From positions 1,550,001-1,614,000 of the forward strand of contig NZ_CP041692.1 of assembly GCF_007362775.1 (NCBI RefSeq): a DNA stretch of 64,000 nucleotides, read 5' to 3'. The notes beneath the pieces are model-generated. The model was given only the letters and a program-made list of their open reading frames with translations, made no database searches and was not told the origin of the DNA. The DNA comes from Microlunatus elymi. Its GTDB lineage: Bacteria > Actinomycetota > Actinomycetes > Propionibacteriales > Propionibacteriaceae. The number at the start of each line of letters is the position of its first letter. Position 1 is the stretch's first letter. Below, one piece after another: positions 1-64,000 of the stretch. The translations under genes and the position numbers were made by a program.

Positions 1-46
1 CGCATCGTTGCAGCGCCGATCAGCTTTCTGTGGTCGTAGCGCAGCC

Positions 47-1723
47 TCAGTTGAGGCCGAGGGCGGCTGCCATCTCTTTTCGCAGCTGACGCAGGACGCC
101 GGCGGCTGTCGTCTGCGCGTCGTCGACGCTGCGATCCTCGGTCGGCACCCGGGCCTCGAGGTAGCACTTCAGCTTCGGTTCGGTGCCGGAGGGGCGGGCG
201 ACGACCTTGATCGATTCGCCGGTGATCAACACGCCGTCGGTCGGCGGCAGCACCCCGGCCGGACCAAGATCAACTCCTGCTGCCAGGTCCTGGACGGTGA
301 CCGGCTGGTCGGCCAGCTCGGTCGGCGGATGATCGCGCAGCCGGGTCATCGCATCGGCGATGATCGTCATGTCCTCGACCCGGACCGACAGCTGATCGGT
401 GGCGTGGACGCCGTAGCGAGCGCTGATCTCGTTCAGTCGGCCGACGACGGTCTGCCCGTCGGCCTTCAGTTCGGTGGCGATCGCCAGCACCCGCAGCAGG
501 GCGGTGATGCCGTCCTTGTCGGGTACGGCGGCGGAATCGCAGCAGTAGCCGATCGCTTCCTCGTAACCGAACGCGAGCTCCGGCACTCGGCCGATCCACT
601 TGAAGCCGGTCAGCGTGTACTGGAACGGTTGATCATGGTCGGCGGCCATCGTCTGCAGCAGTGAACTGGACACGATCGAGCAGGCATAGCGGCCGGAAAC
701 CCCACGGCGCAAGGCGTCATCGGCCAGCAACACCCCCAGTTCGTCGCCGCGCAACATCCGCCAGCCGTGATTACCGGCCGAGGGGTCCGACACCGCCACG
801 GCGCAGCGGTCGGCGTCGGGATCGTTGGCGATCACCAGGTCGGCCTCGGCCTCCGTCGCCCTGGCGATGGCGAGATCGAGGGCGCCGGGCTCCTCGGGGT
901 TGGGGAAGGGCACCGTGGGGAAGTCCGGGTCCGGGTCGGCCTGTTCCTTCACCACCTCCGGTTCGTCGAAGCCGAGTCGGCTGACCGCCTCGGCGACGAT
1001 CCGGCCGCCGACGCCGTGCATCGGGGTGTAGACCCAGGACAGTGACCGCGGGGTGCCGTCCGCGATCAGGGAGGTCGCCCGGTCGAGGTACGCGTTGATC
1101 AACTTGTCGCCGACGACGCGGTAATCCTGCGACCGTGGCACCCGATCCAGTGGCTGCGCGGACACCAAGTCGATCTGCGCGGCGATGTCGGCATCGGCGG
1201 GCGGCACGATCTGCGATCCGTCGCCCAGATAGACCTTGTAGCCGTTGTCCTGCGGCGGATTGTGCGACGCCGTCACCACGACGCCGGCCACACACTCGAA
1301 GTGCCGGATGCCGAAGGCGACCACTGGCGTCGGCGTCGGTGCGGCGGTGATCAAGGCGTCGAAACCGGCCGCGGCCATGATCTCCGCGGTGTCGGTGGCA
1401 AACAACTGTGACTTGTGCCGGGCGTCGAAGCCGATGATCACCCGGCCGCCGCCCAGTTGTTGATCTTGGAGGTAGCGGGCCAATCCAGCGGCTGCCTGGC
1501 CGACGGTGACCCGGTTCATTCGATTCGGTCCGGGGCCGAGCGCGCCGCGTAGCCCGGCGGTGCCGAAGGTCAGCCGGGCACCGAACGCGTCCTCCAACTC
1601 TCGTACGGCTTCGGTGTCTGCGTCCTCGGCGGCGTTCACCAACCGATCGAGTTCAGCGACCGTGCCGGGGTCGGAATCCTGAGCACGCCAGGACGTGATC
1701 ACGTCCTCCAGATCCGAGCTCAC
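47..1723 (-). CDS. pmmB: Phosphomannomutase/phosphoglucomutase (alpha-D-phosphohexomutase family)
   Basis: A cytoplasmic enzyme that interconverts hexose 1- and 6-phosphates, feeding nucleotide-sugar synthesis or ribose-phosphate salvage. The 558 residues match the PGM2/PmmB-type family. The phosphoserine loop TASHNP places the catalytic Ser near residue 153. The metal loop DPDADR lies near residue 300, the sugar-specificity loop EEAIGY near 385, and the phosphate-binding RPSGTEPK close to the C-terminus. The start is GTG at 1723, which overlaps the stop of the upstream purine nucleoside phosphorylase gene by 4 bases (GTGA), so the two are translationally coupled. The same pair (deoD-pmmB) occurs in M. 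tuberculosis. This pairing suggests use of the ribose 1-phosphate released by the phosphorylase, but a mannose/glucose substrate is equally possible from sequence. Confidence 0.93.
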   Translation of the reverse strand: MSSDLEDVITSWRAQDSDPGTVAELDRLVNAAEDADTEAVRELEDAFGARLTFGTAGLRGALGPGPNRMNRVTVGQAAAGLARYLQDQQLGGGRVIIGFDARHKSQLFATDTAEIMAAAGFDALITAAPTPTPVVAFGIRHFECVAGVVVTASHNPPQDNGYKVYLGDGSQIVPPADADIAAQIDLVSAQPLDRVPRSQDYRVVGDKLINAYLDRATSLIADGTPRSLSWVYTPMHGVGGRIVAEAVSRLGFDEPEVVKEQADPDPDFPTVPFPNPEEPGALDLAIARATEAEADLVIANDPDADRCAVAVSDPSAGNHGWRMLRGDELGVLLADDALRRGVSGRYACSIVSSSLLQTMAADHDQPFQYTLTGFKWIGRVPELAFGYEEAIGYCCDSAAVPDKDGITALLRVLAIATELKADGQTVVGRLNEISARYGVHATDQLSVRVEDMTIIADAMTRLRDHPPTELADQPVTVQDLAAGVDLGPAGVLPPTDGVLITGESIKVVARPSGTEPKLKCYLEARVPTEDRSVDDAQTTAAGVLRQLRKEMAAALGLN

Positions 1724-2547
1724 AGCAGCCCTGCCAATCCACGCAGCAACTCACGGAGCCGATCGGTCGCGTCCCGGCCTGCCTGGACGACCTCGGCATG
1801 GTTCAACGGTTCCGGTGCGATGCCGGCCGCCGGATTGGTGACCAGCGACAGACCGAGCACCTCCATCCCGGCCTCGCGGGCCGCGATCGCCTCCAGCGTG
1901 GTGGACATGCCGACCAGATCGCCGCCGAGGATGCCGGCCATCCGCACCTCGGCCGGAGTCTCGTACTGCGGGCCGCGGAACTGCACGTAGACCCCCTCCG
2001 GCAACTCGGGGGCGACCTGATGAGCAAGATCACGAAGCCGGCGCGAGTAGACCTCGGTCAGGTCGATGAAGGTCGCACCCCGCAGCGGACTCTGCCCGGT
2101 CAAATTGATGTGATCGGTGATCAGCACGGGTGTCCCGGGCGACCAGGCCGGATTCAAACCTCCGCAGGCGTTGGTCAGCAGCACAGCGGTGGCACCCAGC
2201 GCCGCCGCCGTTCGTACGCCGTGCACGACCGCCTCGACGCCGTGTCCCTCGTAGAAGTGGGTCCGGCCGGTGAAGATCAACGCAGACTTGCCGTTCGGCG
2301 TACGCACCAACCGCAGCGCGCCGCCGTGCCCGGCCACCACCGGTCTGCGAAAGCCCGGCAGCTCGGCCAGGTCGCAACTGGCCAGCACCTCGCCGACGCC
2401 GTCCGCGGCCGCAGCCCAACCGGAGCCCAGCACCAGGGCCAGGTCTGTTCGTTCGACACCGTGACCGGCAAAATTCAGCCGTCCGCGAGCAACCTCGGCG
2501 GCCCGTTCGGCCGTCGGTTGCGGATCCTCGATCAGCGCATCAACCAC
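1720..2547 (-). CDS. punA: Purine nucleoside phosphorylase
   Basis: Phosphorolysis of purine (deoxy)nucleosides to base plus (deoxy)ribose 1-phosphate, in the cytoplasm. The 275 residues fit the trimeric PNP family. Visible motifs are the phosphate-binding LVLGSGWA near residue 40, FTGRTHFYEGH near 92, LTNACGGLNP near 125, the RGPQYETPAEVRM block near 190 (Glu and Tyr contact base and ribose), and VGMSTTLEAIAAREAG. The Asn in SLVTNPAAG is the base-recognition residue typical of 6-oxopurine-specific enzymes. The start is GTG at 2547. It is the first gene of a two-gene operon with the downstream mutase (4-base overlap). Annotated deoD in mycobacteria, although it belongs to the PunA, not the hexameric DeoD, family. 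Confidence 0.93.
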   Translation of the reverse strand: MVDALIEDPQPTAERAAEVARGRLNFAGHGVERTDLALVLGSGWAAAADGVGEVLASCDLAELPGFRRPVVAGHGGALRLVRTPNGKSALIFTGRTHFYEGHGVEAVVHGVRTAAALGATAVLLTNACGGLNPAWSPGTPVLITDHINLTGQSPLRGATFIDLTEVYSRRLRDLAHQVAPELPEGVYVQFRGPQYETPAEVRMAGILGGDLVGMSTTLEAIAAREAGMEVLGLSLVTNPAAGIAPEPLNHAEVVQAGRDATDRLRELLRGLAGLL

Positions 2548-2596
2548 ACCGGCACCCTAATGCCGTCCTGGCGCCGCTTCCCGCGCATCGTCGGTT

Positions 2597-2645
2597 CTCC
2601 CGCGCAGGTTGGTACTTGCGCGGCAGCGCCGTGGGTGCGCGGGAG
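2597..2645 (-). terminator. Inverted repeat, probable terminator of the small membrane protein gene
   Basis: CTCCCGCGCA (2597-2606) pairs perfectly with TGCGCGGGAG (2636-2645) across a 29-base loop. It lies just past the stop of the leftward gene ending at 2663 and upstream of punA. No T-tract is present, as is usual in GC-rich actinobacteria. It could also act in the punA leader. Confidence 0.45.
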
Positions 2646-2662
2646 CCGATATTCGCCGAGCT

Positions 2663-2980
2663 TCACGCAGCCCGGGACTGGTCCGGCCCGTGGTGACGAT
2701 CGAGCTTCGGGTCCGGCGCCTCCAGCAGCTCGGCCCGAGCGCGGTCGAAGGACGAGGCCTCGACGATCTCGCCGATGACGCGGCGAACCGCCCGCAGACC
2801 GGAGGACGAGGCCACCGTGCGAACGTCTTCTCGTACGCGTCGCAGGTCGGCATCGTCGTCGGATTCGGCGGGGGCCCAGTCGAGCTCGGTGCTTCGCCGG
2901 TGCGTCCGGCCGAGCAGCAGTACGACGCCCATGACCAGGGCGATCAAGATCATCCAGCTGACAACATCAAAGGCGGACAT
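2663..2980 (-). CDS. Small membrane-anchored protein of unknown function
   Basis: About 105 residues from ATG at 2980. An upstream in-frame GTG/ATG would add up to ten residues, but the GAGAG at about -11 favours 2980. The protein has one N-terminal membrane helix (SWMILIALVMGVVLLLG, about residues 8-25), then a charged cytoplasmic tail containing DDDADLRRVREDVRTV and an Ala/Arg/Glu-rich helix. I do not recognise the family. It is transcribed divergently from the MocR regulator and shares its control region, so it may be a target of that regulator. Coding quality is moderate and the opposite strand is also open here, but the membrane-anchor layout supports a real gene. Confidence 0.6.
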   Translation of the reverse strand: MSAFDVVSWMILIALVMGVVLLLGRTHRRSTELDWAPAESDDDADLRRVREDVRTVASSSGLRAVRRVIGEIVEASSFDRARAELLEAPDPKLDRHHGPDQSRAA

Positions 2981-3018
2981 GACATCCACGCTCTCGTCCG
3001 ACTGATGCAAATCCTAAG

Positions 3019-3054
3019 CCAATCTCCTAGGATTGGTCTGCAAATGGAACCAAT
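3019..3054. promoter_or_regulatory. Candidate MocR operator with three CCAAT-type half-sites
   Basis: CCAATC (3019-3024) and GATTGG (3031-3036) form an inverted pair with a 6-base spacer. ATTGGT (3032-3037) and ACCAAT (3049-3054) form a second pair with an 11-base spacer that spans the regulator's start codon. Multiple direct and inverted half-sites overlapping the promoter are typical of autoregulated MocR proteins. The patch is also AT-rich compared with its surroundings. Assignment to this regulator is inference from position. Confidence 0.45.
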
Positions 3055-4492
3055 TGAGATTGTTGATCGGATGGGCCGATGGTCGTCAGGCCGCGGCCGT
3101 CTCTCTGCGCTCCTCGCACAACGGCTGCGGGCGATGATCGACGACGGTGAACTCGGGCCGGGCGAACCGCTGCCGACCGACCGGGCGTTGGCTGCCGCGC
3201 TGGCCGTCGGCCGGAGCACCGTCGTCGCCGCGTACGAGATGTTGCGCGCCGACGGCCGGATCGTCCGCCGCCAGGGCAGCGGCACCCAGGTCGCCGGGGA
3301 GCGCCCGCCCGATCGGCCGCTGATCATTCCCGACGCCGAGACCAGCGCGCCGATCTTCCTGCAGCAGATCGAGCCGACCGCCGGAGCCATTCCGTTGGCC
3401 TGTGCCGCACCGACCAGGCCGCCGCAGGCCCTGCTGGACGCGCAGCGCACCGTCCTCGATCGGCTGCAAGGCACGGACCCGGACGCCGTCGACTTCGGCT
3501 ACTTCCCGGCCGGCCACCCGCTGCTGCGCGAGGCCGTCGCCGACCACTACCGGCGGGCCGGTCTGCCGACCGCGCCGGAGGAGATCCTGATCACCAACGG
3601 ATCGCAGCAGGCGATCAGCCTGATCACCCGATTGTTGATCACGCCGGGGGATCGGGTGCTGGTGGAAGCACCCACCTACCCGGGAGCGCTGGAGGTGTTC
3701 CGGGCCGGCGGTGCGGAGTTGGTGCCGTTGCCGCTCGGGCTGCCGCACTTCGACAAGTCCGCCGAACGGCACTCGGCCGCGTTGGGCTACGTGGTGTCGA
3801 TCTTCCACAACCCGACCGGATCCGTGCTGGGGTCGCTTCCCGGTGAGCGGCTGGCCCGGTCGGCGGATCGCAGTGGGACCTGGCTGATCGACGATCGATC
3901 CCTGTCGGAGTTGGTCTTTCCGGGCGTCGAGGTGCCGCGTCCGTTGGCGTTGCACGCCGACCGGGTGATCACCCTGGGATCGTTGTCCAAGATCATCTGG
4001 GGCGGTCTGCGGGTCGGCTGGATCAGAGCGTCACGGACCTTGATCAATCGCCTGGTCCGGGTCCGGGCCGTGCACGACATCGGTGGCTCACCGCTGACCC
4101 AGCTGGCCGCAGCCGAGCTGATCGATGATCTTGCTCGGCATCGCGACGAGATCGGTCGGCAACTGTCGGCCAAACATGATCATCTGTGCGAGCAGCTGTC
4201 CCGGCGGCTACCCGCCTGGAGGTTCACGCGGGCGGCCGGCGGGCAGAGTCTGTGGGTACGGATTCCCTACGGAGACGGGGATTCCTTCGCCCAGGAGGCA
4301 ATGCGGCACGGCGTCGCCGTGCTGGCCGGCAGCGGCCTGGACGCATCCGGCGGCGGCACCCAGCACCTGCGTCTGCACTTCCAACTGTCCACCGACCTGC
4401 TGACCGATGCGGTGGCGCGATTGGCGGAGGCCTGGCAGGTCTACCGGCCGCCCGCCGAGCCGTTGGTGGATCGGCCGAAGCTGGCGGTCTGA
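3044..4492 (+). CDS. MocR/PdxR-type regulator (GntR wHTH fused to fold-type I aminotransferase domain)
   Basis: A DNA-binding regulator whose C-terminal domain binds pyridoxal phosphate as an effector. About 482 residues from ATG 3044; ATG 3005 is an in-frame alternative. The GntR winged helix occupies about residues 15-80 (LPTDRALAAALAVGRSTVVAAYEML). A linker leads to an aminotransferase-like domain with HNPTGSV (the Asn contacts PLP), LIDDRSLSELVF, and the Schiff-base lysine in GSLSKIIWGGLRVGW. Because the PLP lysine is kept, the domain probably binds PLP. No vitamin B6 or GABA gene is adjacent. The neighbours are the divergent small membrane protein and the convergent stress protein, so the regulon cannot be named from context. 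Confidence 0.88.
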   Translation: MEPIEIVDRMGRWSSGRGRLSALLAQRLRAMIDDGELGPGEPLPTDRALAAALAVGRSTVVAAYEMLRADGRIVRRQGSGTQVAGERPPDRPLIIPDAETSAPIFLQQIEPTAGAIPLACAAPTRPPQALLDAQRTVLDRLQGTDPDAVDFGYFPAGHPLLREAVADHYRRAGLPTAPEEILITNGSQQAISLITRLLITPGDRVLVEAPTYPGALEVFRAGGAELVPLPLGLPHFDKSAERHSAALGYVVSIFHNPTGSVLGSLPGERLARSADRSGTWLIDDRSLSELVFPGVEVPRPLALHADRVITLGSLSKIIWGGLRVGWIRASRTLINRLVRVRAVHDIGGSPLTQLAAAELIDDLARHRDEIGRQLSAKHDHLCEQLSRRLPAWRFTRAAGGQSLWVRIPYGDGDSFAQEAMRHGVAVLAGSGLDASGGGTQHLRLHFQLSTDLLTDAVARLAEAWQVYRPPAEPLVDRPKLAV

Positions 4493-4499
4493 CCGGGCG

Positions 4500-5093
4500 T
4501 CACTGCTCGGATCCGCGACCTTCGGTCTCCTCGCGATGCGCCGGGGGTCTGATCCCCGGCCGACCGGCACTCGCGGCCGAGTCCATGATCCCGCGCGCCA
4601 GCCACTTGCCGGCACTGATCAGCGGGCTGTCCGGCTGCTGGGAGATCCTCGGCGGCATCACCACCACCGGGCAGGCGGCGTTGTAGACCAGGCGATGCGC
4701 CAGCATCGGGGTGCTGAAATCGGTACGCCGCGGGGCGTCGATCACCAGCAGCGCGGCGATCGTGCTGAGCGCGGTCAGCACCGACAGCGGCGTACCGTCG
4801 CGGACCTCGCAGAACGCCTCATGATCATCACCCAGCGCCTGCCGGACGTCGTCCGCCAACGCGGACTCGGCGTATTCCCGTTCACCCGCTACGTCCCGGC
4901 TGACGACCGGCGGTCGCCCGGCCGCAGCAGACGGCGGGTGTGACGGACGCCAGGCCCGGACGGCAAGCAGGCTGGCCTGCCAGCGTACGGCAGCATCCGC
5001 ACCCCAGCGCAACGCAGCCGGCGAGTGGCTGGTGTTGCTCACCCCGACCACGATCAGCGGCCGATCCTGATCAACTTCCGACTCGATCGTCAT
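4500..5093 (-). CDS. Universal stress protein (UspA family)
   Basis: Single-domain UspA-type protein of 197 residues. The first strand is PLIVVGVSNTSHSPAALRWG (about 13-32). The C-terminal part carries ALLVIDAPRR, then a helix and VYNAACPVVVMPP, the usual final strand. The ATP-binding GxxGxxxxx(S/T) loop is poorly conserved (around PRRTDFSTPMLAH), so ATP binding is doubtful. Its ATG overlaps the stop of the upstream MFS transporter by 4 bases (ATGA). The pair looks like a transporter with a co-expressed stress or regulatory partner, an arrangement seen for other Usp-transporter operons. A poorly conserved tail of about 35 residues follows the domain. Confidence 0.82.
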   Translation of the reverse strand: MTIESEVDQDRPLIVVGVSNTSHSPAALRWGADAAVRWQASLLAVRAWRPSHPPSAAAGRPPVVSRDVAGEREYAESALADDVRQALGDDHEAFCEVRDGTPLSVLTALSTIAALLVIDAPRRTDFSTPMLAHRLVYNAACPVVVMPPRISQQPDSPLISAGKWLARGIMDSAASAGRPGIRPPAHREETEGRGSEQ

Positions 5094-6538
5094 CGCCGCT
5101 CGCCCGCCGCAGGAAGATCAACTTTGGACAGCGGATCGGCGACGTCCTCCAACGACTGACCCTCGGCGTTGACGCCGAGAAGCAGTGCGACCAGTCCGCC
5201 GATGATCATCAGCGCGGCGCCGATGAAGTAGCCGATCATCAACGGCGTACGGCTGGAGAAGTCACCCATCAACGCGCCGTAGATCACCGGCGCCATCGCC
5301 CCGGCAGCCTGGCCGATGCAGAAGAAGTACGAGATGGCCTGACCGCGGACCTCCAGCGGGAAGATCTCGCTCACCGTCAGGTAGGCCGACGAAGCGCCGG
5401 CGGAGGCGAAGAAGAACGACACGCACCAGAAGATCGTCTGGGTGGTCGCGGTGAGCAGATCCAGCTGGAACAGCACGGCCGACAGCGCCAGCACCAGACC
5501 CGAGATCAGATAGGTGCCGAAGATCATCTTCCGTCTGCCGACGGTGTCGAAGAAGTGCCCCAGCAACAGTGGGCCGAGCAGATTGCCGATCGCGAACGGG
5601 AAGAAGAAGTAGCCGACGTTCGCCTCGCTGATCCCGTAGAAGCCCTTCAACACGTTGCCCTGGGAGAAGAAGATCGCGTTGTAGAGAAAGGATTGCGTGA
5701 TCATCATGGTCAGGCCGAGAATCGTTCTTCGCGGGTACTTGACGAAGAAGATCCGGACCAGCTCCCTCAGCGCGACCCGCGGATAGTCGACTACCGCGAT
5801 CGCCTTGGACTCCGGTACCGGCTCCAGATCCACACCCTCGGATCGGACCTGTTCCTCGATCTCGTCCACGGTCCGGTTCGCCTCCTCGGCGTGACCGTGG
5901 GTCAGTAACCAGCGCGGACTCTCCGGGATGTGACGTCGCAGATAGATGATGATCAAGCCCAGCACCGGGCCGACGAAGAAGCCGATGCGCCAAGCCCAGT
6001 TGGGCGAGAACAGGTTCTGGGTGACGATGGTGGCGACCGCACCGAGGGCGGCACCGGCCCAGTAGGTGCCGTTGACCGCGATGTCGACCCGGCCGCGATA
6101 GCGGGACGGGATCAGCTCGTCGATCGCGGAGTTGATTGCGGTGTACTCGCCGCCTATGCCCAGGCCGGCAATGAAGCGGAACACCCACAACATCCACATG
6201 TCCAGCGACAGGCCGGCCAGGCCGCTGCCGGCCAGGTAGATCGCCAGGGTGAGGATAAACAGCTTCTTCCGGCCGATGCTGTCGGTCATCCGCCCGAACA
6301 CCAACGCGCCGACGATCTGCCCGACCAGGTAGACAGTCGCGGTGAAGCCCACCTGGGTGGCGTTCATCTTGAATTCCTGGGCGAAACCGCCGGCCGAGAC
6401 CAGCTGGATCTCCAGGCCGTCCAGGATCCAGGAGACGCCGAGTCCGACGACGACCGACCAGTGGAACTTGGTCCACGGCAGTCGATCCATCCGGGCGGGG
6501 ACCAGGCTGATCACGGGTTCTTGCGCTGTTGCTGTCAC
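5090..6538 (-). CDS. MFS transporter, sugar-porter/metabolite:H+ symporter type
   Basis: A twelve-helix major facilitator of 482 residues. GRMTDSIGRKK in the loop between helices 2 and 3 is the MFS signature. GLGIGGEYTAINSAIDELIPSRYRGR after helix 4 and GHFFDTVGRRK in the second half are typical of the family that includes SV2-like, sialate and aromatic-acid symporters. It starts at GTG 6538, preceded by GAGGGAGG. It is the first gene of an operon with the universal stress protein. The substrate cannot be told. The divergent PfkB kinase gene (start 6787) makes a carbohydrate plausible but unproven. Confidence 0.85.
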   Translation of the reverse strand: MTATAQEPVISLVPARMDRLPWTKFHWSVVVGLGVSWILDGLEIQLVSAGGFAQEFKMNATQVGFTATVYLVGQIVGALVFGRMTDSIGRKKLFILTLAIYLAGSGLAGLSLDMWMLWVFRFIAGLGIGGEYTAINSAIDELIPSRYRGRVDIAVNGTYWAGAALGAVATIVTQNLFSPNWAWRIGFFVGPVLGLIIIYLRRHIPESPRWLLTHGHAEEANRTVDEIEEQVRSEGVDLEPVPESKAIAVVDYPRVALRELVRIFFVKYPRRTILGLTMMITQSFLYNAIFFSQGNVLKGFYGISEANVGYFFFPFAIGNLLGPLLLGHFFDTVGRRKMIFGTYLISGLVLALSAVLFQLDLLTATTQTIFWCVSFFFASAGASSAYLTVSEIFPLEVRGQAISYFFCIGQAAGAMAPVIYGALMGDFSSRTPLMIGYFIGAALMIIGGLVALLLGVNAEGQSLEDVADPLSKVDLPAAGERR

Positions 6539-6786
6539 GCTGCCTCCCTCGGGTCTTGATCATCGACGAGACCTCGGGTGCCGCGGCGGGGTAGCTACCT
6601 CGTCGTTCGGTACTCCGCTGACGAGCCTAACGATCGCACCCGGCCGCTGGCGACCCCCAAGATCGGCAGAGGCAGATTGGGCGGCGGCCGGGAACCGGCC
6701 GTGAAGCCGGTTCGGCGCGGTTCGTCGGCGGGGAGCCGTCCGCTGTGAAAGATTGGGCGCAGCGAGCGGACCCGACGGGAGGAAGT

Positions 6787-7809
6787 GTGGCGGACGAGCC
6801 GATCGACCTGCTGTTCTCCGGCGCGATCTTCTGCGACCTGGTGTTCGCCGGCGTGAGTAATCCCGAGGCAGGCACCGAGGTGTACGCCGACGGGTTTGCC
6901 ATCTCGCCCGGTGGCGCGGCGAACACCGCGGTCGCGGCGGCCCGGCTCGGTCGTCGTACGGCGTTGTTGTCCGAGCTCGGCGACGACCTGCTGGGTGAGA
7001 CGATCCGCCGCTCGCTGGCCGAGGAGGAGTGTCTCGACGTCGGCTGGATCGCCGAGCGACACGGCTACCAGACCCCGGTGACGGCGGCCATGACCGGTCC
7101 ACGGGACCGCCGCTTCGTCACCTACGCCGAGGACGAGTGCAACCTGGACTGGCCGGTCGATGCACCCGCAGTCAGCGCCGCACACGTCAGCGTGGACGGC
7201 AACCTGCGCCCCTGGGTGCGGCGGCTGCGCGAGTCCGGGACGTTGATCTACGGCGGCGTCGGCTGGGACGACTCCGGGCTCTGGAGCGAAGGCATCCTGG
7301 AACGCTTGGACCAGGTCGACGTGTTCGTACCCAACGACGTCGAGGCGATGAACTACACCCGAACCGCCACCGCCGCCGAGGCCGCGGTGGCGCTCGGCCG
7401 CTACGTCGGGCTGGTCGTCGTGACCTGCGGCCGGGACGGCGCGATCGCCTACCAGCGCGGTACCGGTGAACTGGACCGGATCGAGGCGGTGCCGATGCGG
7501 GCCGCCGATCCGACCGGAGCCGGCGACGTCTTTGTGGCCGCGCTGATGACCAGCTTCGACGTCGGCTGGCCGCTGGCGCAGCGACTCCGATTCGCCAATC
7601 TGTGTGCGGCGTTGTCGGTGCAGTCTCTCGGCGGTGCCCGCAGCGCGCCGACGCTGAGCATGATCGAGCGTTTCCTGACCTCACAGACCGTGGCCGACGA
7701 GGACCTGATCCGGGACGAACTGCCCGAGGGGGATCAGTTGCTGCGGGTGGACTGGAAGCCGGGCGCCGAGTGGGATCCGATCATCGATTGGCTGCGGACG
7801 CGGCGTTAG
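6787..7809 (+). CDS. PfkB-family carbohydrate (or nucleoside) kinase
   Basis: An ATP-dependent kinase of the ribokinase/PfkB superfamily, about 340 residues. The substrate-binding signature SPGGAANTAVAAARLG lies near residue 40. The second signature DPTGAGDVFVAAL lies near 240, with the catalytic base Asp and the anion-hole Gly-Ala-Gly. I chose GTG 6787 because GGGAGG sits 4 bases upstream; an ATG or GTG further upstream would add residues that do not look like the family. It is transcribed away from the MFS transporter, with about 250 bases between them, and the two may handle the same sugar. The exact substrate (ribose, fructose, adenosine, 2-keto-sugar) is not evident. Confidence 0.85.
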   Translation: MADEPIDLLFSGAIFCDLVFAGVSNPEAGTEVYADGFAISPGGAANTAVAAARLGRRTALLSELGDDLLGETIRRSLAEEECLDVGWIAERHGYQTPVTAAMTGPRDRRFVTYAEDECNLDWPVDAPAVSAAHVSVDGNLRPWVRRLRESGTLIYGGVGWDDSGLWSEGILERLDQVDVFVPNDVEAMNYTRTATAAEAAVALGRYVGLVVVTCGRDGAIAYQRGTGELDRIEAVPMRAADPTGAGDVFVAALMTSFDVGWPLAQRLRFANLCAALSVQSLGGARSAPTLSMIERFLTSQTVADEDLIRDELPEGDQLLRVDWKPGAEWDPIIDWLRTRR

Positions 7810-7843
7810 CCGCGCGAGGCGGGCCGTGGAACAATCCCGTTCT

Positions 7844-9256
7844 GTGACGCACGTGGTGATCATCGGAGGCGGTCCGGGCGGGTACGAGGCCGCACTGGTC
7901 GCGGCGCAACTCGGCGGCCGGGTCACCCTGATCGAGCGCGACGGACTCGGCGGCGCCAGCGTGCTCACCGACTGCGTACCCTCCAAGACGTTGATCGCCA
8001 CCGCCGAGTTGATGAGCGAGATCAACGACTCCGGCGAGCTCGGGCTGCGGTTCGGCCCCGCCGGAGATCCGTCCAGCACCGCTGCCGTCCGGGTTGACCT
8101 GGCCGCGGTCAACCAGCGGGTGCTCGGTCTGGCCCGGCGGCAGTCCGCCGACATCGACGAACGGCTGCGCCGCGAGGGCGTCGAGATCATCGCCGGCACC
8201 GGCCGGCTGGACGGTCCGCAGCGGGTGATCGCCGCGACCGCCTACGGCGAGATCGTGCTGGACGCCGACGTGGCGTTGCTGGCCACCGGCGCGCATCCGC
8301 GAGTGCTGCCCGACGCCGTACCCGATGGTGAACGGATCCTCACCTGGACTCAGCTGTACGGGCTGACTGAGCTTCCCGAGCGGCTGATCGTGGTCGGCTC
8401 CGGCGTGACCGGCGCCGAATTCGCCAGCGCCTACGACGCTCTCGGCGCCGAGGTGGTGCTGGTCTCGTCCCGGGACCGGGTGCTGCCCGGCGAGGACGCC
8501 GACGCCGCCCGAGTGCTGGAGGACGTGTTCAGCCGCCGCGGCCTGACCGTGATGGGCAAGTCCCGCGCGGCCGCGGTGCGCCGCGACGGTGATCGGGTCA
8601 CCGTCACCCTCACCGACGGTCGGGAGGTGACCGGATCGCACTGCCTGCTGGCGGTCGGCTCGATTCCCAACACCGACGGGCTGGGCCTGGAGACCGCCGG
8701 GGTGGAGACCGACGACCGCGGCAACATCCGGGTGGACAAGGTGTCCCGCACCACCGCGCGGTGGGTGTACGCGGCCGGGGACTGCACCGGAGTGCTGATG
8801 CTGGCCTCGGTGGCAGCCATGCAGGGCCGGATCGCGATGTGGCATTCGCTCGGTGATGCGGTCGGTCCGCTGGATCTTGCGTCGGTGTCGTCGAACGTGT
8901 TCACCGCCCCCGAGATCGCCACCGTCGGGGTCAGCCAGCAGCAGGTCGACGCCGGCGAGTTCGGCGCGGTGTCGGTGAAGCTGGCGCTGAAGGGCAACCC
9001 GAGGGCCAAGATGCAGGGCGTCCGGGACGGCTTCGTCAAGATCTTCTGCCTGCCGGTGACCGGGATCGTGGTCGGCGGCGTGGTTGTGGCCCCGAGGGCC
9101 AGCGAGTTGATCTTCCCACTGGCGGTCGCGGTGGCCCAGCGGATCACCGTTGATCAACTGGCACAGGACTTCACCGTCTACCCGTCCATCTCCGGTTCGC
9201 TGTCCGAGGCGGCCCGGCGGCTGCACGGTCATGATCAACTTCTGCGGAATCCGTGA
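7844..9256 (+). CDS. lpdA: LpdA-type NAD(P)H:quinone flavoprotein reductase (dihydrolipoamide dehydrogenase family)
   Basis: An FAD- and NAD(P)-dependent flavoprotein of about 470 residues. The FAD fold VVIIGGGPGGYEAALVA opens the protein. The NAD motif VVGSGVTGAEFASAY lies near residue 185, and the second FAD motif VYAAGDCTG near 305. The active-site segment reads GGASVLTDCVPSKTLI: the first of the two redox cysteines of true dihydrolipoamide dehydrogenases (normally GGTCLNxGCxPS) is Ser here. The same loss is known for M. tuberculosis LpdA (Rv3303c), which reduces quinones rather than disulphides. The start at GTG 7844 gives the same N-terminus as that protein; GTG 7826 is an alternative. 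It overlaps the sirtuin gene by 4 bases. Confidence 0.88.
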   Translation: MTHVVIIGGGPGGYEAALVAAQLGGRVTLIERDGLGGASVLTDCVPSKTLIATAELMSEINDSGELGLRFGPAGDPSSTAAVRVDLAAVNQRVLGLARRQSADIDERLRREGVEIIAGTGRLDGPQRVIAATAYGEIVLDADVALLATGAHPRVLPDAVPDGERILTWTQLYGLTELPERLIVVGSGVTGAEFASAYDALGAEVVLVSSRDRVLPGEDADAARVLEDVFSRRGLTVMGKSRAAAVRRDGDRVTVTLTDGREVTGSHCLLAVGSIPNTDGLGLETAGVETDDRGNIRVDKVSRTTARWVYAAGDCTGVLMLASVAAMQGRIAMWHSLGDAVGPLDLASVSSNVFTAPEIATVGVSQQQVDAGEFGAVSVKLALKGNPRAKMQGVRDGFVKIFCLPVTGIVVGGVVVAPRASELIFPLAVAVAQRITVDQLAQDFTVYPSISGSLSEAARRLHGHDQLLRNP

Positions 9257-10182
9257 TCATGGTGGTCCCCAGGCCCACCAATCTGCGGTTCGGATCGGAC
9301 TGGCAGCCGAGCGCTCCGGAAGTCCTGGCCCGTCCGCTCGGTGATCAACTCGACGCCGTGGCCCGGTTGCTGGACGGGCGGCGTTGGACCTGTCTGACCG
9401 GCGCCGGGATCTCCACCGACAGTGGGATCCCGGACTACCGCGGACCCGGGTCGCCGCGCGCGACGCCGATGATGTACGCCGAATTCGTCGGCGCCGAGGC
9501 CAACCGGAAACGCTACTGGGCCAGGAGTTTCCTGGGCTGGCAGCGGATGCGGGCCGCCCACCCCAATGCCGGTCATCGTGCCCTCGCCGAGCTGACGGCG
9601 TACGGCCTGAACGGCGTGATCACGCAGAATGTCGACGGCCTGCATCACGCTGCCGGCAGCGACCCGGTGATCGACCTGCACGGCCGGATCTCCCGGATCG
9701 TCTGTCTGGACTGCGGCCGGCTGAGTTCGCGGGCCGCCTACCAGGATCGCTTGCTGGCTTTGAATCCCGACGTCCGCGCCGAAGTTGATCTTGCCCATGC
9801 CGAGCTGCGGCCGGACGGTGACGCGGTGGTGGAGGACTGGAGCGGATTTCGGGTGGCGCCCTGTCTGAACTGCGGCGGAGTGCTGAAACCGGACGTGATC
9901 TTCTTCGGTGAATCGGTGCCCAAGGATCGGGTCGAGCAGTGCTACCGGCTGGTAGACGCCGGCGACGGGTTGCTGGTGGCCGGATCGTCGCTGGCGGTGA
10001 TGAGTGGACTGCGGTTCGTCCGGCACGACGCCAAACACGACAAGCCGGTGATCATCATCAACCGCGGCGCCACCCGCGGCGACGACCTGGCCACGATCAA
10101 GATCGACTCCGGCACCACCGAGGCACTGACCGCCCTCCACACCCGACTTGTCAGCCTCAGAGGTCGCTCTGGCGCTTCCTAG
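9253..10182 (+). CDS. cobB: NAD-dependent protein deacylase, sirtuin (class II/SIRT4-like)
   Basis: Removes acyl groups from lysines using NAD+. About 309 residues. The NAD-binding CLTGAGISTDSGIPDYRG lies near residue 47. TQNVDGLHHAAG and the general-base His in DLHGRISRIVCLDCG lie near 118-140. Zinc ligands are CLDC and the later CLNC pair, followed by LKPDVIFFGESVP and GSSLAVMSG. Cytoplasmic. It is co-transcribed with lpdA (ATGA overlap); acyl-CoA-metabolising enzymes elsewhere in the window are the kind of target such deacylases control, but that link is inference. Its last codons lie inside an 11-bp inverted repeat that separates it from hen1. Confidence 0.92.
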   Translation: MIMVVPRPTNLRFGSDWQPSAPEVLARPLGDQLDAVARLLDGRRWTCLTGAGISTDSGIPDYRGPGSPRATPMMYAEFVGAEANRKRYWARSFLGWQRMRAAHPNAGHRALAELTAYGLNGVITQNVDGLHHAAGSDPVIDLHGRISRIVCLDCGRLSSRAAYQDRLLALNPDVRAEVDLAHAELRPDGDAVVEDWSGFRVAPCLNCGGVLKPDVIFFGESVPKDRVEQCYRLVDAGDGLLVAGSSLAVMSGLRFVRHDAKHDKPVIIINRGATRGDDLATIKIDSGTTEALTALHTRLVSLRGRSGAS

Positions 10183-10194
10183 CGCTGACAAGTC
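10145..10194. terminator. Inverted repeat spanning the sirtuin stop codon
   Basis: GACTTGTCAGC (10145-10155) pairs perfectly with GCTGACAAGTC (10184-10194) over a 28-base loop that contains the sirtuin stop. It ends 17 bases before the ATG of the truncated hen1. The arm CTGACAAGTC recurs exactly at 16642-16651 in the hairpin that closes the pnkp gene, so the RNA-repair cassette is bracketed by related stem-loops. A terminator is likely; it may also mark the edge of the hen1 deletion. Confidence 0.5.
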
Positions 10195-10211
10195 CGTGGT
10201 TGGACGGCAGA

Positions 10212-11120
10212 ATGAGACATCTCTACGTCCTGCTGCCCGTGCTCGGTGGCCGCAAGCACTACTGGGTCGGTCCGGACGAGGTCGACAAACTGCTCCGAGC
10301 CGGCGCCGGTTGGTTGCCGGACCATCCGGAGCGGGAGTTGATCATGAACCGCTACCTCGCCTTCCGGCACGGCTACGTGCAGGACGCGACCGACCGGCTG
10401 CTGGGTGTCGATGTCGGTCACCTCCCCAAGGGTCCCGAGCCTGTCGAAGGACCGGTAACGCAACCACGGCGAACGCTGGCACAAGGACGACAAGGGGCCG
10501 TGCTGGAGTTGTTGATCAAGTCCGGTGCTCGCCGAGTAGTTGATCTTGGTTGCGGTGAGGGCACACTGTTGCTGCAGTTGGCGCGGGATGCGCAGTTCGT
10601 CGAGATCCTCGGTGCCGACGCCTCGCCGCGCGCGTTGGATCGGGCCGAACGCCGGCTGTCCGAGGCGCGGCTGAGTGAACGGCAGCGCGAGCGGATCAGG
10701 TTGCGTCAGTCCTCGGTGACCTATCGCGACCCCGAGTTGGCCGGCTTCGACGCGGTCGTGTTGATGGAGGTGATCGAGCATCTCGATCAAGATCGAATTC
10801 CCGACCTGGAACGCACCGTGTTCGGTGCGGCCCGGCCGAGGGCGGTGATCATCACCACGCCGAACCGCGACGCCAACACGGCATTCGCCGGGCTTGCGGA
10901 CGGCGGACTGCGCCACCGGGACCATCGCTTCGAGTGGAGTCGTACGGAGTTCGCCCGCTGGGCCGACGAAACCGCCGCGGCGTACGGCTACGACGCGAGT
11001 CTTCACGGCATCGACACCGACGGCCTGGCAGACCTGAACACCGCGCTCGGGGCGCCGACGCAGGCTGCCGTCTTCACCCGCCACGCATCGAGCAACTCGG
11101 CGGCGGGTGGTTCCCGATGA
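10212..11120 (+). CDS. hen1: N-terminally truncated bacterial Hen1 (RNA 3'-terminal ribose 2'-O-methyltransferase)
   Basis: Bacterial Hen1 methylates the 2'-OH at the 3' end of cleaved RNA before Pnkp seals it. Only about 302 residues are present; full-length homologues have about 460-480. The protein begins at RHLYVLLPVL, which in homologues is the end of the N-terminal domain. The catalytic half is complete: SAM motif DLGCGEG at 111-117, metal ligands in EVIEH (E186, E189, H190) and H238 in DHRFEW. From published work on Clostridium Hen1, the C-terminal half suffices for methylation, while the N-terminal half activates the Pnkp ligase. Residues 74-82 (GPEPVEGPV) are a copy of the dispersed repeat. 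Its stop overlaps the pnkp start (ATGA). Confidence 0.85.
   Translation: MRHLYVLLPVLGGRKHYWVGPDEVDKLLRAGAGWLPDHPERELIMNRYLAFRHGYVQDATDRLLGVDVGHLPKGPEPVEGPVTQPRRTLAQGRQGAVLELLIKSGARRVVDLGCGEGTLLLQLARDAQFVEILGADASPRALDRAERRLSEARLSERQRERIRLRQSSVTYRDPELAGFDAVVLMEVIEHLDQDRIPDLERTVFGAARPRAVIITTPNRDANTAFAGLADGGLRHRDHRFEWSRTEFARWADETAAAYGYDASLHGIDTDGLADLNTALGAPTQAAVFTRHASSNSAAGGSR
10431..10453. repeat. Dispersed CTTCGACAGGCTCGG-type element inside hen1
   Basis: GGTCCCGAGCCTGTCGAAGG and flanking bases, the reverse-complement orientation of the 30.5-kb repeat. It is read in frame as PEPVEGP in the Hen1 linker between the N-terminal remnant and the methyltransferase fold. Confidence 0.85.
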
Positions 11121-13135
11121 CCACCAGGATAGAGATCCCCGAGTTGTCGCTGGTGGTACTGATCGGCGTCTCCGGCTCGGGCAAGTCGACGTTTGCTCGT
11201 GATCATTTCGGTCCGTTCGAGACGATCTCCAGCGACTTCTGCCGGGGTCTGGTGTCCGGCGACGAGCACGATCAGACGGTCTCCGCCGACGCGTTCGACG
11301 TACTGGGCTACATCGCCGGCAAACGGCTGGCCGGCGGCCGGTTGACCGTGATCGACGCCACCAGCGTCACCGTTCAGGCTCGTCGTCAGTTGATCAAGCT
11401 GGCGCGTGATCATGATGTGTTGCCGACCGCGATCGTGCTGGACACACCGGTGGAGTTGGCGATGGAACGCAACCGAAGCCGACCCGATCGCGATTTCGGC
11501 GAACACGTGGTGCGGCGACAGCATGATCAACTTCGCAGATCGCTGAAGGGGCTGGCCAAGGAGGGTTTTCGGAAGGTTCACGTGCTCGGCCCGGAGCAGG
11601 CCGCCGACTGCGAGATCGTCCGAACCCGGCTGTTCAACGATCGGCGCGATGATCATGGTCCGTTCGACGTGATCGGCGACGTGCACGGCTGCCTGTCCGA
11701 GTTGCTGCTCCTGCTGGAGAAGCTCGACTACCGGATCGAACGCGATGATCATGGACGCGCCGTGGACGCGAGCCATCCGGACGGCCGGCGCGCGCTGTTC
11801 CTCGGCGACCTCGTCGATCGCGGCCCGGACACGGTCGGCGTGCTGCGGCTGGCGATGGGGATGACCGCGGCCGGGCACGCGCTGGCGATCACCGGCAACC
11901 ACGAGGAGAAGCTGATCCGGGCACTGTCCGGCCGGAAGGTGACCGCGAGCCACGGGCTGCAACAGACCCTTGATCAACTTGCAGCCGAACCGGAAGACTT
12001 CCGGCAGCAGGTACTGAGCTGGTGCCGGGAGCTGATCGCACACCTGGTGCTGGACGACGGCAAGCTCGTGGTAGCCCATGCCGGCCTCAAGGAATCCTTC
12101 CACGGCAGGGCTTCCGGCAGAGTGCGGGCCTTCGCGCTGTACGGCGACACCACCGGTGAGACCGACGAGTACGGTCTGCCGGTGCGGCTGCCGTGGGCTC
12201 AGCAGTATCGCGGTCAGGCGATGGTGCTCTACGGCCACACGCCGACGCCGGAGCTGACCTGGATCAACAACACGCTCTGCCTGGACACCGGCTGCGTGTT
12301 CGGCGGCAAGCTCAGCGCGCTGCGCTACCCGGAATCAGAGACCGTCCAGGTGCCGACCGAGAAAGTCTGGTACCAGCCGGCCAAGCCGTTCCTGGCCGAC
12401 GGCTCACCATCGGCTGCGAACGGCGCCGAGCGCGCTGGAGATGATCTTGAACTGTCCGACGTGCTGGGTCGCCGGGCGATCGAGACGAAGGTACATGGCC
12501 GAATCACCGTCTCCGAGGAGCAAGCAGCCGGCGCGCTGGAGGTGATCAGTCGGTTCGCGTTGCATCCGCGGTGGCTGAGTTACCTGCCGCCGACGATGGC
12601 GCCGGCGCCGGCGACCGGACGCGCAGATCACCTGGAGTATCCCGACACCGCGTTCACCACGTACGCCAAGGCCGGTGTCGAGCGGGTGATCTGCGAGGAG
12701 AAGCACATGGGCTCCCGCGCGGTGATCATGGTCTGCGCCGACGAGGATGCGGCCCGCCGCCGGTTCGGTTCCCAAGCCCACCGGACCGGCGTGATCCATA
12801 CCCGGACCGGCCGGGCGATGGCCGACGTCGAGCCGACCGAGGAACTGCTGAGCAAGATCAGAAAGGCGATCACGGCGGCCGGGATCTGGGACGAACTGGC
12901 GGCCGACTGGTTGCTGCTGGACGCGGAGCTGTTGCCGTGGTCGTTGAAGGCCGACGAGCTGCTGCAGGATCAGTACGCCGCCACCGCTGCCGCCGCGCGA
13001 ATGGCCCTCGGCATCACCGGTGATCAACTTCGGCTGGCCGCCGCGCGCGGACTCGACGTGGTCGAGCTGATCGGCAGGACCGAACAACGCCAACGGTCCA
13101 CGGAGGCCTTCGCGGCGGCGTACCGGCGCTATCAG
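11117..13135 (+). pseudogene. pnkp: 5' part of pnkp (kinase-phosphatase-ligase), interrupted by insertion sequences
   Basis: Bacterial Pnkp heals and seals broken RNA: 5'-kinase, 2',3'-phosphatase and 3' adenylyltransferase/ligase. These 673 codons include the P-loop GVSGSGKST (17-25), the metallophosphoesterase motifs GDVHGC, LGDLVDRGPDT, GNHEEK and HAGL (about 186-330), and the start of the ligase domain with the adenylated lysine K529 in EKHMGSR. The frame is cut after codon 673 (CAG, 13133-13135) by a 2,916-bp nested insertion. Read-through adds about 16 foreign codons to a stop at 13183. Ligase motifs IV and V lie beyond the insertion. A truncated protein could keep both end-healing activities but not sealing. 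Confidence 0.93.
13132..13135. repeat. Left target-site duplication of the IS1380 element (TCAG)
   Basis: TCAG here and TCAG at 16052-16055 flank the insertion exactly outside the terminal inverted repeats. Four to five bases is the normal duplication length for the IS1380 family. Deleting one copy plus everything between restores the pnkp reading frame. Confidence 0.9.
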
Positions 13136-13275
13136 CCTCGATCTTTCGTCTGGCTCGTTGTTGATCATGGTTGTAGTGGTTGAGGCTTCGATCGATGGTG
13201 TGGGCAGGGGTGGGCTCCGGCGCTGTGTCCGCCGGTTCTCCGTGGTCCTTGGTCGTTGGGGTCGGGGCTGGTTGG

Positions 13276-14664
13276 TCAGGCGGTGCTCAGGCTGGTCCAG
13301 GCGTGGTCGATGTAGTGGTTCCAGGGCCAGCCGCGTGGGAGTCGCAGGAGGTGTCGGCGGCTGGTGTGGATGATGCGTCCGGCCACGGCGAGGATGCGGA
13401 AGCGGAGTCGTTTGGGTTCCCACCGGCGGATGTCGGCGGTGGGTTCGAAGGCCAGGGTCTGGGTCCAGGCCAGGAGGTCGGCTGCCAGGGCGACGATCTC
13501 GACCCAGATCCGGTTCTGGTTGTAGCCGTGGAAGGGCAGGTTGCGTAGTCCGGTGTCTTTCAGGGCGCGGATCCGGTCTTCGCAGCGGGCGCGTTGGCGG
13601 TGTCGGACTTCCAGCACCGGGATGGTCCAGCCCGGGCCGCGGGTGTTGGTGGCAAAGCAGGTGACCCGCCAGCCGTTGTGATCGGTCAACCTCAGCTGGG
13701 CGCCGGGATGGGGCCGTTCCCGGCGGGCGATCACCCGCATCTGGGCCGGCCACTCGTCCTGGCCACGGGTCAGGGGTGGCATCCACCGGGTGAGTTCGGC
13801 GACCTCGGCACCCTCACGCCGATCACCGTTGCTGTCCAGGGCCGGCTGCCAGGCCTGGTCCGGGATCGTCTCGATCGCGGCCGCGACCCGGTTGCTGGCC
13901 TTGAACCCGACGCTGTATTCCAGACCGGCAGCGATGACGTGGTCGAGGAAGTCTTTGTTGCCTGGTCCGGAATCGGTCCGCACCAGCACCGCGTCGCGTT
14001 CACCGGGCGGGAGTTGAGCCAGGGCGTGGTCCAGGGTGTTGATGTGGTCGGCACTGTCCATCGCCGAGGCCCATCCCGGCCGCAGATCGATGGCCAGCGT
14101 GTCGGCGGTGCCGTGTTCGCCGTGATCGACGAACGCGCAGATCGGATGGAACCCGTAACCCCGCTTATAGGTCCGGCCGGCGCCTTGTTTGTCCGAATGC
14201 GCGGTCACCAACGTGGGATCGATATCGATGATCACCTGCCCGCCATCGCGCTGCCCGGACGGTCCCGACACCGGCCGCCGCCGGGCCCAGACCCGGCCCC
14301 GGGCCGTCGCGTGAACCGAGCGGATCGCGGTCACCACCTCATCGACATCGGCGGCCAGTGTTGTGAACAGTCGTGAGATTATCGGGTCCGAGGCCACCGG
14401 GCCGAACACCTCAGGCTGGGCCCGGACCGCGGCCACATCGGCCAGACAATCCCCACCCAGGGCGACCGCGACAGTCACATCGAGCAGGATCTTGCCCGGA
14501 TCATGCACGTAGCGATCGGCCCGCCACCGAGCCAACGCCCTCGACAAGGCCCGATCCAGACCGGCAGCCCGGATCGTCTCGGTCAACAACAACGCACCCG
14601 ACGACGAAATCAACGACTCACGCCTGGGATCAAGAACCAGTCCGCCACCTCGGTTACGCTTCAC
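13276..14664 (-). CDS. IS1380-family transposase
   Basis: A DDE transposase of about 462 residues from GTG 14664; an in-frame TTG at 14748 would add 28 residues, and GGGGAAAGG upstream favours the GTG. Catalytic acidic residues are visible as IDIDPTLVTAHSDKQGAG (first Asp), VLVRTDSGPGNKDF (second Asp) and CEDRIRALKDTGLRNLPF (Glu), the order and spacing of the IS1380 DDE_Tnp_1 domain. The protein is full length with no frameshift. Only the element's right terminal repeat is broken, so the enzyme could still act on other copies. No passenger genes. Confidence 0.93.
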   Translation of the reverse strand: MKRNRGGGLVLDPRRESLISSSGALLLTETIRAAGLDRALSRALARWRADRYVHDPGKILLDVTVAVALGGDCLADVAAVRAQPEVFGPVASDPIISRLFTTLAADVDEVVTAIRSVHATARGRVWARRRPVSGPSGQRDGGQVIIDIDPTLVTAHSDKQGAGRTYKRGYGFHPICAFVDHGEHGTADTLAIDLRPGWASAMDSADHINTLDHALAQLPPGERDAVLVRTDSGPGNKDFLDHVIAAGLEYSVGFKASNRVAAAIETIPDQAWQPALDSNGDRREGAEVAELTRWMPPLTRGQDEWPAQMRVIARRERPHPGAQLRLTDHNGWRVTCFATNTRGPGWTIPVLEVRHRQRARCEDRIRALKDTGLRNLPFHGYNQNRIWVEIVALAADLLAWTQTLAFEPTADIRRWEPKRLRFRILAVAGRIIHTSRRHLLRLPRGWPWNHYIDHAWTSLSTA

Positions 14665-14813
14665 CTGCGGAGTGCCTTTCCCCTTGGATGATTCACGACT
14701 CAGACAATCGCTAGTCTTCCAAGCAGGACAGGCACTTCCGTGTTTCAACCCACGGTCACAACACCAAGATCACGAAATATTGAGATTTCCCCGAAATCGT
14801 GAAGGGTTTCGGT

Positions 14814-15731
14814 TTAGGCCGCTGCCGGTTGGTCAGCGGTGATCATCTCGTACTCATCGGGCGGCAGCAAGGCTGCGCTGCTGTGCCGACGTTGGACGTT
14901 GCAGAACCGGTGGCACCAGGCCAGTACGACCTCCTTGGCCTGGGCCTTGGTTTCGAAGTGGTGGCGGGACAGGACCTCGTGTTCGAGGGTGGAGAAGAAC
15001 GACTCCGCTGCCGCGTTGTCGAAGCAGGAACCGACCCGACCCATCGACTGACGGATCCCGAGTTTCCCCTTACACAGCAGGGTAAACTCCTTCGCAGTGT
15101 AGGTCGAGCCGCGGTCGCTGTGGAAGATCACCCCCTCGATCTGCTGGCGTCCCCCGCGGACCGCCGCGGCGATCTTGATCGCAGCACAGGCCAGCCCCGC
15201 ATCGGGATGATCCCCGATCGGGCAGGCCAGCAGCTTGCGGGAGTACAAATCGATCACCGTGGCCATGTAGAGCTTGCCCTCATCGGTCGGGATCTCGGTG
15301 ATATCGCCACACCATTTCCGGTTCCGCGCCGGCGCGGCGAAGTCCCGCCGGACCAGGTCCGGGAACTTGGCCGCCTTGCGGTCTTGCTTGGTCAATCCCT
15401 TACGGTGTTTGCGTTTCCTGCCCTGCAGGCCTTGGCGGGCCATCGAGTCGGCGACCGTGTTGTGGCCCACCCTCCAGCCGGCATCGACCAGATCCCGGTG
15501 GATCCGCGGTGATCCGTAGGTACGACCGGACGCCTCAAACATGGCCAGCACCGCAGCATCCAGCTCGCGGCGACGCTGCTGTCGGTCGGTGACCGGGGAC
15601 TTGATCCACTTGTAGAACCAGCCGATCGACAGGCCGAGGATGGCGCAGCAGACCGCGATCGGGACGCGGTAGAAGGTCCTCTGGTCGGCGATGAAGCGTG
15701 CCACGCTCACCTCATCGCCTCCTTCACCCAC
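14814..15731 (-). CDS. IS3-family transposase OrfB (rve/DDE integrase domain)
   Basis: The catalytic part of an IS3 transposase, about 305 residues in its open frame. An HTH_21-like segment (SGRTYGSPRIHRDL) precedes the integrase core. The DDE residues are in WCGDITEIPT (Asp), IFHSDRGSTYT (Asp) and DNAAAESFFSTLEHE (Glu). It overlaps orfA in a different frame over 15707-15731, as expected for expression as an OrfAB fusion by frameshifting. I see no A-rich slippery run there, so a coupled internal start (a GTG just past the orfA stop) is the alternative. Intact. Confidence 0.92.
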   Translation of the reverse strand: MGEGGDEVSVARFIADQRTFYRVPIAVCCAILGLSIGWFYKWIKSPVTDRQQRRRELDAAVLAMFEASGRTYGSPRIHRDLVDAGWRVGHNTVADSMARQGLQGRKRKHRKGLTKQDRKAAKFPDLVRRDFAAPARNRKWCGDITEIPTDEGKLYMATVIDLYSRKLLACPIGDHPDAGLACAAIKIAAAVRGGRQQIEGVIFHSDRGSTYTAKEFTLLCKGKLGIRQSMGRVGSCFDNAAAESFFSTLEHEVLSRHHFETKAQAKEVVLAWCHRFCNVQRRHSSAALLPPDEYEMITADQPAAA

Positions 15732-15997
15732 AGGACCACGGAACGCTTGAGAACATCACGCTCCATCCGCAGCTCGGCGTTCTCCGAGCGGAGCCGCTTC
15801 AACTCGTCAAGATCATCTTTGGACAGGCCATTGACGCCTTCACGCTGTTCACGATCCCGGGCCACCCAGTTGCCCAGGGTGCCCTCGTTGACCCCCAGGT
15901 CACGGGCGACCTGCGCGATCGACTTGTTGGACTCGTGCACCAGCCGCACAGCGCCCTCGCGGAACTCCGCGTCGAACTTCCGTCGCTTCTCTGGCAT
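15707..15997 (-). CDS. IS3-family OrfA (helix-turn-helix)
   Basis: A 96-residue DNA-binding subunit. It has a typical HTH_Tnp_1 segment KFDAEFREGAVRLVHES then SIAQVARDLGVNEGTLGNWV, followed by the leucine-zipper-like helix DELKRLRSENAELRMERDVL. It starts at ATG 15997, about 45 bases inside the right terminal repeat. The last codons overlap orfB. Confidence 0.93.
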   Translation of the reverse strand: MPEKRRKFDAEFREGAVRLVHESNKSIAQVARDLGVNEGTLGNWVARDREQREGVNGLSKDDLDELKRLRSENAELRMERDVLKRSVVLWVKEAMR

Positions 15998-16055
15998 GAC
16001 AACTCCTCATAGTGCATGCCTTCACGAAAGTGGGGGATTTCCATATCGAGGTCAG

Positions 16056-16598
16056 TGGCCGACGGACGGTTGGCTGGGAGTCCAGCTTGCTCCGTTCCAA
16101 CTGTTGGCCGGCGGGGAGCGGACCTTCGAAGATCATGATCATGGTTGGCATCTCGGGTTCGCCGACCGGCTGGTGCAGGCCGACCCGGAACTGTTCCGGC
16201 GTACTCGCCGACTGATCGTCGACACCGGTTCGGCGCGGTCGATCGACGACGGCATCGCCTGGTGGACCGAGCTCACCGCACGGGGCGGCGAAGGCATGGT
16301 GGTCAAGCCGTACCCGAATCTGATCCGGAGCAAGGACGGGTTGGTGCAGCCGGGGTTGAAGGTCCGCGGTCGCGAATACCTGCGGTTGATCTACGGTCCG
16401 GACTACCTGGAGCCGGCGGAGTTGGCGCGGCTCAAGCAGCGCCGGTTGGGGCACAAGCAGTCCTTGGCCCTGCGGGAGTACGCACTGGGGCTGGAATCGC
16501 TGCGCAGACTCGTGACCGGGAAGCCGCTGTGGCGCATCCACGAGGCCGTCGTCGCCGTCCTCGCCCTGGAGTCGGACCCGGTCGACCCCCGTCTCTGA
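16056..16598 (+). pseudogene. pnkp: 3' part of pnkp (C-terminal ligase segment) cut off by the insertions
   Basis: The remaining 180 codons plus stop of Pnkp, in frame with the 5' fragment once the insertion and one TCAG are removed (the joined codons read Arg-Tyr-Gln-Trp-Pro-Thr). It contains WPTDGWLGVQLAPFQLLA, ligase motif IV EGMVVKP (about residue 752 of the restored protein), motif V in GLKVRGREYLR, and the family's C-terminal module ending ALESDPVDPRL. The restored length of 853 residues matches intact homologues. No stop or frameshift is present in either fragment, so the insertion is probably recent. This part has no start signal of its own. Confidence 0.93.
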
Positions 16599-16604
16599 CC
16601 AGAG

Positions 16605-16648
16605 TTGTCAGAAGGTGGTTGGGCTATAACCCAACCACCTTCTGACAA
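16605..16648. terminator. Perfect 19-bp bidirectional terminator hairpin
   Basis: TTGTCAGAAGGTGGTTGGG (16605-16623) is followed by the 6-base loop CTATAA (16624-16629) and its exact complement (16630-16648). It lies 6 bases after the pnkp stop and 18 bases before the stop of the convergent gene, so it can serve both. Confidence 0.9.
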
Positions 16649-16665
16649 GTCGGAGAGGGGTGCGG

Positions 16666-17493
16666 TCAGCCGCCGAAGATGTCGCCGAACATGTCCCCGA
16701 TGCCGTCGCCGATGTCGCCGATGCCGTCACCGATTCCGTCGAACATGTCGCCGATGCCCTCGCCGATCCCGCCGATACCCTCGCCCAGGCCGTAGAACAG
16801 GCCGCCCATCGAGTTCATCCCACCGAACAGCAGACCGCCGACCATCATCCCGGTCAGCATGTCCGAGCCGCGCCAGTTGTTGTAGTAGCCCTGGGCCCAT
16901 GGCGCGTAGGCCGGGCCACCCTCCCAGTACGGCACCCGCTGGGCGCCCATCTGGACGGTACGGATGTACGGATCGGCACCTGCCAGCACCCGTTCGGCGT
17001 CGGCGGCGCAGGCCGGGACGTCGCGGACCGCTCCGCCCGTGGGCGCCCACTGCACGTTCTGCACCGAGGGGCCGTGGGCCGGATTGAAGAAACACGGCGG
17101 CCGCTTCTGCGGCAACGGCTTCGCCTCCACCCGCGCCTTCACGCAGGCGATCGCGTACCGACCGTCCTCGAGGATCTCGGTGACGTGCCGGATCTCCTCC
17201 GGCTTCTTCACTGCGAACAGCGAGGTCTTGGAATCCTCGTACGCATCGAGCGCCCGTTGGTAGTCCTGCTGCATCGCCTCGTCGAGCGGATGGCCGGCGA
17301 CGTCGGTGTCCAGCCGCTGCAACTCCTCGCCGAACTTGGTCACGTCCTCGTCCGCCGCCCGCTTGGAGGTGGCCAGTTGGCTCTCCAACTCGGCCCGAGC
17401 CTCGGCCTCGCGCCGCAGCGTCGCCTTCCGGCTGTACAACAGGGCTCCGCCGCCGACGACGGCAAGGATCAGCAGCAGGACGATTGGTTCCAT
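16666..17493 (-). CDS. Membrane-anchored coiled-coil protein with glycine-rich C-terminal repeats
   Basis: 275 residues, family not recognised. An N-terminal membrane helix (MEPIVLLLILAVVGGGALLY) is followed by a charged probable coiled coil (about 25-100, RREAEARAELESQL onward). A middle domain contains CFFNPAHGPSVQNVQW and two further cysteines (residues about 120-170). A Gly/Met-rich segment follows (MLTGMMVGGLLFGGMNSMGG), then a run of short repeats GIGEGIGD, GIGDGIGD, GIGDMFGD to the end. The repeats could form an amyloid-like or membrane-inserting tail. The CFFNPAHGPS block resembles a conserved but unnamed actinobacterial domain. It starts at ATG 17493 and is a single-gene transcription unit closed by the shared hairpin. 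Confidence 0.75.
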   Translation of the reverse strand: MEPIVLLLILAVVGGGALLYSRKATLRREAEARAELESQLATSKRAADEDVTKFGEELQRLDTDVAGHPLDEAMQQDYQRALDAYEDSKTSLFAVKKPEEIRHVTEILEDGRYAIACVKARVEAKPLPQKRPPCFFNPAHGPSVQNVQWAPTGGAVRDVPACAADAERVLAGADPYIRTVQMGAQRVPYWEGGPAYAPWAQGYYNNWRGSDMLTGMMVGGLLFGGMNSMGGLFYGLGEGIGGIGEGIGDMFDGIGDGIGDIGDGIGDMFGDIFGG

Positions 17494-17640
17494 GGCGCCC
17501 AGTCTGCCAACCGGTCCAAGTGGACCGGATCCACGGCCCTGTTTATTAAGTCATTCTTGGGGCGAGGACCTTGCGACGATCAGGGATCGGGACCTGCCCC
17601 GCTGCGCGACGGCCGTCCCGAGACGATCGACCCGGCGCGA

Positions 17641-19398
17641 TCAGACGATCTCGCAGATCACCGAACCGCTGGTCACGGTCTCGCCGACCGCCGCGGACAG
17701 TCCGGTGATCTTGCCGGCGCGATGGGCCGACAGCGGCTGCTCCATCTTCATCGCCTCCAGGACGACGATCAGGTCGCCCTCGGCCACCTCGTCGCCGTCG
17801 GCGACGACGATCTTGACGATGGTGCCCTGCATCGGTGAGGTCAGCGCGTTGCCCGAGGCCGCTGCCGCCCCGCCCGCCCTACGCTGCCGCTTCGGCTTCT
17901 TGGTGGCGGTGTTGCCGGGAGCACTCATCGCGCCCAACTCGGCGGGCAGTGCGACCTCCAACCGCTTCCCGTTCACCTCGACCACCACGGTGGTTTTCTC
18001 CGCCGCCTCGGGCGCCTCGCCGACCGGACCCGCGTACGGCGGGATCCGGTTGTCGAACTCGGTCTCGATCCAGCGCGTGTGCACGGCGAAGGTGCCGTCG
18101 GCCGCGACGAAGGCCGGATCCTCCACCACCGCGCGGTGGAACGGCAGCACCGTCGGCATGCCCTCGATCTCCAACTCCGCCAGGGCTCGCCGGCTGCGAG
18201 CGATCGCCTCGGTGCGGTCGGAACCGGTGACGATGATCTTGGCCACCAGCGAGTCGAAACTGCCCGGCACCGTCATGCCGGCGCGATAGCCCTCGTCCAC
18301 CCGGACTCCCGGACCGGACGGCGGCTGCCAGCGGGTCAGCGTGCCCGGCGCCGGCATGAAGTTGCGGCCCGCGTCCTCGGCGTTGATCCGGAACTCGATC
18401 GAGTGCCGGCGGATCTGCGGATCGCCGCCGGTCAGCTCCGCGCCGTCGGCGATCCGGAACATCTCCCGGACCAGGTCCATGCCGGTGACCTCCTCCGAGA
18501 CCGGATGCTCCACCTGCAGTCGGGTGTTGACCTCGAGGAAGGAGATGGTGCCGTCGACGCCGACCAGGAATTCGCAGGTGCCGGCGCCGACGTAGCCGGC
18601 CTCGGACAGGATCGCCTTCGACGCCGAGTAGAGGGTGGCCAGTTGATCATCGGTGAGGAACGGCGCCGGCGCCTCCTCGACCAGTTTCTGGTTGCGTCGC
18701 TGCAGCGAGCAGTCCCGGCTGGACACCACCACCACGTTGCCGTGCTCGTCGGCCAGGCACTGGGTCTCCACGTGCCGGGGATGATCAAGGAAACGCTCGA
18801 CGAAGCACTCGCCGCGGCCGAAGGCAGTGACCGCCTCGCGGACCGCGGAGTCGAACAGATCCGGGATCTCCTCCATCGTCCGGGCCACCTTGAGGCCGCG
18901 GCCGCCGCCGCCGAAGGCCGCCTTGATCGCCACCGGCAAACCGTGCTCCTGCGCGAACGCAACGATCTCGTCCGCGTCGGCGACCGGGTCGGCGGTGCCG
19001 GGCACCAACGGGGCGCCGACCTTCTGGGCGATGTGCCGGGCCTGCACCTTGTCCCCGAGGGCGTCGATGGCTGCCGGCGGCGGGCCGATCCAGGTCAGTC
19101 CGGCGTCGATCACGGCCTGGGCGAAGGCGGAGTTCTCGGCCAGGAAGCCGTAGCCGGGATGGACCGCGTCGGCGCCGCTGCGCCGAGCGGCGTCGATGAT
19201 CTTGGTGATGTCCAGATAGGTGTCGGCCGGCGTGCTGCCGCCCAGCGCGTACGCCTCGTCGGCGAGTTGCACGAACAGCGAGTCGGTATCGGGCTCGGCG
19301 TAGACGGCGACACTGCCGAGTCCGGCATCGGCGGCGGCGCGGATCACTCGGACTGCGATCTCGCCCCGGTTCGCGACCAGAACCTTGCTGATACCCAC
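17641..19398 (-). CDS. accA3: Acyl-CoA carboxylase alpha subunit (biotin carboxylase + biotin carboxyl carrier)
   Basis: ATP-dependent carboxylation of biotin, supplying beta subunits for acetyl- or propionyl-CoA carboxylase. 585 residues. The biotin carboxylase domain starts [16 protein letters not shown], with the ATP-grasp loop [13 protein letters not shown] near 165, EAPAPFL, and [31 protein letters not shown] near 290. The BCCP domain at the end carries the biotinylated lysine in VLEAMKMEQ. The GTG start at 19398 is preceded by GGAGGAG. It lies 33 bases behind pxpC and may be co-transcribed with the 5-oxoprolinase genes. Its length and domain order match mycobacterial AccA3, the shared alpha subunit. 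The partner beta and epsilon genes are at 47-48.7 kb and another beta gene is at 24.0 kb. Confidence 0.93.
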
Positions 19399-19431
19399 GT
19401 GACATCTCCTCCTGGTAGCTGCGGGCCGAGT

Positions 19432-20334
19432 TTACGGGTACGGGTCGGCGTTGCGCCGGTACGCCGGACCGGACGACACCGGCGACCGGAGGGTGAAGCG
19501 GACCGCGTCGCCGGGCCGGAGTTGCGCGGCCCGATCGCAACCGTCGGGGGTGGCGACGGCGATCACCGGATAGCCGCCGGTGACCGGATGATCGGAGCCG
19601 AAGATCAGCGGCAGTCCGGACGGCGGCACCTGGATGGCGCCCCGGACCAGACCCTCGGACGGCAGTTCGGAGTTGTTGCGGCGTTGCAGCGGCCGCCCGT
19701 GCAGTCGTACGGCGGTCCGGTCGGAGTCGGGGTCGACGGTCCAGAGTTGCTCGATCAGTGCGGCCGTCGCGTCGTCGGTGAACCAGTCGGTCCGTGGGCC
19801 GGCTTCGACCTCGATGGTGGTGGGCCGGCTCGGCGGCAGCGGTTGCGGCGTGACGTCGGCGCCGGGGAACGCCGTGGACGCAATGCCCACGTGGAGCCGG
19901 TCGCCGGCGGCCAGCCGTGGCGGCCCGAGCCCGGACAACAGGTCGGTGGAGCGGCTGCCCAGCACCGACGGCACCTCGAGGCCGCCGCGGATCGCGAGGT
20001 AGTTGCGCAGACCGCGCGCGGGCGGCAGCACGCCGAGTTGATCACCGGCCTCGAGATGGATCGGGTGGTGCGACGGCTCGGCCCGGTTGTTGATCATGAT
20101 TGTGGTGGCCGGGCCAGCGATCGCACACCAGAGCGGGGCATCCGTGCGGATCCTCAAGCCACCGAGCGTGATCTCGATCGCCGCCTGGACATCGGCATTG
20201 CCGACCAGCCGGTTCGCGGTCCGCAGCGCGCCCCGATCGGCGGCGCCGGAGGTGGAAACGCCCAGGTGCGCGTAGCCGTGTCGGCCGAGGTCTTCGATCA
20301 GGGCGAGCGGTCCGGGAGCCTCGATGGTGATCAT
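19432..20334 (-). CDS. pxpC: 5-oxoprolinase subunit C (biotin-dependent carboxylase domain, KipA/AHS2)
   Basis: With PxpA and PxpB it hydrolyses 5-oxoproline (pyroglutamate) to glutamate using ATP. 300 residues. The family motifs ITIEAPGPLALIEDLGRHGYAHLGV and SGAADRGALRTANRLVGN open the protein, and GSDHPVTGGYPVIAVATPDG is near the end. ATG 20334 overlaps the pxpB stop by 4 bases. The product resembles allophanate hydrolase subunit 2, but the presence of pxpA in the same operon points to 5-oxoprolinase. Confidence 0.92.
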   Translation of the reverse strand: MITIEAPGPLALIEDLGRHGYAHLGVSTSGAADRGALRTANRLVGNADVQAAIEITLGGLRIRTDAPLWCAIAGPATTIMINNRAEPSHHPIHLEAGDQLGVLPPARGLRNYLAIRGGLEVPSVLGSRSTDLLSGLGPPRLAAGDRLHVGIASTAFPGADVTPQPLPPSRPTTIEVEAGPRTDWFTDDATAALIEQLWTVDPDSDRTAVRLHGRPLQRRNNSELPSEGLVRGAIQVPPSGLPLIFGSDHPVTGGYPVIAVATPDGCDRAAQLRPGDAVRFTLRSPVSSGPAYRRNADPYP

Positions 20335-20948
20335 CGGTGATCTTCGACGAACCGGACCCGCAGGCCGGGGCGCAGGGTCGCTGGCGGATCGGCGTTCGCG
20401 TCGAACAGCCGGAGGTCGGTCGAGCCGATCAGCTGCCAGCCGCCCGGGCTGTCGGTCGGATAGATGGCAGACCACTGATCGGCCAGGGCGACCGAGCCCG
20501 CCGGCACTCGGGTCCGGGGCGAGGCGCCGCGCGGAACCGGCAGCGACCGTACCGTCGGCGCGAGATAGCCGAATCCCGGTGCGAAGCCGCAGAAGGCCAC
20601 CGTCCAGTCCTGTCCGGTGTGATGGTCGATCAACTCCGGCACGCTCAGCCCGAGCAACTGCGACACGTGATCAAGATCGACACCGTGGTAGCGGACGGGG
20701 ATCCGCAGGGTTTCGCTGTCGTCCGTCTCGACCGGCGGGAGGTCGATGTCGATCATGGTCCGGGCCAGCGAATCCGGTAGCGGTGATCGCAGTTTGAGCA
20801 GCAGCGTTCGGGCTCCGGGCACGATCTCGGCGATCTGTTCCGGCCGCTGATCATCGAGCCAGCGATGCACGGCCTGGCTGTCGGCCAGGTCGGCGCATTC
20901 CAGCAGACGCGCGTGCTGCCCGTACGGCAAGATCCTGCGTTGCGTCAT
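20331..20948 (-). CDS. pxpB: 5-oxoprolinase subunit B (KipI/AHS1)
   Basis: 205 residues with the cyclophilin-like AHS1 fold. IPVRYHGVDLDHVSQLLGLS leads to HHTGQDWTVAFCGFAPGFGYL (near 120), then SLPVPRGASPRTRVPAGSVA and the C-terminal SPGGWQLIGST, all diagnostic of the family. ATG 20948 overlaps the pxpA stop by 4 bases. It forms a complex with PxpC. Confidence 0.92.
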   Translation of the reverse strand: MTQRRILPYGQHARLLECADLADSQAVHRWLDDQRPEQIAEIVPGARTLLLKLRSPLPDSLARTMIDIDLPPVETDDSETLRIPVRYHGVDLDHVSQLLGLSVPELIDHHTGQDWTVAFCGFAPGFGYLAPTVRSLPVPRGASPRTRVPAGSVALADQWSAIYPTDSPGGWQLIGSTDLRLFDANADPPATLRPGLRVRFVEDHR

Positions 20949-21694
20949 GGCGTGATGAACGGTTCGACGGCGACGCCGGCAGCGGTCAGGGCATCGCGTA
21001 CGGTCCGGGCCATCCGCACCGCACCGGGAGAATCCCCATGCGTACAAAAGGATTCGGCCCGGCGCTCGCGGGCGGCGGCGACGGCCCTCTCGGCCGCCAG
21101 CTCGGGATCGGTGATCAACGCGTCGGGGCGGCGACGATCGACCAGCCGGCCGTCGTCGGTGTAGTTCCGGTCGATGAAGTATTCGGTCACCGTACGGATC
21201 CCGTGGTCGGCCGCGAGTTCCAGTACGAGTGAACCCGGCAAGCCCAGCAGCGGGAGCGGATGCGGCAAGGCGAGCAGTGCGTCCACCACGGCCTGAGCCT
21301 GACCGCGATGATCGACGATCGCGTTGTACAGGGCACCGTGCGGTTTCAGGTAGCGGACCCGGCCGCCGACACTGGTCGCCAGCGCGTCCAGCGCACCCAC
21401 CTGGTAGAGGATGTCGGCGGTCAGGTCGGCCGGATCGACATCGATGAAGCGGCGGCCGAATCCGGCAAGATCGCGATAGCCGACCTGGGCGCCGATGATC
21501 ACGCCGTGCTGCACCGCCTGCGCGCAGGTCGTGCGCAGGGTCCGCGGATCGCCGGCATGGAAACCGGCGGCGACATTGGCGCTGGTGATCAACTCCAGCA
21601 TGGCCGCGTCGTCGCCGAGCTGCCATCGGCCGAAGGACTCGCCGAGGTCGGCGTTGAGGTCGACCCGGGCATCGACGTTGAGATCCTCGCTCAC
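20945..21694 (-). CDS. pxpA: 5-oxoprolinase subunit A (LamB/YcsF family)
   Basis: 249 residues. DLNADLGESFGRW at the N-terminus, ITSANVAAGFHAGDPRTL near 40 (metal-binding His and Asp), VGYRDLAGFGRR, KPHGALYN near 100, and EYFIDRNYTDDGRLVDRR near 165 are the YcsF signatures. The start is GTG 21694. It is the first gene of pxpABC, with 4-base overlaps at both junctions, followed by the carboxylase alpha gene. The 570-base region upstream holds the promoter and an unusual repeat/hairpin. Confidence 0.93.
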   Translation of the reverse strand: MSEDLNVDARVDLNADLGESFGRWQLGDDAAMLELITSANVAAGFHAGDPRTLRTTCAQAVQHGVIIGAQVGYRDLAGFGRRFIDVDPADLTADILYQVGALDALATSVGGRVRYLKPHGALYNAIVDHRGQAQAVVDALLALPHPLPLLGLPGSLVLELAADHGIRTVTEYFIDRNYTDDGRLVDRRRPDALITDPELAAERAVAAARERRAESFCTHGDSPGAVRMARTVRDALTAAGVAVEPFITP

Positions 21695-21762
21695 AGCTGA
21701 TCACAATAGGGCGCTGGGTCGACGCCGCGCCCTGACGTCGTGGGCGGGACCCTGCGGCCAAG

Positions 21763-21839
21763 GAACGGGAGCCAGCACACCGCGAACGGGAACCAGCACA
21801 CCGCGAACGGGAGCCAGCACACCGCGAACGGGAACAGGG
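21763..21839. repeat. 21-bp tandem repeat, about 3.7 copies
   Basis: Full units start at 21763, 21784 and 21805 (core GAACGGGAGCCAGCACACCG, with A for G at one position in the second). A partial copy starts at 21826 and runs into the hairpin at 21837. Confidence 0.9.
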
Positions 21840-21867
21840 CCCCTCCAAGTATGAGTTGGAGGGGCCC
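21837..21867. other. Strong 12-bp hairpin in a divergent intergenic region
   Basis: GGGCCCCTCCAA (21837-21848) is separated by 7 bases from its exact complement TTGGAGGGGCCC (21856-21867). No gene ends here: both neighbours are transcribed away. It is therefore not an ordinary terminator; a pxpA leader structure or a relic of another element is possible. Confidence 0.7.
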
Positions 21868-22264
21868 CGCTCAGGCCAGGTCTGATGACGCGTCCGGCCT
21901 CCCGATGATCCTGTGATCAGCCCGGCCCGTCATCGACCGGGTGGTGGGTCGCGGCCCACCGGGTGACCATGGTCCTTCATCGGATCCCGCAGCTCCCTGC
22001 GGAGTGCGTGACTAGAGTTCTACTCGTACTCGGCGGACTCCCACAACCCCTACTGGCAAAGAAAATCGGCCCAACGCAGCAAGAAATTTCGGCGAATCCT
22101 GCATCCACCGCTTCGTCCACAAGCCGGGCGCCGTCATCCACCGCAAACCCCGGTTTGTGCACAGCTCGGAGCCCGACCTGGGGAAACTCGGACCGGGGCT
22201 CGGTGGGAAAGGTTCGTTGGCACGGTTGGCTCGGCGCGATCGTCGACGCGGTTAGGCTCTGGCC

Positions 22265-22807
22265 ATGGAGCAGCCACCGAGGGACACCAAGGATTGGACC
22301 TGGACGATCCAACTGCGATGCCCGGATTGCGGATTGGAGGCCGGCGTCATCGATGTCGCCGAGATCGCCGACCGGATCGAGGCGGGCGCCGCGGAATGGG
22401 TGCAGATCCTGACCCAGAACCCGGCGGCGGATCGGCGACCGGCGCCGGTGGTGTGGTCGCCGCTGGAGTACGGCGCACATGTTCGCGATGCGTTGGAACT
22501 GTACGACGCCCGACTGGTGCTGATGTTGATCGAGGACAACCCGGCCTTCAAGAACTGGGATCAGGACGAGGCTGCGATCAGCGGTGACTACGTCCGGCTG
22601 GACCCCGATCAGGTGGCGACCGAACTCGCCGACGTTGCACAGACCTTCGTGGCCAGGATCCGGTCGCTGGAGGAGTCCCAGCTGGATCGCCGGGGCACGC
22701 GATCGGACGGGGCCGAATTCACCGTCCGGACCTTCCTGCAGTACTTCCTGCATGATCTTGTCCATCATCTGTGGGATGTCACCGGGCAACAGCAGTCGGA
22801 GGCGTAG
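22265..22807 (+). CDS. DinB-superfamily protein (possible thiol- or metal-dependent enzyme)
   Basis: 180 residues. The four-helix DinB fold is indicated by VWSPLEYGAHVRDALELYDARLVLML (about 63-88) and the C-terminal FLQYFLHDLVHHLWDVTG, which supply the typical His triad for a divalent metal. An N-terminal segment with CPDCG (about residue 20) adds a rubredoxin-like pair. Members of the actinobacterial branch include mycothiol-dependent enzymes, but this one cannot be assigned. It lies 20 bases upstream of the acyl-CoA dehydrogenase and is likely co-transcribed with it. Confidence 0.8.
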   Translation: MEQPPRDTKDWTWTIQLRCPDCGLEAGVIDVAEIADRIEAGAAEWVQILTQNPAADRRPAPVVWSPLEYGAHVRDALELYDARLVLMLIEDNPAFKNWDQDEAAISGDYVRLDPDQVATELADVAQTFVARIRSLEESQLDRRGTRSDGAEFTVRTFLQYFLHDLVHHLWDVTGQQQSEA

Positions 22808-22826
22808 CGGCCGGGCGGAGGGAACG

Positions 22827-24005
22827 ATGACGTTCGAACTGAGCAAGGAACACCAGGACTTCCGTGCGGTGATGGCGGAGTTCGCGGCGGCCGAGGTTGA
22901 GCCGTACGCCGCGGACTGGGACCGCGAGCACCGGTTCCCGACGGAGACGGTCCGCAAGCTCGGCGACCTCGGCGTGTTCGGCTTGCATGCGCCGCAGGAG
23001 TACGGCGGGGCCGGCGACTTCACCAGCCTCTGCATCGCGATCGAGGAGATCGGTCGAGCCGATCAGTCGTTGGGCATCACCATCGAGGCCGGGGTCGGGC
23101 TGGGCATCAATCCGATCGCCAGCTTCGGCAACGATGATCAGAAGCAGCGCTGGTTGCCGGACCTGATCGCCGGCCGGGCGCTGGCGGGGTTCGGGTTGAC
23201 CGAACCGGAGAACGGCTCCGACGCCGGCGCGACCCGTACCCGCGCCGAGCTGGTCGATGAGCACTGGCTGATCAACGGCGCCAAACAGTTCATCACGAAC
23301 TCCGGCACCGACCTCACCTCACTGGTGACGATCACCGCCCGGACCGGCACCCGGGACGACGGCAAGGCGGAGATCTCGGCGATCATCGTGCCGACTGGAA
23401 CGCCCGGGTTCACCGTCGAACCGGCATATCGGAAGCTGGGTTGGCATTCCTCCGACACTCATCCGCTCAGCTTCGCCGGGGTGCGGGTGCCCGAAGATCA
23501 TCTACTCGGTGCGCGCGGTCGCGGCTATGCGCAGTTCCTGGCCATCCTGGACGACGGCAGGGTGGCGATCGCCGCGCTGGCGTTGGGATGTGTCCGCGCC
23601 TGTCGTGATCTTGCGCTGGCCTACGCCGGGCAACGGAAGGCATTCGGCGTGCCGATCGGCCGCAAACAGGGAATTGCCTTCCAGCTCGCTGATCTTGACG
23701 TGATGGCTCACACCGCCGAACTCCTGGTCTACTCCGCGGCGGCGATGCGTGACGGCATCGACAGCGGGGCCGGGCCCGGCCCGGCCGCGTACAGAAGGGC
23801 GGCATCCATCGCCAAGCTGCAGACCACGGAGTATGCGGTGTCGGCGACCCGGATCGCGTCTCAGGTCTTCGGCGGGTACGGCTTCATGGAGGAGTATCCG
23901 ATCGCACGCTTCTATCGGGACGCGAAGATCCTGGAGGTCGGCGAGGGCACCTCCGAGGTGCAGCGACTGCTGATCGCCCGGGGGCTGGGGTTGGACGTCG
24001 AATGA
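22827..24005 (+). CDS. Acyl-CoA dehydrogenase
   Basis: An FAD enzyme introducing the 2,3 double bond in acyl-CoA, about 392 residues. GFGLTEPENGSDAGATRTRA (FAD/substrate loop, about 127) and FITNSGTDL, RKAFGVPIG (about 275), QVFGGYGFMEEYPIARFYRD and EGTSEVQRLLIARGLG (near the C-terminus) are the family signatures. The catalytic Glu is expected in the EVGEGTSEV segment. ATG 22827 has GGAGGGAA upstream. It overlaps the carboxylase beta gene by 4 bases. Together the pair resembles branched-chain (leucine/isovaleryl) acyl-CoA degradation modules, but the alpha subunit and hydratase of that pathway are not adjacent. Confidence 0.92.
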   Translation: MTFELSKEHQDFRAVMAEFAAAEVEPYAADWDREHRFPTETVRKLGDLGVFGLHAPQEYGGAGDFTSLCIAIEEIGRADQSLGITIEAGVGLGINPIASFGNDDQKQRWLPDLIAGRALAGFGLTEPENGSDAGATRTRAELVDEHWLINGAKQFITNSGTDLTSLVTITARTGTRDDGKAEISAIIVPTGTPGFTVEPAYRKLGWHSSDTHPLSFAGVRVPEDHLLGARGRGYAQFLAILDDGRVAIAALALGCVRACRDLALAYAGQRKAFGVPIGRKQGIAFQLADLDVMAHTAELLVYSAAAMRDGIDSGAGPGPAAYRRAASIAKLQTTEYAVSATRIASQVFGGYGFMEEYPIARFYRDAKILEVGEGTSEVQRLLIARGLGLDVE

Positions 24006-25564
24006 TCAGTGATCATGAACCGGTAGTTGATCATGAAGCCCGCGATCACGACGACGTGATCAGGGCCGCCCGGGAAGCCACCACGGCGCCGACCGAGAAG
24101 GCCGCGGCCAAGCTGGTACGTCAACACAAGTTGTATGTCCGGGATCGGATCGCGTTGCTGTTCGACGAGGGCAGCTTCGTCGAGGACGGCCAGCTGGCGA
24201 ACGCGATGAGTTCCGGTCTGCCGGCCGACGGGGTGGTCACCGGCCGCGGCCTGGTCGACGGCCGGCCCGCGTTGGTGGTGGCCAACGACCCGGGCGTGAA
24301 GGCAGGGTCCTGGGGCGCTCGTACGGTGGAAAAGATCATCAGGGTCACCGAGATCGCGTTGGCCGACGAGCTGCCGATCTTCTGGTTCGTCGATTCGGCG
24401 GGTGCGCGGATCACCGATCAGATCGACCTCTTTCCCGGCCGCCGCGGTGCCGGTCGGATCTTCCACAACCAGGTCGCGCTGTCGGGCAAGGTGCCGCAGC
24501 TGTGTTGCCTGTTCGGGCCGAGCGCTGCCGGCGGCGCGTACATTCCGGCGTTCTGCGATGTGGTGATCATGGTCGACGGCAACGCGTCGATGTATCTGGG
24601 CTCGCCGCGGATGGCCGAGATGGTGGTGGGGGAGAAGGTCACGCTGGAGGAGATGGGCGGCGCCCGGATGCATGTCTCGGTGTCCGGTTGTGGTGATCAG
24701 CTCGCGGTCGACGACGAGGACGCGATCGAACAGGCCAAGCAGATCTTCGGGTATCTGCCGGTCAACTGGCGTACGACGCCGCCGCGAACTGACGCGGTGG
24801 AGCCGGCAGTGCCGTTCACGGCCGACGTGGTGCCGCAGAACGAGGCGGCCGGTTACGACGTCAACCGGGTGATCAACACGATCGTCGACGAGGACTCCTT
24901 CTGCGAGCTGAAGCCGCTGTTCGCACCCGAGTTGATCACCGGATTCGCCACTCTGGAAGGAAATCCGGTCGGCATCGTCGCCAACCAGCCCGCGGTCAAG
25001 GGCGGTGTGCTGTTCGTCGACTCGGCCGACAAGGCGGCGCGATTCATCTGGTTCTGCGACGCGTTCAACGTGCCGCTGCTGTATCTGGCCGACGTACCGG
25101 GTTTCATGATCGGCAGCGAGGTCGAGCGGCAGGGCATCATCAGGCACGGCGCGAAGATGATCACTGCGGTTGCCGAGGCCAGCGTGCCGACGATCTCGTT
25201 GATCGTCCGCAAGGCGTACGGGGCGGGGCTGTATGCGATGGCCGGCCCGGGGTTCGGCCCGGACGCCTGCCTGGCGCTGCCGACCGCGAAGATCGCGGTG
25301 ATGGGACCGGAGGCGGCGGTGAATGCGGTCTATGCGAACAAGATCAACGAGATCGACGATCCGGCCGAGCGGGCTGCCTACGTCGCCGAGCTGGAGGCCG
25401 AATACACCGAGGACATCGACATCCTGCGGCTGGCCTCGGACCTGATCGTGGACGCGATCATCGAGCCGGTCGAGGTGCGGCGCGAGTTGATCGCTCGGTT
25501 TGCCGCGGCGGCGACCAAGGACCGTCGTCCGGTCGCCAAACGGCACGGCGTCCCGCCGGTCTGA
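24002..25564 (+). CDS. Acyl-CoA carboxylase beta subunit (carboxyltransferase)
   Basis: Transfers CO2 from carboxybiotin to an acyl-CoA. 520 residues with two crotonase-like halves. RIALLFDEGSFVEDG is near 50, SAGARITDQIDLFPG near 137, and the oxyanion-forming FGPSAAGGAYIPAF near 175. The second half has VANQPAVKGGVLFVDSADKAARF and LADVPGFMIGSEVERQGIIRHGAKM, which differs from AccD5 (DVPGFLPGT), so a methylcrotonyl/AccD1-like or other acyl-CoA specificity is likelier than propionyl-CoA. The N-terminus, MISDHEPVVDHEARDHDDV, is written almost entirely in repeated TGATCA-type words. Confidence 0.88.
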   Translation: MISDHEPVVDHEARDHDDVIRAAREATTAPTEKAAAKLVRQHKLYVRDRIALLFDEGSFVEDGQLANAMSSGLPADGVVTGRGLVDGRPALVVANDPGVKAGSWGARTVEKIIRVTEIALADELPIFWFVDSAGARITDQIDLFPGRRGAGRIFHNQVALSGKVPQLCCLFGPSAAGGAYIPAFCDVVIMVDGNASMYLGSPRMAEMVVGEKVTLEEMGGARMHVSVSGCGDQLAVDDEDAIEQAKQIFGYLPVNWRTTPPRTDAVEPAVPFTADVVPQNEAAGYDVNRVINTIVDEDSFCELKPLFAPELITGFATLEGNPVGIVANQPAVKGGVLFVDSADKAARFIWFCDAFNVPLLYLADVPGFMIGSEVERQGIIRHGAKMITAVAEASVPTISLIVRKAYGAGLYAMAGPGFGPDACLALPTAKIAVMGPEAAVNAVYANKINEIDDPAERAAYVAELEAEYTEDIDILRLASDLIVDAIIEPVEVRRELIARFAAAATKDRRPVAKRHGVPPV

Positions 25565-25763
25565 GGCCAGCACTCGACTCCGAAGACGCGGTCAGGACTC
25601 CGCGTGCTCGCGTCCTTGATCATGATCCGGTCGCCACCCTGCATGGACGACAGAGGCGGCCAGCTTTTTTTCGTTATCAGACAGAGATATCTCCAGATCG
25701 CCGGAAGCGCCTGGATCGGGAAGAAGGGTCGGTGGCCGGTCGTAGTGTTTGATCAGGGTCGCA

Positions 25764-27650
25764 GTGATTCAGGAGCCGGACACGACCCGCGAGCTCGCGG
25801 GCCGGTTCCATGACCGGGTCCGCGACGAAATCATGGCGCAGAATGATCAACTGATCATCGCCGCACTGTGGGCCGACCAACACCCACCCGACGGACTGCC
25901 TCGGACAGGCGCGGTGAGCCTGGTCGCCGAGCGTGCGGTCCGTCCCGGTGGCGAGGGCACCCCGGAGGTGGCCGAGTTCGCCGCTGCCGAACTCGCCCCC
26001 GAGGGCGGAATCAGCGTCGGCGCGGCCAAAGCTCTGATCGCTGACGTGCTCGATCTGCGCCACCGGCTCCCGCTGATCTGGCGACTGGTCCAAACCGGCC
26101 AGGTGCGCGCCTGGGTCGCCCGCCGTGTCGCCGTCCAAACCCGGCACTTGTCGCTCGCCCAGGCCGGCCGGGCCGACCAACTCCTGGCCGCGGCGATCCA
26201 AGGCCCGATCGGGCCGGTGCGCCTGGACAACCGGATCAAAGCAGCCCTGCTCACCGTGGATGCCGAACACATGGCCCAACTGGCCGCCCAAGCCCTACGG
26301 ATGCGCGGTGTGTGGGTTGGGCAATCCAACACCGACGGGGTTACCGAGGTGGTCCTGCGAATGGACGCCCCGGGCGCGATCGCGTTGAAGGCCCGGATCG
26401 ACCAGCTGGCCCGGATCCTGATGCATGCGCCCGAACCGATCCCCGGGGTGCCCGACCGAAACCCGCAATCCTTCGACGAATGGCAGGCCGTCGCCGCCGA
26501 GGTCGCCGCCAACTCCCTGCTCGCGGCCAAGATCTTGATCGAACACGACCAGCCTGACCTGTTCGACGCGTTCGCCGACCTGTATGCGCCACCGGCCAGC
26601 CATGCCCGCGGCCCGCACGAGACCCCGCCGGACCGGTACCCGGCGAACGAGGCCGACCTCGCTCCCACCGACCCGGGCCGTGAGGCGCCGGATCCCGACG
26701 AGCCACCGCTGCCCGAGGACCTGCCACCCGACGATGCCGACCTGCTGGATGATCCCAACGCTGGTGATTCTGGTCAGGGTTCGGATGATCATGATCATGC
26801 AGCCGGTGCTTACGATTCCGGTCCTTCGACAGGCTCAGGAACCGACGGTAGTGCCACCGATGATCATGGTCGACCACGGCCCGGTGATCGACCCCCAGCA
26901 TCCGGTGACCGAAGATCAGCTCATCATCCACCGGGCCGACAAGCGCTACCGGCTGCATTCGACTCCGAACTGCGCGACGCCTACCGCGACCAGGCACTCC
27001 GGGCACTGCTGCGCGCCCTGGACCCGAGGCGGCTCGCCACACCCGTGACCCTGCACGTCCACTGCACCGCTGACGGACTCGCACGACAACCAGCGACCAC
27101 CGCAGCTGGCATGGGCCGACCAGCAGTCGTTCGACAGGCTCGTGTCCCGAATCGTGAGGTTCAGGATGCGCCGATTGCTCGGATCGAGGAGATCGGGCCG
27201 GTCCTTCTCGACCAGGTTCGCGCCTGGTTCGGCAGCGGTGCGGTGATCGATCTCCAACCCGTCATCGACGTGGCCGGTATCCAACCCGTGGATGCTTATG
27301 AGGTCCCGGCGGCGATGCGTGAAGCCCTGTTCCTGCGGACCCCGGCCAGCGCGTTCCCGTACTCCAATCAGGTCAACCGAGCGATGGACGCCGACCACAC
27401 CATCCCGTACCGACGGGAGCCAAACCCAGCAGGTCAGACCGGCCTACAGAATCTCGGACTCTTGGGCAGAGCCGAACACCGGTTCAAAACCCACGGCCGG
27501 ATCGCCATCAGGCAACCGGTCCCGGGCACCTACCTCTGGAGGACCTTCACCGGACGCGTCATCGTCGTCAACGACACCGGCACCCACGACCTCGGCATCA
27601 ACACCTTCGCCGACACCATCTGGCAAGCGGCACGCCGGCCGGCAGCTTGA
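25764..27650 (+). CDS. DUF222 and HNH-endonuclease domain protein (13E12-repeat type)
   Basis: About 628 residues from GTG 25764 (TTG 25749 is an alternative). The DUF222 domain lies at about 10-240 (GEGTPEVAEFAAAELAPEGG, LRHRLPLIWRLVQTGQVRAWVARRVA). A long acidic low-complexity linker follows (about 275-385), then a second conserved part and a C-terminal HNH-like nuclease segment with MDADHTIPYRREPN and LGLLGRAEHRFKTHG. These multicopy actinobacterial proteins have no proven role. The linker contains a copy of the dispersed element (26820-26843, read as GPSTGSGT) next to stacked TGATCATGATCATG words, so repeats have been absorbed into the coding frame. A paralogue is at 51.1 kb. Confidence 0.88.
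   Translation: MIQEPDTTRELAGRFHDRVRDEIMAQNDQLIIAALWADQHPPDGLPRTGAVSLVAERAVRPGGEGTPEVAEFAAAELAPEGGISVGAAKALIADVLDLRHRLPLIWRLVQTGQVRAWVARRVAVQTRHLSLAQAGRADQLLAAAIQGPIGPVRLDNRIKAALLTVDAEHMAQLAAQALRMRGVWVGQSNTDGVTEVVLRMDAPGAIALKARIDQLARILMHAPEPIPGVPDRNPQSFDEWQAVAAEVAANSLLAAKILIEHDQPDLFDAFADLYAPPASHARGPHETPPDRYPANEADLAPTDPGREAPDPDEPPLPEDLPPDDADLLDDPNAGDSGQGSDDHDHAAGAYDSGPSTGSGTDGSATDDHGRPRPGDRPPASGDRRSAHHPPGRQALPAAFDSELRDAYRDQALRALLRALDPRRLATPVTLHVHCTADGLARQPATTAAGMGRPAVVRQARVPNREVQDAPIARIEEIGPVLLDQVRAWFGSGAVIDLQPVIDVAGIQPVDAYEVPAAMREALFLRTPASAFPYSNQVNRAMDADHTIPYRREPNPAGQTGLQNLGLLGRAEHRFKTHGRIAIRQPVPGTYLWRTFTGRVIVVNDTGTHDLGINTFADTIWQAARRPAA
26820..26843. repeat. Dispersed CTTCGACAGGCTCAGG element inside the DUF222 gene
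   Basis: GGTCCTTCGACAGGCTCAGG and flanking bases, one of several copies in the window (also 10431-10453, 30414-30432, 30477-30566, 56388-56410). Here it is translated as part of the low-complexity linker. Confidence 0.85.
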
Positions 27651-27982
27651 CGCGTTGAGAAGTTGTCAAGTCCGCGGCGTGTAGGGCGGCACCGATTCAA
27701 GATCAACATCGACGTCCGGCCAGCGCTTTCACGAACTCGATCACGCTGTGCGGCAGGACCACGCCTGTTGTCATGATGGGTCCGCTCCCGGATTGCCTCT
27801 GAGTGTTCATACCCGCCGAACCCGCGGCCAGGAAGGAAATTCGTACGAGCTCGATCGATCATCTCGTCGCGATCCGCCGACTCGGATCCGGGAGATGAAG
27901 ATACCGGACTGCCGACGGAGGCGAACGCTGATCAGCAACGGTCTGCTCCGTGCAGCGCCCGAGGTCAGTTACTGTCGGCGAC
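27651..27982. other. 332-base region without a supported gene
   Basis: It lies between the DUF222-HNH gene and the frameshifted gene. Short reading frames are present on both strands but none has a recognisable product or good start signals. TTGTCAAGTCCG near 27663 resembles the TTGTCAG hairpin arms seen elsewhere but has no partner arm nearby. No tRNA or clear terminator seen. Confidence 0.5.
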
Positions 27983-28763
27983 GTGGACCAGAGCAGATCC
28001 GACAGATCGGACGAGATCATGGCGGCGCTGGCCGCGGCGCGGAAAGCGCACTCGGCGGCCAGTGAGGCATTGAACAAGGCCGAGGCAGCGGCCCGACTGG
28101 CCGGCATGTCCGTCGACAGCGACCCAGGCGGGGAGGTCGTGCAGGCGCCGGCCGAGGAGTTGCGAGTGCAGCGCATTCGGATCGTCGAGCCCGACGGCAC
28201 GACCCGGATGATCATCGGCAACTCGACGGCCTCCGCCGTCGCACCGATACGAGGTCAGGACGAACCTCACCCGGGACGCGGTGAGTTTGCCGGAATCATC
28301 TTCTGCAACGACGAAGGGACAGAAGCCGGCGGGCTCGTGTACGCCCGGTGGAGTTGTCGACGGCGAACCGCGCCAGCTGGGATTCTGGACCGTCGATGAC
28401 TTCGAGCAGAACGAGGGTTTCAAACTCGGTGCCATGCAAGCCGGCCACGAGCGGGCCAAGTGGATCGAGTTCGCCGATCAACCGTTCTTCTCGCTGGCCG
28501 ACTTCATCGCCGAATCGAAGGGCAAGACGGGCGCCGAGTTGGAGGAGATCCAGCAGCGTTACTGGCCCGCCGGCACGGACGGCAACGGGATCACCCGGAT
28601 GCGGCTGTTCAAGGATCCGGACGGCGCGGTGGGATTGTCCTTGCGGGACACGGATGGCGTCGAACGGATCCGGCTGGTGGTTGACGCCGAGGGCGGGGCC
28701 AAGATGATCATGACCGCTCGCGACGGATCCATCTGGCAGCAGCCGGCTGCACCAGCCACCTGA
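27983..28763 (+). pseudogene. Frameshifted gene for an actinobacterial protein of unknown function
   Basis: Two frames together give one sensible protein of about 260 residues. The first, from GTG 27983, has an N-terminal coiled helix (ALAAARKAHSAASEALNKAE) and the strand-rich block LRVQRIRIVEPDGTTRMIIGN, then EFAGIIFCNDEGTEAGGLVY. At about 28337-28343 (around TACGCCCGG) the sense moves to the next frame, continuing GGVVDGEPRQLGFWTVDDFEQNEGFKLG and ending RLVVDAEGGAKMIMTARDGS. One extra base in the GCCC run explains it: a real mutation, a sequencing error, or less likely a programmed shift. Homologues I recall carry the same IVEPDGTxRM and NDEGxExGGL blocks, but no function is known. Confidence 0.7.
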
Positions 28764-28790
28764 GGTTCCGACCTACTACTTGGAGGACTT

Positions 28791-29513
28791 GTGCCGAATC
28801 GATTCACGCGGGTTGTGCTGAAGGTGAGCGGGGAGGCGTTGTCGGGTGATGCCGGTACGGGCGTCGATCCCGATGCGCTCGATCAGATGGCACAGCAGAT
28901 CCTGCAGGTTCACGATCTTGGCGTGCAGATCGGTGTCGTGGTCGGTGGCGGCAACTACTTCCGCGGTCGGATGGCCGACAGCTGGGGGATTGGTCGCGCC
29001 GAAGCGGACAACATCGGCATGCTCGGCACGGTGATGAACGCGCTGATGCTGCGAGGATCGCTGACCGGCAAGAGCGATGCCGACGTACGGGTGATGACCG
29101 CCATTCCGATGCAGAGCATCGCCGAACCGTTCATCCGACTGCGCGCTGTCCGGCACCTGAAGCACGGCGCGATCGTGATCATGGCCGCCGGCATCGGTCA
29201 GCCGTACGTGACCACGGACTACCCGTCGGTGCAGCGCGCCCTGGAGTTGGAAGCCGACGCGCTGCTGGTGGCCAAACGCGGCGTCGACGGCGTCTATGAC
29301 AAGGATCCCAACGTCCACACGGATGCCCGGCGATACCGACGGTTCGGCTACCGCGAGGCGATCGACAAGGGACTGGAGATCATGGACACCAGCGCGTTCG
29401 TGCTGGCCGAGGAGCAGAAGCTGGTCATGCACGTCTTCGACGTTGCCGGCGACGGACTGATGCGACGGGCCTGCCTGGGCGAGGACGTCGGCACCACCAT
29501 CACTGCCGACTGA
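28791..29513 (+). CDS. UMP-kinase-like amino acid kinase (possible second PyrH)
   Basis: Predicted to phosphorylate UMP with ATP. 240 residues: VVLKVSGEALSGD at the N-terminus, VVVGGGNYFRGR near 48, DNIGMLGTVMNALMLRG near 70, AGIGQPYVTTDYPSVQRALELEA near 135 and AKRGVDGVYDKDP near 165 follow the PyrH pattern. Start GTG 28791, with GGAGGA upstream. Normal actinobacterial pyrH sits between tsf and frr. This gene stands alone beside an APH-like kinase, and its nucleotide loop reads MADSWGIGRAEAD, which differs from the usual actinobacterial PyrH. It may be a horizontally acquired or duplicated isozyme. Activity and the possible UTP control are not visible from sequence. Confidence 0.82.
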   Translation: MPNRFTRVVLKVSGEALSGDAGTGVDPDALDQMAQQILQVHDLGVQIGVVVGGGNYFRGRMADSWGIGRAEADNIGMLGTVMNALMLRGSLTGKSDADVRVMTAIPMQSIAEPFIRLRAVRHLKHGAIVIMAAGIGQPYVTTDYPSVQRALELEADALLVAKRGVDGVYDKDPNVHTDARRYRRFGYREAIDKGLEIMDTSAFVLAEEQKLVMHVFDVAGDGLMRRACLGEDVGTTITAD

Positions 29514-29526
29514 AGGAGCGAAGATC

Positions 29527-30405
29527 ATGCGGATGCCCGCCGCCGAGATCGACGTCAACGCCGAACTGGTGCAGAAGTTGATCATGGAGCAACATCCGGA
29601 CCTGTCGGCACCGTTGATCATGGTCGCCAACGGTTGGGACAACGTGATTTTCCGCCTCGGCGATGATCTTGGGGTCCGGTTGCCGCGTCGTCAGGTCGCC
29701 GCGCAACTGGTGATCAACGAACAACGGTGGCTGCCGACCATCGCAGCGTCGCTTCCGGTGCGGACGCCGGTGCCGATCCGGATCGGCCAACCCAGCAAGG
29801 ACTTCCCGTGGGCGTGGACGATCGGCCCGTGGCTCGATGGTCGATCGCTGATCGAACTTCCGGTCGCCGATCGCTCGCGCTTCGCTCCGGCGCTGGCCGA
29901 GTTCCTCGCCGCACTGCACCGGCCTGCTCCGGTCGACGCGCCGCACAACCCGGTACGCGGTGTGCCGCTCGCCGATCGAGCAAGCCTGGCTGCCGAACAC
30001 CTCGACAGTGGTCTGGTGCCCGATGCCGACCGGCTGCGTCGACTGTGGGTGCAGCTGCTCGGAACGCCTGCCTGGGCAGCGGATCCGGTCTGGGTGCACG
30101 GTGACCCGCACCCGGCGAACGTCCTCGTCAGCCATGATCAACTCAGTGCCGTGATCGACTTCGGCGACGTCAACTCCGGTGATCCGGCCACCGACCTCGC
30201 CGCGGGATGGCTGAGCTTCGATGTCGCGGGCCGATCAGCCTTCAAGGCTCGCTATCAGCAGCTCACCGGGATGGATGGCGATCTCTGGCAACGAGCCCGC
30301 GGCTGGGCCCTGGTGATCGGCATGGCCCTGGTGGTCAACTCCGATGATCATCCGCAATTGGCCGCGGTAGGTCGGCACGCACTAGCTGCAGTGCTGGAGG
30401 ATTGA
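29527..30405 (+). CDS. Aminoglycoside-phosphotransferase-family kinase (APH/choline-kinase fold)
   Basis: 292 residues. VFRLGDDLGVRLPRR-like ATP-binding strands lie near residue 40, with the catalytic loop VHGDPHPANVLV near 192 and the metal-binding VIDFGDVNSGDPATDLA near 213, the standard APH set. The substrate is unknown; such proteins phosphorylate antibiotics (macrolides, aminoglycosides) or small metabolites. ATG 29527 follows AAGGAGCG and sits 13 bases behind the UMP-kinase-like gene, so the two are likely co-transcribed. Resistance should not be assumed. Confidence 0.85.
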   Translation: MRMPAAEIDVNAELVQKLIMEQHPDLSAPLIMVANGWDNVIFRLGDDLGVRLPRRQVAAQLVINEQRWLPTIAASLPVRTPVPIRIGQPSKDFPWAWTIGPWLDGRSLIELPVADRSRFAPALAEFLAALHRPAPVDAPHNPVRGVPLADRASLAAEHLDSGLVPDADRLRRLWVQLLGTPAWAADPVWVHGDPHPANVLVSHDQLSAVIDFGDVNSGDPATDLAAGWLSFDVAGRSAFKARYQQLTGMDGDLWQRARGWALVIGMALVVNSDDHPQLAAVGRHALAAVLED

Positions 30406-30413
30406 GTTACTGG

Positions 30414-30566
30414 CCCTTCGACAAGCTCAGGGACCTTAACCCGGTTCTCCGGTGATCTTGTTTTGGGCCGGTGGTGCCCTTCGACAAGCTCAGGTCCTTC
30501 GACAAGCTCAGGTCCTTCGACAAGCTCAGGTCCTTCGACAAGCTCAGGTCCTTCGACAAGCTCAGG
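30414..30566. repeat. Tandem array of the dispersed CTTCGACAAGCTCAGG element
   Basis: One isolated copy, CCCTTCGACAAGCTCAGGG, lies at 30414-30432. Five head-to-tail 18-bp units (first CCCTTCGACAAGCTCAGG, then four TCCTTCGACAAGCTCAGG) run 30477-30566. Units are identical apart from the first base. There are no spacers between them, so this is a satellite-like expansion, not CRISPR. The unit contains a partial palindrome (CTTCGACAAG/CTTGTCGAAG). Confidence 0.95.
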
Positions 30567-30826
30567 ACCCTCAACAGCGCGTCCCCAATCATGGAGTTGC
30601 TAGGGATCGTTGCCAAGATGATCTTGGGAGGCAGCCACTCGAACGCAACCTATGCATGCCCGTCGAGCGCCCCAGCGCGAGACCGTGCCCGTAGCACAGC
30701 GGAGGGCACGCGGCGCCGCGACTGTGGAGGTGCCCACGCCCGGGGGTACGGGGGTCGCCCCCCGGAACGCAAGACGCCAGACCAGGTCGCGGCAGCGGCA
30801 CAGTCTCGACCGCGTATCAATCTGCG
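30567..30826. other. Non-coding stretch after the repeat array
   Basis: It lies between the array and the convergent end of dprE2. No supported gene, RNA or clear terminator. It includes a GC-rich patch with short inverted repeats (GGGGGTCGCCCCCC near 30740-30760) that could end transcription from either side. Confidence 0.45.
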
Positions 30827-31597
30827 CTATATCGGCAATCGGCGGAAGAGCGGGCGGGGGACGTGGCGGAGGCCGGACATCACGTAGCGGAAGGCGTTCG
30901 GCACCCAGATCAGTTCCTTGCGGTCGCGTACCGCGGCCAGGGTCGCCGCGGCCACCTCGTCCGGGGTCACGGCCAGCGGCGCCTCGGCCATCCCGGCAGT
31001 CATCTTCGAGCGGACGAAGCCGGGGCGGACCACCAGCACCCGCGCGCCGAACGGCCGAAGCGCCTCGCCGAGGCCGAGGTAGAAGCCGTCGAAGCCGGCC
31101 TTGGTGGAGCCGTAGACGAAGTTGGAACGCCGTACCCGCTCGCCGGCAACGCTGGACAGGGCGACGATCTGGCCGTACCCCTGACCCTTGAACCGGTCGG
31201 CCAGCAGCGCACCGATGTGCACCGGCGCGGCGTAGTTGATCTCGGCCAGCTCCAGCGCGTGCTCGGGATCGGTCCAGGCGCGTTCGGCGTCACCGAGGAT
31301 GCCGAAGGCGACCACGGCAAGATCAACATCGCCCTGCGCGAAGGCCTGCTCCACCACCCGCTTGCGGGATTCGACGTCGGTCGCCTCGAAGTCCAGCTCG
31401 GTCACCGTGCAACCGGCGTCGGTCAGCCCGGTCGCCGCCGGCGTACGCCGCTCGCCGGGCCGAGCAGCCAGCACGACCCGCAACGTCGTGCCCTGTTCGT
31501 GCCGCACGGCCGCGTACCGGTGGGCGATGGCCAAGGCGATGTCGGAGGTGCCGCCGAGCAGCAACAGCGACTGCGGTACGCCGAGAGCGTCGATCAC
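30827..31597 (-). CDS. dprE2: Decaprenylphosphoryl-D-2-keto-erythropentose reductase (DprE2-like SDR)
   Basis: The second step of the epimerisation that makes decaprenyl-phosphoryl-arabinose: NADH reduction of the keto intermediate, at the membrane face. 256 residues, short-chain dehydrogenase. The cofactor motif LLLLGGTSDIALAIAHRYA is atypical of SDRs but matches DprE2. The catalytic Ser in VALSSVAGERVRRSNFVYGSTKAG is followed by the YxxxK pair (near 153-157). The C-terminus RHVPRPLFRRLPI also fits. Start GTG 31597 after GAGAGGAA, 39 bases behind the UbiA gene. In M. tuberculosis the same functions cluster with the arabinan genes; dprE1 is not in this window. Confidence 0.85.
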   Translation of the reverse strand: MIDALGVPQSLLLLGGTSDIALAIAHRYAAVRHEQGTTLRVVLAARPGERRTPAATGLTDAGCTVTELDFEATDVESRKRVVEQAFAQGDVDLAVVAFGILGDAERAWTDPEHALELAEINYAAPVHIGALLADRFKGQGYGQIVALSSVAGERVRRSNFVYGSTKAGFDGFYLGLGEALRPFGARVLVVRPGFVRSKMTAGMAEAPLAVTPDEVAAATLAAVRDRKELIWVPNAFRYVMSGLRHVPRPLFRRLPI

Positions 31598-31636
31598 GGG
31601 GTTCCTCTCCTCGAAAGTCGTACGAAGGCAGCAACG

Positions 31637-32563
31637 TCAGCCGAAGACCGCGATGCAGATCAAGATCAACCAGATCAGCGCCAGCACTTGTAGCACCCGA
31701 TCCTTCAGCACCACGTCCTCCGGTTCCCCGGCCGTGCCCAGGTCGATCTCTCGCGCGTACTGCAGCAGGCCGAGGGTGAACGGGGCGATCGAGATCGCGG
31801 TCCACCCTACGCCGAGCGGCCCGCGGTGCAGATTGTCGAAGGCCCACAGGCTGTAGCTGATCAGCACCATCGCCGCGGACAGCATCCAGGCAAACCGCAG
31901 GTACGAGTCGGTGTAGCTGGCCAGTGACCTGCGCGTGCCCGCGTCCGCACCGAGAGCGAGCATCTCCGAGTAGCGCTTGCCCGCGACCATGAACAACGAA
32001 CCGAACGATGCGACCAACAGGAACCACTGGCTGAGCGGGATGCCACTGGCCACGCCGCCGGCGATCGCTCGCAACAGGAAGCCGCTGGCCACCATGGCCA
32101 GGTCGATCACCGGCTGATGCTTCAGAAAGGTGGAGTAGCCGATCTGCAGCAGCAGATAGACGCTGACGGTGATGCCGAGCGGAATCGCTGTCAGGTAACC
32201 GATCGCCAGCCCGGCCACCCCGACCACGACCGCCAGGATCCAGGCCGTGCTGATCTTGAGTTCGCCGGCCGGGATCGGCCGGAACCGCTTCTTCGGGTGC
32301 TGCCGATCCTCCTCGACGTCGCGGATGTCGTTGATCAGATAGACCGCCCCGCTGACCAGGCAGAACGAGACGAACGCCAGCAACGAGCTGGTCAGCACTC
32401 CCGGTGCGAACATCTTGCCCGCCGCCAGCGGCGCGGAGAAGACCAACACGTTCTTGATCCACTGCCGCGGCCGCAGCGCCCGGATCGGCGCGGGCAGCCT
32501 CGCCCGACCGCGCTGGATGTCGGGCACGGGGTCGTTCGGCGCCGGCGTCAGTTCGTCAGACAT
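31637..32563 (-). CDS. ubiA: Decaprenyl-phosphate phosphoribosyltransferase (UbiA family)
   Basis: Joins phosphoribosyl pyrophosphate to decaprenyl phosphate, the first committed step to decaprenyl-phosphoryl-arabinose. 308 residues with about nine membrane helices. The Asp-rich active-site loop VYLINDIRDVEEDRQHPKKR near 75 is characteristic of this branch of UbiA, as is RPRQWIKNVLVFSAPLA before it. A second polar loop, YSEMLALGADAGTRRSLASY, lies near 200. ATG 32563. It forms an operon with dprE2. Its presence implies an arabinose-containing envelope glycan, which is less expected outside the mycolate-containing actinobacteria. Confidence 0.9.
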   Translation of the reverse strand: MSDELTPAPNDPVPDIQRGRARLPAPIRALRPRQWIKNVLVFSAPLAAGKMFAPGVLTSSLLAFVSFCLVSGAVYLINDIRDVEEDRQHPKKRFRPIPAGELKISTAWILAVVVGVAGLAIGYLTAIPLGITVSVYLLLQIGYSTFLKHQPVIDLAMVASGFLLRAIAGGVASGIPLSQWFLLVASFGSLFMVAGKRYSEMLALGADAGTRRSLASYTDSYLRFAWMLSAAMVLISYSLWAFDNLHRGPLGVGWTAISIAPFTLGLLQYAREIDLGTAGEPEDVVLKDRVLQVLALIWLILICIAVFG

Positions 32564-32630
32564 AACGAGCGAAGGTTAGCTGGCCGGGTTCGACCGGGCC
32601 GAGTCCGACACCGGGGTCGGTGGGTGCGTA

Positions 32631-34751
32631 ATGTCGTCGTCTGTGAGTACGCCCGATCTGCTGACCACCGTGGTGGACGCGATTGTCCCCGCCGATGACT
32701 ACCCGTCCGCCAGCGACGCCGGCGCGCTGGACTTCCTGCACCGGCTGCGGGAGTACGAACGCCCGGACTGGGGGCGGCGGATCAACGCGGTGGTTGCCAA
32801 GGTGGATGCCACCGCCTGGCGGACCGCCGGGAACGGGTTCATCGGACTCGCCGCCGACCGGCGGCAGGCGGTGCTGGACGAGTTGCGGTCCGACCCGGAC
32901 TTCGACTGGTTCGCCCGGCTGATCAACAACGCGTACTACGGCGACAACGCCCGCGCCGGCGGCCCGTTGCCGTCCTGGCAGATGGTCGACTGGCAGCCGG
33001 GTCCGGTCGGCGGTTGGCCGGCCGAGTTGCCGGCGGTGCCGTTCCGGCGCAACGGTCTGATCACTCCCGCCCAGCTGCAGCCGCGCTACGACGCGATTGT
33101 GGTCGGAGCCGGTGCCGGCGGCGGTGCGGTCGCGCAGGTGCTGGCCGAGTCCGGTCGTACGGTGTTGATCATCGAGGCCGGCGAGGGCCCGGACACCCAT
33201 CGGCTGGACCATGATCATCTTCGTAATCCGCGGATCAACACCGGTCTGGTCCCGTTGACCGGTCCGCTCGGTCCTGGTCATCCGCGCACGCTCGACCTCG
33301 GTGATGAACGGATGATTGTCGGGCAGTCCGATCCGCGCTGGGGCAACAACGCGTTCATGGTCGGCGGCGGCACTCGGGTCTACGGCGCCCAGGCGTGGCG
33401 ATTCAGCCCGCGCGACTTCCGGATGGCCAGCGAGTACGGCATCCCGGACGGCAGCGCGCTGGCCGACTGGCCGATCGGCTACGACGAACTGGAACCGTAC
33501 TATTCCGAAGCGGAGTGGCGATTCGGCGTCAGCGGAGCCAGCGGAGTCAGCGGCGCAGGTGTTGATCATGATCCGTGGGCGGGCATCCGATCCCGTGACT
33601 ACCCGATGCCGCCGGTGTCGGGGACGGGCAATCCGGCGGTGCTGGCCGCCGGTGCGGCCACGCTGGGGTGGAACACGCTGCCGGTGCCGCTCTTGATCAA
33701 CTCCGAGGGATATCGGGGCCGATCCGGCTGCCTGCACTGCGCCCAGTGCGTCGGCTTCGCATGCCCGATCGAGGCGAAGTCCGGTTCGCACAACACGTCG
33801 ATCCCGGCGGCGCTGGCCACCGGCAACGGCTTCCTGATCACCGAGACGACCGCGGAACGCCTGCTCAGCAACGAATCCGGCAAGATCACCGGGGTCGCGC
33901 TGGTGGGCTCGAACGGCGGCGAGATCTGGCGATCCGAGGTTTCGGCCGACGAGGTGATCATCTCCGCCGGCGCGATCGAGTCGGCCCGGCTGCTGCTGAA
34001 CAGCGCGCATGATCATGAACCCAACGGGATCGGCAACAACCGAGATCAGGTCGGCCGGCATCTGCAGGGGCACGTCTACGCCGGCGCGCTGGGGATCTTC
34101 GACGACGAGATCTTCACCCTGGAAGGGCCGGGCGTTTCGATCGCGACCTGCGACTTCCGGCACGGCAACGACGGACTGGTCGGCGGCGGCATGATCGCCA
34201 ACGAGTTCGTCCCGACGCCCGCCAGCACCTTCGACTACCTGGTCGGTGCGGGTGTCTTCGCCCCGTACGGAACCGAAGCCAAGCAGGGAATGCGGCGCTG
34301 GACCCGGCGGATGACCCGGGTGGTTGGTCCGATCCAGGAGGTCACGAGTGCCGAGTCCCGGATCCGGCTGGACCCCGACGTACGGGATCGGTTCGGCAAT
34401 CCGGTGGCCGAGCTCAGTGGGTCGATCCACCCCGCAGACCAACAGGCCAAGGAATTCATGACGGCGCGTGCGGCCGAGTGGTTGCAGGCGGCCGGTGCGT
34501 CCCGGGTGTTCGCGGCTCCGCCGGGTGGCGCGTTGCCGACCGGGCCCAGCTCCGGGCAGCATCAGGCCGGCACCTGCCGGATGGGCACCGATCCGGCCCA
34601 CTCGGTCACCGATCCGAACGGGCGGGTCTGGGGCCACGACAACCTGTGGGTGGCCGACGGTTCGCTGCACGTCACCAACGGTGGCGTCAATCCGGTGCTG
34701 ACCATCCTCGCCAACGCCCTGCGGGTCGGTCAGGGGATCGTCGACAGCTGA
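32631..34751 (+). CDS. GMC-type FAD oxidoreductase fused to a gluconate-2-dehydrogenase subunit-3-like domain
   Basis: 706 residues. The N-terminal about 110 residues (LLTTVVDAIVPADDYPSASDAGALDFLHRL, LLDELRSDPDFDWFARLINNAYYGD) resemble the small gamma subunit of membrane gluconate/sorbitol dehydrogenases. The catalytic flavoprotein follows: FAD motif AIVVGAGAGGGAVAQVLAE near 160, GGTRVYGAQAWRF near 245, CLHCAQCVGFACP near 365, AGAIESARLLLNS near 450, and the C-terminal GTCRMGTDPAHSVTD with a His-Asn pair in LHVTNGGVNP. Cytochrome subunits are absent nearby and no Tat signal is visible, so electron transfer is uncertain. ATG 32631 is used; GTG 32643 is possible. Confidence 0.87.
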   Translation: MSSSVSTPDLLTTVVDAIVPADDYPSASDAGALDFLHRLREYERPDWGRRINAVVAKVDATAWRTAGNGFIGLAADRRQAVLDELRSDPDFDWFARLINNAYYGDNARAGGPLPSWQMVDWQPGPVGGWPAELPAVPFRRNGLITPAQLQPRYDAIVVGAGAGGGAVAQVLAESGRTVLIIEAGEGPDTHRLDHDHLRNPRINTGLVPLTGPLGPGHPRTLDLGDERMIVGQSDPRWGNNAFMVGGGTRVYGAQAWRFSPRDFRMASEYGIPDGSALADWPIGYDELEPYYSEAEWRFGVSGASGVSGAGVDHDPWAGIRSRDYPMPPVSGTGNPAVLAAGAATLGWNTLPVPLLINSEGYRGRSGCLHCAQCVGFACPIEAKSGSHNTSIPAALATGNGFLITETTAERLLSNESGKITGVALVGSNGGEIWRSEVSADEVIISAGAIESARLLLNSAHDHEPNGIGNNRDQVGRHLQGHVYAGALGIFDDEIFTLEGPGVSIATCDFRHGNDGLVGGGMIANEFVPTPASTFDYLVGAGVFAPYGTEAKQGMRRWTRRMTRVVGPIQEVTSAESRIRLDPDVRDRFGNPVAELSGSIHPADQQAKEFMTARAAEWLQAAGASRVFAAPPGGALPTGPSSGQHQAGTCRMGTDPAHSVTDPNGRVWGHDNLWVADGSLHVTNGGVNPVLTILANALRVGQGIVDS

Positions 34752-34895
34752 GGCAGCGAGCCGCTACCGGCTGCCGGCCCGCGCTCGGCAGCGTGGACGG
34801 TGATCGGCCGGGAAGCGGTCCGGTGATCGTTGCTTTCCGGCGAAACGCCGCCGCAGGAGCCCCGCCCGCGGCACTTGATCGACCAAGATCGGGCC

Positions 34896-36797
34896 ATGAC
34901 GAAGGCGCCCCCCGCCCGCCGTTCGCTTTCTACCCACCTGCTTGCCGGTCTGACGACCGTCGCGGTCAGCTTGTCGATGATGATCATCACGGTCCCGTCG
35001 GCTCAGGCGCAGCCGATCAGCTTCGGACTCGATCAGCTCGGCCAGTCGGCAACGCTGGGTTTCGCCGACAGCACCAGCAGTCAGCTGGTGTTGCCGGTTC
35101 CCCGGGGTACGAGGCCGGACCGGCTGACCGGCACGGCGGAGATCAGTGCCGACGGGGTCGACGGCAGGCTCCTGGTCAGCACCGGCGCCGGTCGGCTGGA
35201 CAGCATCGATCTGGGATCGAAGGCGGGGCAGGCGATCGGGCTGGACATCGATCTCTCCGCAGTCCCGGTCACCGGCAACGCCGTCAGCGTGACGATCCAG
35301 GTGCTACCGCGGACCGGCTATTGCCATCCTCCGGACGCCACCGGAACGGTGCTGCGCGACCTCGCCCTGTCCTACAGCGGCAGCCCTGCCGCACCGGAAT
35401 CGATCGGCGAATTCCTGCCGCCGGTGTTACCGAAGCTGATCTTGGCGGTGCCGGACAACGTCGACGCCGATCTCGGCACGGCCGCCGCCCGGCTGGCCAC
35501 GGCCATCACCCAGCGGTACCTGCCGGCGCAACCCGAGATCAGCGTGCAGACCGGACCGGTGCCGGAGCCGAGCGGACTGACTCGAGTCATCGAGTTGACC
35601 GGGTCGGGAGACGCCGGATTGGCGCTGGGAAGCGACACTCGCCGGCTACAAATCACCGGCACCGGTGCCGGTGTGGTGGCCCAGGTGGCCGGTCTGACCG
35701 GCGACCTCGGCACGATCGCCACCGGCAGCCGGGCCACTGCGGCCGGTCGATCGCCGTTGCCGGCTCTGGCGCCGAAGACCCAGACCCTGTCCCGGCTCGG
35801 CATCGGTGACGTGTCCGCTCGCGGTGTCGGCCGGGCGACCCTGCATCTGGGCGTCGATCGGGCGAGGATCGGCGGAGCCGGCGGCGGTTGGACAGCTCGC
35901 CTGGTCGGCTCGGTGGTCGCCGGTGCCAGCCCGGACGGTACCGGCCGTCAGGGCACTCTGACCCTGGCCGCCGACGGCCACCCGCTGCAGACCTGGCCTC
36001 TGAAGAGCGGCCAGTTGAATCTGACCGCAACCGTGCCGCAGCAGCGGATCGGACGGTTTACCGATCTCACCCTGACGGCCGCCGCCGACGGTGCTTCGGG
36101 CTGCGGCCGAGGGCCGGAAGTCTCGCTCGCCCTGGACGGCGACTCGACCCTGGCAGCACGCAACGACCCCGCCGGCCCGATCGGCCTCGGCCAACTGCCG
36201 GCGGCGCTGCAACCCAGGTTCGCGATCGCGTCCGGTGTGTCCGGTGTGTCCGGTGCCGACGGTCTCGGGGAGACCGTGGCGATGGCGGTTGCCATGCAAC
36301 GATTGACCAGCGCGGCGCTGACTGTGGACTGGTTTCCCCGGGCCGCGGACGCGCTGGCCACGGGCCGGCCGACGGTCCTGCTGGCCGGGAACGGCGACGT
36401 GCCGGTCGACCTGCCGGTGAAGCTCGACGCCGACGGCGTGACCGCCCCCGATGGCCGCCGACTGGACGGTCCGATCGAGGCCGGGGCGCTGCAGATCACC
36501 GAATCGGACGGCCGGCCGGTGGTGGTCGAGCAGGCCACTTCGGCGGCGATTCAGCGCCGGTTCGGCCGATGGCTGACCGCCGGTGATCATCTCGCCGGGC
36601 TGACCGGTGCGGCGGCGGTGTGGACCGGCGGCGACACCGCGATCACCTTCCGGACCGCGACCCGGCCATCGGTCGAGCCGACCGACGACGGGCTGCCGGC
36701 CGGTTGGCTGATCACGATCGGAGTAGCCGTCGGCGCGGCGGTGATCGCGGCCCCGATCGTCCTGGCCGTGATGATCCGGCGGCGGCGCCGGCGCTGA
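34896..36797 (+). CDS. BcsB-like exported protein of an envelope polysaccharide operon
   Basis: 633 residues. A cleavable signal peptide (STHLLAGLTTVAVSLSMMII, cleavage after VPSAQAQ) is followed by a long beta-rich extracytoplasmic region. One C-terminal helix (WLITIGVAVGAAVIAAPIVL) ends in an RRRRRR stop-transfer. The layout and the position next to a BcsA-like glycosyltransferase recall the BcsB subunit that guides a nascent glycan out of the membrane. Segments such as LPRTGYCHPPDATGTVL fit a carbohydrate-binding domain. Sequence identity to true BcsB is too low for me to see, so this is an analogy by architecture. It is the first gene of four that overlap end to end. Confidence 0.6.
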   Translation: MTKAPPARRSLSTHLLAGLTTVAVSLSMMIITVPSAQAQPISFGLDQLGQSATLGFADSTSSQLVLPVPRGTRPDRLTGTAEISADGVDGRLLVSTGAGRLDSIDLGSKAGQAIGLDIDLSAVPVTGNAVSVTIQVLPRTGYCHPPDATGTVLRDLALSYSGSPAAPESIGEFLPPVLPKLILAVPDNVDADLGTAAARLATAITQRYLPAQPEISVQTGPVPEPSGLTRVIELTGSGDAGLALGSDTRRLQITGTGAGVVAQVAGLTGDLGTIATGSRATAAGRSPLPALAPKTQTLSRLGIGDVSARGVGRATLHLGVDRARIGGAGGGWTARLVGSVVAGASPDGTGRQGTLTLAADGHPLQTWPLKSGQLNLTATVPQQRIGRFTDLTLTAAADGASGCGRGPEVSLALDGDSTLAARNDPAGPIGLGQLPAALQPRFAIASGVSGVSGADGLGETVAMAVAMQRLTSAALTVDWFPRAADALATGRPTVLLAGNGDVPVDLPVKLDADGVTAPDGRRLDGPIEAGALQITESDGRPVVVEQATSAAIQRRFGRWLTAGDHLAGLTGAAAVWTGGDTAITFRTATRPSVEPTDDGLPAGWLITIGVAVGAAVIAAPIVLAVMIRRRRRR

Positions 36798-38257
36798 TGA
36801 CTGCGCTGAGTCTCGGGCTGCGCTGGGTGGTGTTGATCGCGGCCACCATGCTCGCTTTCGCCCACACCGTCGGCGCCGCCGCCGTCGCGGTCCGCGAAGG
36901 ATACGAGTTGTCGTACGTGCCCGTGGTCGTGAGCTACGCGGGCTTCGCAGCGATCGCGGTCCGCCGCCGGAATCGGCCGGTGGTCGAGATCCATGATCGG
37001 GAGACCGACTTCATCGTGGCCGCGATCGGCGTGGTGTTCTCGCTGGTCGCAGCCTCGCTGCTGGCACCCACCATCTCGGGCGGCGCCCGGATGTGGCGGA
37101 TCGATCTGCTGATGATGTGGGTTTTCGCGGTGTCGGGCGCGACGGTGCTGTTCGGTCTGCGTCGGGTCTTCCAGTACCGCTGGGCGTGGCTGACCCTGAT
37201 CCTGATCTGGCCGCTCCCGGTGCGGCTGCTGATGTTCGGCCTGGGACACGGCAGTTTCCGCTGGATCGCGGGACTGCACCTGGCGGTGATCGTCGCCCTG
37301 CTGATCATCGGGCGGCGACCCGGCGAACGGCTGTGGTGGCTGGCTCCCGCTGCGGCGCTGCTGGTCGCTGCTCCGCTGGTCGGCTTGGACATCGATCGGA
37401 GTCCGCGGCTGGCGGTGGTGGCGCCACTGGTTGCGATCGTGGCCGGTGGCCTCTGCTGGCTGCTGCGCGACGAGTGGGACTGGCGTGGTCTGCGAAAGCC
37501 GGTGGTGAGCCGGCCGCTGCCCGCGATGGCCGGACTGATGGTGGCTGCCGTGATCGGTTACGTCGTGGTGCCGCCGTTGCCGCCGCTGCGGCAACTGCCG
37601 GAGCTTCCCGTGCGTAGCTCGGCGGACGGGCCCGGGACCGTGGTGCCGGCCGGGTGGACGCTGCTGAACAAGACCTCGTACCCGGGGCAGAGCGCTTACT
37701 TCGGGGTGCATGCAACCTGGTATCGCTACCGGATCCAAGCCCGCGACGCTGCAGCCGGCCCCGGTGCGGTGGACGGTGTCGGCCGGAAACGGCAGATGGT
37801 GATCGACGAGCTGACCACCGAGCGGCCGCGCACGTTCGACCTGTTCGGGCTGCAGACGACCTACCCGATCGGCGACTTCGAACTCACCCCGGCGGTGAAT
37901 GTTGATCTTGGGCACGGGGTGCGGGGCGAGTTGCATGCCGCGGTGGATCCGCGAGCTCGGCTGACGTGGAGCATGGTCACCTTCAGCTTCACGCTGCCGT
38001 CCGCGGCCGTCGCGGGTACGGCGTCGGGCGGGCCGGCGCAGGTCGGACAGCGGATCACCCTGCTGCTGGTTGATGATCATCGACCGACGGCACCGTTCCC
38101 CCGGCCGACCCGGGCGATGCTGGACAGCCTGCGAGCCGTGCTGACGGCCGTCCTTCGGCGCAGCGGCGACGTCCGACCGCCGCCGATCAAGAACGCCGAT
38201 CTGCTGGTCAGTGCGGCGCAGCGGATCGTGAACCAGCGGGTCGAGGGCGCATCGTGA
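36797..38257 (+). CDS. Polytopic membrane protein of the polysaccharide operon
   Basis: 486 residues, about nine membrane helices in the first 265 residues, then a soluble, probably extracytoplasmic domain of about 170 residues (VVPAGWTLLNKTSYPGQSAYFGVH onward). The helix-plus-soluble-tail layout superficially resembles exosortase-EpsI fusions, but the exosortase Cys motif is not recognisable: the only cysteine I see is in GGLCWLL in helix 8. No known family assigned. Its ATG shares one base with the stop of the preceding gene (TGATG), and its end overlaps the glycosyltransferase start by 4 bases, so it is clearly part of one translationally coupled system. Confidence 0.7.
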   Translation: MTALSLGLRWVVLIAATMLAFAHTVGAAAVAVREGYELSYVPVVVSYAGFAAIAVRRRNRPVVEIHDRETDFIVAAIGVVFSLVAASLLAPTISGGARMWRIDLLMMWVFAVSGATVLFGLRRVFQYRWAWLTLILIWPLPVRLLMFGLGHGSFRWIAGLHLAVIVALLIIGRRPGERLWWLAPAAALLVAAPLVGLDIDRSPRLAVVAPLVAIVAGGLCWLLRDEWDWRGLRKPVVSRPLPAMAGLMVAAVIGYVVVPPLPPLRQLPELPVRSSADGPGTVVPAGWTLLNKTSYPGQSAYFGVHATWYRYRIQARDAAAGPGAVDGVGRKRQMVIDELTTERPRTFDLFGLQTTYPIGDFELTPAVNVDLGHGVRGELHAAVDPRARLTWSMVTFSFTLPSAAVAGTASGGPAQVGQRITLLLVDDHRPTAPFPRPTRAMLDSLRAVLTAVLRRSGDVRPPPIKNADLLVSAAQRIVNQRVEGAS

Positions 38258-39744
38258 CCGGCCGCGTACTCCCGGTCGACGGATCGGTTCCGGCAGAACT
38301 GGAGCAGTCGGCGCTGGCCGAGGCGGTCGACGGGCTGCGGCGTCGTGATCCGTCGGCGAGCGCGGCGGTCCCGTTCGTTCGGTGGCAACGCTGGGCACTG
38401 ATCGGGATCGGGGCCGTGGTGATCATCGGGTTCGTGCTGATCCCGCAGTGGACGGCCCCTATCGTCACGGCGGCGGCGACCCTGTTGTATCTGGCGGCGA
38501 TGGCCCAGCGGATTCAGCTGTTCGTGCTGGGTCTTGACGACCGGACCATCATGCGGGTCAGCGATGAGGAAGCGTGTGCGATCGCCGATCACGAACTGCC
38601 GCGATACACGGTCCTGGTGCCGGCCTACGGTGAGCCGGAGGTGATCAGCCAGTTGCTGACCAACCTGGGCGCCCTCGATTACCCGGCCGATCGGCTGGAG
38701 ATCTTGATCTTGCTGGAGGCCGACGACGAGGAGACGGTGAACGCTGCCCGGGCCGCCGGGGTCGAGGCACCGTTGCGGCTGGTGCTGGTCCCGCCGGCTG
38801 AGCCGCGTACCAAGCCGAAGGCCTGCAACTACGGCATGCAGTTCGCCGACGGTGAGATCGTCACCATCTACGACGCCGAGGACCGGCCGGACCCGCTGCA
38901 ACTGCGGCGAGCGGTGATCTTGTTCCGCCGCGACCCGGGATTGGCTTGTGTGCAAGCAAGATTGGCCTTTCACAACGGTGATCAAAATCTGCTCACCGCC
39001 TGGTTCACGGCCGAGTACGGGCTGTGGTTCAGTTACCTGCTGCCGGGGCTGTCGTCGCGTCGATGGCCGGTGCCGCTGGGCGGCACCTCGAACCATCTGC
39101 GGGCCGACGTGCTGGCCGAGGCCGGCGGCTGGGACCCCTACAACGTGACCGAGGACGCCGATCTGGGCCTGCGGCTGGCGCGCCGCGGCTACCGGACCGG
39201 CGTGCTGGACTCCGTCACCTGGGAGGAGGCGAACAGCGACCCGATCAACTGGATCAGGCAACGATCCCGTTGGTACAAGGGCTATCTGCAGTCGTGCCTG
39301 GTGGCGCTGCGGCGACCGTTGGAGACCGTTCGGGTGATCGGTGTTCCCGGGACAGCGGCGATGATCTTGCTGTTGGCGGGAACCCCGATCGCGGCGGCGA
39401 CCAATTTGATCTTCTGGATGATGACGGTGATCTGGGTGCTCGGACAGCCGGCGCAGATTCAGGTAGCGTTCCCGCCGGCGGTCTACTACGCGTCCTTGAT
39501 CAGCTTCGTGATCGGTAACGTGCTGGCCCTGTACAGCACGCTGGTCGGGGCGCGGGCCCGCGGCGACAACAATCTGCTGGTCGCCTGCCTGCTGACGCCG
39601 CTGTACTGGTTCTTGATGGCGGTGGCGGCGTTGAAGGGGATCTGGCAGTTGCTGCTCCGACCGTCGTACTGGGAGAAGACGGTGCACGGACTCGATCAGG
39701 GTCCGGCGGCGAGCTCCGACGCGAGCCCGGAGTCGCCATCATGA
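38254..39744 (+). CDS. Processive family-2 glycosyltransferase with membrane helices (BcsA-like)
   Basis: 496 residues from GTG 38254. Two N-terminal helices (about 48-88) are followed by a cytoplasmic GT2 domain with the full processive signature: LLEADDEE (first Asp), YDAEDRP (DxD-like), TEDADLGLRL (catalytic TED) and QRSRWYKG (QxxRW). Three to four C-terminal helices complete the channel. Such enzymes polymerise a sugar from a nucleotide donor and push the chain across the membrane. No PilZ domain is present, so c-di-GMP control is not indicated. The neighbours are the BcsB-like partner and a GT-C-like enzyme. The sugar cannot be told. Confidence 0.87.
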   Translation: MTGRVLPVDGSVPAELEQSALAEAVDGLRRRDPSASAAVPFVRWQRWALIGIGAVVIIGFVLIPQWTAPIVTAAATLLYLAAMAQRIQLFVLGLDDRTIMRVSDEEACAIADHELPRYTVLVPAYGEPEVISQLLTNLGALDYPADRLEILILLEADDEETVNAARAAGVEAPLRLVLVPPAEPRTKPKACNYGMQFADGEIVTIYDAEDRPDPLQLRRAVILFRRDPGLACVQARLAFHNGDQNLLTAWFTAEYGLWFSYLLPGLSSRRWPVPLGGTSNHLRADVLAEAGGWDPYNVTEDADLGLRLARRGYRTGVLDSVTWEEANSDPINWIRQRSRWYKGYLQSCLVALRRPLETVRVIGVPGTAAMILLLAGTPIAAATNLIFWMMTVIWVLGQPAQIQVAFPPAVYYASLISFVIGNVLALYSTLVGARARGDNNLLVACLLTPLYWFLMAVAALKGIWQLLLRPSYWEKTVHGLDQGPAASSDASPESPS

Positions 39745-41444
39745 CAGCGATCGTCGCCGGAGCAGCGGAGGAGGCGCAGAGTCCGTTCGCCCGGGTGCGG
39801 GGCTATCGGCTCGTCTGGTTCCTGGTGATCGCCGGCTGCTATCTGCTGGTCGGCCTGTGGCTCAGCTATCACCGCGGTTTGATCATGGGCGACGCGTTGA
39901 GCCGGGTCGCCGACGCCCGGTTCGTGCTCTTCAGCCGGTTCCCGCATCTGGCCGCGATGGGATTCGTGTTCACCCCGCTCACCACGTTCCTGCAACTGCC
40001 GTTGGTGGCTGTGCTGAATCCGTGGCCCGATCTGTTGGCTCATGCCGTGCCGGCGATCGTGGTGTCCGCGTTGGCGATGAGCGGCGCCGTGCTGCAGGTC
40101 GCCGGCATGCTGCGTGACCGTCGGATGACCGGCGGCTGGATCATCGTGCTGTCGGCGATGCTGGCGCTGCATCCCATGATCATCATCTACGGTGCGAACG
40201 GGATGAGCGAGGCCTTGTTCCTGCTCATGATGGCCATCTGTGCACGGTTTCTGCTGCGTTGGTTCGGATCCGACGACGTGCACGACCTGGCGCTGGTCGG
40301 CCTGGCGTTGGCGCTGGGGCTGCTGGTTCGCTACGACGCGTTGGCGGTGGCGATCGCCTGTGCCGTGCTGGTGGCCGGAACCAGTTGGTCGCGTGCGCGC
40401 AGCCGGGGTGCGCGAGGCAGCAGCGCGGCGGCCATGGATGTCGCCGTCGTGTTGGCGCCGATCAGCACCACGTTCCTGCTGTGGACCGGCACCAGCTGGT
40501 TGATCACCGGCGAGGCACTGGCTCAGTTCAGCTCCGACTACGGCAACAGCGCGATCGTCGCCGCCAGCGGCGGAGCCGTCGGCGGCGCCGGCTTTCGGGC
40601 AGGGTTCACGCTGATCGAGTGGCTGGTCCTGGAGCCGATGATCTTCATGATCGTCGCGCTGGCGGTGGTGGTCACCGCCGTTCGCCGGGTCCCCGACGCG
40701 CTGCCGGCCTTGATCGTGTACGGCGCGGTGCTCGGCTTCCAGGGACTCATGTACGTCCGTGGTGGAACGTTCGGCTTTCTCCGGTTCGCGATCACTGTGA
40801 TCCCGCTGGCAGTCGGCCTGGTCGGCGTACTGCGGCCACGACGAGGCCTGCTGTACAGCCGCCGGGCCGGCCCGGGGGCTCGGCTGACCGGTTCGGTGCG
40901 GACCCTCAGCCCGGTCCGGCGGATCTGGAGCTGGGTTGCGGTCGCCGGCCTGCTGTTGCCGACCCTGCTGCTGCCGGCGTTGATCATGACCCGTCCGACC
41001 TTGGCGCCGCAGGAGTACGCGGTGCTGGCGGGTCTGTTGCCGTCGACGGTCTCACCGAAGACCCAACTGAGCGTCGAACAACAAGAACGCACCTTCACTA
41101 CCGAGCGCGAGGTCGCACAGTATCTGGACGCACTCCGGCTGCCGGACGGTGCGGTGCTCACCGACACGCTCTACGGTGATGCGATCGTGGTCGCATCGGA
41201 TCACCCACGCCAATTCGTCATCCCCAGCGATCTCGACTTCACCAACGTGCTGAACGATCCGTCCGGACATCACGTCCGGTACGTGATCACCGTCCCCAAC
41301 CTCGGGCGCGGCAGCACGGATGCGATCAACCAGCGCTTCCCGACGATCTACGCCAACGGTGCCGACATCGCCATGCTGGACATGGAGTTTCCCAACAGTG
41401 GCACCGACCAGCCGACCTATCGGCTGTATCGGGTGATCAACTAG
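39741..41444 (+). CDS. GT-C-like polytopic membrane protein (possible lipid-linked sugar glycosyltransferase)
   Basis: 567 residues with about twelve helices. The first extracytoplasmic loop carries GDALSRVADA, the place and type of acidic residue that serves as catalytic base in GT-C enzymes (ArnT/PMT/mannosyltransferase-like). After the last helix (near 415) a soluble C-terminal domain of about 150 residues follows (EREVAQYLDALRLPDGAVLTDTLYGD). Last gene of the operon. Its stop codon and that of the convergent maf gene share the palindrome CTAG at 41441-41444, leaving no intergenic space. Confidence 0.75.
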   Translation: MTAIVAGAAEEAQSPFARVRGYRLVWFLVIAGCYLLVGLWLSYHRGLIMGDALSRVADARFVLFSRFPHLAAMGFVFTPLTTFLQLPLVAVLNPWPDLLAHAVPAIVVSALAMSGAVLQVAGMLRDRRMTGGWIIVLSAMLALHPMIIIYGANGMSEALFLLMMAICARFLLRWFGSDDVHDLALVGLALALGLLVRYDALAVAIACAVLVAGTSWSRARSRGARGSSAAAMDVAVVLAPISTTFLLWTGTSWLITGEALAQFSSDYGNSAIVAASGGAVGGAGFRAGFTLIEWLVLEPMIFMIVALAVVVTAVRRVPDALPALIVYGAVLGFQGLMYVRGGTFGFLRFAITVIPLAVGLVGVLRPRRGLLYSRRAGPGARLTGSVRTLSPVRRIWSWVAVAGLLLPTLLLPALIMTRPTLAPQEYAVLAGLLPSTVSPKTQLSVEQQERTFTTEREVAQYLDALRLPDGAVLTDTLYGDAIVVASDHPRQFVIPSDLDFTNVLNDPSGHHVRYVITVPNLGRGSTDAINQRFPTIYANGADIAMLDMEFPNSGTDQPTYRLYRVIN

Positions 41445-42091
41445 GGCCGAACACTCGCCCACAGTTCGGGCCAGCTGTGGCCGGCGGCCATGATCATTTC
41501 CCGCAGCAGCGGCAGGCTGATGCCGATCACGTTGTGTGGATCGCCCTCGATACCGGTGACGAACGGGCCGCCGAGTCCGTCCAGGGTGAAGCTGCCGGCC
41601 ACCACCAGCGGTTCGCCGGTGTCGACGTAGGCCTTGATCTCGGCGTCGTCGAGATCGGCGAAATGCACGATGGTGGCCGCGCCGCGACCGGCCGCGTGGG
41701 TGATCTCGCCGTTGTTGATCTTGATCACCTGGTGGCCGGTGTGCAGCACTCCGGAACGCCCGCGCATCTGTTGCCAGCGTTGGATCGCGACCTGCGGATC
41801 GTGCGGCTTGCCGTACGCCGCACCGTCCAGCTCCAGTACCGAATCGCAACCGATCACCAAGATCGTGCGGTCGTCGACACCGTCGTCGGTGTCGTCGGCG
41901 TTGACCAACTGGTCGGCCACCGCACGTGCCTTCAACTGGGCCAGCGCCAACGCGAGCCCGGCCGGGTCGGCGTCGTTGATCACCGACTCGTCGACACCGG
42001 AGACGATCACCTCCGGTTCGACCCCGGCCGATCGCAACGTGGCCAACCGAGCAGGGGATTGTGATGCGAGCACCAAGCGGAGTTCGCTCAT
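41441..42091 (-). CDS. maf: Maf nucleoside triphosphate pyrophosphatase
   Basis: Hydrolyses non-canonical or excess NTPs (dTTP/UTP or m7GTP type) to NMP plus PPi, linked to septum control. 216 residues. LVLASQSPARLATLRSAGVEPEV is the diagnostic start. VIGCDSVLELDGAAYGKPHD near 75 carries the catalytic Asp, then SGVLHTGHQVI and TGEPLVVAGSFTLDGLGGPFVTGIEG. ATG 42091, two bases behind the DUF885 gene. In M. tuberculosis maf also lies near accD5-accE5. Confidence 0.92.
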   Translation of the reverse strand: MSELRLVLASQSPARLATLRSAGVEPEVIVSGVDESVINDADPAGLALALAQLKARAVADQLVNADDTDDGVDDRTILVIGCDSVLELDGAAYGKPHDPQVAIQRWQQMRGRSGVLHTGHQVIKINNGEITHAAGRGAATIVHFADLDDAEIKAYVDTGEPLVVAGSFTLDGLGGPFVTGIEGDPHNVIGISLPLLREMIMAAGHSWPELWASVRP

Positions 42092-42093
42092 GA

Positions 42094-43794
42094 TCAGATC
42101 CGGGACAGGGCGGAGCGGAGCGGGTCGAGACCCATCGGGCCGAGGTTGAGGGCCTGGGCGTGGAACTGCTGCAGGTCGAAGGAGGCACCGGCGCGCTGCT
42201 TGGCTTCTTCCCTTGCCTGCAACCAGATTCGTTCCCCGACCTTGTACGAGGGTGCCTGGCCCGGCCAGCCCAGGTAGCGATCGAGTTCGAAGCGCAGGGT
42301 CGGCTCGTCGGTCGCCAGATTCATCATCAGGAACTCCAGCCCGGCCTGCGGGGTCCAGCGTTCGCCCGGCCGGAAGTCCCAGCGGTTGTGCTCGGGGATC
42401 CGCAGTTGCAGGTGCATGCCGATGTCGATGATCACCCGGACCGCGCGCAGCGCCTGGGCGTCGAGCATGCCCATCCGGTTGCCCGGATCGCTGAGGTAAC
42501 CAAGATCATCCATCAGCCGTTCGGCGTACAACGCCCAACCCTCGCCGTGCCCGGAAACCCAGCACAGCAAGCGTTGCCAGCGATTCAGCAGGTCGGACCG
42601 GTACGCATTCTGGGCCACCTGGAGGTGATGTCCGGGCACGCCCTCGTGGTAGACGGTGGTGACCTCTTTCCAGGTGGAGAAGCTGTCGATGCCCTCGGGC
42701 ACCGCCCACCACATCCTCCCCGGTCGGGAGAAGTCCTCGGTGGGGCCGGTGTAGTAGATGCCGCCGTCATGGGTCGGTGCCAGGCAGCACTCGATCCGGC
42801 GGATCGGCTCGGGGATGTCGAAGTGGGTGCCGGACAGGTCGGCGAGTGCCTGATCGGCGAGCGCCTGCATCCAGTCCCGGAAGGCTTCGGCGCCCTCGAT
42901 CTTGCGGGCCGGATCGGCGTCCAGCGCATCGTAGGCTGCCTTGATATCGCTGTGTCCGTAGAGATCCTGGGCGATCTGCCGTTGTTGATCCTGCAGCCGT
43001 TCCAGCTCCGCCCAACCCCACTGGTAGGTCTCCTGCAGGTCGATGCTGGCGCCGAGGAAGTAGCGGCTGTTCAACGCGTACCGTTCCTCGCCGACCGCGT
43101 CCAGGCTCGGCGCCTTCGGCAGCAGATCGGCCTCCAGCCAGTCGGCGTAGTCGATGTAGGCCTGCCGCGCTGTGTCGGCGGCCCGTCGCAGGTCACCGGC
43201 CAACGTCTCGCCGTGTTCGGTCGGATAGTCGTTGATCAACTCGGCGAAGAAGTCGTGCGATCCGGTCTGCCCGGTCCAGCTGCGGATCTGTTCGACACTC
43301 GCCGTGATCTGCCGTGCGGCCGAGACGTTCCCGTCGGCGGCCTCGCGCGCGAGGGTCTGCCGGGCACCGGACAACGGATTGCCGATGGTCTGCAGCCGGA
43401 CCGCGATGTTGCGCCAGGCGTCGGCGGTGTCGGTGGGCATCAGGTCGAAGATCTCGCGCACCTCGTGCGCGACGTCAGCGATCACGCTGACCCGACTGGT
43501 CTCGATGTGCGCGTCGTACAGCTCGGTCTGCAACCCGAGCCGCTCGATCATCGCTTCCTTGGCAGTGTTCTCCCGCTCGTCGCTGGGCGTCGCGGCGTGC
43601 AGGGCGGCCAGCGTCCGGCGATCGTGGCCGGCCCGGTCGGCAAATCCGTCGGGGGAGAAGTCGTCCCACTGATCGTCGTGGCCCTCGATGCCGAGCGCCG
43701 TCGCCAACGTCGGCTGCTGATTGATCGCCTCGGTGACGTAGGCCTCGGCGAGTTGGTCGATCGGCCTGCCTCCAGCGGACTGCTCTGCGGTCAT
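42094..43794 (-). CDS. DUF885-family protein (putative metallopeptidase-like hydrolase)
   Basis: 566 residues, all-helical DUF885 family. The hallmark TTVYHEGVPGHHLQVAQN near 365 (HExxPGHH, HExxH-like) gives two to three His and a Glu suited to zinc. SGHGEGWALYAERLMDDLGYL near 405 is the second conserved block and supplies another Glu. No signal peptide, so probably cytoplasmic, or lipid-associated in homologues. Substrate unknown. ATG 43794. Operon with maf downstream. Confidence 0.87.
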   Translation of the reverse strand: MTAEQSAGGRPIDQLAEAYVTEAINQQPTLATALGIEGHDDQWDDFSPDGFADRAGHDRRTLAALHAATPSDERENTAKEAMIERLGLQTELYDAHIETSRVSVIADVAHEVREIFDLMPTDTADAWRNIAVRLQTIGNPLSGARQTLAREAADGNVSAARQITASVEQIRSWTGQTGSHDFFAELINDYPTEHGETLAGDLRRAADTARQAYIDYADWLEADLLPKAPSLDAVGEERYALNSRYFLGASIDLQETYQWGWAELERLQDQQRQIAQDLYGHSDIKAAYDALDADPARKIEGAEAFRDWMQALADQALADLSGTHFDIPEPIRRIECCLAPTHDGGIYYTGPTEDFSRPGRMWWAVPEGIDSFSTWKEVTTVYHEGVPGHHLQVAQNAYRSDLLNRWQRLLCWVSGHGEGWALYAERLMDDLGYLSDPGNRMGMLDAQALRAVRVIIDIGMHLQLRIPEHNRWDFRPGERWTPQAGLEFLMMNLATDEPTLRFELDRYLGWPGQAPSYKVGERIWLQAREEAKQRAGASFDLQQFHAQALNLGPMGLDPLRSALSRI

Positions 43795-43804
43795 GGGCGC
43801 GACA

Positions 43805-45004
43805 TTACCGGGCGCCGTCGCGCTGCGAGCGGACGGCGGGAGTGCTCGCCAGCGAGACCAGGCAGACCGCCGCGATCACCAGCAGGGCGTGGCGGACGCC
43901 GACATGATCACCGATGAAACCGAGCACCGGCGGCCCGACCAGGAAGGCGGCGTACCCGATGGTCGAGACCACCGAGACGCGAGCGCTGGCGTAACGCCGA
44001 TCATCCGCGGCGGCGGACATGCCGACCGGGAAACCGAGCGCGGCACCGGCGCCCCAGAACACCGCGCCGATCGCTGCCAGGTAGATGTTCGGCGCGAAAA
44101 CGAAGATCAACAAGCCGACGATCGCGGCCAGCAGACAGCAGCGCAGGGTGGCGACCCGGCCGAATCGATCCAGCAGCGAACTGCCGGCGTAGCGGAAGAT
44201 CGTCATCGACAGGACGAACACCGCGAACATGATCGCGCCGGTGCTGTTGGCGGCGTTCAGGCCGTCCACGGTCGCCTTGGCCACCCAGTCGTTGGCCGAG
44301 CCCTCGGTCAGCGCGGCGGCCAGCACGACCAACCCGATCGCGAGGGTCCGCGGCTCCTTCCAGGCCGCCCAGCGGCTGCGCTTCGGCAGGCCGCTCGGAA
44401 GGTCGTCGTCGTGGTGGGTGTGCGCCGGCAGGAAATAGCGGGTGCCGATCGCGACCACGATGGCGCCGAGGCCGATCAACACCAGCAGGTGCAGCCAGAG
44501 GGGGATGCCGAGATGGGCCAGCAGGCCGCCGATCATGGCGCCGACGAACGCGCCGCCGCTGAACGCGGCATGGAATTTCGGCATGATCGTCTTGGTGCCG
44601 CGGCGTTCCACCTCGGCGCCCTCGATGTTCTGTGCGACGTCCCAGACGCCGATGCCGAAACCGAAGCAGAACAAGGCGATTCCGCAGGGAATCAGCCAGC
44701 CGTTCAGCAGGCTGATCGCCACCACGGTCATGGCGAGGCCCAGCAGGCTGCCGGCCGCCCGGACCGATCCCGCGGTGCCCAGCCGTTCGGCGATGCCACC
44801 GGCCAGCGGCAGTCCGAGCACCGAGCCGAAACCGGCCATCAGCAACAGCAGACCGAGACCGCCGGGGGACAGCGCGAACGTCTCCGCGACCGAGGGCAAC
44901 CGGGCCGACCAGCTGGCGAACAGCAGACCGTTCAGCCCGAAGATCACGAAGGTCGCGATCCGAGCGCGTCGTACGGTCGCCTGTTGGCCGATCTGCTGGT
45001 CCAT
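43805..45004 (-). CDS. MFS transporter (YbjJ-like)
   Basis: About 399 residues, twelve helices. GLNGLLFASWSARLPSVAETF in helix 1 and the GLLLLMAGFGSVLGLPLAGGIAERLG segment with a degenerate signature are typical of the YbjJ/FucP-like branch. DVAQNIEGAEVERRGTKTIMPKFHAAFSGGAF near 130 is a conserved block in that group. Substrate unknown; possibly efflux. Start ATG 45004 (GTG 45010 possible). It is 10 bases upstream of the DUF885 gene. Confidence 0.83.
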   Translation of the reverse strand: MDQQIGQQATVRRARIATFVIFGLNGLLFASWSARLPSVAETFALSPGGLGLLLLMAGFGSVLGLPLAGGIAERLGTAGSVRAAGSLLGLAMTVVAISLLNGWLIPCGIALFCFGFGIGVWDVAQNIEGAEVERRGTKTIMPKFHAAFSGGAFVGAMIGGLLAHLGIPLWLHLLVLIGLGAIVVAIGTRYFLPAHTHHDDDLPSGLPKRSRWAAWKEPRTLAIGLVVLAAALTEGSANDWVAKATVDGLNAANSTGAIMFAVFVLSMTIFRYAGSSLLDRFGRVATLRCCLLAAIVGLLIFVFAPNIYLAAIGAVFWGAGAALGFPVGMSAAADDRRYASARVSVVSTIGYAAFLVGPPVLGFIGDHVGVRHALLVIAAVCLVSLASTPAVRSQRDGAR

Positions 45005-45079
45005 CGTCACCGAAGGATCCTACGGGCGCGGCCCGGACGCCGACGAAACGGCGGCCGGGGCCCGAAACCTGATCGCGCC

Positions 45080-46027
45080 TCAGCGTCGGATGCGGGTGAC
45101 CGCGACGCCGGCCAGGCAGACGGCGCCGCCGATGAAGCCGTACACCGTGGGCAGTTCGGACAGGAAGATCCAGGAGATCACGATGGTGATCGCCGGCACC
45201 AGGTAGGTGGTCGCACCGGTCCGGGCGGCACCCATCACCGACAACGCGTACGCCCAGGTGGTGAAGGCGACCGCGGTCGGGAACAGCCCGAGGTAGCCGA
45301 CGCCGAGCCAGACGCCGGCCGATGCGCGGCTCAGCTCACCGACCAGCGACGGCGCGAACGGCAGGCAGGCGATCATGCCGGCCAGGCAGCCGATCCAGGT
45401 CGCCTGCAACGGCTGCGTGGTACGAAGCCCGACCCGCAGCAGCAGAGTCGCGGCCGCGTACAGGATCGCTGCGGTCAGACAGAACACGATGCCCAGCGCG
45501 TCGATCCGATGATCACCGGCGCCCGCGGAGATGACCACCACGCCGCCGAAGGAGACCACGGAGCCGATGATCACCCAGCGCGGGAAACCCTCACGCAGGA
45601 ACGCGCCCGCGCCGAGGGTGATCAGCACCGGTGCGACGTTGACCAGCAGCGCGGCGGTGCCCGCGTCGAGGTGTTGCTCGCCGGCGTTCAACGCCACCAT
45701 GTAGCCGCCGAACCAGAGCACCCCGTACACGATCAACAGCAGCAACGTCCGGCCGCGGGGGATCCGGAACCGGCGGATCAACGCGAACACGGTCAGTGCG
45801 ACCGCGGCCACTGCAAGTCGGCCCAGCGCCAGCCCGCCCGGGGACAGCACCCCGGCCAGCGGCCGGATCACCACGAACGCCGACGCCCAGAACAGCACCG
45901 TGATGCCCGCCATCGCCAGCGCGAGTCGGTTCGACGGCTGGTCAACGGGCGCCGGTGTCTCGATCGGCACCGGGGACTCGGTCGGATCCGACAACGGTTG
46001 TGGTTCGCGGGCAGGTCGTGTGGGCAC
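45080..46027 (-). CDS. EamA/DMT-superfamily transporter
   Basis: About 315 residues, ten helices in two EamA repeats (FWASAFVVIRPLAGVLSPGGLALGRLAVAAV, and VGLRTTQPLQATWIGCLAG onward). LRHGFP-type loops and FTTWAYALSVMGAARTGATTYLVPAITIVISWIFLSE in the second repeat are classic. A proline-rich N-terminal tail of about 35 residues precedes helix 1. The start is uncertain (GTG 46027, TTG 46030). Likely exports amino acids or metabolites; the substrate cannot be told. Confidence 0.85.
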   Translation of the reverse strand: MPTRPAREPQPLSDPTESPVPIETPAPVDQPSNRLALAMAGITVLFWASAFVVIRPLAGVLSPGGLALGRLAVAAVALTVFALIRRFRIPRGRTLLLLIVYGVLWFGGYMVALNAGEQHLDAGTAALLVNVAPVLITLGAGAFLREGFPRWVIIGSVVSFGGVVVISAGAGDHRIDALGIVFCLTAAILYAAATLLLRVGLRTTQPLQATWIGCLAGMIACLPFAPSLVGELSRASAGVWLGVGYLGLFPTAVAFTTWAYALSVMGAARTGATTYLVPAITIVISWIFLSELPTVYGFIGGAVCLAGVAVTRIRR

Positions 46028-46105
46028 CAACCCATGCTGGGTGGGAATTGATTCGATCGCTAGCGAAATTCGGACAGCAAGCGAAAGGAACCTGCCTCAG
46101 TGCCC

Positions 46106-46495
46106 TCAAGCGGGCAGCTCGTGGGAGTGTTTCTCCAGCCAGGAAGCGATGTCGGCGAGCTCGCGATGGCCCGCAGCGACACTGAGGACGAACTTCTCAC
46201 CGTCGTCCGGCGTGGTCGCCAGATCGTGGCCGTTGCGTCGGTAGAAGAGCACTGTGAGAACCCAGGACAGCCGCTTGTTGCCGTCGATCAAGGGATGTGA
46301 GTGATTGATCGCGTCGCACAGCGCAGCGGCTTTCGTATGCAGACCGGGATACACCTCGGTGCCGAAGGCCCAGGTCGCCGGGCGGGCGAGCGCGCCGGCC
46401 AGGAGACCGGGATCGCGCAGCGTCATCCCCAGGAGGTCGACGGCGTCGAGCGCGTCCTCGAGCGTGATGTAGTCCGGGGCTTCCTCGGTGGCCAT
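46106..46495 (-). CDS. doc: Doc-type toxin (Fic fold)
   Basis: Doc toxins phosphorylate EF-Tu and stop translation. 129 residues. The catalytic loop HPLIDGNKR at 67-75 keeps the His, Asp, Asn, Lys and Arg of the Doc consensus HxFxDANKR, with the Doc-type Lys. GTEVYPGLHTKAAALCDAI precedes it and the C-terminal helix is complete, so the toxin looks active. It starts 3 bases after the stop of the ribbon-helix-helix antitoxin, the normal antitoxin-toxin order. Confidence 0.9.
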   Translation of the reverse strand: MATEEAPDYITLEDALDAVDLLGMTLRDPGLLAGALARPATWAFGTEVYPGLHTKAAALCDAINHSHPLIDGNKRLSWVLTVLFYRRNGHDLATTPDDGEKFVLSVAAGHRELADIASWLEKHSHELPA

Positions 46496-46498
46496 GGG

Positions 46499-46711
46499 TC
46501 AGCGTGCCAACCGATCGAGAAGCTCGGCATCTCGATCGATGATCTCACTGAGGGTGGCACGGACCTCCGTGCGGCGTTCGGACTGCTCGACACGGTCCTT
46601 GATCGCAAGGCGGACGACGTCCTGCATCGAGCGATGTTCGGTTGCCGCCAGCTCGGTGAGGGCCTCGTGCTCCTCGTCGGTCAGCCGAACCAGAAACGTG
46701 CGTGTGCTCAT
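46499..46711 (-). CDS. Ribbon-helix-helix antitoxin partner of Doc
   Basis: 70 residues. STRTFLVRLTDEEHEALTELAA followed by the MQDVVRLAIKDRVEQ helix is a ribbon-helix-helix DNA-binding domain. The C-terminal segment LSEIIDRDAELLDRLAR probably folds onto the toxin. Start ATG 46711. A perfect palindrome lies 13 bases upstream. It is not Phd-like, so the pair is a Doc toxin with an RHH antitoxin. Confidence 0.88.
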   Translation of the reverse strand: MSTRTFLVRLTDEEHEALTELAATEHRSMQDVVRLAIKDRVEQSERRTEVRATLSEIIDRDAELLDRLAR

Positions 46712-46723
46712 GGCTCCTCCTCT

Positions 46724-46740
46724 GATATCGCGACGATATC
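46724..46740. promoter_or_regulatory. Toxin-antitoxin operator palindrome
   Basis: GATATCG, CGA, CGATATC: a perfect 7-bp inverted repeat with a 3-base centre, 13 bases before the antitoxin ATG. The position and symmetry fit the autoregulatory site of an RHH antitoxin dimer. Confidence 0.75.
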
Positions 46741-46777
46741 GCTGGTGACGCACCTTCGGTAGGGAGTTTCGGGACGA

Positions 46778-46860
46778 AAGCGGTAAGAATGCAGGAGCAG
46801 ATTGCCTTGCCCTCCTCAAAAGTGCGGTTCGGGCTATCTGCTCCGACATTCTTACCGCTT
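46778..46860 (-). terminator. Long hairpin after accE
   Basis: AAGCGGTAAGAATG (46778-46791) pairs with CATTCTTACCGCTT (46847-46860). After a 2x2 mismatch, GGAGCAGAT (46794-46802) pairs with ATCTGCTCC (46836-46844); the loop is 33 bases. The outer arm touches the accE stop codon. It probably terminates the accD-accE transcript and insulates the toxin-antitoxin promoter. Confidence 0.75.
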
Positions 46861-47069
46861 CAGCCGCGGTACACGGCCTGCCAGCTGCCCGGGCCGGGGT
46901 GCACCGGGGCGCCGACCGAGCGCCAGTAGGCGGCCCAGCCGGACTTCGGCTCTTCGACCCGGGTGTTCGGCGAGGCGGCGGCACGGGCGGTGAGCACGGC
47001 GACGACGGCCGCGACCTCTTCGTCGGTCGGGTTGCCGGTGATCGTGATCTCGGAGTCGATCTTGGTCAC
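46860..47069 (-). CDS. accE: Acyl-CoA carboxylase epsilon subunit
   Basis: A 69-residue actinobacteria-specific small subunit that stabilises the alpha/beta carboxylase complex. Start GTG 47069 (overlapping the beta-subunit stop as GTGA). [21 protein letters not shown] and the C-terminal [27 protein letters not shown] (W-rich tail) are the family signature. Too short for easy detection and easily missed. Confidence 0.92.
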
Positions 47070-48667
47070 AGCGGGATGTTCCCGTGCTTCTTGGGCGGCA
47101 GCTGCTCGCGTTTGGTCCGCAGCAGCTGCAGTGCCCGGGTGATCTCGGTACGGGTCTGGCGCGGCTGGATGACCGCGTCGACATAGCCGCGTTCGGCCGC
47201 CAGGTAGGGATTGGCGAGCTCGTCGTCGTACTCGGTGATCAACTCCGCCCGACGGGCGTCCGGGTCGGCGGCGTCGGCCAGTTCGCGGCGGTAGAGGATG
47301 TTGACCGCACCCTGCGCGCCCATCACCGCGATCTGGGCGGTCGGCCAGGCCAGATTGATGTCCGCGCCCAGATGTTTGGATCCCATCACGTCGTAGGCGC
47401 CGCCGTACGCCTTGCGGGTGATCACGGTGACCAGCGGCACGGTCGCCTCCGCATAGGCGAACAGCAGCTTGGCGCCGCGGCGGATGATCCCGTTCCACTC
47501 CTGATCGGTGCCGGGCAGGAAGCCCGGCACGTCGACGAAGGTGATCACCGGGATGTTGAACGCGTCGCAGGTGCGGACGAACCGGGCCGCCTTCTCGGAC
47601 GCGTTGATGTCCAGGCAACCGGCCAGCACCGACGGCTGGTTGGCGACGATGCCGACCGCGCGACCCTCCACCCGGCCATAACCGGTGATCACATTGCCGG
47701 CGTACAGCGGCTGTACCTCGAGGAAATCCTCGTCATCGAGGACCGTCTTGATTACTTCGTGCATGTCGTACGGCTGATTCGGCGAGTCCGGCACGATCGT
47801 GTCCAGGAGGCGATCAAGATCATTGATCTCCAGCTCTGCCTCGGACGGATAGCTGGGCGCTTCCTCCAGGTTGTTCTGCGGCAGATAGCTCAGAAGTTCT
47901 TTGACATAAGCAATGGCGTCCTCCTCGTCGGAGGCCAGATAGTGCGCGTTGCCCGAGGTGGTGTTGTGGGTACGGCCGCCGCCGAGATCCTCCATCGTGA
48001 CGTCCTCGCCGGTGACGGTCTTGATCACGTCCGGGCCGGTGATGAACATCTGCGAGGTCTGATCGACCATGATGGTGAAGTCGGTGATCGCGGGGGAGTA
48101 GACCGCACCGCCGGCGCACGGGCCCATGATCAACGAGATCTGCGGGATCACTCCGGAGGCATGGGTGTTGCGGCGGAAGATCTCCCCGTACAGGCCGAGC
48201 GAGACCACGCCCTCCTGGATCCGGGCGCCACCGGAATCGTTGATCCCGATCAGCGGACAGCCGGTCTTCAACGCGAAGTCCATCACCTTGGCGATCTTCT
48301 CCCCGAACACCTGCCCCAGCGAGCCACCGAAGACGGTGAAGTCCTGGGAGAACACGCACACCTGGCGACCGTCGACGGTGCCGAAACCGGTGATCACGCC
48401 GTCGCCGTACGGCCGCCGCTGCTCCATCCCGAACGAGGTGGAGCGGTGCCGGGCGAATTCGTCCAGCTCCAGGAACGATCCCTCGTCCAGCAGCAACTCG
48501 ATCCGTTCCCGAGCGGTCAGTTTGCCGCGGGCGTGCTGCTTCTCCACCGCCGCGGCCGAACCGGCATGCACCGCCTCGTCGAGACGATGTTCGAGATCGG
48601 CCAGCTTGCCGGCCGTGGTGTGCCGGTCGAGATCGTCACCGTCGAGATCGGATGGGGCGTACGTCAC
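47066..48667 (-). CDS. accD5: Propionyl-CoA carboxylase beta subunit (AccD5-like)
   Basis: Carboxyltransferase making methylmalonyl-CoA (and possibly malonyl-CoA). 533 residues. [28 protein letters not shown] near 45, [23 protein letters not shown] near 140, the oxyanion-forming [16 protein letters not shown] near 180, [28 protein letters not shown] near 405, and [19 protein letters not shown] near 445. The terminal [10 protein letters not shown] is the usual end. The GTG start at 48667 faces birA across 80 bases. It pairs with accE and presumably with the alpha subunit at 17.6 kb. Confidence 0.94.
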
Positions 48668-48747
48668 GAGTCAGACCCTAACGCCCCAGCCTCGACCGAC
48701 CGACGACCTCGGGCCGCTGGTCGCGGTGCACTATCGTCGATGCCCTG

Positions 48748-49563
48748 ATGTACGACACCGATCCCCTGGACGCCGAGCGTCTGCGCGAATTGTTGATCAT
48801 GCCTGATGCGAGCGCGGCCGCGGACGGGCTGTGGCGTCGGATCGAGGTGGTCGAGGAAACCGGATCCACCAACGCCGACCTGGCCGACTGGGCCCGCAAC
48901 GGGGCAGCCGGCGATGGCACCGCCCTGCTGACCGGCTTCCAGTCCCGCGGCCGCGGCCGGCTGGACCGCACCTGGACCGCACCGCCCGGGGCCAGCCTGG
49001 CGATGTCGATGCTGGTGCTGCCCGGCGACAGCAGCGCCCACCGCTGGACCTGGCTGCCGCTGATCTGCGGGATGGCCACCGCCGAGGGCCTGCGCCGGGC
49101 CACCGGCGTCGCCCCGATGTTGAAGTGGCCCAACGATGTGATGGTCGGCGATCGCAAGCTGTGCGGGATTCTGGCCGAACGGGTGGAGACTCCCAACGGT
49201 CCGGGCTGCGTGATCGGCGTCGGCATCAACACCGATCTGACCGAGGAACAACTGCCGGTGCCGTGGGCGACCTCGCTGGCGCTGCTCGGCGCCAGCACCC
49301 GAAACAAGACCACCCTTGCGGTCACCGTGCTGCGAGCCTTCGAGCTGCTGTATCGGCAATGGCAGAACGACTTCGACGCCGCGGCCCTGGCCACCTCGTA
49401 CGTGGGCCGCTGCGCCACCATCGGGCGTCAGGTCCGGGTCGTCCTCCCGGAGGGGGACGTGACCGGCCGGGCCGAGGCGATCGACGATCACGGTCGGCTG
49501 GTGGTACAGACCGACCGCGGCCGGCAGACCTTCGGCGCCGGTGACGTGGTGCATCTGCGCTGA
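48748..49563 (+). CDS. birA: Biotin-[acetyl-CoA-carboxylase] ligase (class I, no repressor domain)
   Basis: Attaches biotin to the BCCP lysine. 271 residues. ETGSTNADLADWAR near 37, the biotinyl-AMP loop FQSRGRGRLDRTW near 65, LKWPNDVMVGDRKLCGILAE near 125 and the C-terminal SH3-like domain GEAxAIDDHGRLVVQTDRG. No N-terminal winged helix, so it does not act as a repressor. It is divergent from accD5-accE, a functional pairing: the ligase beside the enzyme whose alpha subunit it modifies. Confidence 0.93.
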   Translation: MYDTDPLDAERLRELLIMPDASAAADGLWRRIEVVEETGSTNADLADWARNGAAGDGTALLTGFQSRGRGRLDRTWTAPPGASLAMSMLVLPGDSSAHRWTWLPLICGMATAEGLRRATGVAPMLKWPNDVMVGDRKLCGILAERVETPNGPGCVIGVGINTDLTEEQLPVPWATSLALLGASTRNKTTLAVTVLRAFELLYRQWQNDFDAAALATSYVGRCATIGRQVRVVLPEGDVTGRAEAIDDHGRLVVQTDRGRQTFGAGDVVHLR

Positions 49564-49616
49564 CCTCTCGGCCGTACGAAGTGGGCTGACCGGCTCGCGG
49601 CGGTACGTTGGCTGCC

Positions 49617-50120
49617 ATGGGCTTGCCACGAAGACTTCTCGGCGACAACGAGCACGTCGAGATCCAGGTCCGGACCCACGCCAAGGCGATGGTGTTGCCG
49701 GCGATCATGTTGATCGCGCTCGGCGCCGGCGTCGGTATCGGCGCCGCGGTGATCCCGCACCAGATCGCGCCGGTCGGTCAGTACGTGGTGATCATCCTCG
49801 GCCTCATCCTGGCGATCTGGTGGTGTGTGCTGCCCTTCCTGCGCTGGCGAACCACCACCTACACGGTGACGAATCGGCGCCTGATCCTGAGGACCGGGAT
49901 CCTCAGCAAGACCGGCAAGGATCTGCCGCTGATCCGGGTGAATGACGTCAGCTACGCCCGCAGCCTGTCCGATCGGGTGTTCGGTTGCGGCACCTTGAAG
50001 GTGCAGACCGCCGGCGAGGACGGGCTGATCGAGCTGGACGACATCCCCGACGTCGAACAGGTCCACCGGATCATGAGCGAGCTGTTGTTCGAGGAGATCC
50101 ATGGCCGGCAGCCGAACTGA
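49617..50120 (+). CDS. PH-domain (bPH2) membrane protein
   Basis: 167 residues from ATG 49617. Two membrane helices (about 27-48 and 55-75), then a bacterial PH domain: TTYTVTNRRLILRTGILSKTGKDLPLIRVNDVSY, FGCGTLKVQTAGEDGLIELDDIPDVEQVHRIM. It corresponds by position to M. tuberculosis Rv3278c beside birA. Function unknown; such proteins associate with envelope or membrane processes. The last 20 bases overlap the next gene. Confidence 0.88.
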   Translation: MGLPRRLLGDNEHVEIQVRTHAKAMVLPAIMLIALGAGVGIGAAVIPHQIAPVGQYVVIILGLILAIWWCVLPFLRWRTTTYTVTNRRLILRTGILSKTGKDLPLIRVNDVSYARSLSDRVFGCGTLKVQTAGEDGLIELDDIPDVEQVHRIMSELLFEEIHGRQPN

Positions 50121-50901
50121 TTCGATCGTGATCGAGCGGCCGCGGGACCGGGTGGCCGAGATCGTGATGAATCGGCCGGACGCGTTGAATGCGGTCGACG
50201 CCCGGCAGGCGACCCTGATCGCCGATGCCTGCGCCGAGTTGGCTGCCGATGATCGGCTCAGCGTGGTGATCTTGAGTACGGCGCTGGACCGCGCCTTCTG
50301 CGTCGGCGCGGACCTGAAGGAACGCAACCAGCTGACCAATGATGATCTTGCTGCCCAGCGGCCGGCATCTCGACGTGCCTACAACTCCGTCTTGGGGCTA
50401 CCGATGCCCACGATCGCTGCAGTGGAAGGATTTGCGCTCGGCGGCGGCTGCGAGTTGGCGCTGTCCTGCGACCTGATCATCGCCTCCGACTCGGCCGCCT
50501 TCGGGTTGCCCGAGGTGGGTGTCGGAGTGATCCCTGGCGGTGGCGGGACCCAGTTGCTGTCCCGCCGGGTCGGACTGAACCGGGCCGCGGATCTGATCTT
50601 CAGCACCCGCCGGGTCTCGGCCGACGAGGCGTACGCGATCGGGCTGGCCGACCGGCGAGCTGCCGCCGGCGCCGCCCGTACCGCGGCCGGTGAGCTGGCC
50701 GCTGAGATAGCCGCGAAGTCGCCGGTCGCCCTGCGCAACGCCAAGCGGGCGTTGCGGACCGGCTTCGATCTGCCGATGGCCGAGGCGCTCGAGGTGGAGG
50801 ACGCGTGCTGGCACGACACCGCGATGTCGGCCGACCGCGCCGAGGGCGTCGCCGCCTTCGTGGAGAAACGCAAGCCCGAATGGCCTCGCGCGAAGGGCTG
50901 A
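50101..50901 (+). CDS. Enoyl-CoA hydratase/isomerase family protein
   Basis: Hydration of 2-enoyl-CoA in beta-oxidation or related degradation. 266 residues. IVMNRPDALNAVDARQ near 20, DRAFCVGADLKERN near 62, the oxyanion loop AVEGFALGGGCELALSCDLI near 105 (catalytic Glu in CELA), GLPEVGVGVIPGGGGTQLL near 135 (second catalytic Glu), and FVEKRKPEWP at the end. ATG 50101 lies inside the preceding gene (20-base overlap), indicating coupling. The substrate is unspecified. Confidence 0.9.
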   Translation: MAGSRTDSIVIERPRDRVAEIVMNRPDALNAVDARQATLIADACAELAADDRLSVVILSTALDRAFCVGADLKERNQLTNDDLAAQRPASRRAYNSVLGLPMPTIAAVEGFALGGGCELALSCDLIIASDSAAFGLPEVGVGVIPGGGGTQLLSRRVGLNRAADLIFSTRRVSADEAYAIGLADRRAAAGAARTAAGELAAEIAAKSPVALRNAKRALRTGFDLPMAEALEVEDACWHDTAMSADRAEGVAAFVEKRKPEWPRAKG

Positions 50902-51079
50902 ATCAGGTCCGGGGACGCAGCTGTTGCCCCGGCCAGGTCGGGACACATCACTACACCGGCCGTCCCAGGACAGCAGCGCAATCATTGTCTGAACGATCAG
51001 CCTGAGGGATCGCGGCGGGGTGCCCGGGCAGCGCCGCCAGCGTGCCGCACTGGTTAGCGTCGATCGCTGGCGCGGTGGT

Positions 51080-52678
51080 TCAGTCGTGGATGGGCGCGGC
51101 GGCGACCCAGATGTGGTCGGCGAAAGGTCCTTCGCCGAGATCGTGGGAACCGGTCTGGTTGACCAGGAAGATTCTGCCGCGTGGCGCCCGGAACAGGACG
51201 GTTCCGGGCTCGGGTTGTCGGCGATCCCATAGGCCGTGGGTGATCACTCGATGCTCCGGTCTGGCTTCGGGTCCGAGGTTGTTCTCCCTGGTTTGCCCTG
51301 TGCGGCCGGGTCGGTAGGGGTCGCTGTGGTCCAGGTCAAGATGCTGGCCGCGGGAGGTGGAGAAGGGGAAGTCGCTGCTGGGGCGTTTGAGGAACATCCG
51401 CTCCCGCATCAGCCGTGGGATTTCATAGGAGTTGACCGGCGTCAGGTCGGCGTTCAGGTCGATCACCGGCTTGACTGTGACTTGGCAGCCTTGGAGCCAG
51501 TCGGCGACCAGGCTGGACACGATCGGTCCGATGTCCTCCACCCTGGTCACGCCGAGTCCGGTTTGCAGGGTTTCTTGGGCAATGTGCATGTACAGGGTGG
51601 CGTCAGGCCGCAACCTGGCGGGGTCGAGTTGGCTGATCGCCCGGATCGCCGCCCAAGCCAGATCATGATCATCGTCCAGTCGGGGATAGCGGACCGGATG
51701 ATCGTTGCCGGGTTGGGTTTCCGGTCCGCCGCCTTGCTCGGGCCCCTCGGGTTGCGTGCCCGATCCACCGGACGATTCATGATCCTGCGGCTGCGAGCCC
51801 GGTCCGCCGTCCTGAACAACCGCAGACGACTCGACCGGCGGAGCCTCCACAACAGGGCGATCATGATCATCCTCGGGCAGATCGTCATCACCGAGATCGG
51901 GGTCGAACAGGGATGGTGCGTCGTCTTCGGCCAACAGCCGCAGCGCGTACAGCGGGTTGGCCAGGATCCCGATCGCCGCCGCACGGCGTTCGTCCTTGCT
52001 GCGGGTATCGCCGCGGCGGGCGAGAAGGTCGGCGAATCGGTCGACCATCGCGTCGAACCAGATCACATCACAGGCATCCGCGCGGGCGAACACGGTCTTG
52101 CAACCGTGCTCGGTCGACTGTCCGACCCAGACACCCTTCTCCCGTTGCCGGCGGTTGGCCTCGGCGGCGATCCGGTCGGCATCGACCTCGATGATCTTCG
52201 CCTCCACCAACCGCAACAACGCCGCCCGACCCAACCGGCCCACATAGTCGGCCAACGCGGCATCCACCAGCCCGGCCTTCTCCAGGGTCAGGTGCCGGGT
52301 GGCCTGGGCGATCAGTTGCGCGTCGGCGCCCTCGATCTCAAAGTTGCAGACTCGGTCCCAGAGTCGGGGCAGCCGATACCGCAGATCCAGAGCGTCGCCG
52401 ATGAAATACCGGCCACCAGCGATCGACTTCCGCAGCTGGGTGGCGAACTCCGGAACGGCGAACTCCGCCATCGCCGGCGTCCCCTCCCCACCGGGATGAA
52501 TCGGCCGATCCCCGCCCGGAATCGACAACTGATACGGATCGATCGACTCGGCCGGATGATACTGGGCCCATTCCACGGCCGCGATCAATTTGGTATTGCG
52601 GCCGATCAACTCCTGCCGGTCGGCATCACCGACGACACGCAAGATCTGCGCCGCGTCCCGTCCGCCCTCGTCGACCAT
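51080..52678 (-). CDS. DUF222-HNH protein (second copy)
   Basis: 532 residues from ATG 52678. It has the same plan as the protein at 25.8 kb: DUF222 (GEGTPAMAEFAVPEFATQL, LRYRLPRLWDRVCN, REKGVWVGQSTEHGCKTVFA), a low-complexity acidic/Gln-Gly linker (about 285-350), and a C-terminal HNH-like segment HLDLDHSDPYRPGRTGQT with LGPEARPEHRVITHG. The two paralogues are diverged but clearly related, most closely in the N-terminal domain and the HNH region. Function unproven; such families expand in actinobacteria and may be selfish or homing-like. The gene stands alone. Confidence 0.87.
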   Translation of the reverse strand: MVDEGGRDAAQILRVVGDADRQELIGRNTKLIAAVEWAQYHPAESIDPYQLSIPGGDRPIHPGGEGTPAMAEFAVPEFATQLRKSIAGGRYFIGDALDLRYRLPRLWDRVCNFEIEGADAQLIAQATRHLTLEKAGLVDAALADYVGRLGRAALLRLVEAKIIEVDADRIAAEANRRQREKGVWVGQSTEHGCKTVFARADACDVIWFDAMVDRFADLLARRGDTRSKDERRAAAIGILANPLYALRLLAEDDAPSLFDPDLGDDDLPEDDHDRPVVEAPPVESSAVVQDGGPGSQPQDHESSGGSGTQPEGPEQGGGPETQPGNDHPVRYPRLDDDHDLAWAAIRAISQLDPARLRPDATLYMHIAQETLQTGLGVTRVEDIGPIVSSLVADWLQGCQVTVKPVIDLNADLTPVNSYEIPRLMRERMFLKRPSSDFPFSTSRGQHLDLDHSDPYRPGRTGQTRENNLGPEARPEHRVITHGLWDRRQPEPGTVLFRAPRGRIFLVNQTGSHDLGEGPFADHIWVAAAPIHD

Positions 52679-53209
52679 GCACCTGACGGTACAGACACGG
52701 TCTGACAAAACATGCCCGCCGGAAACCCAACCCTACAAGAGAAATCTCGAACATGCCGCCGGGACTCCGGCGGTCGCATTGGGTCGCAGGCCCGCACGCC
52801 TTGCCCAGGCTCCGGGGTGCCAACGTGGGAGTCGAAGCCTGAAAGAGATCCGCTGATGCCCGGATCCACCAACGTCCAGGACATCATCGACACCGTGGCC
52901 ACGTGAAGCGAACGTGGTCAGCTGGGTGAAAGATCATGTCGGAGACAGGATCGATGAAGCCGGTCCGGCCACCGATGTCCAATCTGCCGCAAGCTGTGCG
53001 TTCAATCTGCCGCTACTCACGTGTTCAATCTGCCGCGGCGCGCGTGCTCCAGTCCGCTTGTTGCCGCTTTGGCCGATCGGATGCCGCGTCCTGACGGTCA
53101 CGCCGCCGTACTGGCTGTTCCCGGGCAGTGTGATCGCGCCGTCGTCTCCTGGCCCGGTGTGTGGGTAGCATCCGTTCGGCAGAAGCAGATCGAGTGCGAG
53201 GATTGCGTG
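52679..53209. other. 531-base region without a supported gene
   Basis: Upstream of the leftward DUF222 gene and of the rightward glycosyltransferase. It contains three phased 13-bp repeats (52978-53036). Short reading frames overlap but lack recognisable content. The sequence GGGTAGCATCC near 53164 could be part of the glycosyltransferase promoter. No RNA gene seen. Confidence 0.5.
52978..53036. repeat. Three 13-bp direct repeats with a 23-base period
   Basis: TCCAATCTGCCGC at 52978-52990, then TTCAATCTGCCGC at 53001-53013 and 53024-53036. The period is exactly 23 bases both times, but the intervening 10 bases differ. The spacing places the repeats on nearly one helix face, about 170 bases before the glycosyltransferase start. 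Confidence 0.85.
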
Positions 53210-54406
53210 GTGTCCCCAGAAGACGGGCCGGCGGCAGCGACGCCGCTGGTGTCGGTGATCATTCCGACGTACAACAGCCGGGAGTTTCTGGCCGAGGCGC
53301 TGACGGCGATCCGGGCCCAGACGCTGGGCGCGGAGCAGATCGAGACGATCGTCATCGACGACGGCTCGACCGACGACACCTGGGACTACCTGCAGGGGCT
53401 GGCCGAGCAGTGGCCGCAGCTGCGGATCTTCACCCAAGCCAACTCCGGAGCGCCGTCGGTCGGCCGCAACGTCGGTCTGCGCGTCGCGACGGGGCGCTAC
53501 CTGTTCTTCCACGACGCGGACGACTGGCTGGCCGACGATGCGCTGGATCGGCTGACCGCAGCCGCCGAGGACTTCGGTGCCGACGTGGTGGTTGGGCAGG
53601 TACGGGTGGTCGGCCGCCAGGGGTGGACCGTCAACAAGGTGCGAGCCGCTGCTGACGCGGACCTGATCGAGGATCGGATCTGGACCACGCTGTCGGCGCA
53701 GAAGCTGTTTCGGCGGGCGTTGATCGACCGGCTGTCGCTGGAGTTCTGCGAGGACATGGTGCAGGGCGAGGACCAGGTCTTCGTGGCCACCGCGCTGCTG
53801 GCCGCCAAGCGGGTGACCTCGCTGACCGACAGCACGTACTACTTCCGCCGCCGCAACCTGCCCGGCAGTCTGTCCCGGCAACCGCAGACTTTGCAGAACA
53901 AGCTGCTGACGGCAACGCGGATGACCGAGTTGATCATGAAGAATGTCGAGCCCCAGCAGCGATCCCGTTATTTCGATCGGGTGTTGATCCGGGTGGTCGC
54001 ACCGTCCTTCGGCGGTCCGTTCATGCGTGCCGACGAGACCGAACGAGAGGTTGCACTGGCCGAGCTCAAACGGACCGTACTGTCGCAGCTGGAGGCCCGT
54101 CACCTGGATCGTGCCCGGGAGGACGCCCGGCTGCGGCTGATGGTCGCCTCCCGCGGCGGCGCCGAGGACATCGTTGCGCTGAACGAGTGGATCGCGGCCG
54201 GTCGGGCCCGGAGCGCCTTCGGCGATCGGCTCCGTTACGACTTGCCCGACTCGCTGAATGCGCTGCTGACACCGGCGGAGCTGATCGTCCGGACCTCACC
54301 GGGCGCGCCGCGTCCGGTCGTCGAACCGCACCCGGCGGGGTGGACGCGCCGGCTGAGGACCAGGGCAGGAGGTTTTGTCGGCCGCTGGCGCGGCCGTCTA
54401 ACCTGA
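53210..54406 (+). CDS. Family-2 glycosyltransferase with C-terminal extension
   Basis: About 398 residues. The start at GTG 53210 is favoured by GAGGA 7 bases upstream (GTG 53207 also fits). The GT-A fold opens with PLVSVIIPTYNSREFLAEAL, then VIDDGSTDDTWDYL and the metal-binding FFHDADDWLADDALD near 105. A catalytic acidic patch, EDMVQGEDQVFVATAL, lies near 180. The C-terminal 180 residues resemble the region after the GT2 domain in teichoic acid (TagF/CDP-glycerol-associated) or capsule transferases. It is followed 4 bases later by a GtrA-like gene, suggesting decoration of a lipid-linked glycan. Confidence 0.87.
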   Translation: MSPEDGPAAATPLVSVIIPTYNSREFLAEALTAIRAQTLGAEQIETIVIDDGSTDDTWDYLQGLAEQWPQLRIFTQANSGAPSVGRNVGLRVATGRYLFFHDADDWLADDALDRLTAAAEDFGADVVVGQVRVVGRQGWTVNKVRAAADADLIEDRIWTTLSAQKLFRRALIDRLSLEFCEDMVQGEDQVFVATALLAAKRVTSLTDSTYYFRRRNLPGSLSRQPQTLQNKLLTATRMTELIMKNVEPQQRSRYFDRVLIRVVAPSFGGPFMRADETEREVALAELKRTVLSQLEARHLDRAREDARLRLMVASRGGAEDIVALNEWIAAGRARSAFGDRLRYDLPDSLNALLTPAELIVRTSPGAPRPVVEPHPAGWTRRLRTRAGGFVGRWRGRLT

Positions 54407-54410
54407 AGCG

Positions 54411-54854
54411 GTGCTCGAACCCGGATCGTTGCCTGCCCCACCGCAGCATCATGCGCTGCCGGTGCAGCTGTTCCGGTTCGTGATCACCGGCGGGCTGTCG
54501 GCGATCGTCGACTTCGGCATCCTGGTGCTGCTGATGCACTTCGGCCTGCTACACACACCCGCCAAGGCGATCTCGTTCGTCTGCGGCACCACCACCGCGT
54601 ACCTGATCAATCGGCGCTGGACCTTCCGGGCCGAACCGTCGGCACGGCGCTTCGTCAGCGTGTTGATCTTGTACGGTTCGACGTTCTTCGTCCAGGTCGG
54701 CCTGTTCGCGGTGCTCTATCCGGTGCTGGCGCGGCACCTGCCTCAGATCTGGACCCAGACGCTCGCGTTCGTGATCGCCCAAGGTGTGGCGACCGCGGTG
54801 AACTTCATCGTGCAGCGGATGGTGATCTTCCGCTATCGCCCGCCGCTGGCTTGA
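54411..54854 (+). CDS. GtrA-like membrane protein (putative lipid-linked sugar flippase)
   Basis: 147 residues, four helices. LFRFVITGGLSAIVDFGILVLLM starts the GtrA domain, then FVCGTTTAYLINRRWTF (the conserved N-x-x-W-T-F) near 64 and GVATAVNFIVQRMVIFR at the end. GTG 54411 directly follows the glycosyltransferase stop. GtrA proteins are thought to flip undecaprenyl-phosphate-linked sugars; the pair probably works together. Confidence 0.88.
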   Translation: MLEPGSLPAPPQHHALPVQLFRFVITGGLSAIVDFGILVLLMHFGLLHTPAKAISFVCGTTTAYLINRRWTFRAEPSARRFVSVLILYGSTFFVQVGLFAVLYPVLARHLPQIWTQTLAFVIAQGVATAVNFIVQRMVIFRYRPPLA

Positions 54855-54883
54855 ACAAACCTGACTTGACCAACCGGGCTTGA

Positions 54884-55582
54884 TCAACGAGCCGCTGCCT
54901 TGATCAACCCGCCGAAGAGCCCGGCGTCGTCGCGTTCCTCCGGATGCCATTGGACGCCCAGCCGGAACCGTTCGCCGTCGGCTTCCAGCGCCTCGATCGC
55001 ACCGTCGGCGGATCTTGCCGAGATCTGCAGGCCGGGATGTTCGGCCACCGCCTGGTGATGGTGGCAGCTCACCTGCAGCCGGTCGCCGACCAGACTGGCG
55101 ACCCGGCTCTTCGGTTCCACGATCACTTCGACCGTGCCGTAATCCGCGCCGCCCGGCGAATGCAGTTGGTGGCCGAGCTGATCGGGCAGATGCTGTTGCA
55201 GGGTGCCGCCGGCGTGCACCGCCAGCACCTGCAAACCACGACAGATCCCCAACACCGGAAGGGAAATCCGGTCGGCTGCGTCGAGCAGAGCCAACTCCCA
55301 GGCATCGCGTACGCCGCCGGGCTGATCGGTCTGCGGGTGTCGGTCCGCGCCGTATCGGGCCGGGTCGACATCGGGCCCGCCGGTGATGATCAAGCCGTCG
55401 ATCCGCGCCACCACCGCGTCGGCGTGATCACCGGGATCCTGCGGCGGTGGCAGCAGGATCGGGATGCCGCCGGCCAGTTCGACCGAGCGGGTGTACGTGG
55501 TGGGCAGCAGCACCGCCTCGGTGTCCCAGACGCCCCACTGTGCCTTGTTGCGATAGCAGCTCAGCCCGATCACCGGTTTCAT
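54884..55582 (-). CDS. puuD: Gamma-glutamyl-GABA hydrolase (PuuD-like, class I glutamine amidotransferase fold)
   Basis: Last step of the gamma-glutamyl polyamine route: releases GABA (or an analogue) from the glutamyl carrier. 232 residues. The nucleophile Cys sits in VLGICRGLQVLAVHAGG near 108 and the His in QVSCHHHQAV and VQWHPEER (the triad His-Glu in WHPEE near 217). IDGLIITGGPDVDPARYG near 65 is typical of the family. ATG 55582, 14 bases behind the SDR gene. Final gene of the operon that starts with the permease. Confidence 0.9.
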   Translation of the reverse strand: MKPVIGLSCYRNKAQWGVWDTEAVLLPTTYTRSVELAGGIPILLPPPQDPGDHADAVVARIDGLIITGGPDVDPARYGADRHPQTDQPGGVRDAWELALLDAADRISLPVLGICRGLQVLAVHAGGTLQQHLPDQLGHQLHSPGGADYGTVEVIVEPKSRVASLVGDRLQVSCHHHQAVAEHPGLQISARSADGAIEALEADGERFRLGVQWHPEERDDAGLFGGLIKAAAR

Positions 55583-55596
55583 GATCAACTCGACGA

Positions 55597-56364
55597 TCAG
55601 AGCGGGGTGACGTAGGCGGCGGAGATGCCGCCGTCGACCAGGAAGGTGTTGGCGGTGATGAAGCTCGACTCGTCGCTGGCCAGGAACAACACCGCGTTGG
55701 CGATCTCCTCCGGCTCGGCGAAGCGGCCCATCGGCACGTGCACCAGTCGGCGCTCCGCTCGCTCGGGGTCGGAGGCGAACAGCTCCTGCAGCAACGGCGT
55801 GTTCACCGGGCCGGGGCACAGCGCGTTCACCCGGATGCCGGAACGGGCGAACTGCACACCGAGCTCGCGACTCATCGACAGCACGCCACCCTTGGAGGCG
55901 GAGTAGGAGATCTGAGACGTGGCAGCACCCATCAGTGCGACGAACGAGGCCGTGTTGATGATCGAACCCCGACCTTGCTCGGTCATGATCTCCAACGCGG
56001 CCTTGCAGCACAGGTAAACACTGGTCAGGTTGACCTGCTGCACCTGATGCCAGGCGTCCAGATCGGTGTCCAGGATCGAATCGTCCTCCGGCGGCGAGAT
56101 GCCGGCGTTGTTGAAGGCGATGTCGACCGATCCGAACTGTTCCCTGGCGGACCGGAAAAGATGATCAACTGCGGACTTGTCGGTGACGTCGGTGGCCAGG
56201 TACGCACCGCCGACGGACGCTGCCACGTCCGGCCCTTGGGTGTCGTCGACGTCGCCGATCACCACCGTGGCGCCTTCGGTGGCCAGCCGCCGTACCGTTG
56301 CCAGCCCGATGCCGGAGCAGCCTCCGGTGACCACCGCGACCTTGCCGTCCACCCGTCCTGCCAT
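55597..56364 (-). CDS. Short-chain dehydrogenase/reductase
   Basis: NAD(P)-dependent oxidoreductase of about 255 residues. VAVVTGGCSGIGLATVRRLA at the N-terminus, DVDDTQGPDVA (Asp suggests NAD preference), NNAGISPPEDD, catalytic Ser in IINTASFVALMGAA and YSASKGG (Tyr-Lys), then CPGPVNTPLLQELF. Start ATG 56364 after GAGGAG (upstream ATG 56382 less likely). In the polyamine operon it may oxidise a gamma-glutamylated amino alcohol or aldehyde; its exact substrate is inference. Confidence 0.87.
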   Translation of the reverse strand: MAGRVDGKVAVVTGGCSGIGLATVRRLATEGATVVIGDVDDTQGPDVAASVGGAYLATDVTDKSAVDHLFRSAREQFGSVDIAFNNAGISPPEDDSILDTDLDAWHQVQQVNLTSVYLCCKAALEIMTEQGRGSIINTASFVALMGAATSQISYSASKGGVLSMSRELGVQFARSGIRVNALCPGPVNTPLLQELFASDPERAERRLVHVPMGRFAEPEEIANAVLFLASDESSFITANTFLVDGGISAAYVTPL

Positions 56365-56387
56365 GTTGTTCGCACTCCTCATTCCAA

Positions 56388-56410
56388 GGGTCTGAGCTTG
56401 TCGAAGGACC
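56388..56410. repeat. Dispersed CTTGTCGAAGGACC element between SDR and aldehyde dehydrogenase genes
   Basis: GGGTCTGAGCTTGTCGAAGG and flanking bases, the reverse complement of the repeat at 30.5 kb, inserted in the operon's intergenic spacer. Confidence 0.85.
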
Positions 56411-56431
56411 GTAAGCCCTGCTCCGGTGTAT

Positions 56432-57793
56432 TCAGTAGTCGGCGATGAAGACGTTCTTCTCCTCGGTGTACGCGTCGGCGGCGTCCGGGCCGAGCTCGCG
56501 GCCGAGCCCGGACTGTTTGTAGCCGCCGAAGGGGGTCCAGTAGCGGACCGAGGAGTGTGAGTTGACGCTCAGGTTGCCGGCCTGGACCGACCGGGACACC
56601 CGCAGCGCCCGGCCAAGATCACGGGTGAAGATCGAGCCGGACAGGCCGTAGTCGCTGTCGTTGGCGAGCCGGATCGCGTCGGCCTCGTCGGTGAACGGCT
56701 GCACAGCCAGCACCGGCCCGAACACCTCTTCGCGCCAGATCCGATCATCGGGCGAGGTGTTGATGATCACCGTCGGCGGCATCCAGAATCCCGGCCCGTC
56801 CGGAGCCGTGCCGGTGTAGGCGACGTCGGCGTCATCCAGATATCCCTGTACGCGTTGACGATGCTGTGCCGAGGTCAACGGTCCCATGATCGTTTCCGGA
56901 TCGGCCGGATCGCCGACGCGTACGTCCTTGACCGCCGGCTCGAGCAGCTCCAGGAAGCGGTCCAGCACCGAGGACTGGACCAGGATCCGTGATCGGGCGC
57001 AGCAGTCCTGGCCGGAGTTGTCGAAGACCGCTCCCGGTGCGGCAGTGGCGGCTCGCTCCAGATCGGCGTCGGCGAAGATCACGTTCGCGCTCTTGCCGCC
57101 GAGCTCCAGCGTGCAGCGCTTCAACTGCTCGGCGCAGCCGGCCATGATCATCTTGCCGACTCGGGTCGATCCGGTGAAGGTGATCTTGCGGACCAACGGA
57201 TGCTCGACCAGCCGCCGCCCGACCACCGGACCTTCGCCGGGCAGGACGGTGAACACCCCGTCGGGAATCCCAGCCTCGGCGGCGATCTCGGCCAATCGCA
57301 GGGCGGTCAGCGGGGTCCACTCCGCCGGCTTCAGCACAACGCAGTTACCGGCGGCAAGCGCCGGCGCGAAGCCCCAGCCGGCGATCGGCATCGGGAAATT
57401 CCAGGGCACGATCACGCCCACCACACCGAGCGGTTCGCGGAAGGTGACGTCGATGCCGCCGGCGACCGGGATCTGCCGGCCGAACAGCCGCTCCGGAGTG
57501 GCCGAGTAGAAGTTCAGCACGTCGCGGACGTTTCCTGCCTCCCAACGGGCGTTTCCGATCGGATGCCCGGAGTTGCGGACCTCCAGCTGGGCCAGCTCGT
57601 CGCCATGATCATCAACCAGCCGGGCGAACCGGCGCAGCAACGTCGCCCGATCACCGGGAGCAAGATCACGCCAGCCGCCGAAGGCCTGGTGGGCCCGCTC
57701 GATCGCCGCGTCGGTTTCCTCCGCCGAGGCGAACTCGACTGTGGTGAAGGCCTCCGCGGTGGTCGGATTGATCACCGGAAACGTCGTGCTCAC
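56432..57793 (-). CDS. puuC: Aldehyde dehydrogenase (PuuC-like)
   Basis: Oxidises the gamma-glutamyl aminoaldehyde to the acid with NAD(P)+. 453 residues. PWNFPMPIAGWGFAPALAAGN near 128, FTGSTRVGKMI near 205, catalytic Glu in LELGGKSANVIF near 230, catalytic Cys in NSGQDCCARSRIL near 263, and EEVFGPVLAVQPF near 358. The length is slightly shorter than most ALDHs (about 480), lacking N-terminal residues. Its start at 57793 lies just beyond a tandem repeat made of the end of the upstream ligase gene. Identification as PuuC rests on the operon. Confidence 0.87.
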   Translation of the reverse strand: MSTTFPVINPTTAEAFTTVEFASAEETDAAIERAHQAFGGWRDLAPGDRATLLRRFARLVDDHGDELAQLEVRNSGHPIGNARWEAGNVRDVLNFYSATPERLFGRQIPVAGGIDVTFREPLGVVGVIVPWNFPMPIAGWGFAPALAAGNCVVLKPAEWTPLTALRLAEIAAEAGIPDGVFTVLPGEGPVVGRRLVEHPLVRKITFTGSTRVGKMIMAGCAEQLKRCTLELGGKSANVIFADADLERAATAAPGAVFDNSGQDCCARSRILVQSSVLDRFLELLEPAVKDVRVGDPADPETIMGPLTSAQHRQRVQGYLDDADVAYTGTAPDGPGFWMPPTVIINTSPDDRIWREEVFGPVLAVQPFTDEADAIRLANDSDYGLSGSIFTRDLGRALRVSRSVQAGNLSVNSHSSVRYWTPFGGYKQSGLGRELGPDAADAYTEEKNVFIADY

Positions 57794-57820
57794 AACATCC
57801 TCTCCATCGTGTCAGGAACC

Positions 57821-57919
57821 TTACATGCGCTCGAAAGAGCCATCCATTACATGCGCACGAAAGAGCCATCCATTACATGCGCTCGAAAGAGCCATCTATT
57901 ACATGCGCTCGAAAGAGCG
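57821..57919. repeat. 26-bp tandem repeat copying the 3' end of the glutamine-synthetase-like gene
   Basis: Units start at 57821, 57847 and 57873, each 26 bp (core TTACATGCGCTCGAAAGAGC; second unit has A for T). A fourth, partial unit at 57899-57919 is the true gene end (last codons plus TAA). Each unit holds the stem-loop GCTC-TTTC-GAGC in the transcript. Confidence 0.95.
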
Positions 57920-59272
57920 ACGCCGCTCCCAGTCGGTGACGGTCGCGTTGAACGCAGCCAACTCGACGTCGGCCATGTTGGTGTAGTGATCGACCACCGG
58001 ATCGCCGAGCAGCTTGCGGGTCAGCGCGGATCGGGTGAAGGCGTCGCGGGCCCGAGCGAGCGTCTGCGGCACCGTCGGCAGGTCGGCGTCGTACGCGTTG
58101 CCGGTGGTCTCGGCCGGCAGCTCCAACTCATGATCAACTCCGTACAGACCGCCCGCGAGCATGGCGGCCAGTGCTAGGTACGGGTTGACGTCGCCGCCCG
58201 GCACCCGGTTCTCCAGCCGGGCCGACAGTCCGTCGCCCACCAGCCGGACCGCGCAGGTGCGGTTGTCGTAGCCCCAGCCGATCTTGGTCGGCGCGAAGGA
58301 CCCGTCGGCGAATCTCTTGTAGGAGTTGACGTTCGGCGCGTAGAGCAGGGTGAAGTCGGGCATCGTCGCCAGCACGCCGGCGATGAATCGGTCGTAGAGC
58401 TCGGTCCGCTGCCCGTTGCCGAAGACCGGCTTGCCGTCCCGGTCGCGCAGCGACAGGTGGATGTGGCAGGAGTTGCCCTCGCGCTCGTCGTACTTGGCCA
58501 TGAAGGTGATCGACTGGCCGCGGCGAGCGGCGATCTCCTTGGCGGCGTTCTTGTAGACCACGTGATTGTCGGCGGTGGTCAGCGCGTCGGCGTAGAGGAA
58601 GCCGATCTCCTGCTGGCCCAGGTTGCACTCGCCCTTGGCCGACTCGACGTTCATCCCGGCCCCGTACATCGCGTTGCGGATCTCCCGCAGCAGCGGCTCG
58701 ACCTTGCTGCCGGCCAAGATCGAATAGTCGCCGTTGTACGGCACCGCGGGTCGCAGATCATGGAAGCCGGACTGCCAGGCGTCGGCGTAGCTGGTGTCGA
58801 AGATCATGAACTCCAGCTCGGTCCCGGCCAGAGCGGTGTAGCCGCGCTCGGCCACCTGCTCCAGCTGGTTCTTCAAGATCGTTCGGGGCGACTGGGCCAC
58901 CGGACTGCCGTCCAGCCAGGTCAGGTCGCACTGCACCATCGCTGCGCCCGGCTGATGCGGGAGCAGCCGAAGGGTGTCGGTGTCCAGGCTGAAGATCATG
59001 TCGCCGTAGCCGCGCTCCCAGGAGGAGACCGCATAGCCGTCGACGGTGTTCATGTCGACGTCGACGGCGAGCAGATAGTTGCAACCCTCGCTGCCGTGAG
59101 CCAGCACGTGATCACGGAAGTACGCGGCGTGCATCCGCTTGCCCTGCAGGCGGCCCTGCATGTCGGTGAAGCAGACGATCACGGTGTCGAGGTCGCCGTT
59201 GTCGATCATGGACTGCAGACCGGCGACGCTCAGGTGACGGTCGGTCCGAAGCCCGAGTTTGCTCTCTCTCAT
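57899..59272 (-). CDS. puuA: Glutamine-synthetase-family gamma-glutamylpolyamine ligase (PuuA/GlnA3-like)
   Basis: ATP-dependent attachment of glutamate to putrescine or another polyamine/amine. 457 residues from ATG 59272 (GGAAG 5 bases upstream; a TTG start at 59287 is unlikely). The GS N-terminal domain includes VIVCFTDMQGRLQGKRM. The catalytic domain has TELEFMIFDTSY (metal Glu), GMNVESAKGECNLGQQEIGF, GNSCHIHLSLRD (His) and DNRTCAVRLVG. The adenylylation Tyr region of GlnA (NLY-D-P) is absent, so it is not the primary glutamine synthetase. The operon with PuuC, PuuD and a permease supports the polyamine role. The 3' end is copied in the tandem repeat downstream. Confidence 0.87.
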   Translation of the reverse strand: MRESKLGLRTDRHLSVAGLQSMIDNGDLDTVIVCFTDMQGRLQGKRMHAAYFRDHVLAHGSEGCNYLLAVDVDMNTVDGYAVSSWERGYGDMIFSLDTDTLRLLPHQPGAAMVQCDLTWLDGSPVAQSPRTILKNQLEQVAERGYTALAGTELEFMIFDTSYADAWQSGFHDLRPAVPYNGDYSILAGSKVEPLLREIRNAMYGAGMNVESAKGECNLGQQEIGFLYADALTTADNHVVYKNAAKEIAARRGQSITFMAKYDEREGNSCHIHLSLRDRDGKPVFGNGQRTELYDRFIAGVLATMPDFTLLYAPNVNSYKRFADGSFAPTKIGWGYDNRTCAVRLVGDGLSARLENRVPGGDVNPYLALAAMLAGGLYGVDHELELPAETTGNAYDADLPTVPQTLARARDAFTRSALTRKLLGDPVVDHYTNMADVELAAFNATVTDWERRRSFERM

Positions 59273-59312
59273 ATCGCTTCCGTTCAACGGGGATCAACAG
59301 TCGGCGGGTTGG

Positions 59313-60059
59313 TCAACTGAGCAGGCCGCGCAACAGCGCAGCGGTGTCGTCGCAGTGTCGTTCCATGGCCAGTCTGGCCTGTGCGGGGCGTCGATTCCGA
59401 ATCGCCCGGACGATGCTGCTGTGCTGGGCGTTGGAGTGCTCGATGTTGACCTCCAGCATCGGGATCGCGGTGAGCAGGGTGTGCACGTCGGCCTGAACGC
59501 GGGTGATGGCCTGGAGCAGCTGTGGTGAGCCGGTGACGGTGGCGATCGCCAGGTGCAGCCGGGAATCGGCCTGTCGGTAGGCGCCGGGCTTGTCGGCCTG
59601 CTCCACCGCCTGCAGCGAGGTGTCCAACAGCTTTTGATGATCATGGTCGAGGACGGAGGCGGCTGCCAGGCCGGCCGCGCCCGGCTCGACGACCCGGCGG
59701 AAGACCAGCGCATCCATCAGCTCGTCGCGCCGGCCGGCGAGTTGGCGGGAGTTGGCGTGGGCCGGGGTGACCGGCCGGTGGCTGATCACCGTTCCGCCGC
59801 CGCGACCGCGCACCGTACGCACCATGCCTGCTTGACGCAGCGCGGCGATCGCCTCCCGCAGCGTGGCCCGGGAGACGCCCATCCGCGCGCTGAGCTCGCG
59901 CTCGGCCGGCAACACGCTGCCCTCCGGAAAGACGCCGAGCCGGATCGCCGTCGCCAGCCGTTCGACGCAGTCCTCGAAGGCGTGCCGGCCGCGTCCGCCG
60001 CCGAGGATTCCGGTGGCCAACCGGTCGGTGGCTCCCTCGCTCATCGAGCCGTCACTCAT
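59313..60059 (-). CDS. GntR/FadR-family (FCD) transcriptional regulator
   Basis: 248 residues. The winged helix at about 27-95 (AIRLGVFPEGSVLPAERELSARMGVSRATLREAIAAL and RGRGGGTVI) is followed by an all-helical FCD effector domain (RRVVEPGAAGLAAAS, DSRLHLAIATVTGSPQLLQAI, HSSIVRAIRNRRPAQARLAMERH), whose Asp/His residues usually bind metal. It overlaps the upstream permease gene by 8 bases and lies within the operon it probably controls. The palindrome at 61630-61653 is the likely target. The inducer would be a polyamine or a gamma-glutamyl intermediate (inference). Confidence 0.9.
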   Translation of the reverse strand: MSDGSMSEGATDRLATGILGGGRGRHAFEDCVERLATAIRLGVFPEGSVLPAERELSARMGVSRATLREAIAALRQAGMVRTVRGRGGGTVISHRPVTPAHANSRQLAGRRDELMDALVFRRVVEPGAAGLAAASVLDHDHQKLLDTSLQAVEQADKPGAYRQADSRLHLAIATVTGSPQLLQAITRVQADVHTLLTAIPMLEVNIEHSNAQHSSIVRAIRNRRPAQARLAMERHCDDTAALLRGLLS

Positions 60060-61593
60060 CGAGAACCGTGTCGGCTTCCTTGGTCAGATGCTCGGCCTCG
60101 GCGCGTCCCTGCATGAAGTTCTTCCGTCCGCCGACGAACCAGGTGACCAGCGCCAGTACGGCCACCACGATCACCGCGACCGGCGCGTAGTTGAAGGTGC
60201 TGATCGTCACCGGCGAGGCCGGCGGGAGCACGAACAGGACGCAGATGATCGCAACCCAGACGATCGCGATCCAGCCGATCACCGGCGACCAGCGGCCCAG
60301 GCTCCACGGTCCGGGCGTGAAGTCCTTGCTCAGTCGCCGCAGCAGCACCGGCACGACGTAGGCGATGTAGAGCCCGATCACCGCGATCGAGGTGACGGCC
60401 AGGTAGGCGGTGGCGTTGAACAGCGCAGGTAGGGCCAAGATCACCGAGCAGGTGACGCACAGCCAGATCGAGTTGGTCGGGGTGCCGGTGCGCGAGTTGA
60501 CCTTGGACCAGATCCGCGATCCGGGCAGCGCATGATCACGGGAGAAGGCGTACGACATCCGCGAGTTGGCGGTCACCGATGCCATCCCGCAGAAGAACTG
60601 AGCAACGCAGACGATGAACAGCAGGAACTTGGCCACCGTCGGGGATCCCAACGCATCAAGGAAGATCTGCGCCGGCGGGAGTCCGGTGTCACTGGCGGCC
60701 AGCTTGGTCAGCCCGGCCGGGGAGGCGTCCGGAATGGCAGCGGTGATCGAGAACAGCAGGATGAATCCGCCGATCACCGAGACCAGCACGGAGGTGACAA
60801 TGCCGCGGGGCGCCGACCTCGAGGCGCCGCGGGTCTCCTCGGCGACGTGAGCCGAGGCGTCGTACCCGGTGTAGGTGTACTGCGCCATCAACAGACCCAT
60901 CAGGAACACGTACGGGCCGAACATCCAGCCGGTCTCGTTGTGCCAGCCGGTCAAGGTCCAGCTGACCGACTGATGCTTCTCGGGCAGGATCCAGAGCACC
61001 GCGACGATGATCGCGACGCCGACCAGGTGCCACCAGGCGGAGACGTTGGAGAGCAGGCTGACCAGGTTGACACCGAACGTGTTCAACAGCGCGTGGGCGA
61101 CGATGATCACCAGGAAGGTGATGAAGGTGCTGGTCGCCGTCGGCTCGAAGCCGAAGGTGAGGTTGGCGAAGGCCATCCAGGTGGAGGCACAGCCGTAGTC
61201 GATGGCCGCGGTCACCGCGATCTCGCCGAGGAAGTTGAACCAGCCGACGAACCAGGCCCACTGCCGCTTGTTCCTGCGGGCCAGCCGGCCGGCCCAGAAG
61301 TAGAGCCCGCCGGCGGTGGGGTAGCGCGAACACACCTCGGCCATCGCCGCGGACACCGCGAGCACGAAGACGCCGACGATCAACCAACCCAGGACCAACG
61401 TGGACGGCCCGCCGGAGACCAACGCGATCTTGTAGCTGGTGATGCAGCCGGCCAGGATCGAGATGATCGAGAAGGACACCGCGAAGTTGGAGAAGCCCGA
61501 CATCCGCCGATGCAGCTCCTGCTTGTAGCCCAGCTCCGCCAGCAACGACTCGTCGCTCTGCCCGGCAGGTGTGGCTTCCTTGCCATCGCTCAT
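60052..61593 (-). CDS. APC-family amino acid/polyamine permease
   Basis: Uptake of a cationic or neutral amine, about 513 residues, twelve helices. The start is ATG 61593 (MSDGKEATPAG); an upstream in-frame start at 61698 would run across the operator and hairpin and is rejected. GYKQELHRRMSGFSNFAVSFSIISILAG and AMAEVCSRYPTAGGLYFWAGRLA (consensus amphipathic region) match the BAT1/GABA permease branch. GYDASAHVAEETRGASRSAPRGI near 265 is a typical loop. First gene of the polyamine operon. Confidence 0.88.
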   Translation of the reverse strand: MSDGKEATPAGQSDESLLAELGYKQELHRRMSGFSNFAVSFSIISILAGCITSYKIALVSGGPSTLVLGWLIVGVFVLAVSAAMAEVCSRYPTAGGLYFWAGRLARRNKRQWAWFVGWFNFLGEIAVTAAIDYGCASTWMAFANLTFGFEPTATSTFITFLVIIVAHALLNTFGVNLVSLLSNVSAWWHLVGVAIIVAVLWILPEKHQSVSWTLTGWHNETGWMFGPYVFLMGLLMAQYTYTGYDASAHVAEETRGASRSAPRGIVTSVLVSVIGGFILLFSITAAIPDASPAGLTKLAASDTGLPPAQIFLDALGSPTVAKFLLFIVCVAQFFCGMASVTANSRMSYAFSRDHALPGSRIWSKVNSRTGTPTNSIWLCVTCSVILALPALFNATAYLAVTSIAVIGLYIAYVVPVLLRRLSKDFTPGPWSLGRWSPVIGWIAIVWVAIICVLFVLPPASPVTISTFNYAPVAVIVVAVLALVTWFVGGRKNFMQGRAEAEHLTKEADTVLDE

Positions 61594-61629
61594 AGCTCCG
61601 GCAGTCTGTCGGGTCGGGCCAGAATCTGT

Positions 61630-61653
61630 CAATGGTCTGGCCTCAGACCATTG
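61630..61653. promoter_or_regulatory. Palindromic operator upstream of the polyamine permease
   Basis: CAATGGTCTG (61630-61639), spacer GCCT, CAGACCATTG (61644-61653): a perfect 10+4+10 inverted repeat, 37 bases before the permease ATG. It contains TGGT...ACCA ends, as in many FadR/FCD-type sites. Adjacent to the regulator's operon and absent elsewhere in the window as far as I can see. Confidence 0.8.
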
Positions 61654-61670
61654 AGCGGGGCTCAACCTCA

Positions 61671-61738
61671 CAGCCGCGCGCAAAAACCGCCGCCGCACCC
61701 GAAATTTCGAGTGCGGCGGTCGATTTTGGGTGCGGCTG
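61671..61738. terminator. Nested hairpins between the ABC lipoprotein gene and the permease promoter
   Basis: CCGCCGCAC (61690-61698) pairs with GTGCGGCGG (61711-61719), and the palindrome CGAAATTTCG lies between them. An outer CAGCCGC/GCGGCTG pair (61671-61677/61732-61738) encloses it. It lies about 20 bases past the end of the leftward lipoprotein gene (61757), so it most likely ends that transcript. Confidence 0.75.
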
Positions 61739-61756
61739 TCACGTGAGCCGCGCGGT

Positions 61757-63085
61757 TTAGCTGATGTTGCCGGTGTCCTTGATGGTCTGGTTCATGTCGG
61801 CGAACATCTTCGGTACGCCCTGGGCGGCCGAGGTCTTGCCGTTGATGATGTCGACCCACTGCACGTTGGTGATGTCGCCGACGCGTTGCGACCACGGGGC
61901 GATGAAGCGCACCGGGATCTTGGTCGGGGTCTGCATCTCGTAACGGACCGTGTCGGCCGTGCTTCCTGCGCCGGACTTCGTCAGCGAGTCGTAGTAGGGC
62001 GGTGCGGACGGCGCGTAGGCCGGCGGGGCGACAGGCGCCTTGGCCAGCACCTTGGGCAGTACGTCGGTCTCCAGATAGCTCAGCGCCTTCCACACCGCGT
62101 CGGGATCCTTGAGCTGTTTGGGCGAGCAAACCCCTTGTGGATCGAGGGGTTGGACCGGTGTCGCGGCGGTCGGCATCGGCGCGAAGCCCCAGTCGCCGGC
62201 CTTCATCGATGTGCTGGCCAGGAACGACACCGCCAGCCACTGGCCGCCGTAGAGCAGTCCGGTCTTGCCGCTGGAGAAGGCGGCGGTCGCGTTGGCGTTG
62301 GCCTGATCGGTCGCCATTACATCACCGGCCTGCATCAGCTTGCTCCATTGATCGGCAGCGTCGATCAGCTGCTGGTCGTACTGCAGCTCGGTGCCGCCGG
62401 TGTAGTGATCATTCACCTTCTTGCCACCGTTGCCGACCGACAACAGGTTGGTTCCATTCAGCGAGTAGAGCCCGGACGGTGCATCCATCGTCCACAAGCC
62501 GTACTTGGACCCATTGACGCCCTTCAACTTCTTGATCACGGAGAACAGCTCGGGCCAAGTCCACTTGGTCTTCGGTATGCTCACGCCGGCCTTCGCCAGA
62601 TACTTCTTGTTGTAGAAGAACCCGTACGTGTTGGCCAGCGTCGGCAGACCGTACAACTGACCGGGGCTGATGTACCAGGAGTCGAGGGTGGCCGGAGAGA
62701 ACTTGGCCGGATCGAAACTGCCGGACTTCTTCTTCGCATAATCCGCCCAGTTGTAGAGCAGACCCTGACGGCCCATCGCCTCGGCGGTGTCCAGGTTGCA
62801 CCAGAAGAAGTCTGGCAGCTTCTGCGCCAGCGTCAGTGAGGTGAGCTTCTGGTTGTACGCGGCCGACGGGATGTTCATCCGTTGGACGTGGTACTGGCCG
62901 TCGGACCAGCCGGAGAACGCCTCGTCCAGGGCGGCGTTGGTGGTGGTGTCCTCCCAGGTGAAGTAGGTGATCGCCGTCGGATCGGTGCTGTACGAGCTGG
63001 ACAGGCCCGAGCAGCCGGTGGCGACCAGCGCGGTGACCGCGGCGATGCCGACGGCTGCGAGCTTGATCAACTTCTTCTTGATCAT
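61757..63085 (-). CDS. ABC transporter sugar-binding lipoprotein (extracellular solute-binding protein family 1)
   Basis: 442 residues. An N-terminal lipobox signal (KLAAVGIAAVTALVATGCSG) leaves Cys near residue 26 for lipidation. The periplasmic-binding fold starts AITYFTWEDTTTN and contains NIPSAAYNQKLTSLTLAQKLPDFFW, GLPTLANTYGFFYNKKYLAKAG and WAEL-type helices. Start ATG 63085 with GGAGGTGG upstream, overlapping the permease stop by 4 bases. It binds an oligosaccharide or sugar in the cell envelope; the exact ligand is unknown. Confidence 0.9.
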   Translation of the reverse strand: MIKKKLIKLAAVGIAAVTALVATGCSGLSSSYSTDPTAITYFTWEDTTTNAALDEAFSGWSDGQYHVQRMNIPSAAYNQKLTSLTLAQKLPDFFWCNLDTAEAMGRQGLLYNWADYAKKKSGSFDPAKFSPATLDSWYISPGQLYGLPTLANTYGFFYNKKYLAKAGVSIPKTKWTWPELFSVIKKLKGVNGSKYGLWTMDAPSGLYSLNGTNLLSVGNGGKKVNDHYTGGTELQYDQQLIDAADQWSKLMQAGDVMATDQANANATAAFSSGKTGLLYGGQWLAVSFLASTSMKAGDWGFAPMPTAATPVQPLDPQGVCSPKQLKDPDAVWKALSYLETDVLPKVLAKAPVAPPAYAPSAPPYYDSLTKSGAGSTADTVRYEMQTPTKIPVRFIAPWSQRVGDITNVQWVDIINGKTSAAQGVPKMFADMNQTIKDTGNIS

Positions 63086-63996
63086 TTGGTGCCACCTCCC
63101 AGGCTGCCGAGCCCGGTCATGAAGTAGCGCTGTGCCAGGAAGAACAGCACCAGCGGCGGCAGCATGTACCAGAAGTTCGTTGCCATGTAGTAGTTGTACG
63201 GAGTCACCGAGACACCGGCGAACGAGCCGGAGAACTGCGCCATGCCCAGCGAGAGCGGGTATTTGCTGTCGGTGGTCAGGTAGATGAGCGGGCTGAGGTA
63301 GTCGTTCCAGGCGCCTTGGAAGCTCATCACGGCCATGGTGATCCACAGCGGCTTGGTGAGCGGGAACATGATCCGGGTGAAGATCCGCCAGTGGCCCGCC
63401 CCGTCGATCGTCGCTGCCTCGTCGATGGACATCGGGATGGTCATGAAGTACTGCCGGGCCAGGAAGGTGAAGATCGGATTACCGAGGAAGGCAGGCAGGA
63501 TCAGCGGCCACCACGAGTCGTACAGATGGACGGCGATGTAGAGCCGTACCAGCGGGATCATGCCGACGATGCCGGGCAGGAAGATCGAGCAGGTGAAGAC
63601 GTAGAACCACACCTTGCGGCCGGTGAATTCGACTCGCGCCAGGCCGTAGCCGACCAGCATCGAGGAGAGCACCGCGCCGACGGTGACCAGCACCGTGATG
63701 GTGACGGTGTTGCCCAGCAGGCCGAGGAAGTTGATCTGCTTCGGACCGTCGATGAAGTTGGACCAGATGAATTCCTTGGGTAGCAGGTCGGGCGGCAGTT
63801 GGTTGATGTCGGTGTCGCTTTTCAAGGCGATGCTCAACATCCACAGCAGCGGGAAGATCATCGACACCGCGAGCACGGCGCAGAGCAGATACCAGGCGAG
63901 CCGGGAGACGTGCATCGGGACGCGTACCGACAGTGGCGCCTTGCGCCGGTTCGGCGGACTGCCCGCGGTCTGTGGCTTGGGCGCCACGGTGGTCAT
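63082..63996 (-). CDS. ABC transporter permease (MalG-type)
   Basis: 304 residues, six helices. The cytoplasmic EAA loop DEAATIDGAGHWRIFTRIMFPL near 200 contacts the ATPase; PLLWMLSIALKSDTDINQLPPDLLP near 50 is typical of MalG. Start ATG 63996. Its partner MalF permease and ATPase would lie beyond the right edge of the window, upstream in transcription. It is coupled to the lipoprotein gene by an ATGA overlap. Confidence 0.92.
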   Translation of the reverse strand: MTTVAPKPQTAGSPPNRRKAPLSVRVPMHVSRLAWYLLCAVLAVSMIFPLLWMLSIALKSDTDINQLPPDLLPKEFIWSNFIDGPKQINFLGLLGNTVTITVLVTVGAVLSSMLVGYGLARVEFTGRKVWFYVFTCSIFLPGIVGMIPLVRLYIAVHLYDSWWPLILPAFLGNPIFTFLARQYFMTIPMSIDEAATIDGAGHWRIFTRIMFPLTKPLWITMAVMSFQGAWNDYLSPLIYLTTDSKYPLSLGMAQFSGSFAGVSVTPYNYYMATNFWYMLPPLVLFFLAQRYFMTGLGSLGGGTK

Positions 63997-64000
63997 GGTG

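Follow-up and report, generated by a model that had tools for sequence, protein, structure and literature searches.

A Pnkp-Hen1 RNA-repair cassette in Microlunatus elymi that has very probably been inactivated recently

Introduction

Pnkp and Hen1 form a bacterial RNA repair complex in which the N-terminal domain of Hen1 is reported to switch on the Pnkp ligase by locking the ligase insertion domain (PMC4411300). The locus that we describe here resembles that complex (PMC4411300) in its adjoining hen1 and pnkp genes, its kinase-phosphatase-ligase layout and its methyltransferase domain; it differs in that the N-terminal domain of Hen1 is mostly missing and the ligase domain is interrupted, such that no sealing would be expected. 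It can also be likened to the Pnkp1-Rnl-Hen1 complex of Capnocytophaga gingivalis, where the ligase is reported to be under the control of the Hen1 N-terminal domain (PMC4411300); in that complex, however, Rnl is a whole, separate protein, whereas here a single ligase domain has been halved by an insertion sequence (IS). In other respects the locus looks like any gene disrupted by IS1380 or IS3 elements, with matching ends, short target duplications and further copies in the genome, and with no notable difference. A full-text literature search, judged by title, found no published report of a broken hen1-pnkp pair.

Results

The genome of M. elymi is a single contig of 5,121,194 bases. We analysed bases 1,550,001-1,614,000, a stretch of 64,000 nucleotides referred to here as the window, and coordinates below are positions within it. 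The hen1 and pnkp genes run in the same direction, downstream of genes for a sugar-kinase-like protein and a dihydrolipoamide-dehydrogenase-like protein, both labelled from the look of their sequence, and of a sirtuin gene, which was scanned with profiles. On the other side, a minus-strand gene (16666-17493) is convergent with the end of pnkp, and a palindrome lies between the two. No Rfam family matched at its gathering score between positions 9000 and 18000. The principal features of the cassette are:

9253..10182, plus strand: sirtuin (Sir2-family) gene, upstream of hen1 (Pfam SIR2, E 3.8e-36)
10147..10192, no strand assigned: 46-bp palindrome at the 5' junction of hen1 (RNA fold of 10142-10197, -28.9 kcal/mol, z -5.47)
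10200..11120, plus strand: hen1 remnant, comprising the last ~65 positions of Hen1_L and the whole methyltransferase domain (profile and structure-chain matches)
11117..13135, plus strand: pnkp 5' piece, comprising the kinase, the phosphatase and the first half of the ligase domain (profiles, structure chains, motifs)
16056..16598, plus strand: pnkp 3' piece, carrying the rest of the ligase domain (PNKP_ligase 203-377; 202-377 in a second search)
16604..16649, no strand assigned: second palindrome of the same family, 3' of the pnkp 3' piece (RNA fold of 16599-16654, -41.7 kcal/mol, z -9.63)

An earlier note on this DNA had proposed that hen1 begins near the end of its usual N-terminal domain, and this is what we find. 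The hen1 frame starts at a TTG (10200) or an ATG (10212) and stops at 11118-11120, overlapping the pnkp start at 11117. Its match to the Pfam Hen1_L profile runs only from position 176 or 179 to position 241 of 242, and its match to the solved chain 4dqz, which we infer from the part of the Hen1 chain that matches to be the Hen1 N-terminal domain, covers only residues 179-228 of 230. Thus, the N-terminal ligase-activating domain of a Pnkp-Hen1 cassette is represented in this hen1 by no more than Hen1_L 176-241 of 242. The Hen1 methyltransferase domain is present at residues 86-297 (3jwg, E 3e-54), with the motifs DLGCGEG (10542-), MEVIEHLD (10764-) and RHRDHRFEW (10911-).

In pnkp, both the kinase and the phosphatase were recovered (Pfam AAA_33 and Metallophos; 4gp6, E 1.1e-54; 4j6o, E 3e-101), with the P-loop GVSGSGKS at 11165-11188 and the phosphatase motifs GDVHGC (11675-), GDLVDRGPDT (11804-) and GNHEEK (11894-). 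The ligase domain is not continuous. It is split between profile positions 202 and 203 by a 2916-bp insertion, with positions 2-202 of PNKP_ligase in the 5' piece and positions 203-377 in the 3' piece; EEKHMGSR (12695-) and LLLDAELLPW (12911-) lie in the former, and GGEGMVVKP (16284-) and GLKVRGREYLR (16353-) in the latter. From the ATG at 11117, the pnkp frame runs for 673 codons to position 13135, continues for 15 codons into the insertion, and ends with a stop codon whose last base is 13183. We take the kinase, phosphatase, methyltransferase and ligase motifs listed here to be the catalytic motifs. On that assumption, the earlier view that the methyltransferase, kinase and phosphatase active sites look complete holds, with each domain matched and all of its motifs present, as does the view that the sealing domain of Pnkp and the activating region of Hen1 are broken or missing.

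The insertion consists of two elements, one inside the other:

13132..13135, plus strand: left 4-bp target duplication TCAG, matching the right copy
13136..16051, minus strand: IS1380-type element in pnkp, enlarged by a nested element (DDE_Tnp_1_4, E 1.3e-68; matching ends; 4-bp duplication)
14781..16043, minus strand: IS3-type element nested in the IS1380-type element (1263 bp; Pfam HTH_Tnp_1, HTH_21 and rve; matching ends)
16052..16055, plus strand: right 4-bp target duplication TCAG, matching the left copy

The transposase frame of the IS1380-type element (13276-14748, minus strand) matches PF13701, which we take to mark the IS1380 family; the IS3 assignment follows the general pattern of that family, and both family names, based on Pfam matches, presumably hold. 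The genome contains three further full copies of the IS1380-type element, each of 1650 bp, each with one mismatch in 1645 positions relative to the copy in pnkp, and each flanked by a 4-bp repeat, which is CTAG in all three. The same search also returned shorter matches of 69-89% identity. The single difference in 1645 positions suggests that the IS1380-type element arrived in pnkp recently. The IS3-type element has two overlapping frames (15707-15997, HTH; 14814-15731, rve) and is flanked by a 3-bp duplication, TAT, at 14778-14780 and 16044-16046. Six further copies, each with its own 3-bp duplication, are present in the genome at ~94% identity, and the pnkp-resident copy, being ~6% different from all six, may have arrived separately. 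Since the IS3-type element lies inside the IS1380-type element, it came later. Read in this way, pnkp was hit once, and the IS1380-type element was subsequently hit by the IS3-type element; hence, the earlier description of pnkp as split by insertions is right about the split but not about the plural.

Assemblies often go wrong at repeated IS elements, which raises the question of whether the true chromosome has an intact cassette. We regard such an artefact as very improbable: the genome is a single contig, both insertions are flanked by target duplications of their own, neither IS copy is identical to its counterparts elsewhere in the genome (three for the IS1380-type element, six for the IS3-type element), and no IS is present at the junction that forms the hen1 lesion. 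Alternatively, some cells might lose the insertion, so that part of the population has an uninterrupted pnkp. With its target duplications intact, loss of the insertion is formally possible; however, such loss would not supply the N-terminal domain of Hen1, and the nested second element would be expected to lower its likelihood, and we attach a very low probability to a cassette of this kind. Profile searches of the whole genome detected no second match to Hen1_L or PNKP_ligase, and hence no intact copy elsewhere of the kind that, according to the earlier note, would remove the interest of the locus. Our search for a stand-in RNA ligase covered the RtcB family and gave no match in this genome; the positive control matched in 9 of 14 genomes.

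A comparison with intact homologues, as had been recommended, was possible with a genome of the same genus (G100, locus L129), which has the same neighbours on both sides, a hen1 of 473 aa and pnkp as one uninterrupted frame; an additional gene separates pnkp from the convergent gene there. In L129, 539 bp lie between the end of sirtuin homology (6195) and the point where hen1 homology resumes (6735); the corresponding gap in the window is ~50 bp (10150-10199), as against ~540 bp in L129, and consists mostly of the 46-bp palindrome. Relative to the L129 layout, the last few sirtuin codons, the spacer and approximately the first 174 hen1 codons are absent, and the palindrome is found instead. 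Homology of the sirtuin to its L129 counterpart stops at residue 299 of 309; the last ~10 codons and the stop codon TAG (10180-10182) fall within the palindrome, which gives the sirtuin a new end and stop codon. There may be a second small deletion just past the hen1 junction, where, by eye, LDGR is common to both loci and the next few codons differ while the frame is kept. A promoter-like match at 10185-10213 overlaps the right end of the palindrome (one found versus 0.5 expected), so the hen1 remnant may still be transcribed.

The palindrome belongs to a family. There are 27 copies with exact 8-base arms in this genome and 73 with 7-base arms (TTGTCAG-N30-CTGACAA). With the latter pattern, counts for G108, G103 and G102 are 267, 34 and 23, and each of the other 16 of the 20 genomes of the genus has 0-8; the reversed pattern, used as a control, gave at most one per genome. 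Of the 73 copies, 20 were hand-picked from early in the list; with genes crudely predicted, 19 of these 20 lie within 30 bp of a predicted stop codon, on either side, and one is inside a predicted frame. The inner arms of 22 palindromes are variable yet complementary at many positions, with some inner positions pairing in only about half. We looked for a Y1 transposase that might move the palindromes and found no match in the 20 genomes. Our guess is that the palindromes spread as mobile units, one of which caused the hen1 deletion.

We also considered the palindrome as a U-tract terminator; a consensus scan found no such terminator in 9900-16800, and the junction palindrome is without a T-run. 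As a separate guess, the junction palindrome may act as a terminator between sirtuin and hen1.

With one genome per species as our sample, Hen1_L was detected in 6 of the 20 genomes of the genus, including that of M. elymi. Among the five others, only G100 has the pair beside this sirtuin, and in the remaining four none of the neighbours that we searched for was present in the 16-kb region around Hen1_L. In two further genomes, G101 and G092, the neighbourhood is the same but the hen1-pnkp pair is missing. A tree of the flanking proteins, in which the outgroup rows cover only 507 to 978 of 2480 columns, places M. elymi with G100 and G101 with G092, with a support of only 66 on the branch separating M. 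elymi and G100. Both loss of the pair in G101 and G092, and gain of the pair in an ancestor of M. elymi and G100, are possible.

A Hen1 without most of its N-terminal domain is rare in the samples compared. In a family-level sample, Hen1_L was found in 37 of 198 genomes and was full length, defined for this sample as a match from position 9 or earlier to position 237 or later, in 29 of these 37. The eight partial matches comprise one at a contig start (G193), one within 106 bases of a contig start (G177), four that are split or gapped (G175, G003, G040 and G111), one that ends at position 213 (G187), and that of M. elymi; only M. elymi and G193 lack the first two thirds. An order-level sample, which overlaps the family sample, gave Hen1_L in 113 of 391 genomes, full length in 108, with partial matches in M. 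elymi, G226 (split over two frames), G040 (gapped within one frame), G432 and G302. In the last two (G432:C7:61852-61962 and G302:C2:1137917-1138021), the match is confined to the first 35-37 positions of Hen1_L, and these may be hen1 remnants.

We then used a model of the N-terminal domain, built from 16 of the 85 loci tested, on the best 80 of 440 titled loci together with five loci of the genus. The domain was present in 84 of the 85, and the one miss (L056) is cut by a contig end. In 73 of these 84 loci, a single stretch spans 85% or more of the model, and in the remaining 11 the match is shorter or comes in two stretches; 9 of the 11 have the same gap within one open frame (eight titled Rhodococcus and one Rhodococcoides). 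At L055, the Hen1 N-terminal domain and methyltransferase part are in different frames, and at L020, the frame of hen1 is already closed at 5771, ~230 bp short of the pnkp match; each of these may be a broken gene or a sequencing error.

The remnants themselves show little sign of erosion. At invariant columns, defined as those on which at least 97% of the other sequences agree, M. elymi deviates at 3 of 60 positions in Hen1 (one of them at the junction), 4 of 197 in the Pnkp 5' piece and 0 of 47 in the Pnkp 3' piece. The intact L129 deviates at 6 of 63 (Hen1) and 6 of 245 (Pnkp), and the other rows have medians of 0 and 1, respectively; the Hen1 deviations of M. elymi thus exceed the median, equal those of L078 and are fewer than those of L129. 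Branch lengths for M. elymi and L129 are 0.433 versus 0.551 (Hen1), 0.192 versus 0.221 (Pnkp 5' piece) and 0.278 versus 0.190 (Pnkp 3' piece), indicating no general speed-up, with the exception of the 3' piece, whose branch is longer than that of its sister. The three pieces have pairwise dN/dS values of 0.20-0.27 relative to L129, as compared to 0.15-0.44 for seven neighbouring genes. Hence, we detected no clear signature of relaxed selection in invariant columns, branch lengths or dN/dS, with the proviso that the synonymous distance to this nearest relative compared is large (0.46 to 1.18), so that a short, recent period free of selection would be invisible. The synonymous distance to L129 reaches 1.18 in hen1 and 0.95 in the pnkp 3' piece, versus 0.46-0.69 for the neighbours, possibly reflecting a different history. 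The third-position GC of hen1, 0.79, is the lowest of the ten pieces compared.

Discussion

We propose, with high confidence, that the locus is a Pnkp-Hen1 cassette for RNA repair whose inactivation is recent, with sealing lost and loss of the cassette ongoing. An IS1380-type element has inserted into the ligase domain of pnkp, followed by insertion of an IS3-type element into the first; separately, the sirtuin gene has lost its last few codons and hen1 its front part, along with the spacer between them, and the palindrome now stands in their place. Either of the two genes may have been damaged first. No active RNA ligase would be made, since EGMVVKP and KVRGREYLR lie in a second half of the ligase that is severed from the first, and the activating domain of Hen1 is mostly gone; RNA sealing by this locus is very unlikely. 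At most, the locus could heal or methylate broken RNA ends, not rejoin them, and the rest of the cassette would be expected to disappear in time. The suggestion that the cassette is decaying is therefore borne out: both lesions hit sealing, an intact syntenic copy exists in one genome of the same genus, and the pair is absent from the same neighbourhood in two others. The lesions are probably recent, judging from the little erosion of the remnants and the near-identity of the IS1380-type copies.

That the remnants look constrained rather than eroded fits recent loss, yet it leaves room for a retained partial function. The earlier note had also raised a switch to an end-healing-only role, in which broken RNA ends would be treated, for example marked or protected, but not sealed, by the truncated Pnkp with its kinase and phosphatase and by the methyltransferase domain of Hen1. 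Indeed, the kinase P-loop and the phosphatase and methyltransferase motifs are present, almost all invariant positions are kept, and the parts can fold alone, given that there are solved chains of the methyltransferase (3jwg, 3jwh and others), the kinase (4gp6) and the phosphatase (4j6o) on their own. However, none of the 84 other loci in which the Hen1 region can be seen, drawn from the best 80 of 440 titled loci and the five genus loci, provides a second example, as all of them keep the N-terminal domain; the lesions look so recent that constraint cannot be distinguished from inertia, nor would a new role have had time to leave a trace; and hen1 has lost its native start region and sits behind a strong hairpin predicted at -28.9 kcal/mol. 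Moreover, the severed ligase half has also been kept, with 0 of 47 invariant positions changed, pointing to little elapsed time rather than to selection for healing only, although its branch is longer than that of its sister. End healing and methylation by the remnants are thus possible but unsupported, and we consider an end-healing-only system improbable. The same low likelihood applies to a specific form of this idea, in which the remnants would be expressed, and would heal and 2'-O-methylate broken RNA ends as a dead-end mark, turning a repair system into an end-marking one.

Recent inactivation of the cassette looks like ordinary gene loss rather than a new system, and we see the value of the locus as that of a natural loss-of-function case. 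The palindromes at gene ends, which have multiplied in a few species of this genus, may offer a more interesting lead than loss of the cassette, and may deserve a study of their own. The locus illustrates a stage in the disappearance of an RNA-repair cassette whose presence in this group is patchy, with Hen1_L in 113 of 391 genomes of the order and 6 of 20 of the genus, and for which an intact syntenic counterpart is available for comparison.
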